This document shows, piece by piece, positions 1 to 64,000 of a stretch of DNA of 64,000 nt. The notes below the pieces were generated by a model, which was given only the letters and a program-made list of their open reading frames with translations, was not told where the DNA came from and searched no databases. Position numbers and translations under genes: made by a program. Positions within the stretch are counted from its first letter, which is position 1, and the number at the start of each line of letters is the position of its first letter. Source of the stretch: Solwaraspora sp. WMMA2056 (lineage in GTDB: Bacteria > Actinomycetota > Actinomycetes > Mycobacteriales > Micromonosporaceae); contig NZ_CP128360.1 of assembly GCF_030345095.1 (NCBI RefSeq), positions 3,224,001 to 3,288,000 on the forward strand, given 5' to 3'.

Positions 1-1
1 C

Positions 2-961
2 TACGGCCGGCCCCGGCGGGTCGACGGCGGGCTACGCGCCCGCAGCACCCGGGGCGCGATCGGGCAGTCGTGGTGGTCGCGTCGCTTCGTCGACGTGCTG
101 GAATCGTTCGCGTTGGGTACCCGGCTGACCCGGGGCCGCTCCTACGCCCGGGCCGGGCAGGTGCTCGCCCTGACGGTCGCACCCGGCGCGGTGACCGCCC
201 AGGTGCAGGGTTCCCGGCCCCGGCCGTACCAGGTGCGGATCGGGCTGACGCCGTTCGGCGCACCGGTGTGGCGGCGCATCGAGCAGACCCTGGCCGGTCA
301 GGCGCTGTACAGCGCCCGGCTGCTCGCCGGGGACCTGCCGCCGGAGTTGGAGGAGGTGTTCGCCGCCGCCGGCGCACCGCTGTTCCCCGCCGGGATCGAC
401 GAGTTGACGATGCGGTGCAGCTGCCCGGACGCGGCGGTGCCGTGCAAGCACCTGGCCGCGACCTGCTACCTGCTGGCGGAGGAGTTCGACACCGATCCGT
501 TCCAGATCCTGCACTGGCGGGGGCGGGACCGGGCAACGTTGCTGGCGCAGCTGCGGCGGGCCCGTGCCGGCGGTGACGTCACGGCACCGGCACCCGAGGG
601 CGACCCGGCGGTGGCTGACCCCGCGGTGGCCGGTCCCGCCGCGGCCGGCTCGCCGGTCGGTGCCGCGGCGGCACTGGCCGACCTGACGCCGCCGGTGGCG
701 GACGTCGACTTCTGGCGTGCACCGGTGCCGCTGCCGGCCCGGGAGCCGGTCCTGCCGGCCGGCGCCGACCTGCTGCTGCGTCAGCTCGGCGCGCCGGCAC
801 CGACGATCGGTGGACCCGGTCTGGTGGAGCTGCTCGGCCGGGCGTACCGGCGGTTCGCCGGCCCGTCCGCCGACGCCGGCCTGTCCGCCGACGCCGGGCC
901 CGCGCCGGACGGCGCGGTCACCAGCGGCGGGCGCGCAGCGCGAGCACCCCGGCGGCGCTGA
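2..961 (+). CDS. SWIM zinc-finger family protein (5' end outside window)
   Basis: The reading frame is already open at base 2, coding for RRVDGGLRARSTRGAIGQSW before any start codon, so the true N-terminus lies left of the window. The SWIM motif CxCx(n)CxH is visible as CSCPDAAVPCKH, encoded near 418-455. SWIM fingers bind zinc and are thought to mediate nucleic-acid or protein contacts. In actinobacteria this family usually sits beside a large SNF2/DEAD-type helicase, which would be expected just upstream but is not visible. The C-terminal third is Ala/Pro-rich with short duplicated PADAGLSADAG-type runs and is likely disordered. The end overlaps the convergent DUF3040 gene by 44 bp. Family assignment is firm; the role is inferred. 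Confidence 0.9.
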   Translation, partial: YGRPRRVDGGLRARSTRGAIGQSWWSRRFVDVLESFALGTRLTRGRSYARAGQVLALTVAPGAVTAQVQGSRPRPYQVRIGLTPFGAPVWRRIEQTLAGQALYSARLLAGDLPPELEEVFAAAGAPLFPAGIDELTMRCSCPDAAVPCKHLAATCYLLAEEFDTDPFQILHWRGRDRATLLAQLRRARAGGDVTAPAPEGDPAVADPAVAGPAAAGSPVGAAAALADLTPPVADVDFWRAPVPLPAREPVLPAGADLLLRQLGAPAPTIGGPGLVELLGRAYRRFAGPSADAGLSADAGPAPDGAVTSGGRAARAPRRR

Positions 962-1169
962 GCGCGACGGTGCAGATGACGGCAGCGATCCAGCCACCGA
1001 AGAGTGCGAGCATCGGGATCATCGCCCACAGCAGCACGCTGGTGACGATGACGGCCCGGTTGCGTACGGTCGCGGGCTGATCGCCCAGGCGGGCGACGAA
1101 TTCCGGATCGGTCGTCCGCAGATGGCGGGCGATCTGGTCGAACCGGCGCTGGTCCTCCCTGCTGAGCAT
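918..1169 (-). CDS. DUF3040 domain membrane protein
   Basis: An 83-residue protein beginning MLSREDQRRFDQIARHL, the hallmark N-terminus of actinobacterial DUF3040 proteins: a short amphipathic cytoplasmic helix followed by two closely spaced membrane segments (about residues 38-60 and 62-79) and a basic tail. The ATG at 1169 is preferred over upstream starts because the sequence further upstream is Arg-rich and not family-like, and a GGGAAGG ribosome site precedes this ATG. Function of the family is unknown. It overlaps the 3' end of the SWIM gene tail-to-tail by 44 bp. Confidence 0.85.
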   Translation of the reverse strand: MLSREDQRRFDQIARHLRTTDPEFVARLGDQPATVRNRAVIVTSVLLWAMIPMLALFGGWIAAVICTVALSAAGVLALRARRW

Positions 1170-1529
1170 GGCGTGCCTTCCCTTCCCGAACTGACCCGAC
1201 GGTGCGTCGATGCGCCGAGGCGTGCCGCGTCGGCTGTCCCGGCGGTGTGTGGTCGCCGGGCGGACGACCATCGGCGCATTACCCATTCGGCTGCGGCCCA
1301 CTCCGCCCACGTCTGGCGGTACATGCGTGAACCGGCATACGCCGCGCCGCCGTAGGGCGCAGACCCTGCGGCGGCGAGGTGTCGGGAAGGTACGGCTACC
1401 CCGGGCGAGGTGAGCGCCGGCAGCGGGGAGGTTCACCCACCGCACCGGCGCTCACCCGGACGAGCACCGTGTCCGGTCGGTCCTGGTTCGGGGGCGCTGT
1501 GCCCGATCGTGGCTGCGACCCGATCGCGG
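1170..1529. other. Intergenic region with DUF3040 promoter and a strong hairpin
   Basis: About 360 bases without a supportable gene. It must carry the promoter of the DUF3040 gene (reading left) and the end of the primase-like transcript. A strong hairpin lies at 1345-1376. Longer overlapping reading frames here are Arg/Pro-rich artefacts of the high GC content. Confidence 0.6.
1345..1376. terminator. GC-rich hairpin between primase-like gene and DUF3040 gene
   Basis: Arms CGCCGCCG (1345-1352) and CGGCGGCG (1369-1376) pair perfectly and are extended by TAGGG/CCCTG with one G-T pair, giving a stem of about 13 bp with loop CGCAGA. There is no T-tract, which is usual for actinobacterial terminators. 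It lies downstream of the leftward primase-like gene and upstream of DUF3040. Confidence 0.5.
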
Positions 1530-2276
1530 CTACAGGGCGCGGCGCAGGGTGGAGACCTGCCGGGGGACGGCGACCGGCACGTGGGCGGCGACCGGCGGCG
1601 GTGCGGTGACCGCTCCGGCCGGCGCGGTGCGGGGCCGGGGCAACCGGGGCACCGGGACGGCCGGTGCGGCCAGTTCCCGGGCGTCGACGACGAGCTGCTG
1701 TACGGCGTAGGAGTGCGGCAGGTACCAGCCGACCTCCTGCGGGCCGACCGCCCAGCGGACCGGCCCTTCGGGCAGCAGCGTCGGCGGTGCCGGGATCCAC
1801 GACCCGGACCCGTGCTGGATCACGTCCAACGAGTCGTCGAGCTCGGGTCGCAGCGTGTCGCCGGGGCGTACCAGGAACATCCATCGTCCGGTCGGGGTGA
1901 CCGCGACCGGACCGCGCAGCTGGCCCTGACCGGGCATCGCGGCACCGCCGCGCAGCCGGAGGGTGCACAGCACCCGCAGGCCGAGGCGGGCCGGCACGTC
2001 GAGGACGTCGAAGGCGTGCCCGGTGGCGAGCAGGACCGGGTGGGGGCGGGTACGCCACCAGGCGCTCACCCGGTCGGGCCGGTCGCTGGCGTCGCGTTCC
2101 CAGGTCTCCTGCGCCGGGTGGCAACCGAGGATCGGACAGCTGAGCCGGTCGCACCGGAATCGGCCCTTGCACAGAACCGCTCCGGGCGTCACCGGCCAGC
2201 CGTGCGCGGCGTACCGCAGCGCGGCACGGCGCAGCCGAAGGCGGCCGAAGGAGGGCGGTTGGACCGTCCACCGCAT
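1530..2276 (-). CDS. Bifunctional DNA primase/polymerase N-terminal (PrimPol-like) domain protein
   Basis: A 248-residue protein. It resembles the stand-alone actinobacterial primase-polymerase domain family (AEP fold): N-terminal ALRYAAHGWPVTPGA, then a Cys-rich patch (CDRLSCPILGCHP), a WW-containing segment, and the acidic HAFDVLDVP motif around residues 90-100 where catalytic Asp residues of the fold sit. No helicase domain is attached, unlike plasmid or phage PrimPols. The ATG at 2276 is chosen because TTGGGGGAA precedes it at normal spacing; the longer frame upstream has no family-like sequence. It is divergent from the XRE gene. DNA-primase activity is inferred from the family name only; these stand-alone domains are poorly characterised and may be regulatory. 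Confidence 0.7.
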   Translation of the reverse strand: MRWTVQPPSFGRLRLRRAALRYAAHGWPVTPGAVLCKGRFRCDRLSCPILGCHPAQETWERDASDRPDRVSAWWRTRPHPVLLATGHAFDVLDVPARLGLRVLCTLRLRGGAAMPGQGQLRGPVAVTPTGRWMFLVRPGDTLRPELDDSLDVIQHGSGSWIPAPPTLLPEGPVRWAVGPQEVGWYLPHSYAVQQLVVDARELAAPAVPVPRLPRPRTAPAGAVTAPPPVAAHVPVAVPRQVSTLRRAL

Positions 2277-2550
2277 GATCGAGATTCCCCCAAGCTTTGT
2301 GGTCGTGCTGAACGGATGAGGGCAGCCGGGATCGGCGTGGGTCGATTGGTGATCCCGTTCGACGACACGCCGAAAATTTTGGCTGCCAGGCCTTTGCAAC
2401 TTGCATCGAAAACTACGAGCATCTGTGATGGACCTAACGCACTGGCTGTGCGATGAGCACGGTCCGCTGTCCGGCGTTCGGGGGGATGCCGATCCGACCA
2501 GCACAAACGCCGGCACCGGGGGGCGCCGGGTGACCCGAGGGGGGAGCAGA
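2277..2550. promoter_or_regulatory. Divergent promoter region, primase-like / XRE genes
   Basis: These 274 bases separate the leftward primase-like gene from the rightward XRE gene and hold both promoters. A locally AT-richer stretch (about 2372-2415, including AAAATTTTGG and TTGCAACTTGCA) is the likeliest promoter or operator core. No certain operator could be assigned by eye. Confidence 0.4.
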
Positions 2551-3789
2551 GTGAGCGTGGAGGAGTTACCCATCGGCCGCCGCGTCGCCTACTGGCGGGG
2601 CCGCAGGAAGATGTCCCAACAGGTCTTCGCCGACCGGCTCGGCAAGTCCAAGAGCTGGGTCGACAAGGTCGAACGCGGGGTCCGGCGACTCGACAAGTTC
2701 TCCGTGGTCCACGAGATCGCCGACGTGCTGCAGATCGACGTGCAGCTGCTGCTCGGCAAGGACCCGGAACGGCGCCCGGAGAGCGTCAGCTGTATCGACC
2801 AGGTGGAGGTCGAGGAGATCCGGGCGGCGCTGGAGCGGTACGACTCCATCAGCACCTTCTTCCGCCCCGCGGTGACACCGCCGCAACTGGCCGAGATGCG
2901 CAAGGCCACCAACCACGCCTGGCTCACCTTCCAGCACGCCAAGTACGGCGTACTGGCGCGGGCGTTGCCCCGACTGCTGCGCGACGCCCAGGCGGCCGAC
3001 GCGCACTACACCAGCGGCGACGAAGCACGGCAGGTGGCGAGTCTGCTGGGCCAGCTCTACCAGATCGCCTCGTCGACCCTGCGCAAGCTCGGCGAGCACG
3101 ACCTCGCCTGGCTGGCCGCCGACCGCTCGATCGCGGTGTCCCATCGGGCCGGCGACCAGCTGCTGACCGGGGTGGCGACCTGCCGGGTCGGCAACGCCCT
3201 GCTCGCCCTGGGCCGCTCACGCGCGGCTTTGGAGGTGAACGTTAACATCGCCAACCGGTTGGCCCCAGGCGACGACCGGTCCAGCACCCCCGAGCAGCTG
3301 TCGGTGTACGGGCTGCTCCTGCTGCAGGGGGCCATGGCCGCCGCCCGCATCGGTGACAGCGCCACCGTTCGCGATCTGATCAACGGTGCCGAGGACGCCG
3401 CCCGGGCGCTCGGCGAGGACAACAACCACTACTGGACCTGCTTCGGCCCGACCAACGTGCAGCTGCACCGGGCCGCAGCGGCGGTCGAACTCGGCGAGGG
3501 TCAGGCAGCGGTGGAGACCCACCGGTCGGTCATCGAGGCACCCGGGTTCAACGCGTTGCTGCCGGAGCGGCGGGCCCACCACATGCTGGACATCGCCCGT
3601 GGCTACGCACAGTTCGGCGAACTGGACAAGGCCACCGAGATGCTGCTGGAGGGCGATCGGCTGGCACCGGCCGAGATCCGCTGCCGCCCGGTGGCCCACG
3701 CCGTCATGTCCGACGTGCTGCGTCGCACCCGGGGCACCCCGGCCGGCCCGGTCGCCGAGCTCGCCGAGCACATGGGAGTCGGCGTGTGA
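2551..3789 (+). CDS. XRE-family transcriptional regulator with TPR-like C-terminus
   Basis: A 412-residue protein. Residues about 8-65 form a helix-turn-helix domain (GRRVAYWRGRRKMSQQVFA, then GKSKSWVDKVERGVRRLDKF). The remainder is helical and Ala/Leu-rich, matching the TPR-like ligand-binding region of large actinobacterial XRE regulators. GTG 2551 is chosen over the upstream ATG at 2401 because GGGGGGAG precedes it and the HTH follows directly. It is followed after 45 bp by a flavoprotein gene read in the same direction, a pairing that recurs in actinobacteria, so the flavoprotein or its ligand is a plausible partner. Target and signal are unknown. Confidence 0.85.
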   Translation: MSVEELPIGRRVAYWRGRRKMSQQVFADRLGKSKSWVDKVERGVRRLDKFSVVHEIADVLQIDVQLLLGKDPERRPESVSCIDQVEVEEIRAALERYDSISTFFRPAVTPPQLAEMRKATNHAWLTFQHAKYGVLARALPRLLRDAQAADAHYTSGDEARQVASLLGQLYQIASSTLRKLGEHDLAWLAADRSIAVSHRAGDQLLTGVATCRVGNALLALGRSRAALEVNVNIANRLAPGDDRSSTPEQLSVYGLLLLQGAMAAARIGDSATVRDLINGAEDAARALGEDNNHYWTCFGPTNVQLHRAAAAVELGEGQAAVETHRSVIEAPGFNALLPERRAHHMLDIARGYAQFGELDKATEMLLEGDRLAPAEIRCRPVAHAVMSDVLRRTRGTPAGPVAELAEHMGVGV

Positions 3790-3834
3790 CCAGGTGGACG
3801 ACAGGAACCGACCGATGATGGTAGAGGTGGTGGC

Positions 3835-4389
3835 GTGACCCCGGCCGGTGCCCGCACCCTTTATGTGGTCGCCTGCGGCAGCCCAGCCTCCCGACACGTC
3901 GGGAGGCTGGTCACCCTCGCCCAGCAACGTGCCTGGCGGGTGTGCGTGGTGGTCACCCCGGACGGACGCAAGTTCGTCGACGTACCGGGCCTGGCCGCGT
4001 TGACCGGTCACCCGGTGCGGGCCGACTACAAGAACCCCGGCGACCCCGACGTGCTCCCGGCCGCCGACGCGGTCATCGTCGCCCCGGCCACGTCCAACAC
4101 CATCAACAAGTGGGCCGCCGGCATCACCGACACCCTCGCCCTCGGCCTGGTCGTCGAAGCCCAGGGCAAGGGCCTGCCGATCGTCGCGCTGCCGTTCACC
4201 AACACCGCGCTCGCCGGACATCCCGCCTTCCGGGCCAGCGTCGCCCGACTACGCGACTGGGGGGTACGGGTCCTGCTCGGCGAGGATGTCCTGCCGCTGC
4301 AGCCACCGGGCGCCGGGGAGCAGATCATCGACCGGATCCCGTGGCAGCTGACCCTCGACGCGCTCGACGACGAACTGGCCACCGGCTGA
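3835..4389 (+). CDS. Flavoprotein (HFCD / CoaC-like fold)
   Basis: A 184-residue protein of the flavin-dependent cysteine-decarboxylase fold family (relatives: CoaC, EpiD, UbiX). Visible features are the N-terminal strand and loop YVVACGSPASRHVGRL, the cofactor-binding motif APATSNTINKWAAGITDTLA at about residues 83-102, and the C-terminal FTNTALAGHPAF segment. The active-site His expected in true decarboxylases near the N-terminus and the PxMNxxMW motif are not evident, so decarboxylation is not predicted with confidence. The GTG start follows a GGTGG stretch. It is probably co-transcribed with the XRE regulator 45 bp upstream. Confidence 0.8.
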   Translation: MTPAGARTLYVVACGSPASRHVGRLVTLAQQRAWRVCVVVTPDGRKFVDVPGLAALTGHPVRADYKNPGDPDVLPAADAVIVAPATSNTINKWAAGITDTLALGLVVEAQGKGLPIVALPFTNTALAGHPAFRASVARLRDWGVRVLLGEDVLPLQPPGAGEQIIDRIPWQLTLDALDDELATG

Positions 4390-4431
4390 ACGTCGCGGGC
4401 ACCGACCGGTAGGTGGGTAAGCTGGGCCGCC

Positions 4432-5343
4432 GTGGACACAACTGCATCACCACCGGTACGGGCCACCGACGCGCCGCCGGTCCGGGTCGCCGAGGTGATC
4501 GCCGCACTTGAGCGGCGGTACCCGCCGACCTGGGCGGAGCAATGGGACCGCGTCGGACTGATCCTCGGCGAACCCGACGCGCCGGTACGCCGTGTGTGGT
4601 GCGTCGTCGACGTCGTACCGGAATCGGTCGCCGAAGCGGTCGCCGCCGGCGCCGACATGATCATCGCCCACCATCCGCTGCTGCTGCGCGGCGTCTCGAC
4701 CGTCGCCCCGACCACGTACCAGGGACGGATCGTCCACCAGCTGATCCGGGCCGGTGTCGCGCTGTACGCCGCCCACACCAACGCCGACGTGGCCAACCCC
4801 GGCGTCTCCGACGCCCTCGCCACCCGACTCGGCCTGACCGACCTGCGTCCCCTCGTCCCGGCCGCACCCGGCAGCCCGGCCGCCACCGTCGCCGGGCAGG
4901 GCTCCGGCCGCATCGGCACCCTCGCCGTACCGCTGAGCCTCGCCGAACTGACCCGGCACGCCGCCGCGGTGCTGCCGCCCACGGCCTGGGGGGTCCGCGC
5001 AGCCGGCGACCCGAAACGGACCATCACCACCGTGGCGGTCTGCGGCGGGGCCGGTGGCTCGTTGCTCGACGCGGCGAACGCCGCCGGAGTCGACGCCTAC
5101 CTCACCGCCGACCTGCGCCACCACCCGGTCAGCGAGCAGGCCTCGGGCGCCGGACCGGCGCTGCTCGACGCCGCCCACTGGGCCACCGAACGACCCTGGC
5201 TCGACGACCTCGCCGCCCACCTGCGTACCGACCTGGCGGTCGAGGCGACCGCATCCGACCTCGACACCGACCCGTGGACGCTGCACGTGCCGTCGGCCGG
5301 GCGCCCCGTCGTCGCGGCACACGCCGCCGCCACCCACCCATAA
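4432..5343 (+). CDS. Nif3-like dinuclear metal centre protein (YbgI/YqfO family)
   Basis: A 303-residue protein with the Nif3 signature: WDRVGLILGEP near residue 38, the metal-binding HHPLLLRG at about 81-88, AAHTNADVA at about 112, and a C-terminal ADLRHHPVSEQ plus LLDAAHWATE, supplying His and Glu ligands for two metals. Family members form hexameric toroids; the biochemical role is unsettled (hydrolase or metal chaperone proposals). Its length fits the short form without the inserted PII-like domain. It heads the Nif3, zinc-ribbon, RNase H operon, with 12 bp to the next gene. The GTG start is the only one close to the conserved N-terminus. Confidence 0.93.
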   Translation: MDTTASPPVRATDAPPVRVAEVIAALERRYPPTWAEQWDRVGLILGEPDAPVRRVWCVVDVVPESVAEAVAAGADMIIAHHPLLLRGVSTVAPTTYQGRIVHQLIRAGVALYAAHTNADVANPGVSDALATRLGLTDLRPLVPAAPGSPAATVAGQGSGRIGTLAVPLSLAELTRHAAAVLPPTAWGVRAAGDPKRTITTVAVCGGAGGSLLDAANAAGVDAYLTADLRHHPVSEQASGAGPALLDAAHWATERPWLDDLAAHLRTDLAVEATASDLDTDPWTLHVPSAGRPVVAAHAAATHP

Positions 5344-5355
5344 GGAGCACCGCCC

Positions 5356-6096
5356 GTGAAGGCAGACCCGCAAGCCCAGCGCCGCCTGCTCGACCTGCAG
5401 GCGATCGACACCGCGCTCGCCCAGCTCGCCCACCGCCGGCGGACCCTGCCCGAGCACGCCGAACTGGACGCCCTGGCCCGGGAACTGTCGGCCCTGGAGG
5501 ACGAACGGGTCCGCGCCCAGGTCGCCGTCGACGACCTGGACCGTGACATCGCCCGCCTGGAACGCGACATCGAACAGGTCCGCAACCGCAAGGACAAGGA
5601 CCAGGCCCGGCTCACCCTCGGCTCCGGCCCGGCCCGGGAACTGGAGGCACTGCAGCACGAGATGGCGTCGCTGACCCGCCGGCAGACCGAGCTGGAAGAC
5701 GCCGAACTGGAGCTGATGGAGCAGCGGGAGACCGCCCAGGCGACCCTCGACGAGGTCACCGGCCGCCTCGACACCGCGCGGCAGCGGCGCGCCGACGTCG
5801 AACAGGCCCGGGAACGGGCCCTCGCCGAGATCGCCAGCGAGGAACAGTTCAAGACCTCGTCGCGGGCCCCGCTCGCCAACGACCTCCCCGCCGACCTGGT
5901 CACCCTCTACGACAAGATCCGCGAGAACTCCGGTGGGCTGGCCGCCGCCCTGCTGCGTGGCGGCCGCTGCGGCGGCTGCCGGATCGAGTTCTCCGCCACC
6001 GAACGGAGCCGGATCAAGTCCGCCGACCCCGCCGAGGTGGTCCGCTGCGAGGACTGCCGCCGGATCATGGTGCGGACCGCCGAGTCGGGCCTGTGA
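5356..6096 (+). CDS. Coiled-coil C4 zinc-ribbon protein (CT398/CdsZ-like)
   Basis: A 246-residue protein. Residues about 1-175 are a long Glu/Arg-rich antiparallel coiled coil; residues about 200-246 form a C4 zinc ribbon with CGGC and CEDC pairs. This matches the DUF164/CT398 family found beside Nif3 and RNase H genes in actinobacteria. The role is unknown; the shape suggests a nucleic-acid or protein scaffold. The GTG start at 5356 follows the AAGGAGC ribosome site of the Nif3 stop region. The stop overlaps the start of the next gene in a GTGA, indicating translational coupling. Confidence 0.92.
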   Translation: MKADPQAQRRLLDLQAIDTALAQLAHRRRTLPEHAELDALARELSALEDERVRAQVAVDDLDRDIARLERDIEQVRNRKDKDQARLTLGSGPARELEALQHEMASLTRRQTELEDAELELMEQRETAQATLDEVTGRLDTARQRRADVEQARERALAEIASEEQFKTSSRAPLANDLPADLVTLYDKIRENSGGLAAALLRGGRCGGCRIEFSATERSRIKSADPAEVVRCEDCRRIMVRTAESGL

Positions 6097-7346
6097 GCAG
6101 CGCGATGAAGGTCATCGTCGAGGCCGACGGCGGCGCCCGGGGCAATCCGGGACCCGCCGGGTACGGGGCCGTGGTGCTCGACGCCGGCAGCGGCGCGGTG
6201 CTCGCCGAACGGGGCGAGGCGATCGGTGTCGCCACCAACAACGTCGCCGAGTACCAGGGCCTGATCGCCGGGCTGCGCGCCGCCGCCGAACTCGGCGCGA
6301 CCGCGGTCGACGTACGGATGGACTCGAAGCTGGTCGTCGAGCAGATGTGCGGCCGCTGGCAGATCAAGAACCCGGGGCTGCGTCCGCTCGCCGCGCAGGC
6401 CGCCACCCTGGTCCGCGAGTTCGACCTGGTCAGCTTCGGCTGGATTCCCCGGGAGAAGAACAAGCGGGCCGACGCGCTCGCCAACCAGGCGATGGACCGG
6501 GCCGCCGGGAAACCGACTCCGGCGACCGATGCTGGGCCGGTCCCGCCGGCGACCGGTGCTGGTCCGGTCTCGGCGGCCGCCGACGCTGCTGGTCGGGTGT
6601 CGCCGGAGCCCGACGCCGCTCCGAAGTCGCCGGAGCTCGTCGGTGAGTCCATGTTCGACACCAGCGGCTCCGGCCCCACCCCGACCGCTTCCTGGGAGCC
6701 GCCGGCCACCGCCACCGCCACCCGGCTGATCCTGGTCCGCCACGGCGAGACCGGGCTGAACAAGCAGAGCCGCTACTCCGGGCGAGGCGACGTACCGCTG
6801 TCGGAGCAGGGCGTCGCGCAGGCCGCCGCCGCTGCCGCCCGGATCGCGGTGATCCGCTCCGCTGCCGACGTGATCGTCAGCTCGCCGCTGTCGCGCTGCG
6901 TCGCCACCGCCACGGCGATCGCCGCGCAGGTCGGCGACCCGCCGGTACGCCCCGACGACGACCTGATCGAATGCGACTTCGGCGAATGGGAGGGCCGCAC
7001 CTTCGCCGAGGTCCGGGAACGCTGGCCGGCCGAGCTGACCGCGTGGCTGGGCTCCACCGCGCTGGCCCCGCCGGGCGGGGAGTCGTTCGTGCAGGTGACG
7101 GCGCGGGTACGTAAGGCGGTGCGGGGACTGCTCACCGCGTACCGGGGAAAGACCGTGGTGGTCGTTTCGCACGTCTCCCCGCTCAAGATCATGCTGCGGG
7201 ACGCGCTGGGGGCCGGGGACGCGCTGCTGCACCGCCTCTACCTCGACCCAACCGGCATCTCGGTGATCGACACCTGGCCCGACGGCGGGGTAGCCGTGCG
7301 CACCGTCAACGACACCGCCCACCTCGCCGGCATCGCCACCCCCTGA
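6093..7346 (+). CDS. Bifunctional RNase H / histidine (acid) phosphatase
   Basis: A 417-residue two-domain protein. Residues about 5-140 are RNase HI: EADGGARGNPGP supplies the first Asp, NVAEYQGL the Glu, DSKLVV the second Asp and NKRADALANQ the last Asp. A linker of about 60 residues made of imperfect Ala/Gly/Pro repeats (ATDAGPVPPATGAGPV) follows. Residues about 208-417 are a phosphoglycerate-mutase-like phosphatase with LVRHGETGLN and VVSHVSPLKI providing the catalytic His residues. The same fusion is known in mycobacteria (Rv2228c), where it removes RNA from RNA-DNA hybrids and has phosphatase activity. It starts at GTG 6093, 4 bp inside the zinc-ribbon gene. Confidence 0.95.
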   Translation: MSSAMKVIVEADGGARGNPGPAGYGAVVLDAGSGAVLAERGEAIGVATNNVAEYQGLIAGLRAAAELGATAVDVRMDSKLVVEQMCGRWQIKNPGLRPLAAQAATLVREFDLVSFGWIPREKNKRADALANQAMDRAAGKPTPATDAGPVPPATGAGPVSAAADAAGRVSPEPDAAPKSPELVGESMFDTSGSGPTPTASWEPPATATATRLILVRHGETGLNKQSRYSGRGDVPLSEQGVAQAAAAAARIAVIRSAADVIVSSPLSRCVATATAIAAQVGDPPVRPDDDLIECDFGEWEGRTFAEVRERWPAELTAWLGSTALAPPGGESFVQVTARVRKAVRGLLTAYRGKTVVVVSHVSPLKIMLRDALGAGDALLHRLYLDPTGISVIDTWPDGGVAVRTVNDTAHLAGIATP

Positions 7347-7358
7347 CCCCCTCTCTTT

Positions 7359-7426
7359 CCCGACGATCTTGCAGTTATCGCGAAGATTTTTCCGTTATGT
7401 CCTTCGATAACTGCAAGATCGTCGGG
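7359..7426. repeat. Palindromic repeat, copy 1 (22-bp perfect arms)
   Basis: Arms 7359-7380 and 7405-7426 are perfect reverse complements (22 bp, core GACGATCTTGCAGTTATCG) around a 24-base loop containing GAAGATTTTTCCG. A diverged second copy with the same arm core and the same GCGAAGATTT loop start is at 57967-58036. It sits 12 bp after the RNase H/phosphatase stop and could also act as a terminator. Confidence 0.85.
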
Positions 7427-7477
7427 ATCTTGGGCGGGTGCGGGTCACCATGATCCGCGGCGGCTAGGCTCCGACGG

Positions 7478-8239
7478 GTGGACATCGCCGAGCTGGCCCT
7501 GCTCGTCGGAGCAGGACTGGCGGCGGGCACCGTCAACGCGGCGGCCGGCGGCGGCTCGCTGATCACCTTCCCGGCGCTGATCGCGGTCGGGCTGCCCCCG
7601 GTCGCGGCGAACGTCACCAACGCGATCGCGGTCTGCCCCGGCTACGTCGCCAGCACCCTCGGCAGCCGCGACGACCTGCCGCGTCAGCGCAAGATCTGGC
7701 GCCTCGTGCCGACCGCCGTCGCCGGAGCGATCCTCGGCTGCGTCCTGCTGCTGGTCACCCCGCCCCGGGCCTTCGAGCTGATCGTGCCGTTCCTGGTGAT
7801 CAGCGCGGCGGCGGTGCTCGGCTTCCAGAACCAGCTGCGGAGACTCGTCGGCGAACCCCACCACCTGCCGGCCGGGCTTGAGCAGTGGTCACTGCAGGCG
7901 ATGACCTTCTTCTGCGCCGCGTACGGCGGATACTTCGGTGCGGCACTCGGGGTGATGCTGGTCGCCGGACTGGCCCTGGTGCTCGACGAAACCCTCAACG
8001 GTGTGGTCGCACTGAAGAACCTGCTCTCGGCGGCGGTCGGGGTCACCACCGTCGCCGTGTTCGCCATCTTCGGCCAGGTCGACTGGCTGGCAGCTGCCGT
8101 CGTCGCCCCCGCCACCATCGTCGGCGGATACGTCGGCGCGCGGGTGGTGCGCAAGCTTCCGCCGACCGTACTGCGCTTCGGCATCGTCATCTTCGGCGTC
8201 GGCATCGGTGTCCTGCTCCTGGCCCGCGCCCTACGCTGA
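7478..8239 (+). CDS. TSUP-family membrane transporter (TauE/SafE-like)
   Basis: A 253-residue integral membrane protein with about eight hydrophobic segments and the family features LAAGTVNAAAGGGSLITFPA near the N-terminus and FGAALGVMLVAGLALV at mid-length (the internal duplication typical of TauE/SafE). Members export sulfite, sulfoacetate or other small organic anions; the substrate here cannot be told from sequence. The GTG start 7478 leads straight into the first helix. It stands alone, downstream of the palindromic repeat and 49 bp before the phosphatase gene. Confidence 0.9.
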   Translation: MDIAELALLVGAGLAAGTVNAAAGGGSLITFPALIAVGLPPVAANVTNAIAVCPGYVASTLGSRDDLPRQRKIWRLVPTAVAGAILGCVLLLVTPPRAFELIVPFLVISAAAVLGFQNQLRRLVGEPHHLPAGLEQWSLQAMTFFCAAYGGYFGAALGVMLVAGLALVLDETLNGVVALKNLLSAAVGVTTVAVFAIFGQVDWLAAAVVAPATIVGGYVGARVVRKLPPTVLRFGIVIFGVGIGVLLLARALR

Positions 8240-8288
8240 GCCGCTGGCCCGTGCTCCGACGACGCCGGCCACCCACGATCATGGTCGG

Positions 8289-8903
8289 ATGGCGCGAACG
8301 CTGGTGTATCTGGTCCGGCACGGCGAGCAGAGCAGCGACGGGACCGGGCCGGACCCTGGTCTGTCCGAGCTCGGTCGGCGGCAGGCGCGTCGACTCGGTG
8401 CCCGGTTGCGTGCGGTGCCGTTCGACGCTGTCCACCACGGACCGGCGGCGCGGGCAGCGCAGACCGCCGAGGAGCTCTCCGACTTCCTGCCGAAGGTCCC
8501 GGTGCACGAGTGCCGGTTCGCCGCCGACGTGACGCCGGTGCCGACACCCGGGCGTGCCGACCAGACGGTGCCACAGCGGTACGCCGATTTCCTCGACGCG
8601 GTCCCGGAACTGGAGCGCGACCCGGGCGCGGTGCGGGTCCAGGCAGCGGTGAACCGCTGGGGGCGGGTCGGTGACGTCGACCGGTACGAGTTGGTGGTGA
8701 CGCACAACTTCGTGATCGGCTGGTTCGTCCGGCATGCGCTGGACGCGCCGTACTGGCGGTGGCTCGGGCTCAACCAGTTCAACTGCGGGTTGACCATCGT
8801 GCAGTGGCGTGCCGATGCTGCGCCGACTCTGGTGAGCTTCAACGACATCGGCCACCTGCCGCTGGACGAGCGCGGCCAGCCACCGGTGGAGCTGCTCAGC
8901 TGA
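8289..8903 (+). CDS. Histidine phosphatase family protein
   Basis: A 204-residue phosphoglycerate-mutase-like protein. The catalytic motif VYLVRHGEQ lies at residues 5-13, followed by LSELGRRQARRLGARL, and the second conserved His is in LVVTHNFVIGWFV at about residues 136-148. The ATG at 8289 is preferred to upstream starts because the motif begins five residues later, as is normal. Substrate unknown. It is separate from the phosphatase domain of the RNase H fusion encoded 1 kb upstream and is not closely similar to it. Confidence 0.88.
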   Translation: MARTLVYLVRHGEQSSDGTGPDPGLSELGRRQARRLGARLRAVPFDAVHHGPAARAAQTAEELSDFLPKVPVHECRFAADVTPVPTPGRADQTVPQRYADFLDAVPELERDPGAVRVQAAVNRWGRVGDVDRYELVVTHNFVIGWFVRHALDAPYWRWLGLNQFNCGLTIVQWRADAAPTLVSFNDIGHLPLDERGQPPVELLS

Positions 8904-8955
8904 GCAGCACCTGATTGTGGGCGAGCGTCGTGTGGTGGGTGAGTGTCGCGCCGTG

Positions 8956-9002
8956 GATCTAGAAGGATCTGGCCGGTATATCGACCACAATCCTTCTAGA
9001 TC
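8956..9002. repeat. 13-bp perfect inverted repeat upstream of rnpB
   Basis: GATCTAGAAGGAT (8956-8968) and ATCCTTCTAGATC (8990-9002) are exact reverse complements around a 21-base loop. The arms are AT-rich for this genome, and there is no T-run. It lies between the phosphatase stop and the RNase P RNA, so it may be a terminator-like hairpin or a small dispersed palindromic element. Confidence 0.7.
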
Positions 9003-9070
9003 GCCGCTGGCCCAGGCCTCGGCCAGCCTGTCGTTCGGCGGTGATCGTGGGCTGCGTACGATTGGTCCTT

Positions 9071-9498
<428 letters not shown>

Positions 9499-9595
9499 CA
9501 CCCAAGTTCGGCATAGATCGCACCACATGCGCTTCGCCGGCTGCGTCAACAGGGCGGGGCATCGGCGTTCGTGCCAGAGCCCTATCGTCGGTGGG

Positions 9596-9751
9596 GTGTC
9601 CGACATCCTGCAGATCGGCTCCCTCGCCGTCCCCGTTGGTGCCCTCGTCGTCTACGCGGTCGGGTTCGTCGTCCTCTACTGGGTCATTCGCCTTGCTGTC
9701 CGGCACGCCATCCGAGACGCCGACCGGCGTCGGTCAGGCGACCGGCAGTAG
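9596..9751 (+). CDS. Small single-pass membrane protein
   Basis: A 51-residue open frame starting at GTG 9596, about 98 bases after rnpB, preceded by GGTGGG. It has one hydrophobic segment, about residues 9-30 (VPVGALVVYAVGFVVLYWVI), and a basic C-terminal tail ending RRRSGDRQ. It is not recognised as a named family. Its strong single-TM pattern and its position right after rnpB argue that it is a real small gene, but it could be chance. Confidence 0.5.
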   Translation: MSDILQIGSLAVPVGALVVYAVGFVVLYWVIRLAVRHAIRDADRRRSGDRQ

Positions 9752-10127
9752 CTCCGAGAGGCGGGTCGGTCGGCCGGGGCTGTTACCGAGTGGCTGGAAC
9801 TGCTTGACGATCGACGTCGCCGCAGTTAATCTCCTTCATAGCTGAGCATCTATGTACTGTGTGTGATCTGTGCTCCGTCGAGGGCATCCGTCGGCCGGTG
9901 ACCGGGCCGCCGTACCGACGGTTCACGGCTGTGTGCTCAGCGCGAACGGAACGGCGTGCGGCCGACCGCTTCCGGCTGGCTTTCGGTGGCACAGGGCCGG
10001 GATCGCCAGCGCATCCGAACGGCATGGGCATTGCCGACGGATCTGTGTACCTCGGGAACAGTGTTCATCTGAGTCAGATTCCGCTGACTTCTGGCCGCTC
10101 CATCGCAGTAGAAACAGGAGGCACTTC
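9752..10127. promoter_or_regulatory. Upstream region of the pectate lyase gene
   Basis: 375 bases with no supportable gene. They presumably carry the pectate lyase promoter and leader. A 32-base stretch at 9853-9884 is 27/32 identical to 31898-31929 upstream of the NB-ARC regulator. An AGGAGG ribosome site ends the region at 10117-10122. Confidence 0.5.
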
Positions 10128-11651
10128 GTGAAGAACGTTGGGACCAGCGTTTTCACAAGACGCCGTCCACCAGGTACGACGACCGTGCTTGGTGTGGCTG
10201 TCACCTTCGCCGCTGTCGGGGCACTCGCCGTGTCCGGCATGTCGGCTGCCGCTGTTCAGGCCCCGGCAGACGAACCAGCGGCATCAGTGTTGGCAAGTTG
10301 CGATGACCGGCTGTTCGGCTGGGCGTCAGTGTCGGCGAACGGTGTCGCCACGACGACCGGCGGCGGCAACGCCACCCCGCAGACGGTGACATCGCTTAGC
10401 GACCTTCGGCAGTACGCCAACGACTCGACTCCACGCGTGCTACGGATATCCGGTACGATCAGCACTGGGTCGTCGGCCGTGGAGGTCGGCAGCAACAAGA
10501 CCCTGATCGGCGCAGACTCGAACGCGACGATCCGTGGTGGCATCAACATCAACGGCGGTAGCAACATCATCATCCGCAACTTGAACGTGCAGGGCGGCGG
10601 CCAGGGCAGCAGCCCGGCCGACACGATCGCCGCGCGTAACGCCCACCACCTATGGTTCGACCACCTGAACCTGTGGGACGCCAGCGACGGGTTGCTGGAC
10701 CTCACCCGAGGCGTCGACTACATGACGGTGTCCTGGGTCAAGTTCTGGTACACCAACAGTTCCCACTCGCACAGGCTGGCCAGCCTGGTGGGTGGAGGCT
10801 CGACCCACGGCGACACCGACAGCGGAAAGCTGAACGCCACCTACCACCACAACTGGTTCGCTGATCTGGTTGACCAGCGTGGACCACGAATGCTGTTCGG
10901 CAAAGGCCACGTCTACAACAGCTACTACAATTCCCCCGGGAACGCGTACGCCATCGGCACCGGATCGTACGCCTCCGTACTCGTGGAGAACAACTACTTC
11001 AAGGACATACGGGACCCGCACCGGTTCCAGGACTCGAACCCCACGTACATCACCGCGCGGGGAAACGTCTACGACAACACCAGCGGTCGGCGTGACACAG
11101 GCGCCCAGGGTAGTGGCGTCACTCCGTTCACGAACCCGCCGTACAGCTATTCGCTCGACGCGGCAAACGACGTCCCCGGCATTGTCACCGCCTGCGCGGG
11201 CCCGAGACTGTCCGGGACGCCGCTGCCGCCCACCACAGCGCCGCCCACCACGGCACCACCGACGACGGCACCACCGACGACGGCACCACCGACGACGGCG
11301 CCGCCGACGACGGCGCCGCCCACCACGCCACCAACGACGACCGCGCCACCAACCACAGGTGCCTGCAGCGCCTCTTACCAGACCGTCAGCTCGTGGCCCG
11401 GTGGCTTCCAGGGCGAGGTGGTCGTACGAGCAGGAAGCACAGCGATCAACGGCTGGACCGTCCGCTGGACCCTCGGCAGCGGGCAGACCATCAGTCAGCT
11501 ATGGAACGGTAGCCTCAGCACCAGCGGTTCCAGCGTCACGGTACGCAATGTGGACTACAACGGCACGCTGCCGGCCGGTGGCACCGCGACCTTCGGGTTC
11601 CTCGGCTCCGGCTCACCGTCCTCGCCGTCTCTGACCTGTTCCAGCCCGTGA
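10128..11651 (+). CDS. Secreted pectate lyase (PL1) with C-terminal CBM2
   Basis: A 507-residue extracellular enzyme predicted to cleave pectate by beta-elimination. GTG 10128 follows a perfect AGGAGG. Residues about 1-45 are a signal peptide with basic N-region and hydrophobic core. Residues about 55-360 form the parallel beta-helix PL1 domain, including HHLWFDHLNLWD, YHHNWFADLVDQRGPRMLFG, and the Asn-rich ENNYFK ladder. Residues about 367-410 are a Pro/Thr linker of PPTTA repeats. Residues about 411-507 form a carbohydrate-binding module family 2 domain (SWPGGFQGEVVVRAG, INGWTVRWTL, NVDYNGTLPAGGTATFGFLG), which usually targets cellulose. It suggests use of plant cell walls. Confidence 0.94.
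   Translation: MKNVGTSVFTRRRPPGTTTVLGVAVTFAAVGALAVSGMSAAAVQAPADEPAASVLASCDDRLFGWASVSANGVATTTGGGNATPQTVTSLSDLRQYANDSTPRVLRISGTISTGSSAVEVGSNKTLIGADSNATIRGGININGGSNIIIRNLNVQGGGQGSSPADTIAARNAHHLWFDHLNLWDASDGLLDLTRGVDYMTVSWVKFWYTNSSHSHRLASLVGGGSTHGDTDSGKLNATYHHNWFADLVDQRGPRMLFGKGHVYNSYYNSPGNAYAIGTGSYASVLVENNYFKDIRDPHRFQDSNPTYITARGNVYDNTSGRRDTGAQGSGVTPFTNPPYSYSLDAANDVPGIVTACAGPRLSGTPLPPTTAPPTTAPPTTAPPTTAPPTTAPPTTAPPTTPPTTTAPPTTGACSASYQTVSSWPGGFQGEVVVRAGSTAINGWTVRWTLGSGQTISQLWNGSLSTSGSSVTVRNVDYNGTLPAGGTATFGFLGSGSPSSPSLTCSSP
11226..11357 (+). repeat. Tandem repeat coding the Pro/Thr linker of the pectate lyase
   Basis: About eight copies of a 15-base unit (CCGACGACGGCACCA and variants) encode PPTTA repeats between the lyase and CBM2 domains. 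Such linkers change length easily by slippage. Confidence 0.85.
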
Positions 11652-12587
11652 GATGCCGCTGGGCCAGGTGCCTTCGGCCCATGCCTCTGCCCGAGGCCCT
11701 GGCCCAGCAGCGCTCTGCCGGTCACGGACCGTTCGTCCGCGTCGCGTCAGGAGCCGTACGGGGCAGCAGCGGATCGAGTGCCGCGTTCGCGGAAGTACGC
11801 CGGACCCGCCGTCTCGAGGACGGCAACCGGGTCTGCTGAGGTCGAGCCGATCCGGACGGATGCCAGCTTCGATCAGTGCTGATCGGTGCGGCATGAGGTG
11901 GCGGGTGAAGAACCGTACCGTGCTGTCCAGCTCGTGTTCCGGGAGCCGGTCGGCGTGCCGGCCCGGGTTGGCGTGCAGCGTCTTCTCGGTCGAGCCGAAC
12001 GCGTCGAACAGGGCCAGGCTCTGCTCCCGGGGCACCCGTTCGTCGTCCCACTGGATCAGGAACTCGACCGGCACGGTGACGCGAGCCGCAGCTTCCAGCG
12101 TGGATGAGGCGGCGGCACCGCCGAGACCGAGGACCGCCGCCCGCACTCGCGGTTCGGTGGCGACGAACGGTACGCCGAGCCCGCAGCCCAGCGAGACTCC
12201 CCAGTAGCCGACCGGCCCGGCGTCGAGGTGGTCGAGGACGGCCTGCCACTCGGAAACGGTCTGCTCGGCGACCAGGGCGTGGAAGTCGGCGAGCAGCGCG
12301 GCCAGGTCGCTGCCGGAGCTGGCAGCGGCCTGGATCTCGGTGGCGATGCGCTGGTAGCGCTCGTCGGTCGGACGGTCGCCGTGGTTCGGAGCGTCCACGC
12401 AGACGGCCGCGAATCCGCTGGACACGAAACGGTGGGCGCGGTGCAGGACACCGGGAGCGGTCTTGTGCTGGCCGCCGCCGTGGCCGATGACGATCAGCGG
12501 CGGGCGGTCGGCGCCGCTGCCGGCTGAGGTCCAGAGCACAGCGAGTACGCCGTCGACGGCGAAGTGTTCTTCCTGGATGTTGTGCAT
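11613..12587 (-). CDS. Alpha/beta hydrolase with extended C-terminal tail
   Basis: A 324-residue protein. Residues about 1-250 are an alpha/beta-hydrolase fold: PPLIVIGHGGGQHK (HGGG oxyanion region), VCVDAPNHGDRP, the nucleophile elbow GYWGVSLGCGLGVPF with Ser near residue 135, a late Asp region QWDDERVPREQ, and a catalytic His region NPGRHADRLPEHE. The ATG at 12587 has GAAAGG upstream. After FFTRHLMP the remaining 70-odd residues are Arg/Pro-rich and not hydrolase-like, and the frame runs on to overlap the convergent pectate lyase gene by 39 bp, so an ancestral stop has probably been lost. Substrate unknown. Confidence 0.8.
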   Translation of the reverse strand: MHNIQEEHFAVDGVLAVLWTSAGSGADRPPLIVIGHGGGQHKTAPGVLHRAHRFVSSGFAAVCVDAPNHGDRPTDERYQRIATEIQAAASSGSDLAALLADFHALVAEQTVSEWQAVLDHLDAGPVGYWGVSLGCGLGVPFVATEPRVRAAVLGLGGAAASSTLEAAARVTVPVEFLIQWDDERVPREQSLALFDAFGSTEKTLHANPGRHADRLPEHELDSTVRFFTRHLMPHRSALIEAGIRPDRLDLSRPGCRPRDGGSGVLPRTRHSIRCCPVRLLTRRGRTVRDRQSAAGPGPRAEAWAEGTWPSGISRAGTGQRRRGR

Positions 12588-12772
12588 GCGCGTACGCGCC
12601 TTTCGGGAGTCCCTGCGGGCGCTCCCTAGACCATGCGGGAGAGGGAGTCCCGACCTGTCACAGCGTTGATCGGACTCACCTCCTCGGGCAGCAGTCATGC
12701 ACGGCGCAGCGATCGTACCGCAATCCACCCCGTCACCGGCGCTCCGCTTTCGGCCGAAGGCGTACCTGCACG

Positions 12773-13216
12773 TCAGCTCACGGCCTTCTTGACGAGGGCG
12801 GCGATGGTCTCTGCGGCCTGCTCGCTGAGCTGGGCGACGGCGAAGGACGTCGGCCACAGGCCGCTGTCGTCGGCGAGGTTGGCCGCAGCGGTGAAGCCGA
12901 AGGTGGAGTACGGCTCCTTGTCCGCGTGTCCGCTGCGGAAGAAGCACACGACCTTGCCCTTCCTCGCGTACGCCGGCTGGCCGTACCAGAGCTTCGGGGA
13001 CAGGTCGGGGGCGTTGGTGGTGACGATGGCGTGGACCCGTTCGGCCAGTGCGCGGTCCGACGGTTCCATCTGAGCGATCTTCGACAGCATGTCGAGCTCC
13101 TCGGCGGCTGCCTTGCCACCACGACTGCGGGTCGTCTCCTTCTTGAGTTCTGCGGCGCGTTCCTTCATGGCGGCGCGCTCGCCCTCGGAGAAACCGTCAG
13201 TGCCTGCCCTGCTCAT
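12773..13216 (-). CDS. DUF1801 / YdhG-like protein
   Basis: A 147-residue cytoplasmic protein. The N-terminal half is charged and helical (EGERAAMKERAAELKKE) and the C-terminal half has the DUF1801 pattern: IVTTNAPDLSPKLWYGQPAYARKGKVVCFF, then FGFTAAANLADDSGLWPTSF. The B. subtilis homologue YdhG was proposed as a frataxin-like iron chaperone, but the N-terminally extended actinobacterial form is uncharacterised. The ATG at 13216 has GGAGCGAC upstream. It is divergent from the Nudix gene, with 161 bp between them. Confidence 0.82.
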   Translation of the reverse strand: MSRAGTDGFSEGERAAMKERAAELKKETTRSRGGKAAAEELDMLSKIAQMEPSDRALAERVHAIVTTNAPDLSPKLWYGQPAYARKGKVVCFFRSGHADKEPYSTFGFTAAANLADDSGLWPTSFAVAQLSEQAAETIAALVKKAVS

Positions 13217-13377
13217 CGTGTCGCTCCTTGTCGTTGTCGGGTGTGACCGAGGGTCACGCTAGCCGCGCTGCGGCGGCTGGTGCTTCTCGCTTCCTGATCG
13301 GTACAGGCGGCCCGACGCCACGGGGCCCTGCCGGGCGGAAGCCGCCGTCAGCTGGACATTGAGGCGGTTAACCTCCG

Positions 13378-13866
13378 GTGGTGAGCTCCCCGCCGGACGA
13401 TTACACAGCGACGTTGCCGCGCAAGCGGATGGGTGCGGCCGTGCTGCTGCGCGACCGTGACGGTCGGATCCTGCTCGTCGAGCCGACGTACAAGGACTAC
13501 TGGGAACTACCAGGTGGCGTGGTGGAGGCCGACGAGTCGCCGTACGACGCGGCGGTCCGTGAGCTGGCCGAAGAACTCGGCCTGGCGGTCGCTCCCGGCC
13601 GGCTGCTGGTGGTCGACTGGGTGCCGCCTCGCGCCGGCCGCACCGAGGGAGTGATGTTCGTGTACGACGGCGGTGTCCTGGACGCATCGCAGACCGACGC
13701 GATCCGGCTGCCGCCGCAGGAGTTGCGCAGCTGGGCGTGGTCGACCCTGCCGCAGGCGCAGCAGCGGCTCTCGCCGCTGCTGGCCCGGCGGGCCGCCGCC
13801 GCTGTGGAAGCGGCGACGGACAGCGGGACTGTCTACGGCGACGGACAGCGGGACTGTCTACCTTGA
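13378..13866 (+). CDS. Nudix hydrolase
   Basis: A 162-residue Nudix protein. The Nudix box GGVVEADESPYDAAVRELAEELG lies at about residues 46-68 with all consensus Gly/Glu positions (GX5EX7REXXEEXG). The enzyme is expected to hydrolyse a nucleoside diphosphate linked to another moiety; the substrate cannot be told. Tandem GTG codons at 13378 and 13381 are both possible starts. The last 17 residues are encoded by a 25-bp tandem duplication that changes the frame part-way, so the natural C-terminus has been altered. Confidence 0.9.
   Translation: MVSSPPDDYTATLPRKRMGAAVLLRDRDGRILLVEPTYKDYWELPGGVVEADESPYDAAVRELAEELGLAVAPGRLLVVDWVPPRAGRTEGVMFVYDGGVLDASQTDAIRLPPQELRSWAWSTLPQAQQRLSPLLARRAAAAVEAATDSGTVYGDGQRDCLP
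13812..13861 (+). repeat. 25-bp perfect tandem duplication at the Nudix 3' end
   Basis: Two exact consecutive copies of a 25-base unit (GGCGACGGACAGCGGGACTG then TCTAC), 13812-13836 and 13837-13861. Because 25 is not a multiple of three, the second copy is read in another frame (TDSGTVY then GDGQRDCLP). The unit contains GACAG-N5-CTGTC, a short inverted repeat. Confidence 0.9.
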
Positions 13867-14291
13867 GGGCGGGAATCAGGTCGGGGGACCGTAGGGCGCG
13901 CGGAGCAACGTCGCGCAGCCCGATCGGTAGAGGCTGTCATGGACTACTCCTCACGGCGCAATCCGACACTCCGCAGGAGGTCCGCTACAGTCCTCGGCCA
14001 CAGAGCCTCATCCGCGACCTGCTCGCCCCCGACACGCGGAACGCTCTGCCGGGCATCAGGGAAATCGCCACTCACGTCGGTGTGGTTCCCTGATAGGGCG
14101 GCGTCAGAGAGGCGATGGCCGCCACCGAGGGCCGAGCATTCCGACCCTCACGAACGATTTGTTGCTGAGGACATCGCTGTCATGCTGTCATGAAGGTGTC
14201 AGGAAACTTGCTCAAGTTGTGCCATTCACTTGTATTAATTAGACCCTTACCATCTGGGGTAAGGAATATCCTTCGTCAAGATTGAGGTGTG
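13867..14291. other. Non-coding stretch leading into a low-GC island
   Basis: About 425 bases without a supportable gene. A hairpin with arms TCAGGGAA (14056-14063) and TTCCCTGA (14086-14093) may end the Nudix transcript. From about 14200 the base composition shifts to AT-rich (TTGTATTAATTAGACCC), marking the left edge of an acquired segment and probably the promoter of the next ORF. An 84-codon frame at 13939 has non-coding character. Confidence 0.5.
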
Positions 14292-14486
14292 ATGCGTAGG
14301 TTAAGTGTAGTTTCTGCTTTTACAATCATGTCGTTGCTCACCTTTCTGATTGCGCCAGCGCATGGCCAAGAGTTGAATCCTAGGGATCAATTTAGTCAGG
14401 AGATTAAGAATGATCAGTGCGCTGTCTCTGAGGATTTCAGAGAGGGGGCTTGGTTTGCCCTTCTCTGGTTAGCTCTAGAGCGTTGA
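14292..14486 (+). CDS. Signal-peptide ORF, probable 5' part of a frameshifted secreted protein
   Basis: A 64-residue frame beginning MRRLSVVSAFTIMSLLTFLI with a classical signal peptide and a likely cleavage after APAHG (about residue 25). TTGAGG precedes the ATG. The mature part is only about 40 residues. The next ORF begins two bases after this stop in another frame and has no signal peptide, and that frame is open back to 14432. One extra G in the GGGGG run at 14444-14448 would fuse the two into a single secreted protein of about 254 residues. Codon use is AT-rich, unlike the rest of the window. Not recognised as a known family. Confidence 0.5.
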   Translation: MRRLSVVSAFTIMSLLTFLIAPAHGQELNPRDQFSQEIKNDQCAVSEDFREGAWFALLWLALER

Positions 14487-14488
14487 GG

Positions 14489-15055
14489 ATGAAAGCGGAA
14501 GCTGGCAATGGTCTATCTGTTGCCAATGGGGTTTGTGCTGCGATTGGGTGCTGGTATATTGGTACCGCCACATATGCGTACTTTGTTGGAAGTGGATCAT
14601 ATGGGTATGGTGGAACGAAGCTCGGTGACACGGACTTCTATATCGAAGACCATTTGATAGGGGGCGGAAATACGCGATCAAGGCCGTTCAGATTCGAATC
14701 GACCCGCGCGGTTTACCGCGTTCTCGCAGAAGGTGAACGACTGTACTTCAGTTCGGCCCAGCCTCAGGGTGCTCCAGTAAGTGGAGGTACGTATAATCAG
14801 TGGGGATGGTCTGGACCGTATGCTGCGAATCAACTTGTCCAGTGCTTTGGTTCAGCTGGGTATACCGCGTATGAAGCTACTGTTGCCCATGGCGGTATTG
14901 TTCATCAGTACAACTGGTCCGATACACAGTACCCCGGCCGATACTACCTGTGGGTCAAAAGCCCTAAGTTCCATCGCCAGAGCAATGGTAACTATCGGTT
15001 CGACAGCACTCCGCAGATGGGGTTGAATTGGTATGCATCTGGCTGGAGTAGTTGA
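14489..15055 (+). CDS. Hypothetical protein, probable 3' part of the frameshifted secreted protein
   Basis: 188 residues from ATG 14489 (TGAGGATG context, so re-initiation after the previous stop is possible). It is rich in Tyr, Trp, Gly and Ser (GSGSYGYGGTKLGDTDFYIE, YNQWGWSGPYAANQLVQC, HQYNWSDTQYPGRYYLWVKS), with Cys residues near 17, 22 and 122 that could form disulfides, as in an exported beta-rich protein. No membrane segment or known motif is evident, and the family is unknown. The GC content is visibly lower than its neighbours, and an IS element is inserted 15 bases after the stop. Confidence 0.55.
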   Translation: MKAEAGNGLSVANGVCAAIGCWYIGTATYAYFVGSGSYGYGGTKLGDTDFYIEDHLIGGGNTRSRPFRFESTRAVYRVLAEGERLYFSSAQPQGAPVSGGTYNQWGWSGPYAANQLVQCFGSAGYTAYEATVAHGGIVHQYNWSDTQYPGRYYLWVKSPKFHRQSNGNYRFDSTPQMGLNWYASGWSS

Positions 15056-15070
15056 TACGCTTGTCGTTGC

Positions 15071-16591
15071 GTGACTGGATAGGTTCCTGATCCCGGTGAT
15101 GCTGTCTGCTGTGGATGCTGGTAGGTTGACCAGCCATGCCCGCCGATCCGCCGCCGTCGTATGACGAGCTGCTGGCGTTGAACGCCGGGCTGGCCGCACG
15201 GCTGGAGCAGGCCCTGACGCGGATCGCTGAGCTTGAGGCCCGGTTGAAGCAGTCGTCGAGCAACTCGTCGAAACCGCCGTCGAGCGACGGGCTGGCCAAA
15301 CCGGCGCCGAAGTCGCTGCGGGGCCGTTCGGGTCGCCGGCCGGGCCGCCCGGCCGGGGGCGAGGGCACCACCCTGTCCCAGGTGGCCGAACCGGACGTGG
15401 TCGTCCGGCACGTGCCGGACACCTGTGGCGGCTGCGGTGACGGCCTGACCGACCCCGCCGAGGTGACGGTCACCCGCCGGCAGGTGTTCGACATCCCCCA
15501 GCCCCGGGTCGTGGTGACCGAGCACCAGATCGTCACCGTCGCCTGCCCGTGCGGGCACCACACCACCGCCGCGACACCCGCCGGGGCCACCGCGCCCGCC
15601 GCCTACGGACCACGGATCGCCGCGATCGGCGTCTACCTGCTCCACGGACAGTTCCTGTCCATCGGCCGCACCGCCGACGCGATCCGTGACCTGTTCGGCC
15701 TGCCCGTCGCGCCAGCCACCATCACCGCCTGGGTCACCCGCACCGCCCTCGGCGTCATCGACACGGTGCTCCCCGTCATCCGTGACCGCGTCCGCCACGC
15801 CCCGGTCGCGCACTTCGACGAGACCGGCATACGCGTCGACGGCCGCCTCGCCTGGCTGCACTCCGCCTCCACACCCACCGACGTGCTCCTCACCGTGCAC
15901 CGCCGGCGCGGCACCGCCGCAATGGACGACGCCGGCGTGCTACCCGGATACACCGGCGTCGCCGTGCACGACGCGTGGGCCCCGTACGACACCTACACCG
16001 ACGCGGTCCACGCCCTGTGCAACGCCCACGTCCTACGCGAACTGGTCTACGTGGTCGACACCGCCACCGGGCAGGTCGCCGACCTCGCCGGCCAGGCCAT
16101 CGACGCCCTGCGGCGACTGAACCGCCTGACGGTCACGGCCCGCGCCGACGGCGGTGAACCCGACCCGGCCGACCTCGCCGAACAGACCCACCTGCTGCGC
16201 TCGGCCGTCGTGCTCGGCGCCGCAGCCACCGCCGCCCGAACCGACAAGCTGCACCGCAAGTACCACGCCCTGTTCGTGCGGCTACGGGACCGACGCGCCG
16301 ACTACCTGCGGTTCCTCACCGACCCGGCCGTGCCGTTCGACAACAACCCGGCCGAGCGGACCATCCGCATGCCGAAACTCCGGATCAAGGTCTCCGGCAG
16401 TATGCGCACCATGACCGGAGCCGAACACTTCGCCGCGATCCGCAGCTACACCGCCACCGCCACCCGACACGGCATCAACATGCTCGACGCACTCACCCGA
16501 GCCGCCGCCGGCAGCCCTTGGATCCCCACAACCGCCTGACCCACCTCGCGCGCTTGCGGTATTCCAAGGTCCCACGCACCTATCCAGTCAC
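15071..16591 (+). mobile_element. IS66-family insertion sequence, complete
   Basis: A 1,521-bp element with perfect 14-bp terminal inverted repeats GTGACTGGATAGGT (15071-15084) and ACCTATCCAGTCAC (16578-16591), flanked by identical 8-base direct repeats GTCGTTGC (15063-15070 and 16592-16599). An 8-bp target duplication is characteristic of IS66. It carries one intact transposase gene and no tnpA/tnpB accessory genes, so it is the single-ORF type. Being undecayed, it is probably recent and potentially active. Confidence 0.95.
15136..16539 (+). CDS. IS66-family transposase
   Basis: A 467-residue transposase. Residues about 5-45 form a leucine-zipper-like coiled coil followed by KQSSSNSSKPPSSDG, the IS66 N-terminal hallmark. 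Next comes a zinc-binding Cys cluster (CGGCGD, CPCGHH) near residues 97-140. DDE catalytic residues are visible in HFDETGIRVDG (first Asp, about 234), VAVHDAWAPY (second Asp, about 278) and FDNNPAERTIR (Glu, about 405). No stop or frameshift interrupts it. Its GC content is high, in contrast to the AT-rich DNA it is inserted into. Confidence 0.96.
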   Translation: MPADPPPSYDELLALNAGLAARLEQALTRIAELEARLKQSSSNSSKPPSSDGLAKPAPKSLRGRSGRRPGRPAGGEGTTLSQVAEPDVVVRHVPDTCGGCGDGLTDPAEVTVTRRQVFDIPQPRVVVTEHQIVTVACPCGHHTTAATPAGATAPAAYGPRIAAIGVYLLHGQFLSIGRTADAIRDLFGLPVAPATITAWVTRTALGVIDTVLPVIRDRVRHAPVAHFDETGIRVDGRLAWLHSASTPTDVLLTVHRRRGTAAMDDAGVLPGYTGVAVHDAWAPYDTYTDAVHALCNAHVLRELVYVVDTATGQVADLAGQAIDALRRLNRLTVTARADGGEPDPADLAEQTHLLRSAVVLGAAATAARTDKLHRKYHALFVRLRDRRADYLRFLTDPAVPFDNNPAERTIRMPKLRIKVSGSMRTMTGAEHFAAIRSYTATATRHGINMLDALTRAAAGSPWIPTTA

Positions 16592-16704
16592 GTCGTTGCT
16601 TCGGTCGTCATTGATCTGAATAATCGCGGCGTCCGTAATATCTACTCCGAGTGAAGGTGTCCAAGTGGCTTGACTTCTCGGTATATGTGTGAGATACCTG
16701 GTGC

Positions 16705-17028
16705 GTGGAGAAGAAGGTGCGAAGAGCGTTCGCTGACTATCTGCCGGAAGACCTGCGGGGGGTTGAGATTGATTCGGCGCTACCAGTTGGGCGACCACGT
16801 ATTGGTCATGGAATCGTCTACGTCTATCCGCCGCAGCCGGGTAGCGAAGAAGTGGCCTGGCACGCAATGTGGTCGGATCAGTTTCTCGATCCTGACGGGA
16901 CCGGCAACATCGTAGGGCAGTTGGCAATCGAAGGCGACAGGTTAGTGGTTATTGAATGGGCTCAATCACAACCGGCTGCCCAGAAGTTGGTCTTTTCGGT
17001 TGAAGATGGAGAATGGGTAGATTTGTAG
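16705..17028 (+). CDS. Hypothetical protein in the low-GC island
   Basis: 107 residues from GTG 16705. The sequence is soluble and acidic (MEKKVRRAFADYLPEDLRGV near the start, QLAIEGDRLVVIEWAQSQPA later) and ends VEDGEWVDL. The composition resembles a real protein, with no obvious shadow-frame bias, but the ribosome site is weak and I do not recognise a family. It belongs to the same AT-richer segment as the secreted-protein ORFs and is separated from them by the IS66 element. Confidence 0.5.
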   Translation: MEKKVRRAFADYLPEDLRGVEIDSALPVGRPRIGHGIVYVYPPQPGSEEVAWHAMWSDQFLDPDGTGNIVGQLAIEGDRLVVIEWAQSQPAAQKLVFSVEDGEWVDL

Positions 17029-17279
17029 AAACAGATTTTGCTGGGTCGCCACATATCGAGCCAGAATGTGGGGATTAGCGAGGTGGTCGAGCATGGCCTC
17101 CCAGCCGGATTTCGCTCGGTCTCCGGTGCCGGCCGGAGTATCGATGGGGCGGTACGGGTCCGAGATGTCCGGCGGCGAGCCGGGGCACACTGCGGCGTAC
17201 AGGGCAGTGGCCATGGCTGGCGTTGGCGTGACCGCGCCGGATACCTGGCGCGGTCACGCATCCGCAACTCGGGCTGGTC

Positions 17280-17480
17280 TCACTCGCCCCGCAGCGACGT
17301 GGTGAAGGACGCCCAAGCGGTGGGGGAGAATGCGAGCACGGGGCCGGAACGGTCCTTGCTGTCCCGTACCGCGATGGCGGCTGCCAAGTTGTCGGCGACC
17401 TCAACGCAGTTCCCGTTGCCGCCGGAGCGGCTGCTCGTGCGCCACTCGGCCTTCTCCAGTTGCCAGTTCTTCATCGTCAT
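17280..17480 (-). CDS. DUF397 domain protein
   Basis: A 66-residue protein with the DUF397 core WRTSSRSGGNGNCVEVA, then AIAVRDSKDRSGPVLAFSPTAWASF. Such small proteins are encoded next to XRE regulators with a DUF5753 domain in Streptomyces and Micromonospora (Scr1/Scr2-type pairs, sometimes described as toxin-antitoxin-like, with roles in development). The start ATG at 17480 overlaps the upstream regulator stop in an ATGA, giving translational coupling. A second ATG at 17474 with AAGGGAAG upstream is an alternative. Confidence 0.92.
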   Translation of the reverse strand: MTMKNWQLEKAEWRTSSRSGGNGNCVEVADNLAAAIAVRDSKDRSGPVLAFSPTAWASFTTSLRGE

Positions 17481-18358
17481 CTTCCCTTCTCGTCCATGCG
17501 GTCGATGGACTTCTTGATCATCCTGACCGACCCTGCTGGGTCGACCGCTGCTGCGCGGAGGTACTCGAACAGCGAGCTGTAGCTGGCGATCTCAGACGGA
17601 CTCTCCAGGAACATCGCGTTGACCCGGTTCTCGATGTAGACGAGCTCCGGATCATACGGGTCGGGGAAGTCCATCAGGGCGAACGCGCCGTGCATGCCAG
17701 CGTGGGCACCAACCTCGTACGGCAGCACCTGGAGGGTGATGTGGGGTTGCTTGGTCATGTCGGCGAGGTGGCGTAGCTGGCCGCGCATCACGTCGACCCC
17801 GCCGACCTGGCGATGGATCACGCCTTCGTCGATGATCGCCCAGAGCTTCAGCGGCGTGTCCTTGGTGATCGACTCCTGGCGTTTCATCGGAGCCTCGACG
17901 CGATGCGCCACGTCGGACTCGCTGCACTCGGGCAGCACTCCTGCGGTGACGGCTCGGGCGTACTCCTCGGTCTGCAGCAGGCCTGGCACGAACAGCGGCT
18001 CGTAGTTGCGGACGCTGCGGGCCTCGGCCTCGAAGCTGATGTAGGCGCTGTACTCGTCCGACAGGACTTCCTCGTACGCCTGGAGCCAGCCCAGCTGGTT
18101 CGAGTCCTTGAGCAGGTCCAGCAGCTCTGTGCGCTGTTGCCCGTCGCTGATGCCGTAGAGGTCGAGCAGGGCGAGGACGGTCCGCTTCTGCGGTCGCACC
18201 TTGCCGGTTTCGATCCGCCACAGGGTTGCGCTGTTCATGTGGGTCTTCTCGGCGGCGTCTTCGCGGGTGAGCCCTGCGTCGCTGCGCATCCCGCGCAGCT
18301 GGTATGCCAGGCGGCGCAGGCGAACAGTCGGCAGGTGCTTGCGCGCGGCCACGTCCAT
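17477..18358 (-). CDS. XRE-family regulator with DUF5753 domain
   Basis: A 293-residue protein. Residues about 10-68 are a helix-turn-helix (RLRRLAYQLRGMRSDAGLTR, then MNSATLWRIETGKVRPQ). The rest is the DUF5753 ligand-binding-like domain with YEPLFVPGLLQTEEYARAV and a C-terminal SLFEYLRAAAVDP. The ATG at 18358 is chosen over the upstream start at 18409 because of its GAGGGGAGC ribosome site and because the family begins a few residues before the HTH. It is co-transcribed with the DUF397 gene. It faces away from the Hsp70 gene run, so it may share the intergenic region with it, but no operator was identified. Confidence 0.9.
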   Translation of the reverse strand: MDVAARKHLPTVRLRRLAYQLRGMRSDAGLTREDAAEKTHMNSATLWRIETGKVRPQKRTVLALLDLYGISDGQQRTELLDLLKDSNQLGWLQAYEEVLSDEYSAYISFEAEARSVRNYEPLFVPGLLQTEEYARAVTAGVLPECSESDVAHRVEAPMKRQESITKDTPLKLWAIIDEGVIHRQVGGVDVMRGQLRHLADMTKQPHITLQVLPYEVGAHAGMHGAFALMDFPDPYDPELVYIENRVNAMFLESPSEIASYSSLFEYLRAAAVDPAGSVRMIKKSIDRMDEKGR

Positions 18359-18638
18359 GCTCCCCTCACTCCCTCTCAGTGTGCGGGTCCCGTGTCGGCG
18401 GGACAACATCAGGGCATCCTCAAGACTCTTGAAAGCAAGTCTTGCATACGCGATTCATGCTGAGGCAGTATGACACTCGGTGGTCGCATCATGGAGTGTC
18501 GATCTACCGACCTGCAGCCAGTGCTCTGGAGATCCGAGCAGGGCTGGAGGGACGCACATCCCCACCCACCTGGGCGCCGGCCGGCGTCGCGGCAAGGAGG
18601 CCGGCCGGTGCCCCGACCTGAAGAGGGGGAAGGTCCTC

Positions 18639-18782
18639 GTGGAAATCGGTGCGCTGATCGGCGCGGTCCTGCTGGGATTCCTGGCTGGACTGTTCGCCTT
18701 CAAGGTGAAAGTCAGATGGTGTCCCTGGTGCGGCCGGACGACCTGGCCCGGACCGCCGCCACCGGAGGGAGAAGCACTGTGA
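18639..18782 (+). CDS. Small membrane protein with CxxC pair
   Basis: 47 residues from GTG 18639, preceded by GAGGGGGAAGG. A single hydrophobic segment spans about residues 3-20 (IGALIGAVLLGFLAGLFAF), followed by a basic stretch KVKVRWCPWCG with a CPWC pair, and a Pro-rich tail. The stop overlaps the start of the DivIVA-like gene in a GTGA, strongly supporting that it is translated and coupled. The longer frame reaching back to 18480 is not protein-like. Function unknown; the membrane anchor plus Cys pair could bind metal or be redox-active. Confidence 0.7.
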   Translation: MEIGALIGAVLLGFLAGLFAFKVKVRWCPWCGRTTWPGPPPPEGEAL

Positions 18783-19096
18783 CCAGGTCATTCGGCCGGC
18801 ACCGGCCGCCGGTGGTCAGCGTCAACGGCGAGACGTACGAGGGGGACGCCGCGCCGGTCCCGCTGACCGCCGAGCAGGTGGCCCGGGTGCGCTTCCGTAC
18901 CCGCTGGCGGGGCCTCGACCCACGGCACGTCGCGGCGTACGTCGCCCAGGTCGCCGCCGAGCTACGCCGCCGCGACCAGAGCATCGCCCAACTCGTCGAC
19001 GAGTTGTCGCTGCTCAAGCAGGCGCTGCGGGACTGGCAGAGCGATCAGGCTCGGCTGCCGTACGTCGGTGAACTCGACATCGACCCCGGCACCTGA
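18779..19096 (+). CDS. DivIVA-domain-like protein
   Basis: A 105-residue protein starting at GTG 18779 with GGAGGG upstream. It begins TRSFGRHRPPVVSVNGETYE; then PLTAEQVARVRFRTRWRGLD and HVAAYVAQVAAELRRRDQSI match the short N-terminal DivIVA domain (RFxTxxRGYDxxEVDxFL pattern) followed by a coiled coil. DivIVA proteins sense membrane curvature and recruit polar or septal partners; this one is shorter than the main DivIVA/Wag31, so it is a paralogue of unknown role. It is coupled to the small membrane protein and overlaps the next start by 29 bp. Confidence 0.75.
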   Translation: MTRSFGRHRPPVVSVNGETYEGDAAPVPLTAEQVARVRFRTRWRGLDPRHVAAYVAQVAAELRRRDQSIAQLVDELSLLKQALRDWQSDQARLPYVGELDIDPGT

Positions 19097-19316
19097 GCCG
19101 GGTGACGTGCTGCTGATCGGGGCCGCCGCCAGCGTCCAGTTCGCCGGTGACCGGGGCTTCCGGTTCCGGGTCATCGCCGTCGACACACGCTGGACCTACG
19201 CCGGCTGGGTCTGGTTGGGCGGCTACGTGCTGGACCGCGACGGTGCGGCCGTCGAGCGGAGGGAGATCTTCGTGCAACGCGACGGGCTACGGAAGATCCG
19301 TCGGAGACAGCGGTGA
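19068..19316 (+). CDS. Conserved hypothetical protein
   Basis: An 82-residue soluble protein. The core EPGDVLLIGAAASVQFAGDR followed by FRFRVIAVDTRWTYAGWVWL looks like a small beta-barrel. GTG 19068 lies inside the end of the DivIVA-like gene; a later GTG at 19104 is a less likely start because it would cut into the conserved EPGDVLLIG segment. The stop overlaps the next gene in a GTGA. Function unknown. The chain of overlaps from 18639 to 19543 indicates one operon. Confidence 0.72.
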   Translation: MNSTSTPAPEPGDVLLIGAAASVQFAGDRGFRFRVIAVDTRWTYAGWVWLGGYVLDRDGAAVERREIFVQRDGLRKIRRRQR

Positions 19317-19543
19317 GCACCAGCGACGCCGGTGGCAGCGGCGGGTGGGTCGGGCCGGTCGGCCCACCCGCCGGCTGGACCGGTGACTACACCCCGGGCG
19401 AGCGCGAGTTCCACGAGATCATGTGCCAGCTCGCGGACCGGGCCTGGCGGCAGGGGTACGGCGTCGAAGCTGTGGTCGCCCTCGCCGACCTGGTCGACTG
19501 GTTCCCGCCGACCGACCATCCGCCACCACGCGCCGCGATCTGA
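19313..19543 (+). CDS. Small conserved hypothetical protein
   Basis: 76 residues from GTG 19313, coupled to the preceding gene through a GTGA overlap. A Gly/Pro-rich N-terminus (residues 1-27) is followed by an amphipathic helical part, EREFHEIMCQLADRAWRQGY and VEAVVALADLVDWFPP. No known domain is recognised. It is the last of four small coupled genes, 73 bp before the first Hsp70 fusion. Confidence 0.68.
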   Translation: MSTSDAGGSGGWVGPVGPPAGWTGDYTPGEREFHEIMCQLADRAWRQGYGVEAVVALADLVDWFPPTDHPPPRAAI

Positions 19544-19616
19544 CCGGATCGCACCGACCCCGGAACGTCATTTGCCGCGCCCGGTGCTGGTAGCGGCAGC
19601 ACACTAGGATCGGACC

Positions 19617-22004
19617 ATGGTGGACGCTCCGGCAGCGGGAACCGTCGGGTCCGCCCTCGGCGTCGACTTCGGAACGTCGCACACCGTCGCCGCGCTGGCC
19701 TGGCCGGACGGGAGCGTCCAGCCGCTGTTCTTCGACGGCTTCCGACAGCTCCCCTCGGCGGTGTTCCTGACGCCCGGTGCCGATCTGATCGTCGGCCGTG
19801 ACGCGCTGCACGCCGCCCGTACCCGGCCCGATCGGCTGGAGCCGCACCCGAAGCGGCGCATCGACCAGGTGACCGTGGCGCTCGGTGACACCGAGGTCGA
19901 GGTCGCCGGCCTCATCGCCGCAGTCCTCGGCGCGGTCACCGCCGAAGCCTGTCGGGTCGTCGGCGGCGGCCTGCCGGCCCGTACCGTCCTCACCCATCCG
20001 GCGAACTGGGACGAGCGGCGGCGGGAAACCCTGCTGCGCGCGGCGAGCCGCGCCGGTCTGCCCGCCGTGACGCTGATGGCGGAGCCGGTGGCCGCCGCCG
20101 GCTACTTCCTGACCGACGGTCCGACGATCCGGGCCGACGGCACCACCGTGCTGGTCTACGACCTGGGCGCCGGCACCTTCGACGCCTCAGCGGTACGCCG
20201 GGTCGACGGTCAACTGTCCGTCGTCGCCACCCGTGGTCTCGACCGTACCGGCGGCCTGGACATCGACGCCGCCGTGGTGGCGTACCTCGGATCGGTCTAC
20301 GGACCCCGCGACCCGACGGCCTGGCGACGACTGACGGACCCGGACACCGACGCGGATCGCCGCGCCAGCCGGCAACTCTGGGACGACGTACGGTCGGCGA
20401 AGGAGTCACTGTCGCGGCAGCCGTCGACCGTGATACCGATCCCGTCGCTGGGCACCGACGCGCCGTTGGGTCGGATCCAGCTGGAGGAGCTGGCCGGACC
20501 GACCGTCGCCCGGACCGTGGCGGCGACCCGAGCGGTGCTCGCCGACGCCGCCCTGGCACCGACCGACCTGCCGGGGATATTCCTGGTCGGCGGTGGTAGC
20601 CGGCTGCCGCTCGCGGCCACCGCGCTGCTGCGGGCACTGGGTGTGGCACCGATGGTGTTGGAGCAACCGGAGACCGTCGTCGCCGAAGGCGCCGCCCGAT
20701 CGGTGACGGGGCCCGCCGTACCGCCGGTCCCGGAGGATTCGCCCGACCGCACCGCATCGGCAGGCACCGCATCGGCAGGTCCGGCACGACGTCCGTACGG
20801 CTGGGACCGGCGTCGGCTGCTGTCGGTCGCGGCCGCTTCGTTCGTCGTCGGCGCTACGCCGGTCTTGCTCACCGCCGATCGCCCGGTGTCCGGCGGGGCG
20901 CTGCCGACGACCACGACCGGCCCGACCCGAGGTCCGGCACCACGGTCGAGTCCCGGCGCGAGCGCAGATCCGGGTCCCGGGCCGAGCGTCGCCTCGTCCA
21001 ACGCGCGGTCGTCGCCCCCGCTGCCCGGACCCGAACCCGGCGGCCTGCTGTGGCGTCGGCAGCTGCCCGGGATCCGGCACCGGCCGACCGTCGCGGCCGG
21101 ACTGGTCGTCGTGCTCTGCGACGACGGCGTCTGCTATGCCGTGCGCGTTGCGGACGGCTCGACAGTCTGGACCCGTAGGGTCGCGCCAGGCATGTTCCGC
21201 AACGACGTCGGCGCACCGACGGTCGTCGGGGACCGGGTCTACGTCGCCAGCCACGACAACCGTCTGCACCTGCTCGACGCAGCCACCGGAGCGGTGGTCG
21301 GCACGGCCACCAGCCGTAACATTCTGACGTCGTCACCGGCGGTCGACGACCGGTTGGTCTACCTGGCCCAGGAGGGCCTGGAGACGTACGACCCGGCCGA
21401 CCTCACCCCGCGTTGGCGTTTCGACGTGCCGGCCGCCGCCCGCGAGCCTCTGCTCACCGGCGACCTCGCGGTCTTCACCACCAACAACGGCCGGGTGTAC
21501 GCCGTCGACCGGTCGACCGGCCGGCAGCGCTGGCGCCATTCCCCGCCCGGTGCCGACCGGCTGTCCCGGCAGCTCGCCGCGACCGAGGGCGCGATCATCG
21601 TCACCGGATCCAACGGGCGGTGCTACGCGATCGACGCCCGCGACGGCGGCCTGCGGTGGCGGCGGGACGGGACCGGATCCGAGCTGGTCGGCCCGGCGGC
21701 CGCCGACGGCGTCGTGTTCACCGCTTCCTTCGACGGGTACGTCCATGCGCTCGGCGCGGCCGACGGTCGGCCGCGTTGGCGCACCCGGGTCGACGGCTAC
21801 GTCCTCGGTCGGCTGACCGTCGCCGGGCCACTGGTGTATGCGTCCACCACCACCGTGGTCACCGCTCTGCGGGTGGCGACCGGTGCGATCGCCTGGGCAC
21901 ACCCGCTGGGCCAGACCAGCGGCGTGCGGGTCGCCGACTCGGTTGCGTACGTCGGCGGCGCGACCGGCTGGCTCAGTGCGCTGGCCGCGCCGGCCACCGC
22001 CTGA
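19617..22004 (+). CDS. Hsp70-type ATPase / TM / PQQ-like beta-propeller fusion
   Basis: A 795-residue fusion. Residues about 12-365 are an Hsp70/actin-fold ATPase with all three nucleotide motifs: LGVDFGTSHTVAALAW (phosphate 1, residues 13-28), VLVYDLGAGTFDASAV (phosphate 2, about 177-192) and IFLVGGGSRLPL (adenosine, about 321-332). The Hsp70 substrate-binding domain is absent. Instead a basic stretch DRRR precedes a hydrophobic segment at about 401-423 (LLSVAAASFVVGATPVLLT), then a Pro/Thr/Ser linker, then a PQQ-like propeller from about 475 with repeated blade motifs (TVWTRRV, PRWRFDV, RQRWRHS, LRWRRDG, PRWRTRV, IAWAHPL). Predicted topology is cytoplasmic ATPase, one membrane pass, extracellular propeller. 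It is followed after 29 bases by a paralogue. Confidence 0.88.
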   Translation: MVDAPAAGTVGSALGVDFGTSHTVAALAWPDGSVQPLFFDGFRQLPSAVFLTPGADLIVGRDALHAARTRPDRLEPHPKRRIDQVTVALGDTEVEVAGLIAAVLGAVTAEACRVVGGGLPARTVLTHPANWDERRRETLLRAASRAGLPAVTLMAEPVAAAGYFLTDGPTIRADGTTVLVYDLGAGTFDASAVRRVDGQLSVVATRGLDRTGGLDIDAAVVAYLGSVYGPRDPTAWRRLTDPDTDADRRASRQLWDDVRSAKESLSRQPSTVIPIPSLGTDAPLGRIQLEELAGPTVARTVAATRAVLADAALAPTDLPGIFLVGGGSRLPLAATALLRALGVAPMVLEQPETVVAEGAARSVTGPAVPPVPEDSPDRTASAGTASAGPARRPYGWDRRRLLSVAAASFVVGATPVLLTADRPVSGGALPTTTTGPTRGPAPRSSPGASADPGPGPSVASSNARSSPPLPGPEPGGLLWRRQLPGIRHRPTVAAGLVVVLCDDGVCYAVRVADGSTVWTRRVAPGMFRNDVGAPTVVGDRVYVASHDNRLHLLDAATGAVVGTATSRNILTSSPAVDDRLVYLAQEGLETYDPADLTPRWRFDVPAAAREPLLTGDLAVFTTNNGRVYAVDRSTGRQRWRHSPPGADRLSRQLAATEGAIIVTGSNGRCYAIDARDGGLRWRRDGTGSELVGPAAADGVVFTASFDGYVHALGAADGRPRWRTRVDGYVLGRLTVAGPLVYASTTTVVTALRVATGAIAWAHPLGQTSGVRVADSVAYVGGATGWLSALAAPATA

Positions 22005-22033
22005 ACGTTGATGTGCGTCGTTACCATCGGCCG

Positions 22034-24262
<2,229 letters not shown>

Positions 24263-24428
24263 GCGGCTGTGGCGGTGGTGGTCGGGCGATCACCACCGCC
24301 ACAGCGGTCGACGGGTCAGGGGCTGGTGCCCCTTCGGGCCGGCCATCAGTCATCGCCCGACCGGAGTGCACTAGGGACATGCGTCGGCATGGGTTCCGAC
24401 GTTGCCGATTGGCACGCGACGTGGACTG

Positions 24429-25256
24429 TCAGGACAGCCAGTTGCTGACGGCCAGGCTGCCGAGCAGCCGCAGCGCCTCGGCGCTGCGGCTGCTCGGCTC
24501 CGCGCGGTACACGATCAGCTGCTGACCAGCGGCGCCCCGCACGTCGAAGGCGTGGTACGTCAACGTCAGCTCGCCGACCGTGCCGTGCCGGAACGTCTTC
24601 GCCTCGTGGGTCTTGCCCCGTACGTCGTTGCGCTGCCACAGCCGGCGGAACTCCGGGCTGGCCGTGCTCACCTCCTCGACCAGCTCGTGTACCCGCCGGT
24701 CGTGTGGGTCGTGGCCGAGCGCGAGCCGCAGGTTCGCCACGCACGCGTGCGCGGCGCGCTGCCAGTCGGCGAAGAAGGTGGCCCCGGCCGGGTCGAGGAA
24801 GGTCATCCGAACGATGTTGTCCGGCTCGGTGAAGTCGGCGTAGAACGCGTCCGCCAGCGGGTTGCCGGCCAGCAGGTCGAGGCGGCGGTCGATCACGATC
24901 GCCGGGGTGTCCGGCCAGGCGTCGAGCAGCTCCCGCAGCCCCGGATCGACCCGGGGGCGGGTCGGCGTCGGGGTCGACCCGGGTGCGACGTCGGCCAGCC
25001 GGAACAGATGGTCCCGGGCGTCGCCGTCCAGGTCGAGGGCGCTGGCCACGGCATCCAGCACCGACGCCGACGGGTGGCGTTCCCGCCCCTGCTCCAGCCG
25101 GGTGTAGTAGTCGACGCTCACCCCGGCCAGCACGGCGACCTCTTCGCGGCGCAGACCGGCGACCCGTCGGGTGCCGCTGGTGGTCAGCCCGACATCGCCC
25201 GGGGTGAGCCGGGCCCGGCGGGCGACGAGGAACGCCCCGAGTGCGGTGGTGGGCAT
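24429..25256 (-). CDS. Helix-turn-helix regulator, MmyB-like
   Basis: A 275-residue protein. Residues about 5-75 are an XRE-type HTH with GLRREEVAVLAGVSVDYYTR and EQGRERHPSASVLDAVASAL, the standard MmyB-family N-terminus. The C-terminal PAS-like ligand domain includes PAIVIDRRLDLLAGNPLADA and ends with a YHAFDVRG segment; it binds fatty-acid-like ligands in studied members. The ATG at 25256 is preferred; a GTG three codons upstream is possible. It is divergent from the Atu4866-fusion gene (start 25389), so it is a likely regulator of the two amidohydrolase-related genes. Confidence 0.9.
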   Translation of the reverse strand: MPTTALGAFLVARRARLTPGDVGLTTSGTRRVAGLRREEVAVLAGVSVDYYTRLEQGRERHPSASVLDAVASALDLDGDARDHLFRLADVAPGSTPTPTRPRVDPGLRELLDAWPDTPAIVIDRRLDLLAGNPLADAFYADFTEPDNIVRMTFLDPAGATFFADWQRAAHACVANLRLALGHDPHDRRVHELVEEVSTASPEFRRLWQRNDVRGKTHEAKTFRHGTVGELTLTYHAFDVRGAAGQQLIVYRAEPSSRSAEALRLLGSLAVSNWLS

Positions 25257-25388
25257 GCCGACCACGGTATCCAGCCCCGGCTACGGCCAAACAGGGTGCG
25301 TCACACCCTGGTAACGGCCGGCCTGGTTGACCGTCGTCGCCGGGCCGATGGTGGAGAGGACCAAGCCGAACGACCACCGGAGGTTCTC

Positions 25389-26156
25389 GTGACCACCCGC
25401 ACACTCGACGAGACAGTCCTCGCGCAGATCGCCGCCGACACCACAGGTGGGGACACCACCGCAGGTCGTCGTCGGCCGCTGATGTTCGTCGACGCCACCA
25501 TCCACACCCTGGATCCGGTGATCGGCGACTTCGCCGCCGCCGACCTGCTGCTCGGCCGCGACGTGATCGTCGCGGTCGGCCCCGGCCTGCACACCGCGGC
25601 TGAGGACGACGGGGCGATCGTCGTCGACTGCACCGGTCTGACCATCGTGCCGGCGGTCGTCGACGGCGTCGCTGTCGCCGGCCTGCGTACCGGCCCCGCC
25701 GACCGGGTCGGCACCCTGACCCCCGGCAACCCCGCCACCTTCGCCGTGATCGCCGGTGCAGGCGTCGGCGACTCCGCTGTGGAGATGGTCATCTGGCGGC
25801 CGGAGCAGGCTGCCGCGATCGTCGTCGACGGCGAGATCGCCCTGTTCAACGGTCGCCGACTGACGCCGGGCACGGTCGACGAGACCACCCCGCCCGGCTC
25901 CGACGACGGCGGCCCCCGGGTGGTCGACAGCCCGTACCTCGGCATGTGGGTCGACGAGACCGGCTTCATCCACCAGGAGCTCACCGCCGACGGCCGCTAC
26001 GACGAGACGCGCGGCGGCCGGCCGCACGCGTACCAGGGGTCGTTCTGGATCCACGGCGACCGGATCGTCTACCGCGACGACCTGGGTTTCTGGGCGTACG
26101 GCCGGTTCGTCGACGACGTGCTGCACCACGCCGGCTACGTGTTCCACCGCCGGTGA
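25389..26156 (+). CDS. Barrel-less amidohydrolase remnant fused to an Atu4866 domain
   Basis: A 255-residue protein. Residues about 27-87 (FVDATIHTLDPVIGDFAAAD, then DVIVAVGPGL and DCTGLTIVPAVVDG) match the N-terminal beta-sandwich of metal-dependent amidohydrolases and resemble the start of the neighbouring amidohydrolase. The TIM barrel with all metal ligands is missing: the sequence jumps to DRVGTLTPGNPATFAVI, the C-terminal beta-sandwich strand. Residues about 184-255 form an Atu4866-type domain (YLGMWVDETGFIHQELTADG, YQGSFWIHGDRIVYRDDLGF, HHAGYVFHRR). GTG 25389 has GGAGG upstream. No amidohydrolase catalysis is expected; a binding or isomerase-like role is possible but unproven. Confidence 0.82.
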   Translation: MTTRTLDETVLAQIAADTTGGDTTAGRRRPLMFVDATIHTLDPVIGDFAAADLLLGRDVIVAVGPGLHTAAEDDGAIVVDCTGLTIVPAVVDGVAVAGLRTGPADRVGTLTPGNPATFAVIAGAGVGDSAVEMVIWRPEQAAAIVVDGEIALFNGRRLTPGTVDETTPPGSDDGGPRVVDSPYLGMWVDETGFIHQELTADGRYDETRGGRPHAYQGSFWIHGDRIVYRDDLGFWAYGRFVDDVLHHAGYVFHRR

Positions 26157-26223
26157 ACCCGACAGAGAGCCAGTGCATCTCGACCACGAGCCAGTGAACC
26201 TCGACGAAGAGTAGGAGAAGAAG

Positions 26224-27573
26224 ATGAAGACGCTGTTCAGCGGTGGCGCGGTCGTCACCGTGGATCCGACGATCGGTGACCTGAACTCCGGTGACGTGCT
26301 GGTCCGCGACGACCGGATCGTCGCCGTCGGCCCGGACCTGCGGTCGCACCCCGAAGCGGCCGGCGCGACCGTCGTCGACACCACCGGCGGCATCGTCTGC
26401 CCCGGCTTCGTCGACACCCACCGGCACGCCTGGCAGGCGCAGCTGCGCCGCAGCATCCCGGACGTCAACGACCTCGGCGAGTACGTGATGTCGACGCTGG
26501 CCGGCGTCGCACCCGCGTACACCCCGCACGACATGTACGTCGGCACCCGGCTCGCCGCACTCACCGCCCTCGACGCCGGCATCACCACGATGCTCGACTT
26601 CTCGCACAACTCCCGATCGGTGGCGCACTCCGATGCGGCGGTGCAGGCGTTGGTCGACACCGGGATCCGGGGCGTGCACGCCTCGATGGGTCCGCACTTC
26701 GGCGACTGGGACAAGCAGTGGCCCGCCGATCTCGTTCGGCTGCGGGAGAAGTTCCACGGCGCCAACGACGGCCTGGTGACCGTACGGCTGGCGGCGTTGG
26801 CCACCGACGAGATCGCCGGCCCGGCGTTGGCCTACGGGCCGGAGCTGGCGGCGCTCGCCCGCGATCTCGGCATCGGCGTCAGCGTCGACGCCGTGTTCGG
26901 CGGGTCGTCGTCGGCGGCGATCGATCGCTGGGCCGCCGCCGGTCTGCTCGGCCCGGCCGTGACGCTGATCCACGCCACCGGACTCACCGGCCAGGCGTGG
27001 AAGACGATCGGCGACACAGGGACCACCGTGTCGCTGGCACCGACGTCGGAGGCGCAGATCGGGCTGGAGACGGCGGTGCCGGCGATCGACGAGGCGCTGG
27101 CCGTCGGCGTGCGACCCGGCCTCAGCATCGACGTCGAAGTGGCGCTGGCCAGCGACATGTTCACCCAGATGCGGGCGCTGCACGCGATCCAACGGATGCG
27201 CGCGGTGCACGCCGGCTACGGCACGGACAGCACGATGGGGCACCGGATCACCACCCGCGACGTGCTGGACTTCGCCACCGCGCAGGGTGCCCGGACCAAC
27301 GGCCTCGGCGACGTCACCGGCTCGCTCACCCCGGGCAGGCAGGCGGACCTGCTGGTGGTGCGGGCCGACGACGTCAACACGATGCCGCTCAACGACGCGG
27401 TCGGCACCCTGGTTCTCGGCGCCGACGCCCGCAACATCGACACCGTCGTGGTGGCCGGCCGGGTCCGTAAGGCGGCCGGGCGACTGGTCGACGTCGACCT
27501 CGACGAACTGCGCCGTACGGTGACCGCCTCCCGCGACGCGATCCGCGACCGTCAGCGGGTAGCGCAGACCTGA
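26224..27573 (+). CDS. Amidohydrolase family protein (COG0402, deaminase-like)
   Basis: A 449-residue protein of the metal-dependent amidohydrolase superfamily (ATZ/TRZ, guanine or cytosine-deaminase-like group). N-terminal beta-sandwich, residues 1-60; HxH metal motif in GFVDTHRHAWQAQLRR at about residues 61-76; LIHATGLTGQ at about 248-257; the family segment SIDVEVALASDMFTQMR at about 301-317; C-terminal GDVTGSLTPGRQADLLVVR. The position normally occupied by a metal-binding His after the fifth strand (VSVHV in relatives as I recall them) reads GVSVDAVFGG here. GGAGAAG precedes the ATG. It lies 67 bp after the Atu4866 fusion. Substrate unknown. Confidence 0.87.
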   Translation: MKTLFSGGAVVTVDPTIGDLNSGDVLVRDDRIVAVGPDLRSHPEAAGATVVDTTGGIVCPGFVDTHRHAWQAQLRRSIPDVNDLGEYVMSTLAGVAPAYTPHDMYVGTRLAALTALDAGITTMLDFSHNSRSVAHSDAAVQALVDTGIRGVHASMGPHFGDWDKQWPADLVRLREKFHGANDGLVTVRLAALATDEIAGPALAYGPELAALARDLGIGVSVDAVFGGSSSAAIDRWAAAGLLGPAVTLIHATGLTGQAWKTIGDTGTTVSLAPTSEAQIGLETAVPAIDEALAVGVRPGLSIDVEVALASDMFTQMRALHAIQRMRAVHAGYGTDSTMGHRITTRDVLDFATAQGARTNGLGDVTGSLTPGRQADLLVVRADDVNTMPLNDAVGTLVLGADARNIDTVVVAGRVRKAAGRLVDVDLDELRRTVTASRDAIRDRQRVAQT

Positions 27574-27580
27574 GCCCGGG

Positions 27581-28183
27581 TCACCAGGCCACGACGCCCT
27601 GAGTGGACGGTTGGATCGAGCCGATCTGCACGTCGGCGACCGGCAGCTCGCCGACGGACTCGTTGCCGTCGATGCCGATGACCCGGGCCACCACCGTGGC
27701 GCTGTCGCCTGGGGCACCGACGCGGACCGTGGTCACCACCGCGCAGTCGGTCAACGCCGGGTCGCAGGTGGCCCACTTGACTCCGGCGAACGCCGACTCG
27801 CCCGGATCGAGGTCGGTTGCCAGCGGCGGCCCCGGCTGCTCCACCTGCTCCTGGTCGACCTCCACCGGGCTGCGGTCGGCCCGCTCGAACGCCAGCGTCA
27901 CCCACCCGTCGACCTGGCACGGCGCCGACGAGGAGTTGGTCAGCGCCAGCAGGGCCAGCCCAGCGTCCTGGATCGTCACGTCAACGGACAGGTCCGCGCT
28001 GGCGCAGGCCGCCGTACCGCCGTCGCCGGGGGTGTCGGAGCCGGCGTCGGTCGGGTCGGCGCTGGCAGCGGTCGACGGAGTGGCGGCGCCAGGCTCATCC
28101 TCGGCCGCTGGGTCACCGCAGGCGGCGAGCGTTAAGGCCGCAGGGATCAGGCAGGTCGCGACAACGGTACGGGTCACACGCAT
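27581..28183 (-). CDS. DUF4232 lipoprotein
   Basis: A 200-residue exported lipoprotein. A signal peptide ends in the lipobox LTLAAC with the lipidated Cys at residue 22, followed by an Asp/Thr/Pro-rich spacer to about residue 57. The DUF4232 domain then runs to the end (ISGxxxC-like pattern here QDAGLALLALTNSSSAPCQV, then WATCDPALTDC), with two Cys pairs likely forming disulfides. AGGAAAGAG lies upstream of the ATG. The gene converges with the amidohydrolase gene, leaving only seven bases between stops. Function of the family is unknown. Confidence 0.9.
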   Translation of the reverse strand: MRVTRTVVATCLIPAALTLAACGDPAAEDEPGAATPSTAASADPTDAGSDTPGDGGTAACASADLSVDVTIQDAGLALLALTNSSSAPCQVDGWVTLAFERADRSPVEVDQEQVEQPGPPLATDLDPGESAFAGVKWATCDPALTDCAVVTTVRVGAPGDSATVVARVIGIDGNESVGELPVADVQIGSIQPSTQGVVAW

Positions 28184-28199
28184 GGAAGTCTCTTTCCTG

Positions 28200-29492
28200 T
28201 CAGATGTCCGGGAAGCACCACGATGCCAGATGCATCAGGTCCTTCGCCGCACCGCTGCTGATCCGATCTGGAGCGGACCGGTCATCGGCGGGAGCGGCGA
28301 CGTCGCGGGCGATCCGGCGTACGCCGGTGGTGGCGTCCAACCGCGACGCCCACATCTGCCAGCGGTCCGGCCCACGGCCGCGTAACCGCCGGTCGACCGT
28401 GGCGTCCACATCGGCGGCGGTCGGCTGCGTGGTGAACACCCCGTCGAGGTATTCGACCAGGCCGTAGCGGCGGCCGCCCCGGTCGTCGACCCGATGGCAG
28501 TACGCCACGACCCAGGCGTCCTCCCGCCAGCGTACGGCGTACAGGTCACCGGCGCGGGGCTCGCCGCGCAGCGCGGCCGGCAGTGGAGCCGCCCGGGTGC
28601 CGGTCCGTGCCCGCCGGGTTGGCACGGCCGACGCCGGCGTCGCAGGCGGTTCGGCCGGCCGGGGCAGGTGCCCGAACAACCGTTGGACCAGCGGCTCGGT
28701 CACCCCGTCGGCGGCCCGCCAGAACGCCAGCGGCACGTCCACCTCGACCCGTACGCTGGGCCGCTGGTCGCGCTGCCGGGCGGTGGTGAACGCGGTCAGC
28801 ATCCCCGGATGCTGCGGGGTCTGCAGTACCCCGACGAAGGCGAGATCTTCCAACAGCGACCGGTACGTCCACTTGTCGGCTCCGGGCAGCAGCGCGGCGG
28901 CCCGCAGCGCCTGCGCCGCCGCGCCGGCCCGGGTGGTCGCCGGCAGCGACCGGATCACGTTGAGGATCTCGTGCAGCACCCAGACGTCGTACGGCTGCGG
29001 CGCCGGCAGCGGCGGGATGGCCGATTCCAGCGCCAGCAGGTAACCGCAGACGTCGCCGGGCAGCGGCGAACCCGAGGTGGCCCGCTGCCACCAGGCATAC
29101 GTGGTGTCGACTGTCGTCTGCGCGGTGAGGAAGCAGATGTCGCAGCGGTGCTCCCCGGTCGGGCCCGGGTGCGCCGGCATCGTGGTGCCGAGTGCCCACG
29201 CCGGCAGGATCGCCCGCCAACGCGGCGACGCGCTGCCCAGCCCGGCGACGAACGAGTCAGCCGCAGCCCGTCCCGGCACGGCGGCAGCCAGCCGGCGCAA
29301 GCCGGTGACCGCGTCGTCGTGGCCGAACCGGCGGAACGTGTTGGGCGTCAGACCGTGTGCGCCGAGGGCGGCCAGCGCGTGCGCCGGGATCGTCGACGGT
29401 ACGCGGTGGGCGTGGTGCCCGGCGTCGTCGACGTGGCTGTTGGCTGAGGCGTACACCCTGCTCAGCAGTCCCATGATCGCGTCGTCGTCCAC
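28200..29492 (-). CDS. Hypothetical protein
   Basis: 430 residues from GTG 29492, ending 16 bases before the DUF4232 start, so the two are probably co-transcribed. The N-terminal 250 residues are mostly helical (VYASANSHVDDAGHHAHRVP, HRCDICFLTAQTTVDTTYAW). The C-terminal third has a GDLYAVRWREDAWVVAYCHR segment that may be a small beta domain, then a helix ending SWCFPDI. No signal peptide or membrane segment is seen. I do not recognise the family. Confidence 0.75.
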   Translation of the reverse strand: MDDDAIMGLLSRVYASANSHVDDAGHHAHRVPSTIPAHALAALGAHGLTPNTFRRFGHDDAVTGLRRLAAAVPGRAAADSFVAGLGSASPRWRAILPAWALGTTMPAHPGPTGEHRCDICFLTAQTTVDTTYAWWQRATSGSPLPGDVCGYLLALESAIPPLPAPQPYDVWVLHEILNVIRSLPATTRAGAAAQALRAAALLPGADKWTYRSLLEDLAFVGVLQTPQHPGMLTAFTTARQRDQRPSVRVEVDVPLAFWRAADGVTEPLVQRLFGHLPRPAEPPATPASAVPTRRARTGTRAAPLPAALRGEPRAGDLYAVRWREDAWVVAYCHRVDDRGGRRYGLVEYLDGVFTTQPTAADVDATVDRRLRGRGPDRWQMWASRLDATTGVRRIARDVAAPADDRSAPDRISSGAAKDLMHLASWCFPDI

Positions 29493-29540
29493 GCGCCCCG
29501 AGGCTACCGCCGCCGCGCCACCGACTGGGCAGGTCCGCAG

Positions 29541-29636
29541 CCTGCCCGCCAGACGGGTATTGCGAATGATGAGTATTCCTCTGAGGAATGATTATTCCTC
29601 AGAGGTATGAGACTCAAGAACATACCTGCGGGCAGG
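29541..29636. repeat. Nested imperfect palindrome
   Basis: Outer arms CCTGCCCGC (29541-29549) and GCGGGCAGG (29628-29636) enclose GGTAT/ATACC and an inner AT-rich palindrome with arms ATTCCTCTGAGGAAT (29575-29589) and ATTCCTCAGAGGTAT (29594-29608) that pair at 14 of 15 positions. The low GC of the core stands out. It lies between the P-type ATPase stop and the start of the hypothetical gene, so it could be a terminator, an operator or a small non-autonomous element. Confidence 0.65.
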
Positions 29637-29703
29637 ACGGAGGGCACCGGCTCGCCGTCCCAGCCCGCCGCCCCAGCCAGGTCTGCCGACGGTGGCGGGA
29701 CGG

Positions 29704-31584
29704 TCATCGCCGCCGGGGTCGGCGGCGGCCGCCGGGGTGCAGGGCGCGCAGCGCGTTGAGGATCACCGCGACGTCGATGCCTTCCTGGGTGAACGCGCCG
29801 GCCACCGGCGGCAGCAGGCCGAACGCGGCGACCACCATCGCCACCACGGCCAGGCCCATGCCGACGGCGGCGCTCTGCACGGCGATCCGCCGGGACCGGC
29901 GGGCGATGTCGACCGCGTCGGCCAGCCGGCCCAACTCGTCGACGGCGAGTACGGCGTCGGCGACTCCGGCCGCCGCGCTCGCCCCGGACCCGCCGACCGC
30001 CACTCCGACGTCGGCGGCGGCCAGCGCCGGTGCGTCGTTGACGCCGTCGCCGACCATCACGGTGACCGCGTGGGCGGACTCCTCGCGTACCCGGGTGGTC
30101 TTCTCCTGCGGCGAACAGCGTGCCACGACGTCGTCGACCCCGACCTGCGCGGCGACCTGCCGGGCGACCTCCGGCCGGTCGCCGGTGAGCATGACCAGCC
30201 GGGTGAAGCCGGCCTGCCGCAGCCGGGTGACCGTGGCGGCGGCGTCGGGCCGCACCGGGTCGCGCAGCAGGACCACCCCGGCGGGTACGTCGTCGACGGT
30301 GATCCACACCGTGGAGAGCCCGTCGGCTTCGGTCCGGTCCCGGACCGCGCCCGCCCAGTCCGGCAGCGGGTCGTCGGGCTGGCCGACCCGTACCGTCCGG
30401 CCGTCGACCCGACCCTGCACGCCCCGGCCGGGATCCTCGGTCACCTCGGTCGGGGCGACGAGCCGCAGGCCGCGTCCGCGTGCCGCCCGGACCACCGCGC
30501 CGGCCAGGACGTGCGGGGAGAGCTGCTCGACCGAGGCCGCCAGGCGCAGCAGTTCGGCCGGTTCACCGCCGTCGGGGCCGGTGACGACGTCGGCGGTCTC
30601 CGGCCGGCCGGTGGTCAACGTGCCGGTCTTGTCGACCAGCAGGGTACGGGCGTGGCCGAGCTGCTCCAGCGCGCCGCCGTCGCGGACCAGGACACCTCGG
30701 CGGGCGGCGCGCGACAGCCCGGCGACGACCGCGACCGGGGTGGCCAGCAGCAGCGGGCAGGGAGTGGCGACGACCAGCACCGCGACGGCGCGGACGAACT
30801 CGCCGGAGACGATCCAGCCGGCGCCGGCCAGCGCCAGGGTGAACGGGACGAAGGCAGCGGCGTACCGGTCGGCGAGGCGGACCGTGGCGGCCTTGCCGGC
30901 GCCGGCTTCGGCGGCCATCCGCACGATCCCGGCGTACGTGCTGGCCTGCGCCGTTTCGACGGCCCGCAGGCCGAACGCGGAGCCGGCGTTGACCACGCCG
31001 CTGGCGATCCGGTCCCCGGCGGCCCGGTGCACCGCCTGCGACTCGCCGGTCACCACCGATTCGTCGCAGGTGGCCGGATCCTCGGCGACGCCGTCGACCG
31101 GCACCACCTCGCCGGGGCCGACGACGAGCTGGTCGCCGGTGGCGACGTCGTCGACGTCGACGACGTCCACGGTGCCGTCGGCGGCCCGTCGGCGCGCGGT
31201 ACGGGGTGCGTGCGCCACGAGCGCCTGCAGGTCCCGCTGGGCCCGCCGCCGCGCGTACGTCTCGAGGGTGTGTCCGGTGGCGAGCATCAGTGCCACCACC
31301 GCGCCGGCCAGTGGCTCGCCGGCCAGCAGCGCACCGATCAGCGCCAGTACGGCGATCACGTCGACGCCGACGCGTCGACGCCGTACCGACTGGACGGTCC
31401 AGCGCAGCGCGACCACCAGCGCGGCGAGCGTCGCCGCCGCCCAGGTGGCGTCGGCGACGGTACGGTGGCCGGTCAGCTGTACCAGCCCGCCGGCGAGCAC
31501 CACGATGGTCAGTGCACCCAGCGGGATCCAGTCCCGCCAGCGGGCCCACCAGGAACCGCGCCCCGTCGGCCGGGACTCACACAT
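29704..31584 (-). CDS. Heavy-metal-type P1B P-type ATPase
   Basis: A 626-residue transporter without an N-terminal metal-binding HMA domain. Visible landmarks, in order: four N-terminal membrane helices (residues about 15-110), the actuator TGES (CDESVVTGESQAV), the ion-pathway motif ATPCPLLLATPVAVV (TPCP in place of the CPC of Cu/Zn pumps), the phosphorylation site DKTGTLTTGRP, a nucleotide domain, the hinge MVGDGVNDAPALA, and two C-terminal helices. The usual SEHPLA nucleotide-binding motif reads SPHVLA. Metal specificity therefore cannot be assigned by analogy. The ATG at 31584 has GAGG five bases upstream; GTG 31590 is an alternative. Confidence 0.9.
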   Translation of the reverse strand: MCESRPTGRGSWWARWRDWIPLGALTIVVLAGGLVQLTGHRTVADATWAAATLAALVVALRWTVQSVRRRRVGVDVIAVLALIGALLAGEPLAGAVVALMLATGHTLETYARRRAQRDLQALVAHAPRTARRRAADGTVDVVDVDDVATGDQLVVGPGEVVPVDGVAEDPATCDESVVTGESQAVHRAAGDRIASGVVNAGSAFGLRAVETAQASTYAGIVRMAAEAGAGKAATVRLADRYAAAFVPFTLALAGAGWIVSGEFVRAVAVLVVATPCPLLLATPVAVVAGLSRAARRGVLVRDGGALEQLGHARTLLVDKTGTLTTGRPETADVVTGPDGGEPAELLRLAASVEQLSPHVLAGAVVRAARGRGLRLVAPTEVTEDPGRGVQGRVDGRTVRVGQPDDPLPDWAGAVRDRTEADGLSTVWITVDDVPAGVVLLRDPVRPDAAATVTRLRQAGFTRLVMLTGDRPEVARQVAAQVGVDDVVARCSPQEKTTRVREESAHAVTVMVGDGVNDAPALAAADVGVAVGGSGASAAAGVADAVLAVDELGRLADAVDIARRSRRIAVQSAAVGMGLAVVAMVVAAFGLLPPVAGAFTQEGIDVAVILNALRALHPGGRRRPRRR

Positions 31585-32067
31585 CGCCACCTCGCACCGG
31601 GTCGGTCGTCGCCGTCATGGTGTCAACGACGCCCGGTGGTGTCGGGCAGCTGGGCGGGTGACCGGGGCCCCGTCCGGTCACCCGCCGCCTGAACGTATCC
31701 AGCCGACGCCACCGGTGGATGGTGGTGGCGCGGTCGTCGCCGCGACGTCGGATCGCGACGGTGGCACGGTTCGGCGGGTCGGCCGGTTACCGGGTGGAGC
31801 GCCTGGACCAGTACATCGCGGTGTCCTTCCCTGATCGTCGCGTACGGCCGGGACGGCCCGCGCGGACGCGACGGTGCGTGGGCGAGGACGTCCCTCTTGT
31901 ACGGTGTCTGATCTGTTCTCCGTACAGGGTGCCCGGTTCCCGGCCGCTGTGGCCGTGATCTCGTTCATCTCCGTACATCGGCGTACATCGACTAACATCC
32001 GTTGTGGAGCGGGGGCCGTCAGGTCGCCGCCGTGACGTCGGGCCGGTGGAGGATCGTGCGAGTCGCG
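31585..32067. promoter_or_regulatory. Divergent promoter region, P-type ATPase / NB-ARC regulator
   Basis: 483 bases with no gene. It contains an inverted repeat CTTGTACGG (31896-31904) / CCGTACAGG (31920-31928) with one mismatch, two direct GTACATCG repeats near 31975-31991, and the 32-base stretch 31898-31929 that resembles 9853-9884. These are candidate operators for the regulator downstream. Confidence 0.5.
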
Positions 32068-34512
32068 ATGGTGCACGGTGTGGACACCCGACCACCGGAC
32101 CGCCTGCTGCGTGACGCCGCCACTGCCCGTACCGTCGACGATCTTGCCGGCCTGCTGCGTGCCCTGCGGCGTCGGCACGCCCGCCGCGAAGGCCACCGGG
32201 TGTTGTCGTACCGGCTGCTGGCCGCCCGTGCCGGCTGGTCGCACACGGCCGTCGCCGAGTACCTCACCGGCAAGACGCTGCCGCCGACGGACCGCTTCGA
32301 CGTCCTGGTCGGCCTGCTCGGCGCGAGCCCGATCGAGCGGGGTGCGTTGGCCAGCGCCCGGGACCGGGTCGACGAGCAGCGCCGGGGCGTCGAGGTGCCG
32401 CTGCCGGTCACGGTTGCGGCCGGTGCCGGCGCGGCCCCGCCGGCCGCCCCCGGCCCCGGCCCCGGCGGCGGTGACCCGGTGCCCCGGTCCGTGCCCCGGC
32501 AGTTGCCGCCGGCACTGGCCCGGTTCAGCGGTCGGCAGGCGGAGTTGACCCGGTTGACCGAGTTCGCCGACGCCACCGACGACGACCGGGGCGCCGGTGC
32601 GGTACGGGTGGTGGCGGTCAGCGGCACGGCGGGGGTGGGCAAGACCACCCTGGCCGTGCACTGGGCGCACCAGGTCGCGGACCGGTTCCCGGACGGCCAG
32701 CTCTACCTGAACCTGCGGGGGTTCGACCCGGACGGTGCGGTGACCGAGCCGGCGGCCGCGCTGCGGCTGCTGCTCGACGGGCTCGGGGTGCCACCGGCCC
32801 GGGTGCCGGCGCAGCTCGACGCCCAGACGGCGCTGCTGCGGACGACGCTGGCCGGGCGGCGGATGCTGATCGTGCTCGACAACGCGCGCGACAGCGGGCA
32901 CGTGCGGATGCTGCTGCCCAGCGCGCCCCGGTGCCTGGTCGTGGTGACCAGCCGCAACCAGCTGACCGGGTTGGTGGCCGCGCACGGCGCGTTCCCGGTG
33001 ACGCTGGACCTGCTCGACGGGTCGCAGGCGGCCGAACTGCTGCGGCACCGGGTCGGGGTGGCGCGCTGCGCCGCCGAACCGGACGCGGTCGACGAGATCG
33101 TGGCGCGGTGTGTCGGGCTGCCGCTGGCGTTGGCGGTCGTCGGCGCAAGGGCGGCGACCGCGCCGCAGATGCCGTTGGCGGCGCTCGCGGCCGAGCTGCG
33201 GACCGCTGGCGAACGTCTCGACGCGCTCGCCGCCGACGACCCGGAGCTCGGCGTACGGTCGGTCTTCTCCTGGTCGTACCAGGCGTTGAGCCCAGCGGCG
33301 GCGCAGCTGTTCCGACTGCTGGGCAACCATCCCGGTCCGACGATCTGCCTGCCAGCGGCGGCGAGCCTGGCCGGTAGGCCGGCGGTCGAGGTCCGGCGGG
33401 TGCTCGGTGAACTGGTCCGTTCGCACCTGCTCGACGAACTGGCCGACGGCCGGTACGGGCTGCACGACCTGTTGCGGGTGTACGCGGCCGAACAGGCCCG
33501 TCGGTCGGAGACCGCGGCGGACCGGGCGGCGGCGGTACGCCGACTGGTCGACCATTACACGCACAGCGCGTACCAGGCCGACCGGGCGCTGCAGTCGAAC
33601 CCGGTGCCGTCGCCGCCGTCGTCGCCGGCGGTGTCCGGGGTCGGTGCCGAGCGGTTCGCCGACGCTGGCGCGGCGCTGGCCTGGTTCGCCGTCGAACAGC
33701 CGGTGCTGGTGGCGGTGTTCGACGTCGCGTTGGCGGCCGGACTGGACGCGGCGGCGGTGACGCTGTCCCAGGTGACCTACACCTTCCTGGACCGGCGGGG
33801 GCACTGGCGGGATCTGCTGGTCATGCAGCAGGCGGCGCTGGAGGTGGCGCGGCGGCTGGGGGACACGGCGGCGCAGGCGGCGGCGCACCGCAACATTGCC
33901 CGGGCGTACACCCGGACGAACTGTCACGCCGAGGCCGAGACCCATCTGCTGGCTGCGTTGACGGTGGAGCAGGGGCGCGGTGACCTGGCGCGGCAGGGAC
34001 TCACCGAGATGGCCCTGGCCCTGCTGCGGGAGCGGCAGGAGCGCCACCGGGAGGCGTTGGCGCACGGGCGGACCGCGTGCGAGTTGTACGAGGCGGCCGG
34101 TGACCTGCGGGGGGCGGGCAAGGCGCTGAACGTGGTCGGCTGGCAGCACGCCCGGCTGGGCGAGTACGCCGAGACGCTCAGTTGGTGCGGTCGGGCGTTG
34201 GAGGTGCTGCAGGGGTTCGCCGACCGGCCGGGGCTGGCCAGCACCTGGCACAGCCTGGGGTACGCGTACCAGCATCTCGGGCATCCGGACGAGGCGGCCG
34301 CCTGCTACCAGGAGGCGCTGGCGTTGTTCCGGGGGCTGGGGGACCGGCACCTGGAGGCGCTGGTGCTGAGCAGCCTCGGGGAGATCGGCGCGCAGACCGG
34401 CGACGTGTCGGCCGCGCGGCGGTGGTGGTCGGCGGCGGTGGAGATCCTCGACGGCCTGCAGCATCCGGACGCGGAGCCGATCCGGGCGAGGTTGACGCGA
34501 CTGCGGGGTTGA
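32068..34512 (+). CDS. NB-ARC (STAND) TPR regulator with N-terminal HTH
   Basis: An 814-residue signal-transduction ATPase. Residues about 10-85 hold an XRE-like HTH (HRVLSYRLLAARAGWSHTAV). The NB-ARC core has Walker A SGTAGVGKTTLAVHWAHQV at about residue 186, Walker B MLIVLDNARDSGHV, and CVGLPLALAVVGARA. From about residue 530 the rest is tetratricopeptide-like helices (AEAETHLLAALTVEQGRGD, GLASTWHSLGYAYQHLGHPD). It resembles AfsR-type regulators but lacks the SARP/BTAD output domain. Start uncertain: GTG 32056 lies only three bases after GGAGG, ATG 32068 fifteen. It is followed by the LacI-type operator and sugar importer, but there is no direct evidence that it regulates them. Confidence 0.85.
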   Translation: MVHGVDTRPPDRLLRDAATARTVDDLAGLLRALRRRHARREGHRVLSYRLLAARAGWSHTAVAEYLTGKTLPPTDRFDVLVGLLGASPIERGALASARDRVDEQRRGVEVPLPVTVAAGAGAAPPAAPGPGPGGGDPVPRSVPRQLPPALARFSGRQAELTRLTEFADATDDDRGAGAVRVVAVSGTAGVGKTTLAVHWAHQVADRFPDGQLYLNLRGFDPDGAVTEPAAALRLLLDGLGVPPARVPAQLDAQTALLRTTLAGRRMLIVLDNARDSGHVRMLLPSAPRCLVVVTSRNQLTGLVAAHGAFPVTLDLLDGSQAAELLRHRVGVARCAAEPDAVDEIVARCVGLPLALAVVGARAATAPQMPLAALAAELRTAGERLDALAADDPELGVRSVFSWSYQALSPAAAQLFRLLGNHPGPTICLPAAASLAGRPAVEVRRVLGELVRSHLLDELADGRYGLHDLLRVYAAEQARRSETAADRAAAVRRLVDHYTHSAYQADRALQSNPVPSPPSSPAVSGVGAERFADAGAALAWFAVEQPVLVAVFDVALAAGLDAAAVTLSQVTYTFLDRRGHWRDLLVMQQAALEVARRLGDTAAQAAAHRNIARAYTRTNCHAEAETHLLAALTVEQGRGDLARQGLTEMALALLRERQERHREALAHGRTACELYEAAGDLRGAGKALNVVGWQHARLGEYAETLSWCGRALEVLQGFADRPGLASTWHSLGYAYQHLGHPDEAAACYQEALALFRGLGDRHLEALVLSSLGEIGAQTGDVSAARRWWSAAVEILDGLQHPDAEPIRARLTRLRG

Positions 34513-34557
34513 CGGGGGGTTGACGGCGGTCGGCCCCGGTGCCACCATCAGGCCTCG

Positions 34558-34573
34558 ATGTTTGCGCAAACAT
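34558..34573. promoter_or_regulatory. LacI-type operator before the sugar ABC operon
   Basis: ATGTTTGCGCAAACAT is a perfect 16-bp palindrome with a central CG, typical of LacI/GalR operators, 27 bases before the permease start. A possible -35 TTGACG is at 34520-34525, so the operator would cover the transcription start. The same palindrome with one central change occurs at 41121-41136 before lacI. Confidence 0.88.
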
Positions 34574-34600
34574 TACCGACGTGACCCGAGGTCGAACGCA

Positions 34601-35530
34601 ATGGCAACCCCACCGACACCTCCCCGGACGGCCGCCGCCGCCGGTGGCGTCCGCCGCCGGCCCCGCCGGCGACGTCCCCTGGCCGGCTGGCAGTTCGTCG
34701 GTCCGTTCATGCTGGTCTTCGCGCTCGTGTTCATCGCGCCGATCGGCTACTCGATCTACCTGAGCCTGTACCGCCGGCAACTGATCGGCGGCAACTCCTT
34801 CGTCGGCCTGGACAACTACCAGCGGGCGCTGACCGACCCGCAGTTCTGGTCCGCGTTCGGCCGGGTCGGCCTCTTCCTCGTCGTCCAGGTGCCGATCATG
34901 CTGGCCATCGCGCTGCTCGTCGCGCTCGCCATCGACAGCGGCCGGCTGCACGGCAAGAGCTTCTTCCGGGTCTCGATCTTCCTGCCGTACGCCGTACCGG
35001 CCGTCGTCGCCACCCTGATGTGGGGCTTCATGTACGGCGACCGGTTCGGCCTGGTCGGCAACATCAACGACGCGTTCGGCACCGCGTTGCCCGACCCGCT
35101 GCGCCCCGACCTCGTCCTGATCGCCATCGGCAACATCGTCACCTGGGAGTTCGTCGGCTACAACATGGTGATCTTCTACTCGGCGCTGCGGGTCGTGCCG
35201 GCCACTCTCTATGAGGCCGCCGAGGTCGACGGCGCCAGTCAGCTGCGGGTCATCCGGTCGATCAAACTTCCGGCGATCCGGGGCGCCCTGGTCATCGCCA
35301 CCATCTTCTCCATCATCGGCAGCTTCCAGCTGTTCAACGAACCGAGCATCCTGCAGCACCTGGCACCCAACGCGATCACCACCTACTTCACCCCCAACCT
35401 GTACGCCTACTCGCTGAGCTTCTCCGGCCAGCAGTACAACTACTCGGCCACCGTCGCGATCGTGATGGGCCTGATCACCATGGCCATCGCGTACGTCGTC
35501 CAGCTGCGCGGCATGCGGGAGGGACGCTGA
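34601..35530 (+). CDS. Carbohydrate ABC transporter permease (MalF-like)
   Basis: A 309-residue membrane protein with six predicted helices; a basic Arg-rich N-terminus (residues 10-25) precedes the first at about 32-52. The EAA loop contacting the ATPase is visible as LYEAAEVDGASQLRVIRSIK near residue 205. It pairs with the next gene to form the membrane channel of a CUT1-type sugar importer. ATG 34601 is 27 bases after the LacI-type operator; upstream starts would include the operator. No ATPase gene is present in the cluster, so a shared MsiK-type ATPase elsewhere is likely, as is common in actinobacteria. Confidence 0.93.
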   Translation: MATPPTPPRTAAAAGGVRRRPRRRRPLAGWQFVGPFMLVFALVFIAPIGYSIYLSLYRRQLIGGNSFVGLDNYQRALTDPQFWSAFGRVGLFLVVQVPIMLAIALLVALAIDSGRLHGKSFFRVSIFLPYAVPAVVATLMWGFMYGDRFGLVGNINDAFGTALPDPLRPDLVLIAIGNIVTWEFVGYNMVIFYSALRVVPATLYEAAEVDGASQLRVIRSIKLPAIRGALVIATIFSIIGSFQLFNEPSILQHLAPNAITTYFTPNLYAYSLSFSGQQYNYSATVAIVMGLITMAIAYVVQLRGMREGR

Positions 35531-36396
35531 TGTCCGCCATCACCAGGGTGCGCCGGCCCGTCCGCAGTGTCACCCTGACCCTGCTCACCGGCATCGTGCT
35601 GGTGTACAGCCTGATCCCGCTGGCCTGGCTGCTGATCAACGCCACCAAGTCGCAGCAGGGCCTGTTCTCCTCGTTCGGGCTGTGGTTCGCCGACGACTTC
35701 GCCCTGTGGGACAACGTCGTCGACACGCTCACCTACGACGGCGGGATCTTTCTGCGCTGGCTGGGCAACACCATGCTGTACGTGGCCGCCGGCGCCGGCG
35801 GCGCGACCCTGCTCGCCACCCTCGGCGGGTACGGGCTGGCCAAGTTCGACTTCGTCGGCCGTAAGGCGGTCTTCGCGATCGTCATCGGCGCGGTCGCCGT
35901 ACCCGGCACCGCGCTGGCCGTGCCGACGTTCCTGATGTTCAGTCAGCTCGGCCTGACCAACACCCCGTGGGCGGTGATCATCCCGTCGCTGATCACCCCG
36001 TTCGGTCTCTACCTGATGTGGACGTACGCGGCCGAGGCCATCCCGGACGAGCTGCTGGAGGCGGCCAGGATGGACGGGGCCGGCGAGTTCCGCACCCTGT
36101 TCCAGATCTGCCTGCCGATGCTGGCCCCCGGCATTGTCACCGTCGCGCTGTTCAGCATGGTCGCCACCTGGAACAACTACTTCCTGCCGCTGATCATGCT
36201 CAAGGACCCGGACTGGTACCCGCTGACGCTGGGCCTCAACGCCTGGAACGAACAGGCCGCCACCGCCGGTGGGCAGCCGGTGTTCCACCTCGTCATCACC
36301 GGGTCGCTACTGACCATCCTGCCGCTGTTGGCGGCGTTCCTGCTCCTGCAGCGCTACTGGCAGTCGGGTCTGGCCGCCGGCAGCGTCAAGGAGTGA
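35530..36396 (+). CDS. Carbohydrate ABC transporter permease (MalG-like)
   Basis: A 288-residue partner permease with six helices and the EAA motif LLEAARMDGAGEFRTLFQIC at about residue 175. The ATG overlaps the previous stop in a TGATG, so the two permeases are translationally coupled and made in equal amounts. The C-terminus ends QRYWQSGLAAGSVKE, the typical CUT1 MalG tail. Substrate is inferred to be a galactoside from the downstream GH42 enzyme. Confidence 0.94.
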   Translation: MSAITRVRRPVRSVTLTLLTGIVLVYSLIPLAWLLINATKSQQGLFSSFGLWFADDFALWDNVVDTLTYDGGIFLRWLGNTMLYVAAGAGGATLLATLGGYGLAKFDFVGRKAVFAIVIGAVAVPGTALAVPTFLMFSQLGLTNTPWAVIIPSLITPFGLYLMWTYAAEAIPDELLEAARMDGAGEFRTLFQICLPMLAPGIVTVALFSMVATWNNYFLPLIMLKDPDWYPLTLGLNAWNEQAATAGGQPVFHLVITGSLLTILPLLAAFLLLQRYWQSGLAAGSVKE

Positions 36397-36428
36397 CCAC
36401 CCTCCCATCACCTGTGAAAGGGACACTC

Positions 36429-37760
36429 ATGAAAGGCACCACACTGCGGGCGGTCGCGGCCGCCGCAGCAGCAACCCTGGCCCTGGCCGGCTGCGGCTCC
36501 GGTGACGCCGACGAGGGCGACGGCGGCGACCAGGTCTCGGCCAGCGACGTCACCGCGGCCCTCGAAGCCGGCGGTGAGATCACCGTCTGGGCCTGGGAAC
36601 CGACGCTGACCGAGGTCGTCACCGGTTTCGAGGCCAAGTACCCCAAGGTAAAGGTGAACCTGGTCAACGCCGGCACCGGCAACGACCAGTACACCGCGCT
36701 GCAGAACGCGATCGCCGCCGGTGACGGGTTGCCCGACGTCGCGCAGATCGAGTACTACGCGCTGCCGCAGTTCGCCCTCGCCGAGTCGGTCACCGACCTC
36801 ACCGCGTACGGCGCCGACGGCCTTGCCGACACCTTCACCCCCGGGCCGTGGTCGTCGGTGAACACCGGCGGCGGCATCTTCGGCCTGCCGATGGACTCCG
36901 GCCCGATGGCGTTGTTCTACAACAAGGAGGTGTTCGACCGTCACGGCGTCGCCGTCCCCGCCACCTGGGACGAGTACGTCGACGCCGCCCGCAAGCTGCA
37001 CCAGGCCGACCCGCAGGTCTACATCACCAACGACGTCGGTGACGCCGGCTTCACCACCAGCCTGATCTGGCAGTCCGGCGGCCAGCCGTTCCAGGTCGAC
37101 GGCACGTCGGTGGGCATCGACTTCACCGACCCCGGCTCGGCCCGGTTCGCCGCCATCTGGCAGCAGCTGATCAGCGAGGACCTGCTCGCCCCGGTCAGCC
37201 CGTGGAGCGACCAGTGGTACCAGGGCCTGGCCAACGGCACCATCGCCAGCCTCGCCACCGGGGCCTGGATGCCGGCGAACCTGATCTCCGGCGTCGCCGA
37301 CGGCTCCGGCAAATGGCAGGTCGCCCCGCTACCGCAGTGGGAGGCCGGTGGCACCGCCAGCGCGGAGAACGGCGGAAGCTCGCTGGCCATCCCGTCGGCG
37401 GCGACCAACAAGGCTCTCGCCTACGGCTTCATGGACTACGCCAACGCCGGTGACGGGGTGCAGATCCGGGTCGACGGCGGTGCCTTCCCGGCCACCACCG
37501 CGCAGCTGACCTCGCCGGAGTTCCTCGGCACCGAGTTCCCGTACTTCGGCGGGCAGAAGGCCAACGAGATCTTCGCCGAGTCGGCCGCCAACGTCGTCGA
37601 GGGCTGGTCCTACCTGCCGTTCCAGGTCTACGCCAACAGCGTGTTCAACGACACCGTCGGGCAGGCGTACGTGTCGGACACCCCGCTCGCCGAGGCGCTG
37701 ACCGCCTGGCGTGACACCTGCGCCACGTACGGCACCGACCAGGGTTTCACCATCAGTTGA
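36429..37760 (+). CDS. Extracellular sugar-binding lipoprotein of the ABC importer
   Basis: A 443-residue solute-binding protein. The lipobox LALAGC places the lipidated Cys at residue 22, followed by an Asp/Glu-rich spacer. The family-1 SBP fold follows: EITVWAWEPTLTEVVTGFEA, DGLPDVAQIEYYALPQF, GIFGLPMDSGPMALFYNKEV, and aromatic residues (WSDQWYQGL, WSYLPFQVYA) suited to stacking on sugar rings. ATG 36429 has GTGAAAGGG upstream and starts 32 bases after the permease stop. A strong hairpin follows the gene, as is common where the binding protein is made in excess. Confidence 0.94.
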   Translation: MKGTTLRAVAAAAAATLALAGCGSGDADEGDGGDQVSASDVTAALEAGGEITVWAWEPTLTEVVTGFEAKYPKVKVNLVNAGTGNDQYTALQNAIAAGDGLPDVAQIEYYALPQFALAESVTDLTAYGADGLADTFTPGPWSSVNTGGGIFGLPMDSGPMALFYNKEVFDRHGVAVPATWDEYVDAARKLHQADPQVYITNDVGDAGFTTSLIWQSGGQPFQVDGTSVGIDFTDPGSARFAAIWQQLISEDLLAPVSPWSDQWYQGLANGTIASLATGAWMPANLISGVADGSGKWQVAPLPQWEAGGTASAENGGSSLAIPSAATNKALAYGFMDYANAGDGVQIRVDGGAFPATTAQLTSPEFLGTEFPYFGGQKANEIFAESAANVVEGWSYLPFQVYANSVFNDTVGQAYVSDTPLAEALTAWRDTCATYGTDQGFTIS

Positions 37761-37767
37761 TCCGTGC

Positions 37768-37800
37768 GGCCCGGCACCGCCGCGACGGCGGTGCCGGGCC
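37768..37800 (+). terminator. Intra-operon hairpin after the sugar-binding protein gene
   Basis: GGCCCGGCACCGCCG (37768-37782) pairs perfectly with 37786-37800 around loop CGA: a 15-bp GC stem without a T-tract, 7 bases after the stop. It lies between the binding-protein and beta-galactosidase genes and probably causes partial termination or protects the upstream mRNA. Confidence 0.75.
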
Positions 37801-37836
37801 TGCGGCGTTCCCACCCCGACCAACGAGGAGAAGTAC

Positions 37837-39855
37837 GTGGCATTCGGCGTCGACTACCGCTGGCTGCGTTGGCCCGGCACCGGCGGCCCCCGGATCGGCT
37901 ACGGCGCCGACTACAACCCGGAGCAGTGGCCCCGGCACGTGTGGGACGACGACGTCGCGGCGATGCGGGCCGCCGGCGTCAACATCGTCTCGCTGGCCAT
38001 CTTCTCCTGGGCGCGGCTGCAGCCCGGCCCCGGCGAGTTCGACTTCGCCTGGCTCGACGACATCATGGACCTGCTGCACCGCAACGGCATCGCCGTCGAC
38101 CTGGCCACCGCGACCGCGTCACCGCCGCCCTGGCTGACCGCCGCCCACCCGGAGATCCTGCCGGTCGACCGGCACGGCGCCACCGTCTGGCCGGGTGCCC
38201 GGCAACACTGGCGACCCACCTCACCGGTCTTCCGGACGTACGCGTTGGCGCTGGTCCGGGCCATCGCGCGGCGTTACCGCGACCATCCGGCGCTGACCGC
38301 CTGGCACGTCTCCAACGAACTCGGCTGCCACAACGTCTACGACTTCTCCGACGACGCCGCCGAGGCGTTCCGGGCGTGGCTGCGGGCCCGCTACGGCGAC
38401 ATCGACGCGCTCAACCACGCCTGGGGCACCGCCTTCTGGTCGCAGCGGTACACCGACTTCGCCCAGATCCTGCCGCCCCGGCAGGCCGCGTCGTACCCGA
38501 ACCCGACCCAGCAGCTGGACTTCAAACGGTTCTCCTCCGACGCGCTGCGCGAGCACCTGCGCGCCGAACGCGACATCCTGCGGGCGGTCACCCCCGACGT
38601 GCCGGTCACCACCAACTTCATGGTGATGGGGGAGTCGTCCGGGATGAACTATGCCGACTGGGCGGGTGAGGTCGACTTCGTCGCCAACGACCACTACGTG
38701 CACCCCGGACCGCAGGCGCTCGACGAACTCTCCTTCTCCGCCAACCTGACCGGCAACCTGGCCGGCGGCCGTCCCTGGTTCCTGATGGAACACTCCACCA
38801 GCGCCGTCAACTGGCAGCCGGTCAACCTGGCCAAACGCGACGGTGAGCTGGCCCGCGACTCACTGACCCACGTCGCGCACGGCGCCGACGCGGTCTGCTT
38901 CTTCCAGTGGCGTCAGTCGGCGGCCGGTGCCGAGAAGTACCACTCGGCGATGCTGCCGCACGCCGGGCGCGACAGCGATCTGTTCCGGGCCGTGACCGCG
39001 CTCGGCCGTACGCTGTCCGACCTGTCCGGTGTCGCCGGCACGCCACGCACCCCGGCGCGGGCGGCGATCCTGTTCGACTGGGAGTCCTGGTGGGCCTGTG
39101 AGCAGGACTCCCACCCGACGTCGCGGCTGCGCTACAAACAGGAGGCGCTCGACTGGTACTCGGCGTTCCTCGCGCTCGGGATCCGGGTCGACGTGCTGCC
39201 GGCCGCCGCCGACTTCAGCGGCTACGACCTGGTGGTCGCCCCGATCCTGCACCTGATGCCGGCGGCGCTCGCCGAGCGGCTGCGCGGTTACGTCGACGCC
39301 GGGGGTCACCTGGTGACCACCTACTTCTCCGGCATCGTCGACGAGCACGACCACATCTGGCTCGGCGGCCACCCGGGGGCGCTGCGGGACCTGCTCGGTG
39401 TGCGGATCGAGGAGTTCGGTCCGCTGCCCGACGGTGAGCAGGTGCTGCTGGACACCGGCGCCTCCGCGACGCTGTGGACCGACCGGATCACGGTGACCGA
39501 TCCGCAGGTCGAGGTGCTGGCGGCGTACCGCACCGGCGAGTACGCCGGCCGCCCGGCGATCACCCGCCGGCCGGTCGGGGCCGGCTCCGCCGGCTACGTC
39601 TCGACCCGGCTCGGTGCCGCCGGGCTGGTCGACGTCCTGGCCCGGTTCGCCGACGCCGCCGGGGTCGGCAGCGAACTGCCGGAGCACCTGCGGGGCCGGG
39701 TCGAGCTGGCCGTCCGGGGGGAGTACCGGTTCCTGATCAACCGCACCGACGAGCCGGTGGCGTTGACCGACCTGCCCGGCGAACCGGTGATCGGGCCGGC
39801 GGAGACGTTGCCGCCCCGGGCGGTCGCGGTACGGGCGGTGTCAGTGGCGCACTGA
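37837..39855 (+). CDS. Beta-galactosidase, glycoside hydrolase family 42
   Basis: A 672-residue GH42 enzyme releasing terminal beta-galactose. The TIM barrel begins RIGYGADYNPEQWPRHVWDD. The acid/base Glu is in AWHVSNELGCHN (E161) and the nucleophile Glu in WFLMEHSTSAVNW (E318), both in the expected contexts. A trimerisation domain (from AAILFDWESWWACEQDSHPT) and a C-terminal beta domain complete the usual length. No signal peptide, so it acts in the cytoplasm on imported oligosaccharides. GTG 37837 has GAGGAG upstream. It is last in the ABC-importer operon and ends at a bidirectional hairpin. Confidence 0.95.
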   Translation: MAFGVDYRWLRWPGTGGPRIGYGADYNPEQWPRHVWDDDVAAMRAAGVNIVSLAIFSWARLQPGPGEFDFAWLDDIMDLLHRNGIAVDLATATASPPPWLTAAHPEILPVDRHGATVWPGARQHWRPTSPVFRTYALALVRAIARRYRDHPALTAWHVSNELGCHNVYDFSDDAAEAFRAWLRARYGDIDALNHAWGTAFWSQRYTDFAQILPPRQAASYPNPTQQLDFKRFSSDALREHLRAERDILRAVTPDVPVTTNFMVMGESSGMNYADWAGEVDFVANDHYVHPGPQALDELSFSANLTGNLAGGRPWFLMEHSTSAVNWQPVNLAKRDGELARDSLTHVAHGADAVCFFQWRQSAAGAEKYHSAMLPHAGRDSDLFRAVTALGRTLSDLSGVAGTPRTPARAAILFDWESWWACEQDSHPTSRLRYKQEALDWYSAFLALGIRVDVLPAAADFSGYDLVVAPILHLMPAALAERLRGYVDAGGHLVTTYFSGIVDEHDHIWLGGHPGALRDLLGVRIEEFGPLPDGEQVLLDTGASATLWTDRITVTDPQVEVLAAYRTGEYAGRPAITRRPVGAGSAGYVSTRLGAAGLVDVLARFADAAGVGSELPEHLRGRVELAVRGEYRFLINRTDEPVALTDLPGEPVIGPAETLPPRAVAVRAVSVAH

Positions 39856-39876
39856 CCGGGCGTGGGACCCGGTCAG
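39852..39876. terminator. Bidirectional hairpin between beta-galactosidase and lacI
   Basis: CTGACCGGG (39852-39860, containing the beta-galactosidase stop) pairs perfectly with CCCGGTCAG (39868-39876) around a 7-base loop. It is followed by two direct copies of an 18-base GC-rich unit (39878-39895 and 39900-39917). It separates two convergent genes. Confidence 0.65.
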
Positions 39877-39915
39877 CGCGCCGCCGGCACGGGTCGGGTG
39901 CGCCGCCGGCACGGG

Positions 39916-41007
39916 TCAGCGCGCCGCTGGTGGGGCGGCGGTGCTGGCCCGGACCACCAGATGGGTCGGCACCAACGTGGTGCCGGTCTGCGTGGTGCCG
40001 GTGCGGACCTGCAGCAGCGCCGCCTCGACGCAGTGCCGGCCGACCTCGGCGAAGTCCTGGTGGACGGTGGTCAGCGGCGGGATGAACGAGCCGGCTTCGG
40101 CGATGTCGTCGAAGCCGACCACACTGACGTCGCGCGGCACCACCCGGCCGCGCTCGTGCATCGCCCGCAGCACGCCGAGCGCCATCTGGTCGTTGGCGAC
40201 GAAGACCGCCGTACAGTCCGGCTCGTCGGCCAGTTCCAGGCCGATGCGGTAACCGGTCCCGGCCGACCAGTCGCCCCGGCGCAGCGGCGGTACGTCCCGG
40301 CCGGCGTCGACCAGCGTGGCCCGCCAGGCGGCGGCACGGCGCTCGGCGGCGTACGACTCCGACGGGCCGGCGACGTGCCATACCGTACGGTGCCCGAGGT
40401 CGAGCAGGTGTCGGACGGCCTGCCGGGTGCCGTCGGCCTGGTTGGTGTCCACGACCCGGTAGCGCTGCCCGGCGTCGGAGTCGACGACCACGACGTGCAC
40501 ACCGGGCGGCAGCACGATGGTGCTGGCGTCGAGCAGGTGCACTTCCATGATCACGATGACGGCGTCGACCGCGAGCTCGCCCAACCGGGTGAAGGCGCCG
40601 AGGACCCGGTCCTGGGTGGGGGCGGCGACCGGGATCAGGGTGATCACGTACCCCTCGGCGGCGGCGTGGGTGGCGATCGCCTCGACGGTACGGCTGTTGC
40701 CGGTGGTGGAGAGCGTGAACGTGATGACGCCGATGGTGCGGAACTCGCCGTACTTGAGGGCGCGGGCGGCGCTGTTGGGCCGGTAACCGAGCTGGCGCAT
40801 GGCGGCGATCACCTGCTCGCGGGTGCTGGCCACGACGCCCGGATGCCCGGTGGAGACCCGGGACACGGTCTGCGCGGAGACACCGGCCAGCCGGGCGACG
40901 TCCGCCATGGAGACCCGACGGCGTTGCACCCGGGGCCGGTCGTCACCGGCGGACCCGGCCGGTGGTTCGGTGTCGCCCCGTGACGGGTCGGGGCGGGAAG
41001 GGCTCAT
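39916..41007 (-). CDS. LacI-family transcriptional regulator
   Basis: A 363-residue repressor. Residues about 32-85 form the LacI headpiece and hinge (SMADVARLAGVSAQTVSRVS, ending YRPNSAARAL). The periplasmic-binding-like effector domain includes TIGVITFTLSTTGNSRTVEA, AVFVANDQMALGVLRAMHER and VVGFDDIAEAGSFIPPLTTV. An unusually long Asp/Arg/Pro-rich extension of about 30 residues precedes the headpiece. AAGGAAT lies upstream of the ATG. Near-identical palindromes before the importer operon and before this gene indicate control of the galactoside genes and autoregulation. Confidence 0.94.
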   Translation of the reverse strand: MSPSRPDPSRGDTEPPAGSAGDDRPRVQRRRVSMADVARLAGVSAQTVSRVSTGHPGVVASTREQVIAAMRQLGYRPNSAARALKYGEFRTIGVITFTLSTTGNSRTVEAIATHAAAEGYVITLIPVAAPTQDRVLGAFTRLGELAVDAVIVIMEVHLLDASTIVLPPGVHVVVVDSDAGQRYRVVDTNQADGTRQAVRHLLDLGHRTVWHVAGPSESYAAERRAAAWRATLVDAGRDVPPLRRGDWSAGTGYRIGLELADEPDCTAVFVANDQMALGVLRAMHERGRVVPRDVSVVGFDDIAEAGSFIPPLTTVHQDFAEVGRHCVEAALLQVRTGTTQTGTTLVPTHLVVRASTAAPPAAR

Positions 41008-41120
41008 CGGATTCCTTCCGTTCCTTTCTCATTGGTCGTCGCCGGCGCCTGACGAACGATCGCCGTCGGCCGGTCGTGACGCCGGTGCCGGTAGTGGCGC
41101 TGACACTATCAGTGGAGACG

Positions 41121-41136
41121 ATGTTTGCGTAAACAT
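41121..41136. promoter_or_regulatory. LacI-type operator between lacI and HAD gene
   Basis: ATGTTTGCGTAAACAT, identical to the operator at 34558-34573 except for one central base. It lies 114 bases upstream of lacI and 66 bases upstream of the HAD gene on the other strand, so it may control both. Confidence 0.85.
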
Positions 41137-41202
41137 CCCTTCCTGTTCCAATACGTGCTGCCGGCACTGTGGCCGCGGGCCGGCAGCCGCGATGATTGCA
41201 GG

Positions 41203-41952
41203 ATGCTGGCCACCCCCCACGCCCTGCTGCTCGACTTCGGTGGCGTCCTCGTCGACGCCCCGGCCCGATCCCCGCAGCCGACCGGACTCGCCGACCGACT
41301 ACGGGAGCTGACCGGCGGCCGGATGACCGTCGAGGCCATCACCAGGTCGCTGACCGACGGGCGGCGCGCGTACGCCGCGTGGCGTGACCGGGTGGGCGAG
41401 CAGGACCGCCCACGGGAGTACGGCCACCGGCAGGTGTGGGAGGAGTTCCTCACCGTCGGCTGGCCGGCCGAAGCACGCGACGCCGTCCTGGATCAGGCGA
41501 CCCCCTTGAGTTACCAGTGGACCCGGCGGCCGGACTGGGCGGTCCGCCCAGGGATCCGCGAGGCACTGGCCACCGCCGCAGAGGCTGGCCTGCCGCTGGC
41601 GATCGTCAGCAACACGCTGTGCGGTGCCGCGCACCGCGACTTCCTCGCCGAGGTCGGTCTCGGCGACCGGTTCGCCGTGCAGATCTACAGCGACGAAGCC
41701 GGGGTACGCAAGCCCAACCCGGAGGTCGCCTGGCTGGCGGCGCGGGCGATCGGCGTACCGGTCGAGCGCTGCTGGTTCGTCGGCGACAGCCCGGCCCGGG
41801 ACGTTCCATGTGCCCGGCGCGCGGGGGCCGGTGCCGCCGTGCTGATGGTGTCGGAGCGCACCGCGCGGGAACGCGGGCTGCCCGACGGCGTACCGGACGT
41901 GACCGTCGAGGACGGACACGGCCTGCGCCGGCTGCTCGACCAGTCGAGGTGA
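41203..41952 (+). CDS. HAD-superfamily hydrolase
   Basis: A 249-residue HAD-IA-type protein. Motif I is LLLDFGGVLVDAP (residues 8-20): the nucleophile Asp is present, but the usual second Asp two positions on is Gly, as in a known subset (DFGGVL). Motif II is AIVSNT (about residue 136), motif III the Lys in EAGVRKPNPEVAW, and motif IV CWFVGDSPARDVPCAR (about residues 189-204). ATG 41203 is preferred to 41125 because the longer frame would translate the LacI operator. Phosphatase activity on a sugar phosphate would fit the context but is inference. Confidence 0.87.
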   Translation: MLATPHALLLDFGGVLVDAPARSPQPTGLADRLRELTGGRMTVEAITRSLTDGRRAYAAWRDRVGEQDRPREYGHRQVWEEFLTVGWPAEARDAVLDQATPLSYQWTRRPDWAVRPGIREALATAAEAGLPLAIVSNTLCGAAHRDFLAEVGLGDRFAVQIYSDEAGVRKPNPEVAWLAARAIGVPVERCWFVGDSPARDVPCARRAGAGAAVLMVSERTARERGLPDGVPDVTVEDGHGLRRLLDQSR

Positions 41953-42228
41953 CCCGGCGAAGGGCCCGCCCGGTCCGGCGACGCGTGTCACCGGCGGTCG
42001 CCCCGGTGTGTCGTCGCGAATTGCAGTGCCCCCTGCTCGAGGTCGGCTGCAGCTGGCGGATGATCGGCGGAATCGCAACGAATCCCTTGTGTGGCAAGCA
42101 TTATCCGTAGCATTGACCAGTGGTCATCGCGATTGAGCTGGGCTAATGCAATCGCTCTACCATGGAGGCATAGCACTTTTTTGGGCGAAACGGTGGCGCT
42201 TGGTTGATTTTCCGTGCACAGTGTTCTC

Positions 42229-42432
42229 ATGAGCGACAGCGGACCTGATGGCGGGTACTTCTGGTGCCTGCGTCATCAGCGCGTGGAGTCCGGGGCGGAT
42301 CTGTGTGCCGCCAAGTACCGGCTCGGTCCCTACGCCTCGAAGGCCGACGCTGAGCAGGCGCTGCAGCGGGTGTCGGAGCGCAACGAGGAGTGGGACGCCG
42401 AGAACGCCCGCTGGACTGGGGAGCAGGGCTAG
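42229..42432 (+). CDS. Small conserved actinobacterial protein
   Basis: 67 residues from ATG 42229. The core YFWCLRHQRVESGADLCAAK followed by RLGPYASKADAEQALQRVSE is a recurring small actinobacterial protein: a short beta hairpin with two Cys, a SPOR-like GPYxSxADA segment, and a C-terminal charged helix (ERNEEWDAENARWTGEQG). It may bind zinc through the Cys/His residues. Function unknown. Confidence 0.82.
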   Translation: MSDSGPDGGYFWCLRHQRVESGADLCAAKYRLGPYASKADAEQALQRVSERNEEWDAENARWTGEQG

Positions 42433-42470
42433 GCCGGTCCGTCCCGATCGGGTCGGATCTGGAGACTCCG

Positions 42471-42489
42471 TTGTCTCCTAAGGAGACAA
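42471..42489. promoter_or_regulatory. 19-bp palindrome before the histone-like gene
   Basis: TTGTCTCCT (42471-42479) and AGGAGACAA (42481-42489) are perfect inverted arms around a single A, 32 bases before the ATG of the H1-like gene. A third copy of GGAGAC at 42461-42466 could pair alternatively with GTCTCC at 42473-42478. It is a candidate operator or leader switch. Confidence 0.6.
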
Positions 42490-42521
42490 ATCCACAGGAA
42501 GTCCGCAAGGAGGAGAAAGAC

Positions 42522-43244
42522 ATGGTTGTTGGCACCAAGGCCACGACCCGCCCCGCCACCCGGCGGGCGTCGAGCACCGGCACCTCGTCGAGAACGACGT
42601 CCGCGCGGTCGACCGGCACGGCCAAACGCACCACTGCGGCGCAGACCACGGCGACCGCGAAGAAAGCGACCGCGAAGAAGACAGCACCGAAGAAGACCAC
42701 GGCGACCGTGAAGAAGACGGCGCCGAAGAAGACCACGGCGACCGCGAAGAAGACGGCGCCGAAGAAGACCACGGCGACCGCGAAGAAAGCGACCGCGAAG
42801 AAAGCGACCGTGAAGAAGACAGCGCCGACGAAGACCACGGCGACCGCGAAGAAGACGGCACCGAACAAGACCACGGCGACGAAGAGCGCGACCGCCCGCA
42901 AGACCGCTCCGGCGAAGAAGGCGACCGCCAGCGGCCCGACGACCAAGCGGGCCACCGCGAAGTCCACGACCGGCCGCAAGTCCACCGCGAAATCCGCCAC
43001 GGCCAAGCGGTCGACGACCACGAAGGGCACGTCGACTCCGGCCAAGGGCACCACCGGCCGGGCCGGTAAGAAGGTCGCCGGGGCGGTGGCACGCACCGCC
43101 GGCCGGCTGCAGCAGGTCACCTCGCCGAAGAACGCCACCCCGGCGCAGCGGGGCACCGGCAAGAAGGCGGCGGCCAGCCGGACGACCGCGAAGAAGACCA
43201 CCAGGAAGGCCGGTACGCAGACCGCCCGCAAGGCCGGTCGCTGA
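42522..43244 (+). CDS. Histone-H1-like Lys/Ala/Thr-rich DNA-binding protein
   Basis: 240 residues consisting almost entirely of Lys, Ala, Thr, Pro, Ser and Arg in short repeats (KKTAPKKTTATAKKATAKK). There is no globular HU domain, so it resembles the C-terminal tail of eukaryotic H1 or bacterial HctB-like proteins that condense DNA. A very strong ribosome site AAGGAGGAG precedes the ATG. The coding repeats at about 42650-42880 are near-identical DNA units (GACCACGGCGACCGCGAAGA), prone to expansion and contraction. A nucleoid-binding role is expected from composition alone. Confidence 0.85.
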   Translation: MVVGTKATTRPATRRASSTGTSSRTTSARSTGTAKRTTAAQTTATAKKATAKKTAPKKTTATVKKTAPKKTTATAKKTAPKKTTATAKKATAKKATVKKTAPTKTTATAKKTAPNKTTATKSATARKTAPAKKATASGPTTKRATAKSTTGRKSTAKSATAKRSTTTKGTSTPAKGTTGRAGKKVAGAVARTAGRLQQVTSPKNATPAQRGTGKKAAASRTTAKKTTRKAGTQTARKAGR

Positions 43245-43341
43245 CCGTCCCCGACCGCGTCACCATCGGTACGGGGCGCTGCCGTCGGGGCACCGCGGTA
43301 GCGCCGTACCACCGGTGGTGACGGCCTGCTAGGAATGGTCC

Positions 43342-44841
43342 GTGCCGCTCCCACGTCTGACCGCGCCCCGGATCGACTTCGGCGCGCTGCGCCGCGAGCT
43401 GGAACTGCCCACCGCGTTCCCGCCTGCGGCGCAGCGCGAGGCGGACGCGGCGGCGGCCCGCGTACCGTTGCCGGACACCGACCTGACCGACGTCCCGTTC
43501 GTCACCCTCGACCCGCCCGGGTCGCGTGACCTGGACCAGGCGATGTGCCTGGACCGCCGGCCCGGTGGCGGCTTCCGGATCCGGTACGCCATCGCCGACG
43601 TCACCCCGTTCGTCGCCGATGGCGGCCCGCTGCACGCCGAGACCTGGCGTCGTGGCCAGACCATCTACCTGCCCGACGGCACCATCCCACTGCACCCGGC
43701 CAGCCTGAGCGAAGGCGCCGCCAGCCTGCTGCCCGACGCCGTGCGGCCTGCCGTGGTGTGGACCCTCGACCTGGCCGCCGACGGTGATCTCGTGGCCGCC
43801 CGGCTGGAGCGGGCCCGGGTGCGCAGCCGGGCCCAGCTGGACTATCCGTCGGCGCATGCCGCGCTGGCCGCCGGTCGACTCGCCGACCTCGCCGCACCGA
43901 TCGCGCTGTTGCCCGAGATCGGCGAACTGCTGACCGCGCGGGCGGTGGCCCGGGGCGCGGTGACCCTGCCGTTGCCCGATCAGGACGTCGAGTCCGACGG
44001 GGACGGCTGGCGCCTGGTCCTGCGACCACCCCTGCCGATCGAGGAACACAACGCGCAGATCTCGCTGCTGACCGGCATGGCCGCCGCCGGCATCATGCTG
44101 GAGGCCGGGACCGGACTGCTGCGTACCATGCCGGCACCGCAACCGGCGGCGGTGGCCCGGTTGCGAGCCGCCGCCCGCGCCCTCGGCGTCTGGTGGCCAC
44201 CGGGCGCGGCCGTCGGTGACGTGACCGCCGGGGTCGACCCGGCCCAGCCACGCGGTGCCGCTTTCCTCGACCACGCCGCCGAGTTGCTGCGGGGCGCCCG
44301 GTACACGGCCTTCGCCGGTGAGCCGCCGGCCGAGACCGGCCACGGTGGCGTCGGGGCACCGTACGCGCACGTCACCGCGCCGCTGCGCCGGCTGGCTGAC
44401 CGGTACGCCACCGAGGTGTGTCTGGCGGTGACCGCGGGACGGGAGGTTCCGACGGCGATCGTCGAGGCGTTGCCCCGGCTACCGGAGGTGATGGCCGGCA
44501 CTGACCGGACCGCCGGGGCCGCCGCCCGCGCGGCGGTCGACCTGACCGAGGCGGTCCTGCTGCAGCACCGCCTCGGTGCCGAGTTCGACGTCGCGGTGCT
44601 GGACGCGGACCCGGGCAGCGCCACCCGCGCGCCGCGCGGCACCGTCGCCCTCGACGAACCGGCCGTCATCGCCCGGTGCGTCGGCGCACCGCCGGTGGGC
44701 GAGCGGGTCCGGGTCCGGCTGGTGACGGCCGACCCGGCGAGCCGGCAGGTGCTGTTCCGCTACCCGGCCGACGCACCCGCCGAGGGACCCGCCGGCGCAC
44801 CCACCGAGGGACCCGCCGGCGCGCCGGCCGGCACCGCCTAG
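43342..44841 (+). CDS. RNB-domain ribonuclease (RNase II/R family)
   Basis: A 499-residue 3'-5' exoribonuclease of the actinobacterial short RNB type. The catalytic RNB motif DPPGSRDLDQAMCL lies at about residues 56-69 with the clustered Asp residues that bind magnesium; LPIEEHNAQISLLTGMAA and the signature YAHVTAPLRRLADRYATEVC at about 338-357 follow. Cold-shock and S1 domains flanking classical RNase II/R are not evident. The C-terminal tail carries a duplicated EGPAGAP repeat. It lies 98 bases after the H1-like gene, separated by an imperfect inverted repeat (about 43259-43322). Confidence 0.92.
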   Translation: MPLPRLTAPRIDFGALRRELELPTAFPPAAQREADAAAARVPLPDTDLTDVPFVTLDPPGSRDLDQAMCLDRRPGGGFRIRYAIADVTPFVADGGPLHAETWRRGQTIYLPDGTIPLHPASLSEGAASLLPDAVRPAVVWTLDLAADGDLVAARLERARVRSRAQLDYPSAHAALAAGRLADLAAPIALLPEIGELLTARAVARGAVTLPLPDQDVESDGDGWRLVLRPPLPIEEHNAQISLLTGMAAAGIMLEAGTGLLRTMPAPQPAAVARLRAAARALGVWWPPGAAVGDVTAGVDPAQPRGAAFLDHAAELLRGARYTAFAGEPPAETGHGGVGAPYAHVTAPLRRLADRYATEVCLAVTAGREVPTAIVEALPRLPEVMAGTDRTAGAAARAAVDLTEAVLLQHRLGAEFDVAVLDADPGSATRAPRGTVALDEPAVIARCVGAPPVGERVRVRLVTADPASRQVLFRYPADAPAEGPAGAPTEGPAGAPAGTA

Positions 44842-44928
44842 GCTACGCGCCGTCGCGATGCTGGTCAGCGTGGGTGGAACGCGTCACGGGAGCACCCACG
44901 ACGTGCCCCGATGGGCAAGGATGGCCTG

Positions 44929-45624
44929 ATGGGATACGACGCCAGCACACTGCCCGACGTCATGGGGCTGACGGTCGGCATCATCGGCGGCACCGGCGAC
45001 CAGGGGCGCGGGTTGGCGTACCGGTTCGCCCGGGCCGGCCAGCGGGTGCGGATCGGCTCACGTGACGCGGCCCGCGCCGCCGCCGCCGCCACCGAGATCG
45101 CCGCCCTGCCCGGGGTGCCCGCCGACACCATCAGCGGGGGCGGCAACGACGAGGTCTGCGCCGACTCCGACGTGGTGATCATCGCGGTGCCCTGGGAAGG
45201 GCACGAGGCCACCCTCGTCGCGTTGCGCGAGCAGCTCGTCGGCAGGATCGTGGTCGACTGCGTGAACCCGCTCGGCTTCGACAAGCAGGGGCCGTACGCG
45301 CTGCCCGTCGAGCAGGGCAGCGCCGCGCAGCAGGCCGCCGCGTTGCTGCCGGACTCGCGGGTCTGCGCGGCGTTCCACCACGTCAGCGCACCGTTGCTGG
45401 CGGATCCGGCGATCGACCGGATCGACCTGGACGTGCTGATCTGCGCCGAGGACCGCGACGCCGTCGCGGTGGTGGCGGCGTTGGCCGCCCGGATTCCGGG
45501 GATGCGGGGCATCTACGCCGGCCGGCTGCGCAACGCCCACCAGATCGAGGCGTTCACCGCGAACCTGATCGCGATCAACCGACGGTACAAGACCCATTCC
45601 GGGGTACGGGTCACCGAGGTCTGA
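44929..45624 (+). CDS. npdG: F420-dependent NADP oxidoreductase (NADPH-dependent F420 reductase)
   Basis: A 231-residue Rossmann-fold enzyme transferring hydride between NADPH and coenzyme F420. The dinucleotide motif GIIGGTGDQGRGLAYRFARA lies near residue 14, then VRIGSRD for NADP phosphate recognition, VVIIAVPWEGH, VVDCVNPLGFD and CAAFHHVSAPLL, all matching Fno/NpdG. ATG 44929 (AAGGAT upstream) is preferred to 44911. Presence of NpdG implies an F420-using actinobacterium. It ends at a bidirectional terminator facing panB. Confidence 0.92.
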   Translation: MGYDASTLPDVMGLTVGIIGGTGDQGRGLAYRFARAGQRVRIGSRDAARAAAAATEIAALPGVPADTISGGGNDEVCADSDVVIIAVPWEGHEATLVALREQLVGRIVVDCVNPLGFDKQGPYALPVEQGSAAQQAAALLPDSRVCAAFHHVSAPLLADPAIDRIDLDVLICAEDRDAVAVVAALAARIPGMRGIYAGRLRNAHQIEAFTANLIAINRRYKTHSGVRVTEV

Positions 45625-45631
45625 GACCGTG

Positions 45632-45661
45632 GCGGCGGGGCCGGCTCCCCGGCCCCGCCGC
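45632..45661. terminator. Bidirectional terminator, npdG / panB
   Basis: GCGGCGGGGCCGG (45632-45644) pairs perfectly with 45649-45661 around loop CTCC, 8 bases after the npdG stop and 60 bases from the convergent panB stop. Confidence 0.75.
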
Positions 45662-45720
45662 GACGGTCGGCGGTGGTCGGCGCGCCGTGCCCAAGCGGTC
45701 GGCGCACCGTGCCGCAACGG

Positions 45721-46593
45721 TCAGAAGGTGTGCTCGGCGGCGGGGAACCGGCCGCCTCGGACGTCGTCGGCGTACCTGCGGGTCGCGTCGGCCAGCACTC
45801 CGGCCAGGTCGGCGTAGGTCTTGACGAACCGCTGGGTCGGCCCGGAACGCATCCCCGCCATGTCCTGCCAGACCAGCACCTGCGCGTCGGTCTCCGGGCC
45901 GGCGCCGATGCCCACCGTCGGCACCGGCAGGTCGTGGGTGACCCGTTTGGCGACCTCGCCGGGGACCATCTCCAGCACCACGGCGAACGCGCCGGCCTCG
46001 GCCACCGCGTGCGCGTCGGCGACCACCTCGTCGGCGGCGTCGCCGCGCCCCTGTACCCGGTAGCCGCCGATGGTGTGTTCCCGCTGCGGGGTGAAGCCGA
46101 TGTGCGCCATCACCGGGATACCGGCCCCGGTGAGCGCCGCGATCTGGTCGGCGACCCGCCGGCCGCCCTCGAGTTTGACCGCGCCGCAGCCGCCCTCCTT
46201 CATGAAGCGCACTGCGGTCCGTAGCGCCTGGGTCGGCCCTTCCTCGTAGGAGCCGAAGGGCAGGTCGCCGACGACCAGCGCGCCCCGGGTTGCCCGGACC
46301 ACGGCCCGGACCAGCGGCAGCAGTTCGTCGACGGTGACCGGCACGGTCGTCTCGTGGCCGAAGACGTTGTTCGCCGCGGAGTCGCCGACCAGCAACACCG
46401 GAATGCCGGCCTGGTCGAAGATCGCGGCGGTGTACTGGTCGTACGAGGTGAGCATGGCCCACCGATCGCCGCGTTCCTTCGCGGCGATCAGGTCACGGGT
46501 GCGGACCCGGCGGCTGACCGGGCCGCCGTAGAGCGCGACCACCTCGGTGGGCTCGGCAGCCGGCAGCCCGGCACCTGGCGTCGATCGGGACAT
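45721..46593 (-). CDS. panB: 3-methyl-2-oxobutanoate hydroxymethyltransferase
   Basis: A 290-residue PanB, first committed step of pantothenate synthesis: transfer of a hydroxymethyl group from 5,10-methylene-THF to alpha-ketoisovalerate. Diagnostic segments are [40 protein letters not shown] (Mg-binding Asp), [23 protein letters not shown] and [13 protein letters not shown] (catalytic Glu), [26 protein letters not shown] precedes the ATG. The N-terminal extension of about 28 residues is normal for actinobacteria. It lies at the left edge of the conserved gln/lip block. Confidence 0.97.
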
Positions 46594-46712
46594 CGTCGTC
46601 TCCTCTCACCCTCGTGGCCGCGGTCGCGGTCCCCGGGGTACGCACCGATCGTGCCACCGCCCGCACCGACGCGGAGAGGCTTCAGTGCAGGAATTCACAC
46701 CTCATCCGGGTG

Positions 46713-48512
46713 TCAGCCGTCACCGGGCTCACGCCACCGGTTGGTGATCGGCAGCCGGCGGTCCCGGCCGAACGCCTTGATGGAGATCTTGGCCCCGGGC
46801 GCGGACTGCCGGCGCTTGTACTCGGCCAGATCCACCAGCCGCAGCACCCGGTCCACCAGCTGCGGGTCGTGCCCGGCGGCGATCAGGTCGTCCCGGCCGG
46901 CGTCGCCGTCGATGTATCCGCTGAGCACCGCGTCGAGCACCGCGTAGTCGGGCAGCGAGTCGGTGTCGAGCTGCCCGGGGCGCAGCTCGGCGCTGGGCGG
47001 TTTGGCGATCGAGTTCTCCGGGACGGGTGGTTCCTCGCCGCGCCGGAGAGCGTCGTCGTTGCGCCACCGGGCCAGCCTCCACACCAGGGTCTTCCACACG
47101 TCCTTGATCGGGTTGAACCCGCCGACCGAGTCGCCGTACAAAGTGGAGTAGCCGACCGCGAGCTCGCTCTTGTTGCCGGTGGTCAGCACCAGGTGACCCT
47201 CCTGGTTGGACAGCGCCATCAGGATCACCCCGCGCACCCGGGCCTGCAGGTTCTCCACCGCCAGGCCGGACAGCGAGATGTTGGCCAGGAACGGGTCCAC
47301 CATCGGCTGGATCGGCTCCACCCGGTAGTCCAGCCCGGTCCGCTTGGCCAGTTCGGCGGCGTCGGCGCGGGAATGCTCGGAGGAGAACTGGCTGGGCAGC
47401 GACACCCCGACGACCCGGTCCGCGCCGAGCGCGTCCACCGCGATCGTCGCCACCACCGCCGAGTCGATGCCGCCGGACAGCCCCAGTACCACCGAGGAGA
47501 AGCCGTTCTTGCGGACGTAGTCGCGCAGGCCCAGCACCAGCGCCGACCAGATCTCCGCCTCGGTCGGCAGCGGCGCGGCGATCCCACCACGGGCCGGGTT
47601 GCCGCCCGGGTCCGGCAGCGGGCCACCGATCGTCACCCGGTCGATGTCCATCCCGTCCTCGGCGGCGGCCTCCCCGGCGTCGGTCGTCGCGGTGGCGGCG
47701 TCGACGTCGCGCGCCGGGGCGTCGGCGGCCGGCAGGTCGAGGTCGTGCAGCAGCAGGTGCTCGACGAACTGGGGCGCACGGGCCAGCAGGGTGCCGTCCG
47801 CCGCGACGATCATCGAGTCGCCGTCGAAGACCAGTTCGTCCTGCCCGCCGACGAGATTGACGTACGCGACCGTTGCGCCGGCCTCGGCGGCGCGGCGACG
47901 TACCAGCGGCAGGCGGGCGTCGTCCTTGTCCAGCTCGTACGGTGATCCGTTGACCGTGACGACCAGGCCGACGCCGGCCCGCCGGGCGGCGGTGAACGGA
48001 CCGCCGGCCTGCCACAGGTCCTCGCAGATGGTCAACGCCACGTCGACGCCGCCGACGCGGACGACGGTCAGCGCGGTGCCCGGCACGAAGTAGCGGTCCT
48101 CGTCGAAGACGCCGTAGTTGGGCAGGTGGTGCTTGAGGTAGGTGGCGACGACCGTACCGTGGTGCAGCACCGCGAGGGCGTTGCGCGGCCCGCGACCCGG
48201 GTCGGCCTCGGCGCTGATCGCCGCCGGTCCGTCGGCGTCGAGGTAGCCGACCAGCACCGGCACCTCGCCGAGGCCGTCGGCGGCCAGGTCGGCGGCGAGC
48301 CGCCCGATGGCGGTACGGGAGGCGGCGACGAACGACTCCCGGAACACGAGGTCCTCGACCGGGTAGCCGGTGAGCATCATCTCCGGGAAGACGACCAGTT
48401 GGCCGCCGGCCTCCACCGCCGTACGGGCGGTGTCGCGGACCAGCCGGGCGTTGCCCGACAGGTCGCCTACCGTCGGGTTGACCTGGGCGAGAGCGATGCG
48501 CAGCGTCGGCAT
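46713..48512 (-). CDS. nadE: Glutamine-dependent NAD+ synthetase
   Basis: A 599-residue two-domain NadE. Residues about 1-265 are a CN-hydrolase glutaminase with the triad Glu (VVFPEMMLTGYP), Lys (LKHHLPNYGVFDEDRYF) and Cys (ALTICEDLW). Residues about 320-599 are the ATP-pyrophosphatase synthetase with LGLSGGIDSAVVATIAVDAL (P-loop) and LTTGNKSELAVGYSTLYGDS. It makes NAD from deamido-NAD using glutamine. ATG 48512 with GGGGGAAG upstream is preferred over 48551. An Ala/Asp/Glu-rich interdomain linker (residues about 268-300) is longer than usual. Confidence 0.96.
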   Translation of the reverse strand: MPTLRIALAQVNPTVGDLSGNARLVRDTARTAVEAGGQLVVFPEMMLTGYPVEDLVFRESFVAASRTAIGRLAADLAADGLGEVPVLVGYLDADGPAAISAEADPGRGPRNALAVLHHGTVVATYLKHHLPNYGVFDEDRYFVPGTALTVVRVGGVDVALTICEDLWQAGGPFTAARRAGVGLVVTVNGSPYELDKDDARLPLVRRRAAEAGATVAYVNLVGGQDELVFDGDSMIVAADGTLLARAPQFVEHLLLHDLDLPAADAPARDVDAATATTDAGEAAAEDGMDIDRVTIGGPLPDPGGNPARGGIAAPLPTEAEIWSALVLGLRDYVRKNGFSSVVLGLSGGIDSAVVATIAVDALGADRVVGVSLPSQFSSEHSRADAAELAKRTGLDYRVEPIQPMVDPFLANISLSGLAVENLQARVRGVILMALSNQEGHLVLTTGNKSELAVGYSTLYGDSVGGFNPIKDVWKTLVWRLARWRNDDALRRGEEPPVPENSIAKPPSAELRPGQLDTDSLPDYAVLDAVLSGYIDGDAGRDDLIAAGHDPQLVDRVLRLVDLAEYKRRQSAPGAKISIKAFGRDRRLPITNRWREPGDG

Positions 48513-48615
48513 GACGCTATCTTCCCCCACCGGTGCGGCAGTCAATCGCACCGGCGGCGGGCAGCGTCACCGGGGTCACGCCACCGCCGCAGGGGTCACC
48601 GGTGTACCGCAACGG

Positions 48616-49434
48616 TCACCCGGCGGTGTGCCGCAGCAGCGGGGCCGCCGGATCCACCTTGGCGGTGGCCCGGGTCAGCAGCGCGGCGGCGTCACCCGGT
48701 GCGACCGCGCCGACCGGGCCGAGGTGGCGCACGGTGGCGAGCAGGCCGTCGTCGTGGGCCAGCGCGAGGTAGCCGGTCTGCGGTCCGGGGCCGTCATCCG
48801 TACGGTCGGTGACGCTGATCAGCAGCGACCAGGCCGTGCCGACCGGCACCCGTTCCCGGCGGTGCACCCGGACCGTCACCGGGGTGCCGTCGTCGAGGTG
48901 GGCGGCGAAGCTGACGCAGCGGCTGGCGACGGTGTCCCAGTCGGCGGCGGCGGCGCCCGCCGCCACCGGATCCAGCAGGGTCAGCGACTGGCGCAGCGTC
49001 GCGCCGTCGGGGCCCTGGTACCGGGCCACCAGCTGATCAGTGGCGGGGCGGTCGCCGTCGGCCGCCGGCGACCAGGGGCGTTCGAAGAGCCGGCGGCAGC
49101 CGGTGTCGCCATCGTCGTCAGCGGTGGGGGTCGTGCCGCCCCCGCCATCGGTCGTGGTCGGGCCGGTCGCGGTGACGGGGCGGTAGCCGGCCGGCAGGTC
49201 GGCGGCGGCGAGCAGGACGGCACCGGGATCGGGCTGGGTGGCGACGACGCGCGACGGCGTGGTGACCGGATCGTCGCCGGGCGGTGCGGCAGGGGGTACG
49301 CCGACCATGGTGCCGACGGCCAGTCCGGCGGCGAGCCCGCCGCCGAGGGCGGAGCGGCTCATCGCGTAACGGGTCAGTGCCGACCAGTTGGTGACCGTAC
49401 GGTGGTATCCCGGTACGCGGTGCGGCCGTTGCAT
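48616..49434 (-). CDS. Membrane-anchored exported protein of unknown function
   Basis: 272 residues. ATG 49434 has AAAGGGGA upstream. A basic N-terminus (residues 1-28) precedes one hydrophobic segment at about 29-50 (SALGGGLAAGLAVGTMVGVP), then a Pro/Thr/Asp-rich linker, and an extracellular domain that may resemble PknH-type sensor domains (TGCRRLFERPWSP, VARYQGPDGATLRQSLTLLD, DWDTVASRCVSFAAHLDDGT), with two Cys likely paired. I do not assign a function. It is divergent from glnA2. Confidence 0.75.
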   Translation of the reverse strand: MQRPHRVPGYHRTVTNWSALTRYAMSRSALGGGLAAGLAVGTMVGVPPAAPPGDDPVTTPSRVVATQPDPGAVLLAAADLPAGYRPVTATGPTTTDGGGGTTPTADDDGDTGCRRLFERPWSPAADGDRPATDQLVARYQGPDGATLRQSLTLLDPVAAGAAAADWDTVASRCVSFAAHLDDGTPVTVRVHRRERVPVGTAWSLLISVTDRTDDGPGPQTGYLALAHDDGLLATVRHLGPVGAVAPGDAAALLTRATAKVDPAAPLLRHTAG

Positions 49435-49659
49435 TAATATCCCCTTTCGTGCCGATTGGGACTAACGCGCCGGAACGGTGTGGGTTGTGGGTCGGCCCCG
49501 GCACGTGCGTGACCGGAGTGGTCCCGTAACGTCGGCGTAACGAGGTCGGGAAAGACTGGGCTGCTCAGGTGGGAGCCGACAGCACCTGGTCCTGCGTTGG
49601 AGGGCACCAGCGCGGAGAATGGAACCGGTCCGGGCAGACCAGTGTCACGAGGGGTAGAC

Positions 49660-51012
49660 GTGGACCGTCAGCAGGAGTTCGTGCTCCGTACTCTGGAAGA
49701 GCGCGACATCCGTTTCGTTCGGTTGTGGTTCACCGACGTGCTCGGCACGCTCAAGAGCGTCTCGGTCGCGCCGGCTGAGCTCGAGGCAGCATTCGAAGAA
49801 GGCATCGGCTTCGATGGCTCCGCCATCGAAGGTTTCGCCCGGGTCTTCGAGTCCGACATGGTCGCCATGCCGGATCCCACCACTTTTCAGGTGTTCCCCT
49901 TCGAGGGCGGCGTCAGTGGCGAGAGCGCCCGGATGTTCTGCGACATCCTGCTGCCCGACGGTACGCCGTCCTGGGCCGACCCCCGGCACGTGCTGCGCCG
50001 GGCCCTGTCGCGGGCGGCGGACAAGGGTTTCACCTTCTACACCCACCCCGAGATCGAGTTCTTCCTGCTGGAGAGCAGCCCGACCGACGGCTCCACCCCG
50101 GTACCGGTCGACTCCGGCGGCTACTTCGACCACACCACGCACGCGGTGGCCCGCGACTTCCGCCGCCAGGCGGTGCTGGCCCTCGAGCGGATCGGCATCT
50201 CGGTCGAGTACAGCCACCACGAGGTCGCCCCCGGCCAGCAGGAGATCGACCTGCGCTACGCCGACGCGCTGACCACCGCCGACAACATCATGACCTTCCG
50301 GCACGTGGTGAAGGAGGTCGCCCTGTCGCACGGCGTCGCGGCGACCTTCATGCCCAAGCCCTTCACCGACCAGCCCGGCAGCGGCATGCACACCCACCTG
50401 TCGCTGTTCGAGGGTGAGCGCAACGCCTTCCACGACGCCAGTGACCCGATGAAGATCTCCAAGGTCGCCAAGGCGTTCATCGCCGGCCTGCTGGTGCACG
50501 CCCCCGAGTACACCGCCGTCACCAACCAGTGGGTCAACTCCTACAAGCGGCTGTTCCCGCAGGCGCTGCCGGACCGGATCACCGAGTCCCCGGCGTACGT
50601 GTGCTGGGGGCACCTCAACCGCTCCGCCCTGGTGCGGGTGCCGGCGTACGGCAAACCGAACTCGGCCCGGGTCGAGGTCCGGTCGCTGGACTCGGCGACC
50701 AACCCGTACCTGGCCTTCGCGGTCATGCTCGGTGCCGGCCTGAAGGGCATCGAGGAGGGCTACGAGCTGCCGCCCGGCTCCGAGGACGACGTGTCGGCGC
50801 TGTCGGCGGCCGAGCGCAAGGCGATGGGGTACGAGTCGCTGCCGGAGAACCTCTCCGAGGCGATCGAGGTGATGTCCCGCTCGGAGCTGGTCGCCGAGGT
50901 GCTCGGCGAGCACGTCTTCGACTTCTTCCTGCGCAACAAGCGCTCCGAGTGGGAGCAGTACCGCCGCGAGGTCACCCCGTACGAGCGTCGACGCTACCTC
51001 GGGGCGCTCTGA
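49660..51012 (+). CDS. glnA2: Glutamine synthetase type I homologue, GlnA2
   Basis: A 450-residue GS-fold protein. The N-terminus DRQQEFVLRTLEERDIRFVR and WFTDVLGTLKSVSVAPAELE match actinobacterial GlnA2 (M. tuberculosis Rv2222c) rather than GlnA1. Active-site segments are EIEFFLLE, HHEVAPGQQEIDLRYADA, GSGMHTHLSLF, NSYKRLFPQALP and ARVEVRSLDSATNPYLAFAV. The adenylylation loop NLYDLPPEE of GlnA1 is replaced by GYELPPGSEDD. GTG 49660 is preferred to 49597 because AGGGG precedes it and it matches the family N-terminus. In Streptomyces, GlnA2 was reported as a gamma-glutamylpolyamine synthetase, so true glutamine synthesis is not assured. Confidence 0.93.
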   Translation: MDRQQEFVLRTLEERDIRFVRLWFTDVLGTLKSVSVAPAELEAAFEEGIGFDGSAIEGFARVFESDMVAMPDPTTFQVFPFEGGVSGESARMFCDILLPDGTPSWADPRHVLRRALSRAADKGFTFYTHPEIEFFLLESSPTDGSTPVPVDSGGYFDHTTHAVARDFRRQAVLALERIGISVEYSHHEVAPGQQEIDLRYADALTTADNIMTFRHVVKEVALSHGVAATFMPKPFTDQPGSGMHTHLSLFEGERNAFHDASDPMKISKVAKAFIAGLLVHAPEYTAVTNQWVNSYKRLFPQALPDRITESPAYVCWGHLNRSALVRVPAYGKPNSARVEVRSLDSATNPYLAFAVMLGAGLKGIEEGYELPPGSEDDVSALSAAERKAMGYESLPENLSEAIEVMSRSELVAEVLGEHVFDFFLRNKRSEWEQYRREVTPYERRRYLGAL

Positions 51013-51036
51013 CCGTACGGCCGCCGGGCTGACGCC

Positions 51037-51064
51037 GGCCCCGCGCCAGGGCTGGCGCGGGGCC
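51037..51064. terminator. Terminator after glnA2
   Basis: GGCCCCGCGCCA (51037-51048) pairs perfectly with TGGCGCGGGGCC (51053-51064) around GGGC, 24 bases after the glnA2 stop. Confidence 0.75.
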
Positions 51065-51121
51065 GCTATCGTCCCTCCCGACACTGCCGCCGCCCCGGCG
51101 GCGGAAGGGGAGGGACGTCGC

Positions 51122-51547
51122 GTGTGGGAGGACCTGCTCAGCGGAGCCTGGCAGAGCATCGTGTTCGGGGTGGTCGGCATCGCGCTGATGGCCGCCGGTT
51201 TCGTGGTGGTCGACTGGCTGACTCCTGGGAAACTGCGGGAGCTGATCTGGGTGCAGCGCAACGCCAACGCCGGACTGCTGCTGGCCGCCAACCAGCTCGG
51301 CGTGGCCGGGATCGTCTTCACCGCGATCCTCACCAGCTACCCGTCGTTCGTGAAGGGACTCGCCTCGACCATCCTGTTCGGGCTGATCGGTCTGGGCGTC
51401 ATGGCGCTGGCCTTCGTCGTGCTGGACTGGCTGACCCCGGGCCGGCTCGGCGTGGTGATCTGCTCCGACGAACCGCACCCGGCCGCCCGGGTCAGCGCCG
51501 CCTCCCACCTCGGTGCAGCGCTGATCGTCTGCGCCTGCATCACCTGA
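51122..51547 (+). CDS. DUF350 membrane protein
   Basis: A 141-residue protein with four membrane helices arranged as an internal duplication: GVVGIALMAAGFVVVDWLTP in the first half and GLIGLGVMALAFVVLDWLTP in the second, each followed by GKLRELI or GRLGVVI. That duplication is the DUF350 hallmark. GTG 51122 has GGGGAGGG upstream. In other bacteria DUF350 genes neighbour the spermidine-synthase-like and DUF4178 families, but none is seen here. Function unknown. Confidence 0.88.
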   Translation: MWEDLLSGAWQSIVFGVVGIALMAAGFVVVDWLTPGKLRELIWVQRNANAGLLLAANQLGVAGIVFTAILTSYPSFVKGLASTILFGLIGLGVMALAFVVLDWLTPGRLGVVICSDEPHPAARVSAASHLGAALIVCACIT

Positions 51548-51600
51548 GCTGAGCCGGCTGCCAGCGACGTCAGCTGAGCCGGCGGTGCGGTGCCGACGGC

Positions 51601-52548
51601 TCAGGCCGGCCGTACCGCCGGCTCGACCGTCAGCGTGCCGGCCACGGTGTCCAGCGTGGCCGGCACACCGAGGCCGACGGTGCGTGGTGTCTGTCCGTGC
51701 CCGAGTGGCAACCCGCCGAGCACCGGTACGCCGAGATCGCCCAGCCGTTCGCCCAGCACCTGCGCGACGTCGACCCCCTGCCGGTCGGCGCAGCCGGTGA
51801 ACTGCCCGAGCGCGACCCCGGCCAGGCCGGCCAGCACGCCACTGCGGCGCAGCTGGGTCAGCATCCGGTCCACCCGGTACGGCGGCTCACCGATCTCCTC
51901 GACCAGCAGGATCGCGCCGGACAGGTCGGGCAGGTCCGCCGTGCCGACCGAGGTGGCCAGCAACGACAGGTTGCCGCCGAGCAACGTGCCGCTCGCCCGA
52001 CCCGGTACGGCGACCGGTGCGCTCGCCTCCAGAGGCGAGCGGGCGACGACCGTCGGCGCGGCGCCCATCACCGCCGTTCGCAGCGACTCGGCGGACTCCG
52101 CCGGGCACCGCTGGTCGTCCCAGGCCACCACCGGGCCGTGCACGCCCGCCAGACGGGCCGTCCGCCACAGCGCCAGGTGCAGCGCGGTCACGTCGGAGTA
52201 GCCGCAGACGACCTTCGGATCCCGGCGTACCGCCGCCGGGTCGAGCCGGTCGGCGATCCGCTGGCTGCCGTAGCCGCCCCGGGTGCAGAAGACACCGCGC
52301 ACCGCCGGATCGGCGAGCGCCTCGACGAGGTCGGCGGCCCGCTGCTCGTCGGTGCCGGCCAGGTAACCGTGGCGGCCCAGCGCGTGCCGGGCCAGCCGGG
52401 GCCGCAGCCCCCAACCGGCCAGGACCGCCATTCCCCGCTCGACCTGCTCCGCAGCCACCGGGCCGGCCGGCGCCACCACCCGGACCTCGTCATCGGGGCG
52501 CAGCGCCGGCGGGCGCAGCACCCCGCCCGTCGACAGCAGACCGGTCAC
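51601..52548 (-). CDS. LD-carboxypeptidase (peptidase S66)
   Basis: A 315-residue cytoplasmic S66 serine peptidase, expected to cut the L,D-bond of peptidoglycan tetrapeptides during wall recycling (MccF-like relatives degrade peptide-nucleotides instead). The Ser nucleophile is in VVCGYSDVTALHLAL (about residue 117), preceded by FCTRGGYGSQRI; Glu is in AILLVEEIGEPPYRVDRMLT and the catalytic His in LPLGHGQTPRTVGLG near the C-terminus. GTG start at 52548. It is divergent from the amidotransferase-like gene, with 107 bp between them. Confidence 0.92.
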   Translation of the reverse strand: MTGLLSTGGVLRPPALRPDDEVRVVAPAGPVAAEQVERGMAVLAGWGLRPRLARHALGRHGYLAGTDEQRAADLVEALADPAVRGVFCTRGGYGSQRIADRLDPAAVRRDPKVVCGYSDVTALHLALWRTARLAGVHGPVVAWDDQRCPAESAESLRTAVMGAAPTVVARSPLEASAPVAVPGRASGTLLGGNLSLLATSVGTADLPDLSGAILLVEEIGEPPYRVDRMLTQLRRSGVLAGLAGVALGQFTGCADRQGVDVAQVLGERLGDLGVPVLGGLPLGHGQTPRTVGLGVPATLDTVAGTLTVEPAVRPA

Positions 52549-52655
52549 CCGGTCAGGGTACGCGCCGGCGTCGGCGGGCGCGTACGAGTGGCGACCGGGG
52601 CGGCGCCGGGTACCACCTGCCGCCGTACCCGCCGCCGATTGGATAGCCTCGACCC

Positions 52656-53426
52656 GTGGGTAGCGCGCTGGTGATCGAGAACGACCCGACCGACGACCTG
52701 CGACGGCTGGGGGAGTGGCTCACCGAGGCCGGTCTGCCCGTCGAGGTGCACCGCCCGTACGCCGACGACCCGGTCCCCGCCGACCCGGCCGGGTACGCCG
52801 CCGTCGTGGTCCTGGGTGGTCGGCCCAGTGCGGTCGACCCCGGTCCGGACGCCGGCTGGCTGCCAGCGGTGGAGGGGCTGCTGCGCAAGGCCGTCCGCCA
52901 GCGGATCCCGACGTTGGCGATCGGGCTCGGTGCCCACCTGCTGGCCACCGCGCACGCCGGCACCGTCGAACGTAGCGCGGCCGGGCCGGAGATCGGGCCG
53001 GCCCTGGTCGGCAAGCGGGACGCCGCCGGCACCGACCCGCTGTTCCGGTACGTGCCACTCGCCCCCGACGTGCTGCAGTGGCACATCGACGAGATCACCG
53101 AGCTACCGCACGGCGCGGTGCTGCTGGCCGCCTCCACCCACTACCCGCACCAGGCGTTCCGCCTCGGCGACCGGGCCTGGGGGCTGCAGTTCCACATCGA
53201 ATGCGACCGCGACATGATCAGCGCCTGGGCCGCCGGCTCCACCGTCCTGGCCGAGCTGCGGCTGCCCGCCGACGTCGTGGTGGACGCCTGCGTCGAGGTG
53301 CTCGGCGACATCGAGGACGTCTGGCAGCCGTTCGCCGCCCGGTTCGCCGCGCTCGCCCTCGGCCAGCTGCCGGGCGCCGACGTCCCCCGGACCCTGCCGC
53401 TGCTCGGCGGCCAGGGGCACCGATGA
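52656..53426 (+). CDS. Class-I glutamine-amidotransferase-fold protein lacking the catalytic Cys
   Basis: A 256-residue protein with the class-I amidotransferase fold (GuaA-like stand-alone type): ALVIENDPTDDLRRLGEWLT at the N-terminus, VVVLGGRPSAVDPG for the oxyanion region, and WGLQFHIECDRDM carrying the His and Glu of the triad at about residues 176-178. The nucleophile elbow, normally GICLGAQ, reads LAIGLGAHLLA at about residues 88-98, with Gly where Cys should be (codon GGG), so glutaminase activity is unlikely. The stop overlaps the glnE start in an ATGA, so it is made together with GlnE. Confidence 0.85.
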   Translation: MGSALVIENDPTDDLRRLGEWLTEAGLPVEVHRPYADDPVPADPAGYAAVVVLGGRPSAVDPGPDAGWLPAVEGLLRKAVRQRIPTLAIGLGAHLLATAHAGTVERSAAGPEIGPALVGKRDAAGTDPLFRYVPLAPDVLQWHIDEITELPHGAVLLAASTHYPHQAFRLGDRAWGLQFHIECDRDMISAWAAGSTVLAELRLPADVVVDACVEVLGDIEDVWQPFAARFAALALGQLPGADVPRTLPLLGGQGHR

Positions 53427-56400
53427 GCAGACCGACCAGCGCCGCCGGCAGACTCGCCCGGTACGGCTTCGACGTCACCGGCACCGGCACCGTGCGGGCC
53501 GACGACCTGCTCGGTCCGGACGGGCTGCGACTGTGGGACGCGACCGCCCAGCAGCCGGTGGACCCGCCGGCGGGTGAACTGCTCGCCGCGCTGTCGCGGG
53601 CCGCCGATCCGGACCTGGCGTTGCGGCAGCTGCACCGGCTCGTCGAGGCGGAGCAGCGGCACCGCGCCGACGACGCCGCTTCGCCCGTACTGGCCGCCCT
53701 GCACGCCGACGCCGGGCTGCGTCGGCGGCTGATCGCCGTGCTGGGGGCGTCGTCGAGCCTCGGTGACCATCTGGTCGCCAACCCGCAGCAGTGGCTGGAG
53801 CTGGCCACCGGCGGCAACGGCGTCGCCCCGTGCGCCGACGGCAGTCTCGACCTGGGGTCGGCATGGTTCGGCGAACCCACCGGCCCTCCGGCGATCGCCG
53901 GGCTGCGCCGGGCGTACCGGCTGGCCCTGCTGCGGATCGCCGCCGCCGACCTGACCGGCGGGCGTGGTCTGGAACAGACGATGGCCGCCCTCTCGGCGTT
54001 GGCCGACGCGACGCTCGGCGCCGCCTACGACATCGCCGTGGCCGAGCTGCCGGCCGGAACGCCGGTGCCGCGCCTGGCGGTGGTGGCGATGGGCAAGTGC
54101 GGCGGCGACGAGCTGAACTACGTCTCCGACGTGGACGTGATCTTCGTCGCCGCCGACGACGCCGACCTGACCGTGGCGACCACGCTGGCCACCCGGCTGA
54201 TCCACATCTGCGGGCTGGTGGCCTGGCCGGTCGACGCCGCGCTGCGGCCCGAGGGCAACCGTGGGCCGCTGGTGCGGACCCTCACCAGTCACCTGGCGTA
54301 CTACCAGCGGTGGGCCCGTACCTGGGAGTTCCAGGCGTTGCTCAAGGCGCGACCGGCGGCCGGGGACCGCGACCTCGCGCAGGAGTGGATCGGGCTGCTC
54401 GCGCCGCTGGTGTGGCACGCCGCCGAACGGCCCGAGGCGGTCGAGGACGTCCGGGCCATGCGGCGCAGGATCATCGACAACGTCCCACCCCGGGAGCTGG
54501 AACGGGAGATCAAACGCGGCCCCGGCGGCCTGCGCGACATCGAGTTCGCCGTCCAGCTGCTGCAGCTGGTGCACGGCCGGGTCGACGAGACGCTGCGTAC
54601 CCCGGGCACCGTGCCGGCGCTGCGCGCCCTGGTCGCCGGCGGCTACGTCGGGCGGGCCGACGGGGAGGCGCTGCTGCGCGGCTACCGGTTCCTGCGCGGC
54701 GTCGAACACCGGCTGCAACTGCAAGGGCTACGGCGTACCCACACGGTGCCGGCGGACCCGGCCGCCCTACGGTGGCTGGCGCACGCCCTCGGCTACACCC
54801 CGACACCGGGGGCGTCCGCCGTCGAGGCGTTCCGGGCCGACTGGGTCAGCCACGCCACCGAGGTACGCCGGCTGCACGCCAAACTCCTGTACCGGCCGCT
54901 GCTGGAATCCGTCGCCCGGGTGCCGGCCGAGTCGCTGCGGATGACCCCGCAGGCGGCCCGCCGTCGCCTGGAGGTCCTCGGCTTCGCCGACCCGGCCGGG
55001 GCGCTGCGGCACCTGGAGGCGCTCACCGGCGGGGTCTCCCGGACCGCCGCGATCCAACGCACCCTGCTGCCGGTGCTGCTGCAGGAGTTCGCCGACGCCC
55101 CGGAACCCGACCGTGGCCTGCTCAGCTACCGCCAGGTCTCCGACAAACTCGGCAGCACCCCCTGGTACCTGCGGCTGCTGCGCGACGAAGGCCCGGTCGC
55201 CGGCCGGCTCGCCCGTACCCTCGGCCTGTCGCGGTACGTCGCCGACCTGCTCGCCCGCGAGCCGGAGGCGCTGCGGATGCTCGCCGTCGACGCCGAGTTG
55301 GCCCCGCAGAGCGCGGCGAAGCTCGCGGCGGGGTTCGCCGCCGTGGCCGCCCGACACCTCGGTACCGGCGGTGGGCAACCGGTTGACGGTGTGCCGGCCG
55401 TCCGCGCGGTGCGCGCCCTGCGCCGGCGGGAACTGCTCCGGCTGGCCTGTGCCGACGTACTGCGCAGCGCCGGGTCGTTGGCTCCGGACCGCGACGACGT
55501 GGGCCCGCTCGACATCGCCGCGATCGGTGCCGGGCTGTCGGCGGTCACCGACGGTACGCTCGCCGCCGCGCTGCAGGTGGCGACCGCGACCGTACCTCCG
55601 CCGGCCGGCCTGCGGTTCGCCGTCATCGGGATGGGCCGCCTCGGCGGGTACGAGATGAGCTACTCCTCCGACGCCGACGTGCTGTTCGTCTACGACCCGC
55701 CGGCCGGCCTGGCCGACGACAAGGCCAGCGCTGCGGCCCGCGCGGTCGCTGAGGAGCTGCGCCGGCTGCTCGGCATGCCCGCCCCCGACCCGCCGCTCGG
55801 CGTCGACGCCGATCTGCGTCCGGAGGGCCGCAACGGCCCGTTGGTGCGCAGCCTCGCCGCGTACGCGCAGTACTACGCCCGCTGGTCGAAGGTGTGGGAG
55901 GCACAGGCACTGCTGCGGGCCCGGTTCGTCTGCGGCGACACGTCGCTGGGCGCGGAGTTCCTCGCCGTCGCCGACCCGGTGCGCTATCCCGCTGGCGGGC
56001 TGAGCCGGGAGCAGATCGTGGAGATCCGCCGGATCAAGGCCCGGGTGGAGACCGAGCGGCTGCCCCGGGGTGCGGATCCCGCCACCCACACCAAACTGGG
56101 GCGCGGCGGGTTGGCCGACGTGGAGTGGGCGGTGCAGCTGACCCAGTTGCGCCACGCGCACGCGGTGCCGGCGCTGCGTGACACCCGTACCCTGGTCGCC
56201 CTGGCCGCCGCCCGCGAGGCCGGGCTGGTCGGCGCGGCCGACGCCGCCGCGCTACGGGCCGGCTGGACCCTCGCCGCCCGGGTCCGCGACGCCCTGATGC
56301 TGGTCCGGGGTCGGGCCAGCGACCAGCTGCCCCGGCACGGACCGGAGCTGGCCGGGGTGGTGCGGCTGCTCGGTGCCGCCGATGCCGGCCAGTTCCTCGA

Positions 56401-56461
56401 CGGCTATCTGCGGACCGCCCGCCGCTGCCGGGCGGCGGCCGAACGGGTCCTTGGTGCCTGA
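53423..56461 (+). CDS. glnE: Glutamine synthetase adenylyltransferase / adenylyl-removing enzyme
   Basis: A 1,012-residue enzyme that adenylylates and deadenylylates glutamine synthetase I in response to nitrogen status. There are two nucleotidyltransferase domains: the first with MGKCGGDELNYVSDVDVIFV at about residues 222-241, the second with MGRLGGYEMSYSSDADVLFV at about 736-755, each with the paired Asp motif, plus a GlnD-type four-helix segment after each (RRIIDNVPPRELEREIKRGP, RRIKARVETERLPRGAD). Length is normal. The ATG overlaps the previous stop. Its expected substrate GlnA is encoded 1.7 kb downstream on the other strand. Confidence 0.97.
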   Translation: MSRPTSAAGRLARYGFDVTGTGTVRADDLLGPDGLRLWDATAQQPVDPPAGELLAALSRAADPDLALRQLHRLVEAEQRHRADDAASPVLAALHADAGLRRRLIAVLGASSSLGDHLVANPQQWLELATGGNGVAPCADGSLDLGSAWFGEPTGPPAIAGLRRAYRLALLRIAAADLTGGRGLEQTMAALSALADATLGAAYDIAVAELPAGTPVPRLAVVAMGKCGGDELNYVSDVDVIFVAADDADLTVATTLATRLIHICGLVAWPVDAALRPEGNRGPLVRTLTSHLAYYQRWARTWEFQALLKARPAAGDRDLAQEWIGLLAPLVWHAAERPEAVEDVRAMRRRIIDNVPPRELEREIKRGPGGLRDIEFAVQLLQLVHGRVDETLRTPGTVPALRALVAGGYVGRADGEALLRGYRFLRGVEHRLQLQGLRRTHTVPADPAALRWLAHALGYTPTPGASAVEAFRADWVSHATEVRRLHAKLLYRPLLESVARVPAESLRMTPQAARRRLEVLGFADPAGALRHLEALTGGVSRTAAIQRTLLPVLLQEFADAPEPDRGLLSYRQVSDKLGSTPWYLRLLRDEGPVAGRLARTLGLSRYVADLLAREPEALRMLAVDAELAPQSAAKLAAGFAAVAARHLGTGGGQPVDGVPAVRAVRALRRRELLRLACADVLRSAGSLAPDRDDVGPLDIAAIGAGLSAVTDGTLAAALQVATATVPPPAGLRFAVIGMGRLGGYEMSYSSDADVLFVYDPPAGLADDKASAAARAVAEELRRLLGMPAPDPPLGVDADLRPEGRNGPLVRSLAAYAQYYARWSKVWEAQALLRARFVCGDTSLGAEFLAVADPVRYPAGGLSREQIVEIRRIKARVETERLPRGADPATHTKLGRGGLADVEWAVQLTQLRHAHAVPALRDTRTLVALAAAREAGLVGAADAAALRAGWTLAARVRDALMLVRGRASDQLPRHGPELAGVVRLLGAADAGQFLDGYLRTARRCRAAAERVLGA

Positions 56462-58019
56462 GCGCGCCCCGGTCACCGGCGCGCGCTATCACCTCATCCG
56501 CTGGACGGGGCTGCTCGGCGCGCTCGGCTTGGCGTTGGCCGCTGTGCTCGGCGGGGCGTCGCCCGACCCGCCGGCCGCCGGCTGGGCGGTGTTCACCAGC
56601 GGTCGCGGAGTGCTCAGCGTGCTCGCCTGGGCCGCCGGCACCGCCGCGCTGGTCTGGGCGTGGTGGTCGGCCCGGCACGGGGTGCCGTCGGCGCGCTGGG
56701 CGCTGGTCACCGTCGGGCTGTGGGCGGTGCCGTTGCTGCTCGCTCCGCCGCTGGCCAGCCGGGACATCTACTCGTACGCCTGCCAGGGGTGGACGTACCA
56801 CACCGGTGGGGATCCGTACGCCGGCGTCGCCGGGCAGGGCTGCCCCTGGCTCGACGCGGTCGCCCCGCTGTGGCGCGACACCCCGGCACCGTACGGTCCG
56901 GTATTCATCTGGCTGGCCGGACTCGCCGCCGCCGCAGGCGTGGGCCTGACCGGCACGGTGCTGATCCTGCGGGCGGCGGCCGTGGCCGGTCTGGCGCTGG
57001 TGGCGCTCACCCTGCCCGCGCTGGCTCGGCGCTGTGGTCTGCCGGGCGGGCGGGCGTTGTGGCTGACGCTGGGCTGCCCGGTGGTGCTGGTGCACCTGGT
57101 CTCCGGGGCGCACAACGACGCGTTGATGGTCGGTCTGCTGGTGGCCGGGCTGTGGCTGCTCGTCGCCCGGCCGGTACCACCGGACGCCGACGGTGACCCG
57201 CCCGCCGGCGGGGCGCTGGGGCGCGGTGCGGCGGCGCTGATGCCGGTGGCCGCCGGGGTGCTGCTGGGCCTCGCGGTGGCGGTGAAGGTGACCGCGCTGG
57301 TCGTGGTGCCGTTCGCGGTGGTGCTGGCGGTCAGCGGCGTGCGCCGCCCCGCCGCACTGGTGCGGGCCGGTGCGGCGGTGCTGTCCGGGGTCGTGGCGGC
57401 GGTCGTGGCGACGTCGCTGCTGGTCGGGTCGGGGTGGGGCTGGGTGGTCGGGCTGACCCGCAGCGGTGACTCTCGACAGTGGACATCTCCGCCGACCGCC
57501 GTCGGTCTGCTGATCGACTATCTTGCCCGTCCGGTCGGCGGCGCGCCGCAGGCGGTGGGCGTCGTACGGATGTCGGCGCTGGTGCTGCTCGCCGCGTTCC
57601 TGGTGGCCCTGTGGTGGTGGGTGTGGCGGGGCAGCGGACCGGTGGCCCGGTGGCGTGGTCCGGTCAGCCGTGTCCACGGACGGTATCTGCCGGTGGGTGA
57701 CCGGGGGCAGGCGGTGTACGGGGCCGGAGTCGCGCTGGCCGCGACGGTGGTGGCCGCCCCGGTGTTCTACCCGTGGTATCTGGTGTGGCCGCTGGCGCTG
57801 CTCGCCGCCGCCGCGTACCGCACCCGGTGGTTCCTCCTGCCGGCGGCGGTGAGCTGTTTTCTGGTACTCCCCGACGGCTCCGGAGTCGCGGCGATGACCA
57901 AGGCCCCCGGTACGGTCGCGATGTGCGGGCTACTCGCCGTCCTTGTCGTCCGCACCGCCACCCGTTCCCCGACGATCTTGCGGTTATCGCGAAGATTTGT
58001 CGGGATTGTCCGTCGATAA
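56454..58019 (+). CDS. MptB-like polyprenol-phosphomannose alpha-1,6-mannosyltransferase
   Basis: 521 residues with about 12 membrane helices, of the GT-C type. The loop after the second or third helix reads LASRDIYSYACQGWTYHTGG, matching the (S/G)RDxYSY motif of MptA/MptB that make the mannan core of lipomannan. GTG 56454 lies 8 bases inside the end of glnE; TTG 56451 is an alternative. The last residues (SPTILRLSRRFVGIVRR) and the stop are encoded by a dispersed palindromic repeat (57967-58036), so the native C-terminus has been replaced. The exact sugar and acceptor are inferred. Confidence 0.85.
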   Translation: MPERAPVTGARYHLIRWTGLLGALGLALAAVLGGASPDPPAAGWAVFTSGRGVLSVLAWAAGTAALVWAWWSARHGVPSARWALVTVGLWAVPLLLAPPLASRDIYSYACQGWTYHTGGDPYAGVAGQGCPWLDAVAPLWRDTPAPYGPVFIWLAGLAAAAGVGLTGTVLILRAAAVAGLALVALTLPALARRCGLPGGRALWLTLGCPVVLVHLVSGAHNDALMVGLLVAGLWLLVARPVPPDADGDPPAGGALGRGAAALMPVAAGVLLGLAVAVKVTALVVVPFAVVLAVSGVRRPAALVRAGAAVLSGVVAAVVATSLLVGSGWGWVVGLTRSGDSRQWTSPPTAVGLLIDYLARPVGGAPQAVGVVRMSALVLLAAFLVALWWWVWRGSGPVARWRGPVSRVHGRYLPVGDRGQAVYGAGVALAATVVAAPVFYPWYLVWPLALLAAAAYRTRWFLLPAAVSCFLVLPDGSGVAAMTKAPGTVAMCGLLAVLVVRTATRSPTILRLSRRFVGIVRR

Positions 58020-58036
58020 GTGCAAGATCGTCGGGG
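57967..58036. repeat. Palindromic repeat, copy 2 (inside the mptB-like 3' end)
   Basis: Arms 57967-57989 and 58014-58036 pair at 21 of 23 positions (core CCCCGACGATCTTGC) around a 24-base loop that begins CGAAGATTTGTCGGG. It is the same element as 7359-7426: same arm core, same loop length, same loop start. It supplies the stop codon (58017-58019) of the mptB-like gene. Confidence 0.85.
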
Positions 58037-58070
58037 AGGGGTCGCGGGGGAGGGGTGGCGGGGAAACGGC

Positions 58071-58113
58071 GGCGGGGCCGGGTGCGAGCGTCACGCTCGC
58101 ACCCGGCCCCGCC
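58071..58113. terminator. Bidirectional terminator, mptB-like / glnA
   Basis: A 20-bp perfect GC-rich stem, 58071-58090 with 58094-58113, around TCA (GTGCGAGCG-TCA-CGCTCGCAC at its top). It lies 17 bases from the glnA stop on the minus strand and 52 bases after the mptB-like stop, so it can end both transcripts. Confidence 0.88.
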
Positions 58114-58130
58114 GGCCGTTGCTGGGTGGA

Positions 58131-59555
<1,425 letters not shown>

Positions 59556-59613
59556 ACGTCCTCCTGGCACGTCGCACTGATGGCTATGCTGGTCGCGACG
59601 CTATGGCCGTGGG

Positions 59614-59651
59614 GTTGCCCCACCATGTCTCTAATGTTTCCGCCGTGTTAC
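59614..59651 (-). promoter_or_regulatory. GlnR binding site upstream of glnA
   Basis: Read on the minus strand: GTAAC-N6-GAAAC-N6-GACAT-N6-GCAAC. The first pair is a perfect match to the actinobacterial GlnR consensus gTnAC-N6-GaAAC, and the second pair keeps exact spacing with weaker matches, as in double GlnR sites. It implies nitrogen-dependent transcription of glnA. Confidence 0.8.
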
Positions 59652-59752
59652 GTCACGTGCGGAGCGTGATCCCGGCCAATCGTCCCCCGCAGGATACGGC
59701 AGATGGCCCCGACTACTCTGGCCGTTCGTGGGTATCGCGAGGGGGGGACAGC

Positions 59753-60163
59753 GTGGCGGCAAGCGCAAACACGCCCGCCGGTGGGTCGGCCCGGGGTCCG
59801 GCTGCCGGCGACGGGCAGGTGCCCAGTCTGCTCCGGCGTACCGGGGCGCTGGTGATTGACTGGCTACTCTGTGTGCTCATCTCGGGACTCTTCGCCGACC
59901 CGGCCCGGTCCGGTTGGCCGCCCGTCGTGGTGCTGATCGCCGAGTACGGCATCTTCCTCGGCCTGTTCGCCCAGACGCCCGGAATGTGGCTGGCCCGGAT
60001 CCGGTGCGTGTCCGACGCCGACGGCGGTCGGATCGGCGTACCCCGGGCTCTGCTACGCGGACTGCTACTCGCCCTGGTGGTCCCGCCGTTGATCATGGAC
60101 GAGCGGCGGCGCGGCCTGCACGACCGCGCCGCCGGCTCCGTCGTCGTCACCGTCGCGGGCTGA
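59753..60163 (+). CDS. RDD-family membrane protein
   Basis: A 136-residue protein. RRTGALVIDWLLCVLISGLF is the first helix with the RDD-type Arg/Asp pattern (R-x(4-6)-D), two further helices follow (VVVLIAEYGIFLGLFAQTPG and ALLRGLLLALVVPPLIM), and ERRRGLHDRAAGSVVV is the conserved C-terminal RDD signature. GTG 59753 has GAGGGGGGGA upstream; longer frames include the glnA promoter. The family is suggested to transport ions or small molecules. It is divergent from glnA, and its 3' end overlaps the convergent antiporter gene by 99 bp. Confidence 0.88.
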   Translation: MAASANTPAGGSARGPAAGDGQVPSLLRRTGALVIDWLLCVLISGLFADPARSGWPPVVVLIAEYGIFLGLFAQTPGMWLARIRCVSDADGGRIGVPRALLRGLLLALVVPPLIMDERRRGLHDRAAGSVVVTVAG

Positions 60164-61645
60164 GCCGGACCGGGCGCCCTGGTCCGCCGGCTGGCGGACC
60201 AGCACCCGGTCCTCGAAGCAGTACCACCAGTCCTCACCCGGCTCCAACGAGCGCATCAGCGGATGCCCGGTCTCGGCGAAGTGCGCCGTGCCGTGCTTGT
60301 TCACCGAATCGTCGCAGCAGCGGACCGCCCCACAGGTCAGGCACATCCGTAGCTGTACCCAGTCGTCGCCGGTCTCCGCGCAGTACGCACACTCGCGGGT
60401 GTCGGTCTCGGTCACCGCCACCCGGTCGAGGTGGCGGCAGGCGGTGCTCATCGTCTCCTCCCGCACGTACCGCCAGCGCGAGCGCAGCAGCCGGTCGGGG
60501 AACACCCGGGCCAGGTAGCGCGACTGCGCCGCCAGCAGCGGACTGAGCACCGCGAGTACCAGCACGTAGAGGGCGATGAACGGCCCGAGCCGGGCGTCCA
60601 GCCCGGCCGCCAGCGCCAGCGTGGCCAGGATCAGGGAGAACTCACCCCGGCCCAGTACGGTGAGCCCGACGTTGGCCGCGCCCCGGTGGTTGAACCCGAA
60701 CAGTGCCGCCGTCACCAGCCCGGCCGTCACGTTCACGACCACCGTGATCAGTACGGCGACCGCCACCGGAACGGCCACCGCACCCAGCTCGCCGACGTCG
60801 ATGCTCAGCCCGAACGCGACGAAGAAGACCGCGGCGAACAGGTCCCGTAGCGGCAGCGTCAGCCGCTCGACCCGCTCCCGTACGGTGGTCCGCGAAATGA
60901 CCAGGCCGATCATCAGCGCGCCGATCGCGTCTGAGACCCCGACCTCGGCGGAGATCCCGGCGACCAGCAGCACCAGCCCGACGACCAGGATCACCAGGAT
61001 CTCGTCCTCGTGGCTACCGATCAGCCGGCCGATCAGCCGGGCCCCGAAACGGGCCACCGCGAACAACAGCAGCAGGTAGCCGAAGCTGACCGCGATGTCG
61101 ACGACCAGCCCGGCGGCGGACCCCGACGGCGACAGCACCGGGGTGAGCAACGCCAGGTAGAAGGCGAGGAACAGGTCCTCGATGACGATGATGCCGAGGA
61201 TCACCGGGGTCTCGGCGTTGGTCAGCCGGCGCAGCTCGATCAGCAGCTTGGTGGCGATCGCCGACGACGAGATGCCCAGCGCCCCGCCGATCACCAGGGC
61301 TTCGGCGGTGCCCCACCCCAGGGCGAAACCGAGCCCCAGGCCGGCACCGACGTTCATCCCGATGTAGCTGCCGGCGGCGATGAACAGCCGCCGGCCGCTG
61401 GCCAGGACCTGCTCGACGGGGAACTCGACACCCAGGCTGAACAGCAGCAGCACCAACCCGAGTGCGGCGAGCAGAGTCAGGTCCTCGGGATGCTCGATCA
61501 GCACCGGACCGGGCGTCGCGGGGCCGAGCAGGATCCCGGCGAGCATGAAGAAGGGGACGGTGGGCAGTCCGAGCCGGCGGCCACCCCGGGCGAGCAGCCC
61601 GGCGATGAGCACCAGGGCGCCCAGACCGATCAGGTCAGCGTGCAT
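60065..61645 (-). CDS. CPA2 cation:proton antiporter fused to a UBP-type zinc finger
   Basis: 526 residues. Residues about 1-385 are a Kef/CPA2-type antiporter of about 12 helices (LGLPTVPFFMLAGILLGPAT, LGISSSAIATKLLIELRRL, IVIEDLFLAFYLALL, GLTVLGRGEFSLILATLAL). Residues about 399-482 form a ubiquitin-hydrolase-type zinc finger: ACRHLDRV, ECAYC, MCLTCGAVRCCDDS, HGTAHFAETGHPLMRSLE. No TrkA-N domain is present. The last 45 or so residues are charged and lie antisense to the RDD gene, so the original stop was probably nearer the finger. It starts 12 bases after a small regulatory-subunit gene, forming one operon. Confidence 0.88.
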   Translation of the reverse strand: MHADLIGLGALVLIAGLLARGGRRLGLPTVPFFMLAGILLGPATPGPVLIEHPEDLTLLAALGLVLLLFSLGVEFPVEQVLASGRRLFIAAGSYIGMNVGAGLGLGFALGWGTAEALVIGGALGISSSAIATKLLIELRRLTNAETPVILGIIVIEDLFLAFYLALLTPVLSPSGSAAGLVVDIAVSFGYLLLLFAVARFGARLIGRLIGSHEDEILVILVVGLVLLVAGISAEVGVSDAIGALMIGLVISRTTVRERVERLTLPLRDLFAAVFFVAFGLSIDVGELGAVAVPVAVAVLITVVVNVTAGLVTAALFGFNHRGAANVGLTVLGRGEFSLILATLALAAGLDARLGPFIALYVLVLAVLSPLLAAQSRYLARVFPDRLLRSRWRYVREETMSTACRHLDRVAVTETDTRECAYCAETGDDWVQLRMCLTCGAVRCCDDSVNKHGTAHFAETGHPLMRSLEPGEDWWYCFEDRVLVRQPADQGARSGSARDGDDDGAGGAVVQAAPPLVHDQRRDHQGE

Positions 61646-61657
61646 GAAGGTCCGGAC

Positions 61658-61885
61658 TCACGCCTCGAAGAAGGTGCCGGCGAGCAACGCGCCGACCTTG
61701 CGGGCCTGCTCCTCGGTCAACTCCAGCACGGCCGTCGGCTCGTCCGAGCGGGAGGTGAAGACGTACAGGTCACGGGTGCCGTCGCGGCGGACGACCACCG
61801 ACACCCGCTGACTGCTGGAACCGAGATCGACGTCGTAGCGCCGGCCGATACCCGGCAGCTCCTGCATGTGCACGCCCTGGCCCAT
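61658..61885 (-). CDS. Small antiporter regulatory subunit (N-terminal domain only)
   Basis: A 75-residue protein: ELPGIGRRYDVDLGSSSQRV, then VSVVVRRDGTRDLYVF and LELTEEQARKVGALLAGTFF. This matches the N-terminal domain of actinobacterial cation:proton-antiporter regulatory subunits (KhtT-like), which normally run to about 160 residues with a C-terminal TrkA-C ligand domain that is absent here. GGGGAGG precedes the ATG. It is immediately upstream of the antiporter gene, so it is a likely partner subunit. Confidence 0.82.
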   Translation of the reverse strand: MGQGVHMQELPGIGRRYDVDLGSSSQRVSVVVRRDGTRDLYVFTSRSDEPTAVLELTEEQARKVGALLAGTFFEA

Positions 61886-61909
61886 CGGGATCCTCCCCTG
61901 ATCAGGTGG

Positions 61910-62599
61910 TCAGCGCCCCCGGCTCTGCCGGAACGCCCCCTTGGGCGGGCGCATGTTCTTCGGAATGGCGCCCTTGGGCAGCTGCGGCCGGGCCGACAAG
62001 GCGGACAGCCGCTTGTCGAGCGCGTTGACGTCCCGGCCGGTGAGGTTGCGGGGCAGCCGGGCCAGCGTCATCCGCATCTTCCGGATGGACAACTCACCCT
62101 CGTCGGTGCCGATCACGTAGTCGTACAACGGGGCGCTGCCGATCACCTTCGCCAGCCGGCGCTTCTCCTGGCCGAGCAGGCCACGGACCCGCTGCGGGTT
62201 GCCCTCGGCGAGCAGGATCACCCCGGGACGGCCGATCACCAGGTGGACCATGTCCATCTGGGTGGTGGAGCTGACCGCCGGCGTCACCCGCCAGTCGCCC
62301 CGCATGTTCTCCAACAGCGAGGCAGCCGCACCCGGCTGCCCTTCGGCGACGTTCATCATCGCCGTGTTCGACCGCAGGTTGAGCACGATCAGCAGGGCGA
62401 GCAGGGCGAGCAGGATGCCGATCGGCAGCCACATCCAACCCCAGGCCAGCACCACCGGCACGGTGATCGCCAGCGGCAGCACGACGGCGGCCACCGCCAG
62501 CGGCATGAACCACTTGTCGCGCTTGGCGGTGAACGAGAACACCATGCCGATCTGCTTCAGCCGCTGGCCGAACGACACCTTCTCCTGGGGTTTCGCCAT
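61910..62599 (-). CDS. DUF4191 membrane protein
   Basis: A 229-residue protein with two adjacent membrane helices at about residues 29-52 and 54-74 (WFMPLAVAAVVLPLAITVPV, LPIGILLALLALLIVLNL) and a cytoplasmic domain (RVTPAVSSTTQMDMVHLVIG, RPGVILLAEGNPQRVRGLLG), ending in a basic tail. This is the DUF4191 protein conserved next to lipA across actinobacteria. Function unknown. It lies 33 bases downstream of lipA in the same direction. Confidence 0.93.
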   Translation of the reverse strand: MAKPQEKVSFGQRLKQIGMVFSFTAKRDKWFMPLAVAAVVLPLAITVPVVLAWGWMWLPIGILLALLALLIVLNLRSNTAMMNVAEGQPGAAASLLENMRGDWRVTPAVSSTTQMDMVHLVIGRPGVILLAEGNPQRVRGLLGQEKRRLAKVIGSAPLYDYVIGTDEGELSIRKMRMTLARLPRNLTGRDVNALDKRLSALSARPQLPKGAIPKNMRPPKGAFRQSRGR

Positions 62600-62632
62600 G
62601 CGAGGCAGTCTAGTTGCCGGACGCGAGTCGGT

Positions 62633-63574
62633 TCAGCCGGCGGTCGGCTGTGCCTCGCGTTGGCGCAACGCCTGTTGGTACAGCCGCCCCGCCCGGTACG
62701 ACGAGCGCACCAGCGGGCCGCTCATCACCCCGGCGAAGCCGATCTGCTCGGCCTCGTCCCGCAGCTCGACGAACTCCTCCGGCTTGACCCACCGCACCAC
62801 CGGGTGGTGGCGCGGGGTGGGGCGCAGGTACTGGGTGATGGTGATCAGCTCGCAGCCGGCGTCGTGCAGGTCCCGCAACGCCTGGGAGACCTCGTCGCGC
62901 TCCTCGCCGAGGCCGAGGATCAGGTTCGACTTGGTGACCAGGCCGGCGGCGCGGGCCCGGGTGAGCACGTCGAGGGACCGGTCGTAGCGGAAGCCGGGAC
63001 GGATCCGTTTGAAGATCCGGGGCACCGTCTCGACGTTGTGGGCGAGCACCTGCGGCCGGGCGGCGAAAACCTCGTCGAGCTGCCGGTCGTCGCCGTTGAA
63101 GTCGGGGATCAGCAACTCGACGCCGCAGCCGGGCTGCAGGGCATGGATCTGTCGGACGGTCTCGGCGTACAGCCAGGCCCCGCCGTCGGGCAGGTCGTCG
63201 CGGGCGACCCCGGTCACCGTCGCGTACCGCAGCCCCATCGCCGCGACCGACTCGCCGACCCGGCGCGGCTCGTCGGCGTCGAACTCGGCGGGTTTACCGG
63301 TGTCGATCTGGCAGAAGTCGCAGCGGCGGGTGCACTGGTCGCCACCGATCAGGAAGGTGGCCTCGCGGTCCTCCCAACATTCGTAGATGTTGGGGCAGCC
63401 GGCCTCCTGACAGACGGTGTGCAGCCCTTCCCGCTGCACCAGCCCGCGCAGCTGGGTGAACTCCGGCCCCATCGTCGCCTTGACCTTGATCCACGGTGGT
63501 TTCCGCTCGATCGGGGTCTCGGCGTTGCGGGCCTCCAGGCGCAGAAGACGTCGTCCCTCCGGAGCAATGGTCAC
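62633..63574 (-). CDS. lipA: Lipoyl synthase
   Basis: A 313-residue radical-SAM enzyme inserting two sulfurs into octanoyl groups on lipoyl domains. The radical SAM cluster motif CTRRCDFCQ (CxxxCxxC) follows the auxiliary cluster motif [12 protein letters not shown] (CxxxxCxxxxxC), and the C-terminal RSSYRAG supplies the conserved Ser ligand of the auxiliary cluster. Length and all three motifs are normal. It is in the usual order after lipB. Confidence 0.98.
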
Positions 63575-63652
63575 CCTTGTCAGCCTACGCCGGCCGGGGT
63601 CGACCGGCGTGCGTGGGCGACCCCGCTCACGCCACCGTGGCGGTGAGCTCGC

Positions 63653-64000
63653 TCACCCGAGGGTCGGCAGGTGCCGCTCGACGACCGGCAGGACGTCGGC
63701 GACGGTGACCGGTCGACCCAGCTCGGCGGCGAGCGAGGTGACACCGACGTCGCGCAGGCCGCACGGCACGATCCGGTCGTACGCCGTGAGGTCCGGGTCG
63801 CAGTTGATGGCGAACCCGTGCTGGGTGACCCCCCGGGCGACCCGGATGCCGATCGCGGCGACCTTGCGGGCCGGACCGCGCTCGTCGGCGGGCACCCACA
63901 CTCCACTGTGGTTCGGGCCGTCGAGTCGGGTGGCGGCGAGCCCGAACTCGGCACAGACGTCGATCAGCAGCTGCTCGACCCGGCGGACGTAGGCGACCAC
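63653..64000 (-). CDS. lipB: Octanoyltransferase, C-terminal part (cut by the window edge)
   Basis: The final 115 codons of LipB, which moves octanoate from ACP to lipoyl domains. Visible motifs are [20 protein letters not shown] (catalytic Lys region), [20 protein letters not shown] (active-site His and Cys-adjacent segments) and [19 protein letters not shown] (catalytic Cys in PCG). The N-terminus lies beyond base 64000. It is upstream of lipA with 78 bases between the genes. Confidence 0.95.

Follow-up and report, generated by a model that had tools for sequence, protein, structure and literature searches.

The window, a stretch of 64,000 nucleotides from Solwaraspora sp. WMMA2056, carries two adjacent genes that each encode an Hsp70 ATPase followed by a linker, a hydrophobic segment and a C-terminal propeller. 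Gene 2 begins 29 bases past the stop codon of gene 1 on the same strand; judged from the sequence, its start is likely the GTG at 22034, the codon-bias caller of open reading frames having set it at 22118, past the first phosphate motif. A scan of the locus for promoters and terminators found none. The features are as follows:

19617..22004, + strand: gene 1 (795 aa), Hsp70 ATPase, linker, membrane segment and PQQ/BamB-type propeller
19641..20708, + strand: gene 1, Hsp70 nucleotide-binding domain, residues ~9–364 (Pfam HSP70, 1.7e-35; aligned catalytic residues; pLDDT mostly >90)
20709..20816, + strand: gene 1, low-complexity linker, residues 365–400, with the arginine-rich end ARRPYGWDRRR (from sequence; pLDDT <50 at 377–397)
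20817..20873, + strand: gene 1, hydrophobic membrane segment, residues 401–419 (Kyte-Doolittle 1.95; short low-confidence model helix at 398–411)
21033..22001, + strand: gene 1, PQQ/BamB-type propeller head, residues 473–795, ~8 repeats by eye (PQQ_2, 3.3e-39; head poorly modeled)
22034..24262, + strand: gene 2 (742 aa from GTG), Hsp70 ATPase, linker, membrane helix and WD40 propeller
22043..23104, + strand: gene 2, Hsp70 nucleotide-binding domain, residues ~4–357 (Pfam HSP70, 1.6e-30; pLDDT mostly >90)
23123..23293, + strand: gene 2, disordered linker with Asp-Ala repeat, residues 364–420 (pLDDT <50 at 364–368 and 370–421)
23294..23359, + strand: gene 2, predicted transmembrane helix, residues 421–442 (Kyte-Doolittle 2.17; helix in the AlphaFold2 model)
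23417..24259, + strand: gene 2, seven-bladed WD40 propeller head, residues 462–742 (WD40, 2.8e-37; 27 strands; Foldseek top match 5yzv)

Domain Architecture of the Two Proteins

An earlier note on this DNA had read both genes as Hsp70 ATPases with intact nucleotide motifs, no substrate-binding domain and a C-terminal propeller, and Pfam searches and alignment of the catalytic residues bore this out. The best-matching stretches of the HSP70 profile stop at position 369 (gene 1) and 368 (gene 2) of 599, and therefore no substrate-binding domain was matched in either gene; in the model of gene 2, a propeller takes this place. No protein kinase domain appeared among the six Pfam matches of gene 1 or among the 25 matches listed of 37 for gene 2. 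The hydrophobic segment that the note had placed near residues 400–440 is present in both proteins by Kyte-Doolittle analysis, and in gene 2 also as a helix of the structural model. The segment of gene 1 is among the weaker ones; a second hydrophobic stretch of this protein lies inside the head (residues 491–509, Kyte-Doolittle 1.76).

The AlphaFold2 model of gene 2 (mean pLDDT 86.8) comprises the Hsp70 domain, the disordered linker, the helix and a head of 27 strands, which is consistent with seven blades. In a Foldseek search with this model the best match was PDB 5yzv, the WD40 domain of the Thermomonospora kinase PkwA (target TM-score 0.89), followed at lower rank by a designed propeller with seven blades and by Hsp70 ATPase domains. 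The model of gene 1 had a mean pLDDT of 67.6, with a good ATPase and a head mostly at pLDDT 30–80; because the head was modeled poorly, the propeller of gene 1 is deduced from the Pfam match and the repeats counted by eye. Structural modeling, which the note had proposed for both proteins, was thus clear for the domains and the WD40 head of gene 2 and poor for the head of gene 1, and the assignment of a PQQ-type propeller to the first gene and a seven-bladed WD40 propeller to the second was upheld. The gene 1 head also matched the NCBIfam model of the kinase AfsK at 3e-19 and 69 bits, the cut-off of 1300 lying far above.

Distribution of the Clade

In the strain's own genome (7.0 Mb, one contig), 14 matches to the ATPase of gene 1 were detected, a single gene accounting for two of them, one per half. 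The clade studied here is represented by seven genes, the window pair included, which are at least 47% identical to the gene 1 ATPase. The nearest match in each of six other genomes of the genus was 50–53% identical to gene 1; the genus matches stop by residue 516 and hence at most touch the head, which begins at residue 473.

Within the family Micromonosporaceae, 29 of 41 drawn genomes gave matches at 1e-60, with up to at least 23 copies in one genome, and in the draw from the order 28 of 61 genomes matched at 1e-50 (counted from the table, 22 of the 55 genomes from other families). The draw from the class yielded at least three matching genomes among 118, two of which were the own genome and one family member. 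As the best 48, 32, and 16 candidates per genome were scored in the family, order and class draws, respectively, the copy numbers and the count for the class represent minimum values. Since matches were common in the family and order draws and found in three of 118 genomes of the class, the clade seems to be centered on one order. A search for related loci with a single protein returned one weak Streptomyces fragment.

For the comparison, 100 regions from 14 relatives and 10 from the own genome were collected, not every listed match being taken, and genes were called by a codon-bias script; some starts are wrong. A hidden Markov model built from the seven own ATPases separated 108 clade members from six remoter Hsp70s, which scored below 240 and were left out. 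Rows that shared all of their final 120 residues with another row were removed before counting. The 108 members derive from 15 chosen match-bearing genomes, mostly copy-rich or well assembled; because they are related to each other, the counts given below are not independent, and those on topology overstate independence. The family is larger and more varied than is visible from the two genes of the window.

Conservation of the ATPase

The sequences show the architecture of the proteins as well as the conservation of the catalytic residues, to which there are almost no exceptions in the family. Among the DnaK-equivalent positions, D194 was found in all 108 members, E171 in 107 (one gap), T199 and D201 in 107, K70 in 106 (two gaps), and D8 in 94, where the 14 gaps are in our opinion due to wrongly called starts. 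The Gly pair of the adenosine motif was present in 108 of 108.

Other parts of DnaK are missing. The conserved hydrophobic interdomain linker motif of the VLLL type was found in none of the 108 members, and the loop of subdomain IIB, present in the DnaK of the own genome, is absent in all of them. In Hsp70 this loop matters for GrpE, and R167, N170, and T173 for DnaJ, R167 being central for the contact; we take these three (E. coli numbering) to be the DnaJ-contact positions. Of the 107 aligned rows none retains N170 or T173, and R167 is present in 50 of the 108 members; the equivalents of residue 167 in the window proteins are T and Y. With the IIB loop, the linker motif and N170/T173 lost, the ATPase would be expected to operate independently of the DnaJ/GrpE cycle.

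Membrane Segments, Heads and Topology

Membrane segments were called by Kyte-Doolittle hydropathy, not by TMHMM. At least one segment was predicted after the ATPase in 99 of the 108 members, and nine had none. In a shuffle control on 106 C-terminal regions, 98 passed the threshold of 1.6 compared to a mean of 40 shuffled ones, and 94 compared to 19 at a threshold of 1.9. Five of the six remoter Hsp70s had no membrane segment, and the sixth (L020) has one.

The C-termini of the 108 members were sorted by a script into 16 PQQ-like heads, 15 WD40 heads, one unassigned head shared by nine members, 25 other single-pass heads, 17 tail anchors, 20 multi-pass C-termini and six without any segment, although two segments were counted in two of the “tail-anchored” members and six in one of the WD40 members; the segment is also absent in three WD40 members. 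Pfam searches on 106 C-terminal regions identified WD40 in 15 and PQQ_2 in 11. Ten odd heads scanned singly gave Peripla_BP_6, SBP_bac_3, FKBP_C, Kelch and LCCL in one each and no match in five, and ten further heads gave one weak WD40-type match and nine times no match. With 14 of these 20 heads lacking a Pfam match, most odd heads are without a known ligand class. The one member scanned of the nine with the unassigned head had no Pfam match either. Ten multi-pass C-termini yielded two weak matches below the cut-off, and eight were without a match. The multi-pass and tail-anchored members have no classical outer head.

The distribution of charges and cysteines bears on the orientation in the membrane. 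Of 62 single-pass headed members, 57 have a higher Lys/Arg frequency ahead of the segment than behind it, three show no difference and two the reverse. Considering the 60 heads of at least 100 residues, an even number of cysteines was counted in 43 of the 50 cysteine-bearing heads, and in 13 of the 46 cysteine-bearing ATPase parts of the same proteins. The gene 1 head, with three cysteines by hand count, is among the seven heads with an odd number, while the gene 2 head has no cysteine, so that parity is uninformative for gene 2. SBP_bac_3, Peripla_BP_6, and LCCL are domains normally found outside the cytoplasm. From the charge bias, the cysteine parity and the solute-binding and LCCL heads we strongly infer that the ATPase lies inside and the head outside the membrane, so that prediction supports the topology suggested earlier for the window pair. 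Tat-like pairs of the RRx-hydrophobic type occurred before the segment in 18 of the 62 single-pass headed members, compared to 6.7% in juxtamembrane shuffles of all 99; nothing was drawn from them, because arginines crowd against the membrane anyway.

Head Exchange and the Tandem Pair

Mapping seven head labels on a FastTree phylogeny of the 108 ATPases required 33 changes, where the least possible number is six and the mean of shuffled labels 69.9. The labels are therefore both clustered and exchanged, and the starred branches alone force at least four changes for WD40 and at least three for PQQ. The proposal that the outer heads are interchangeable was supported by this tree. Gene 1 stands apart from the other PQQ-headed members, and gene 2 lies among WD40 members and those with the unassigned nine-member head, both positions being unstarred.

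The earlier note had suggested that the two genes may function as a pair and had called their ATPase halves paralogous. The halves are indeed paralogous, but they do not form a special pair, as they are 49.5% identical and the median within the family is 48.9%. A search of the six other genus genomes at E 1e-20 revealed no separate genes arranged in tandem, and the 108 members include only three same-strand tandem pairs. By coordinates, adjacent pairs were also present in one genome of the order draw (G059) and one of the class draw (G198); tandems recur, yet they are not the rule. A conserved two-gene system was accordingly rejected. The search for this architecture and for its co-occurrence in pairs, as outlined in the note, thus uncovered a large family of Hsp70-membrane-head proteins in which pairs are rare.

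A recent duplication followed by a head swap was not supported, since the identity is that of the family median and the tree sets the two genes apart (neither position starred). As to possible donors of the heads, no other match to the gene 1 head was found in the own genome at 1e-4, and 60 relatives contained only two partial matches at 1e-15. For the gene 2 head, the WD40-Hsp70 of locus L022 was the sole match in the own genome at 1e-10. The own genome contains 15 kinase domains vs. seven clade Hsp70s; in six of the 15 kinase loci, no WD40 or PQQ repeats were recognized by eye in the last 160 residues, these loci being short and their heads possibly cut.

Genomic Neighborhoods

In the vicinity of the window pair, the scan covered five genes and left out two small open reading frames (69 and 76 aa) directly upstream. 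The five comprise two HTH regulators, a DUF397 protein, an IS66 transposase and a protein with a weak DivIVA match, and neither a GTPase nor a known effector was detected among them. Considering genes within four positions of the family members, none of the 30 largest neighbor clusters recurs beside most members, the largest touching 14 of 108. Synteny marks an old locus for two groups: a PQQ group lies behind cysS- and rlmB-like genes (names by sequence reading) at 10 loci, and a tail-anchored group occupies another 10, with a GTPase gene within four genes in five of them. In the own genome, the GTPase gene near the tail-anchored member matches Dynamin_N.

Remoter Hsp70s adjoin dynamin-like GTPases on a Gordonia terrae plasmid, in Nonomuraea gerenzanensis and at the own-genome loci L020 and L022, and the N. 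gerenzanensis locus also contains a caspase-domain gene. In the G. terrae protein, whose sole annotation is “Hsp70 family protein,” a single membrane segment is predicted, with ~180 residues after it. There are hints of an origin of the family in GTPase-linked systems like those of Kaur et al. (2020; PMC7159879), where GTPase-centered conflict systems contain Hsp70 genes without a peptide-binding domain.

Discussion

The window proteins may belong to a modular family of transmembrane Hsp70 switches that are receptor-like and resemble Hanks receptor kinases in layout, a reading to which we give about even chances. An Hsp70-type nucleotide-binding domain in the cytoplasm would carry, beyond a flexible linker and a single membrane helix, a widely varying outer head. 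Most likely, the head would bind a ligand or a wall component outside the membrane, and this binding would gather molecules or shift the placement of the ATPase. The ATP/ADP state of the switch would then decide which partner in the cytoplasm it binds; the switch is predicted to need no substrate-binding domain and probably neither DnaJ nor GrpE. As the linker is predicted to be disordered, rigid transmission of a signal appears unlikely, while clustering or recruitment would be compatible with it. Ligand sensing and control of a partner are suggested by the architecture alone. The receptor-like reading is weakened by the members that have no outer head or no segment, by the exceptions to the charge bias and to cysteine parity, by the weak segment of gene 1 and the scarcity of matches to its head, by the retention of R167 in about half of the members and by the many odd heads without a Pfam match. 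In open-licence PMC papers, judged by title and the start of the abstract among the matches listed (bioRxiv and most subscription papers lying outside this scope), no description of bacterial transmembrane Hsp70s with outer heads was found.

As a scaffold or positioning device at the membrane, built on the actin/Hsp70 fold and FtsA- or MreB-like in principle, such a protein would dispense with ligand sensing: its head or membrane part would fix the place, and the ATPase would recruit or assemble cytoplasmic proteins. The 20 multi-pass and 17 tail-anchored members of the 108 need no ligand-binding head, which fits such a device, as do the GTPase genes at half of the tail-anchored loci and the MreB_Mbl Pfam matches of the two window genes, which at 29.2 and 34 bits lie slightly over the cut-off of 27. 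We read the MreB_Mbl matches as a superfamily cross-match; in sequence, the ATPase matches Hsp70 at 1e-30 to 1e-35 and MreB at 1e-7 to 1e-8, which places it far nearer to Hsp70. Moreover, the heads of the solute-binding protein type suggest ligands, and we regard a scaffold as unlikely.

A membrane-anchored chaperone or assembly machine, folding or inserting envelope proteins with a head that holds clients outside, appears quite improbable. Such a role would agree with the Hsp70 ancestry, the FKBP prolyl isomerase head of one member and the resemblance of the gene 1 head to BamB, an envelope assembly factor; however, the score against the BamB equivalog model TIGR03300 was 120.2 bits, under the cut-off of 285.2. 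The lack of a matched substrate-binding domain and of the DnaK linker motif, and the change of N170 and T173 in every aligned member, argue against a chaperone, and the ATPase and the head are predicted on opposite sides of the membrane. Least probable of all, a role as regulatory part of a defense or conflict system would suit the dynamin-like GTPases beside remoter Hsp70s and the Hsp70 genes without a peptide-binding domain in the systems of Kaur et al. (2020; PMC7159879), but is disfavored by the five genes scanned near the window pair and by the 30 largest neighbor clusters of the family.

If receptor-like Hsp70 switches are the correct reading, the Hsp70 ATPase, the motor of a chaperone, would have been co-opted to form the inner part of membrane receptors whose heads were swapped many times, and a class of envelope signaling proteins would be added in actinomycetes. 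The family would also offer a natural set of Hsp70 ATPases without a substrate-binding domain, the DnaK linker and the full DnaJ contact, in which the ATP switch could be tested alone. Going further, and with somewhat less than even probability, receptor-like Hsp70s could constitute a further class of one-piece bacterial receptors beside histidine and Hanks kinases, with an Hsp70 ATPase released from the chaperone cycle as the cytoplasmic output switch and many outer heads (solute-binding, propellers, LCCL, FKBP, multi-pass) as input.

Among known systems, the GTPase-centered conflict systems share the actinobacterial Hsp70 domain without a peptide-binding domain, but the available part of Kaur et al. 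(2020; PMC7159879) mentions no membrane heads on Hsp70, and no GTPase is among the five window neighbors scanned. Chaperones of the DnaK/HscA type have the same catalytic nucleotide-binding domain, in line with the fold match to Hsp70 ATPase domains; unlike them, the family is without a matched substrate-binding domain, the linker motif, the IIB loop and N170/T173, and has gained a membrane segment and an outer head. FtsA and MreB are actin/Hsp70-fold ATPases kept on the inner side of the membrane, a placement also predicted here, whereas the family is of the Hsp70 type by sequence and adds a membrane segment and an outer domain. Hanks-type receptor kinases combine a cytoplasmic ATP-using domain, a linker, a membrane segment and a WD40 or PQQ-type head, as in PkwA and AfsK. 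The ATP-using domain of the family is Hsp70, from which no phosphotransfer is expected; nevertheless, by prediction the family shares with these kinases a cytoplasmic catalytic domain, one membrane helix and an outer head, the WD40 domain of PkwA is the top fold match of gene 2, and the AfsK model matches the head of gene 1, albeit below its cut-off.

Sequence features of the pair and its surroundings

Arginine pairs of the form RRx-hydrophobic directly precede the membrane segment in 18 of the 62 single-pass members with heads, and these pairs may be a chance product of arginine crowding. The pair found in gene 1 is listed here together with a repeat in the gene 2 linker and genes lying close to the tandem Hsp70 genes (window coordinates).

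20808-20822, RRx-hydrophobic pair of gene 1, immediately before the membrane segment
about 23228-23268, Asp-Ala repeat in the gene 2 linker, encoded by repeated GACGCC units
15136-16539, IS66 transposase
17280-18358, HTH/DUF5753 and DUF397
24429-25265, MmyB-like regulator

One clade member of 1433 aa (L148:3764-8065) has about 690 residues without a Pfam match between the ATPase and the membrane segment, which is followed by a Peripla_BP_6 head.

Other Hsp70 loci and dynamin-like GTPases

In the strain's own genome, two dynamin-like GTPase genes, arranged as a divergent tandem pair, flank the dnaK-grpE region (L023:6047-12743), and such GTPases also adjoin further Hsp70s at loci L020 and L022. 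The latter encodes an Hsp70-WD40 fusion without a predicted membrane segment (L022:7259-13522), neighbored by dynamin-like GTPases as well as a match to GrpE that falls short of the cut-off. At a Nonomuraea gerenzanensis locus (L218:364-8130), whose genes were called in the present analysis, two dynamin-like GTPases share one strand with a caspase-domain gene and a remoter Hsp70 whose C-terminal end carries two predicted segments; two small ORFs are interspersed among them.
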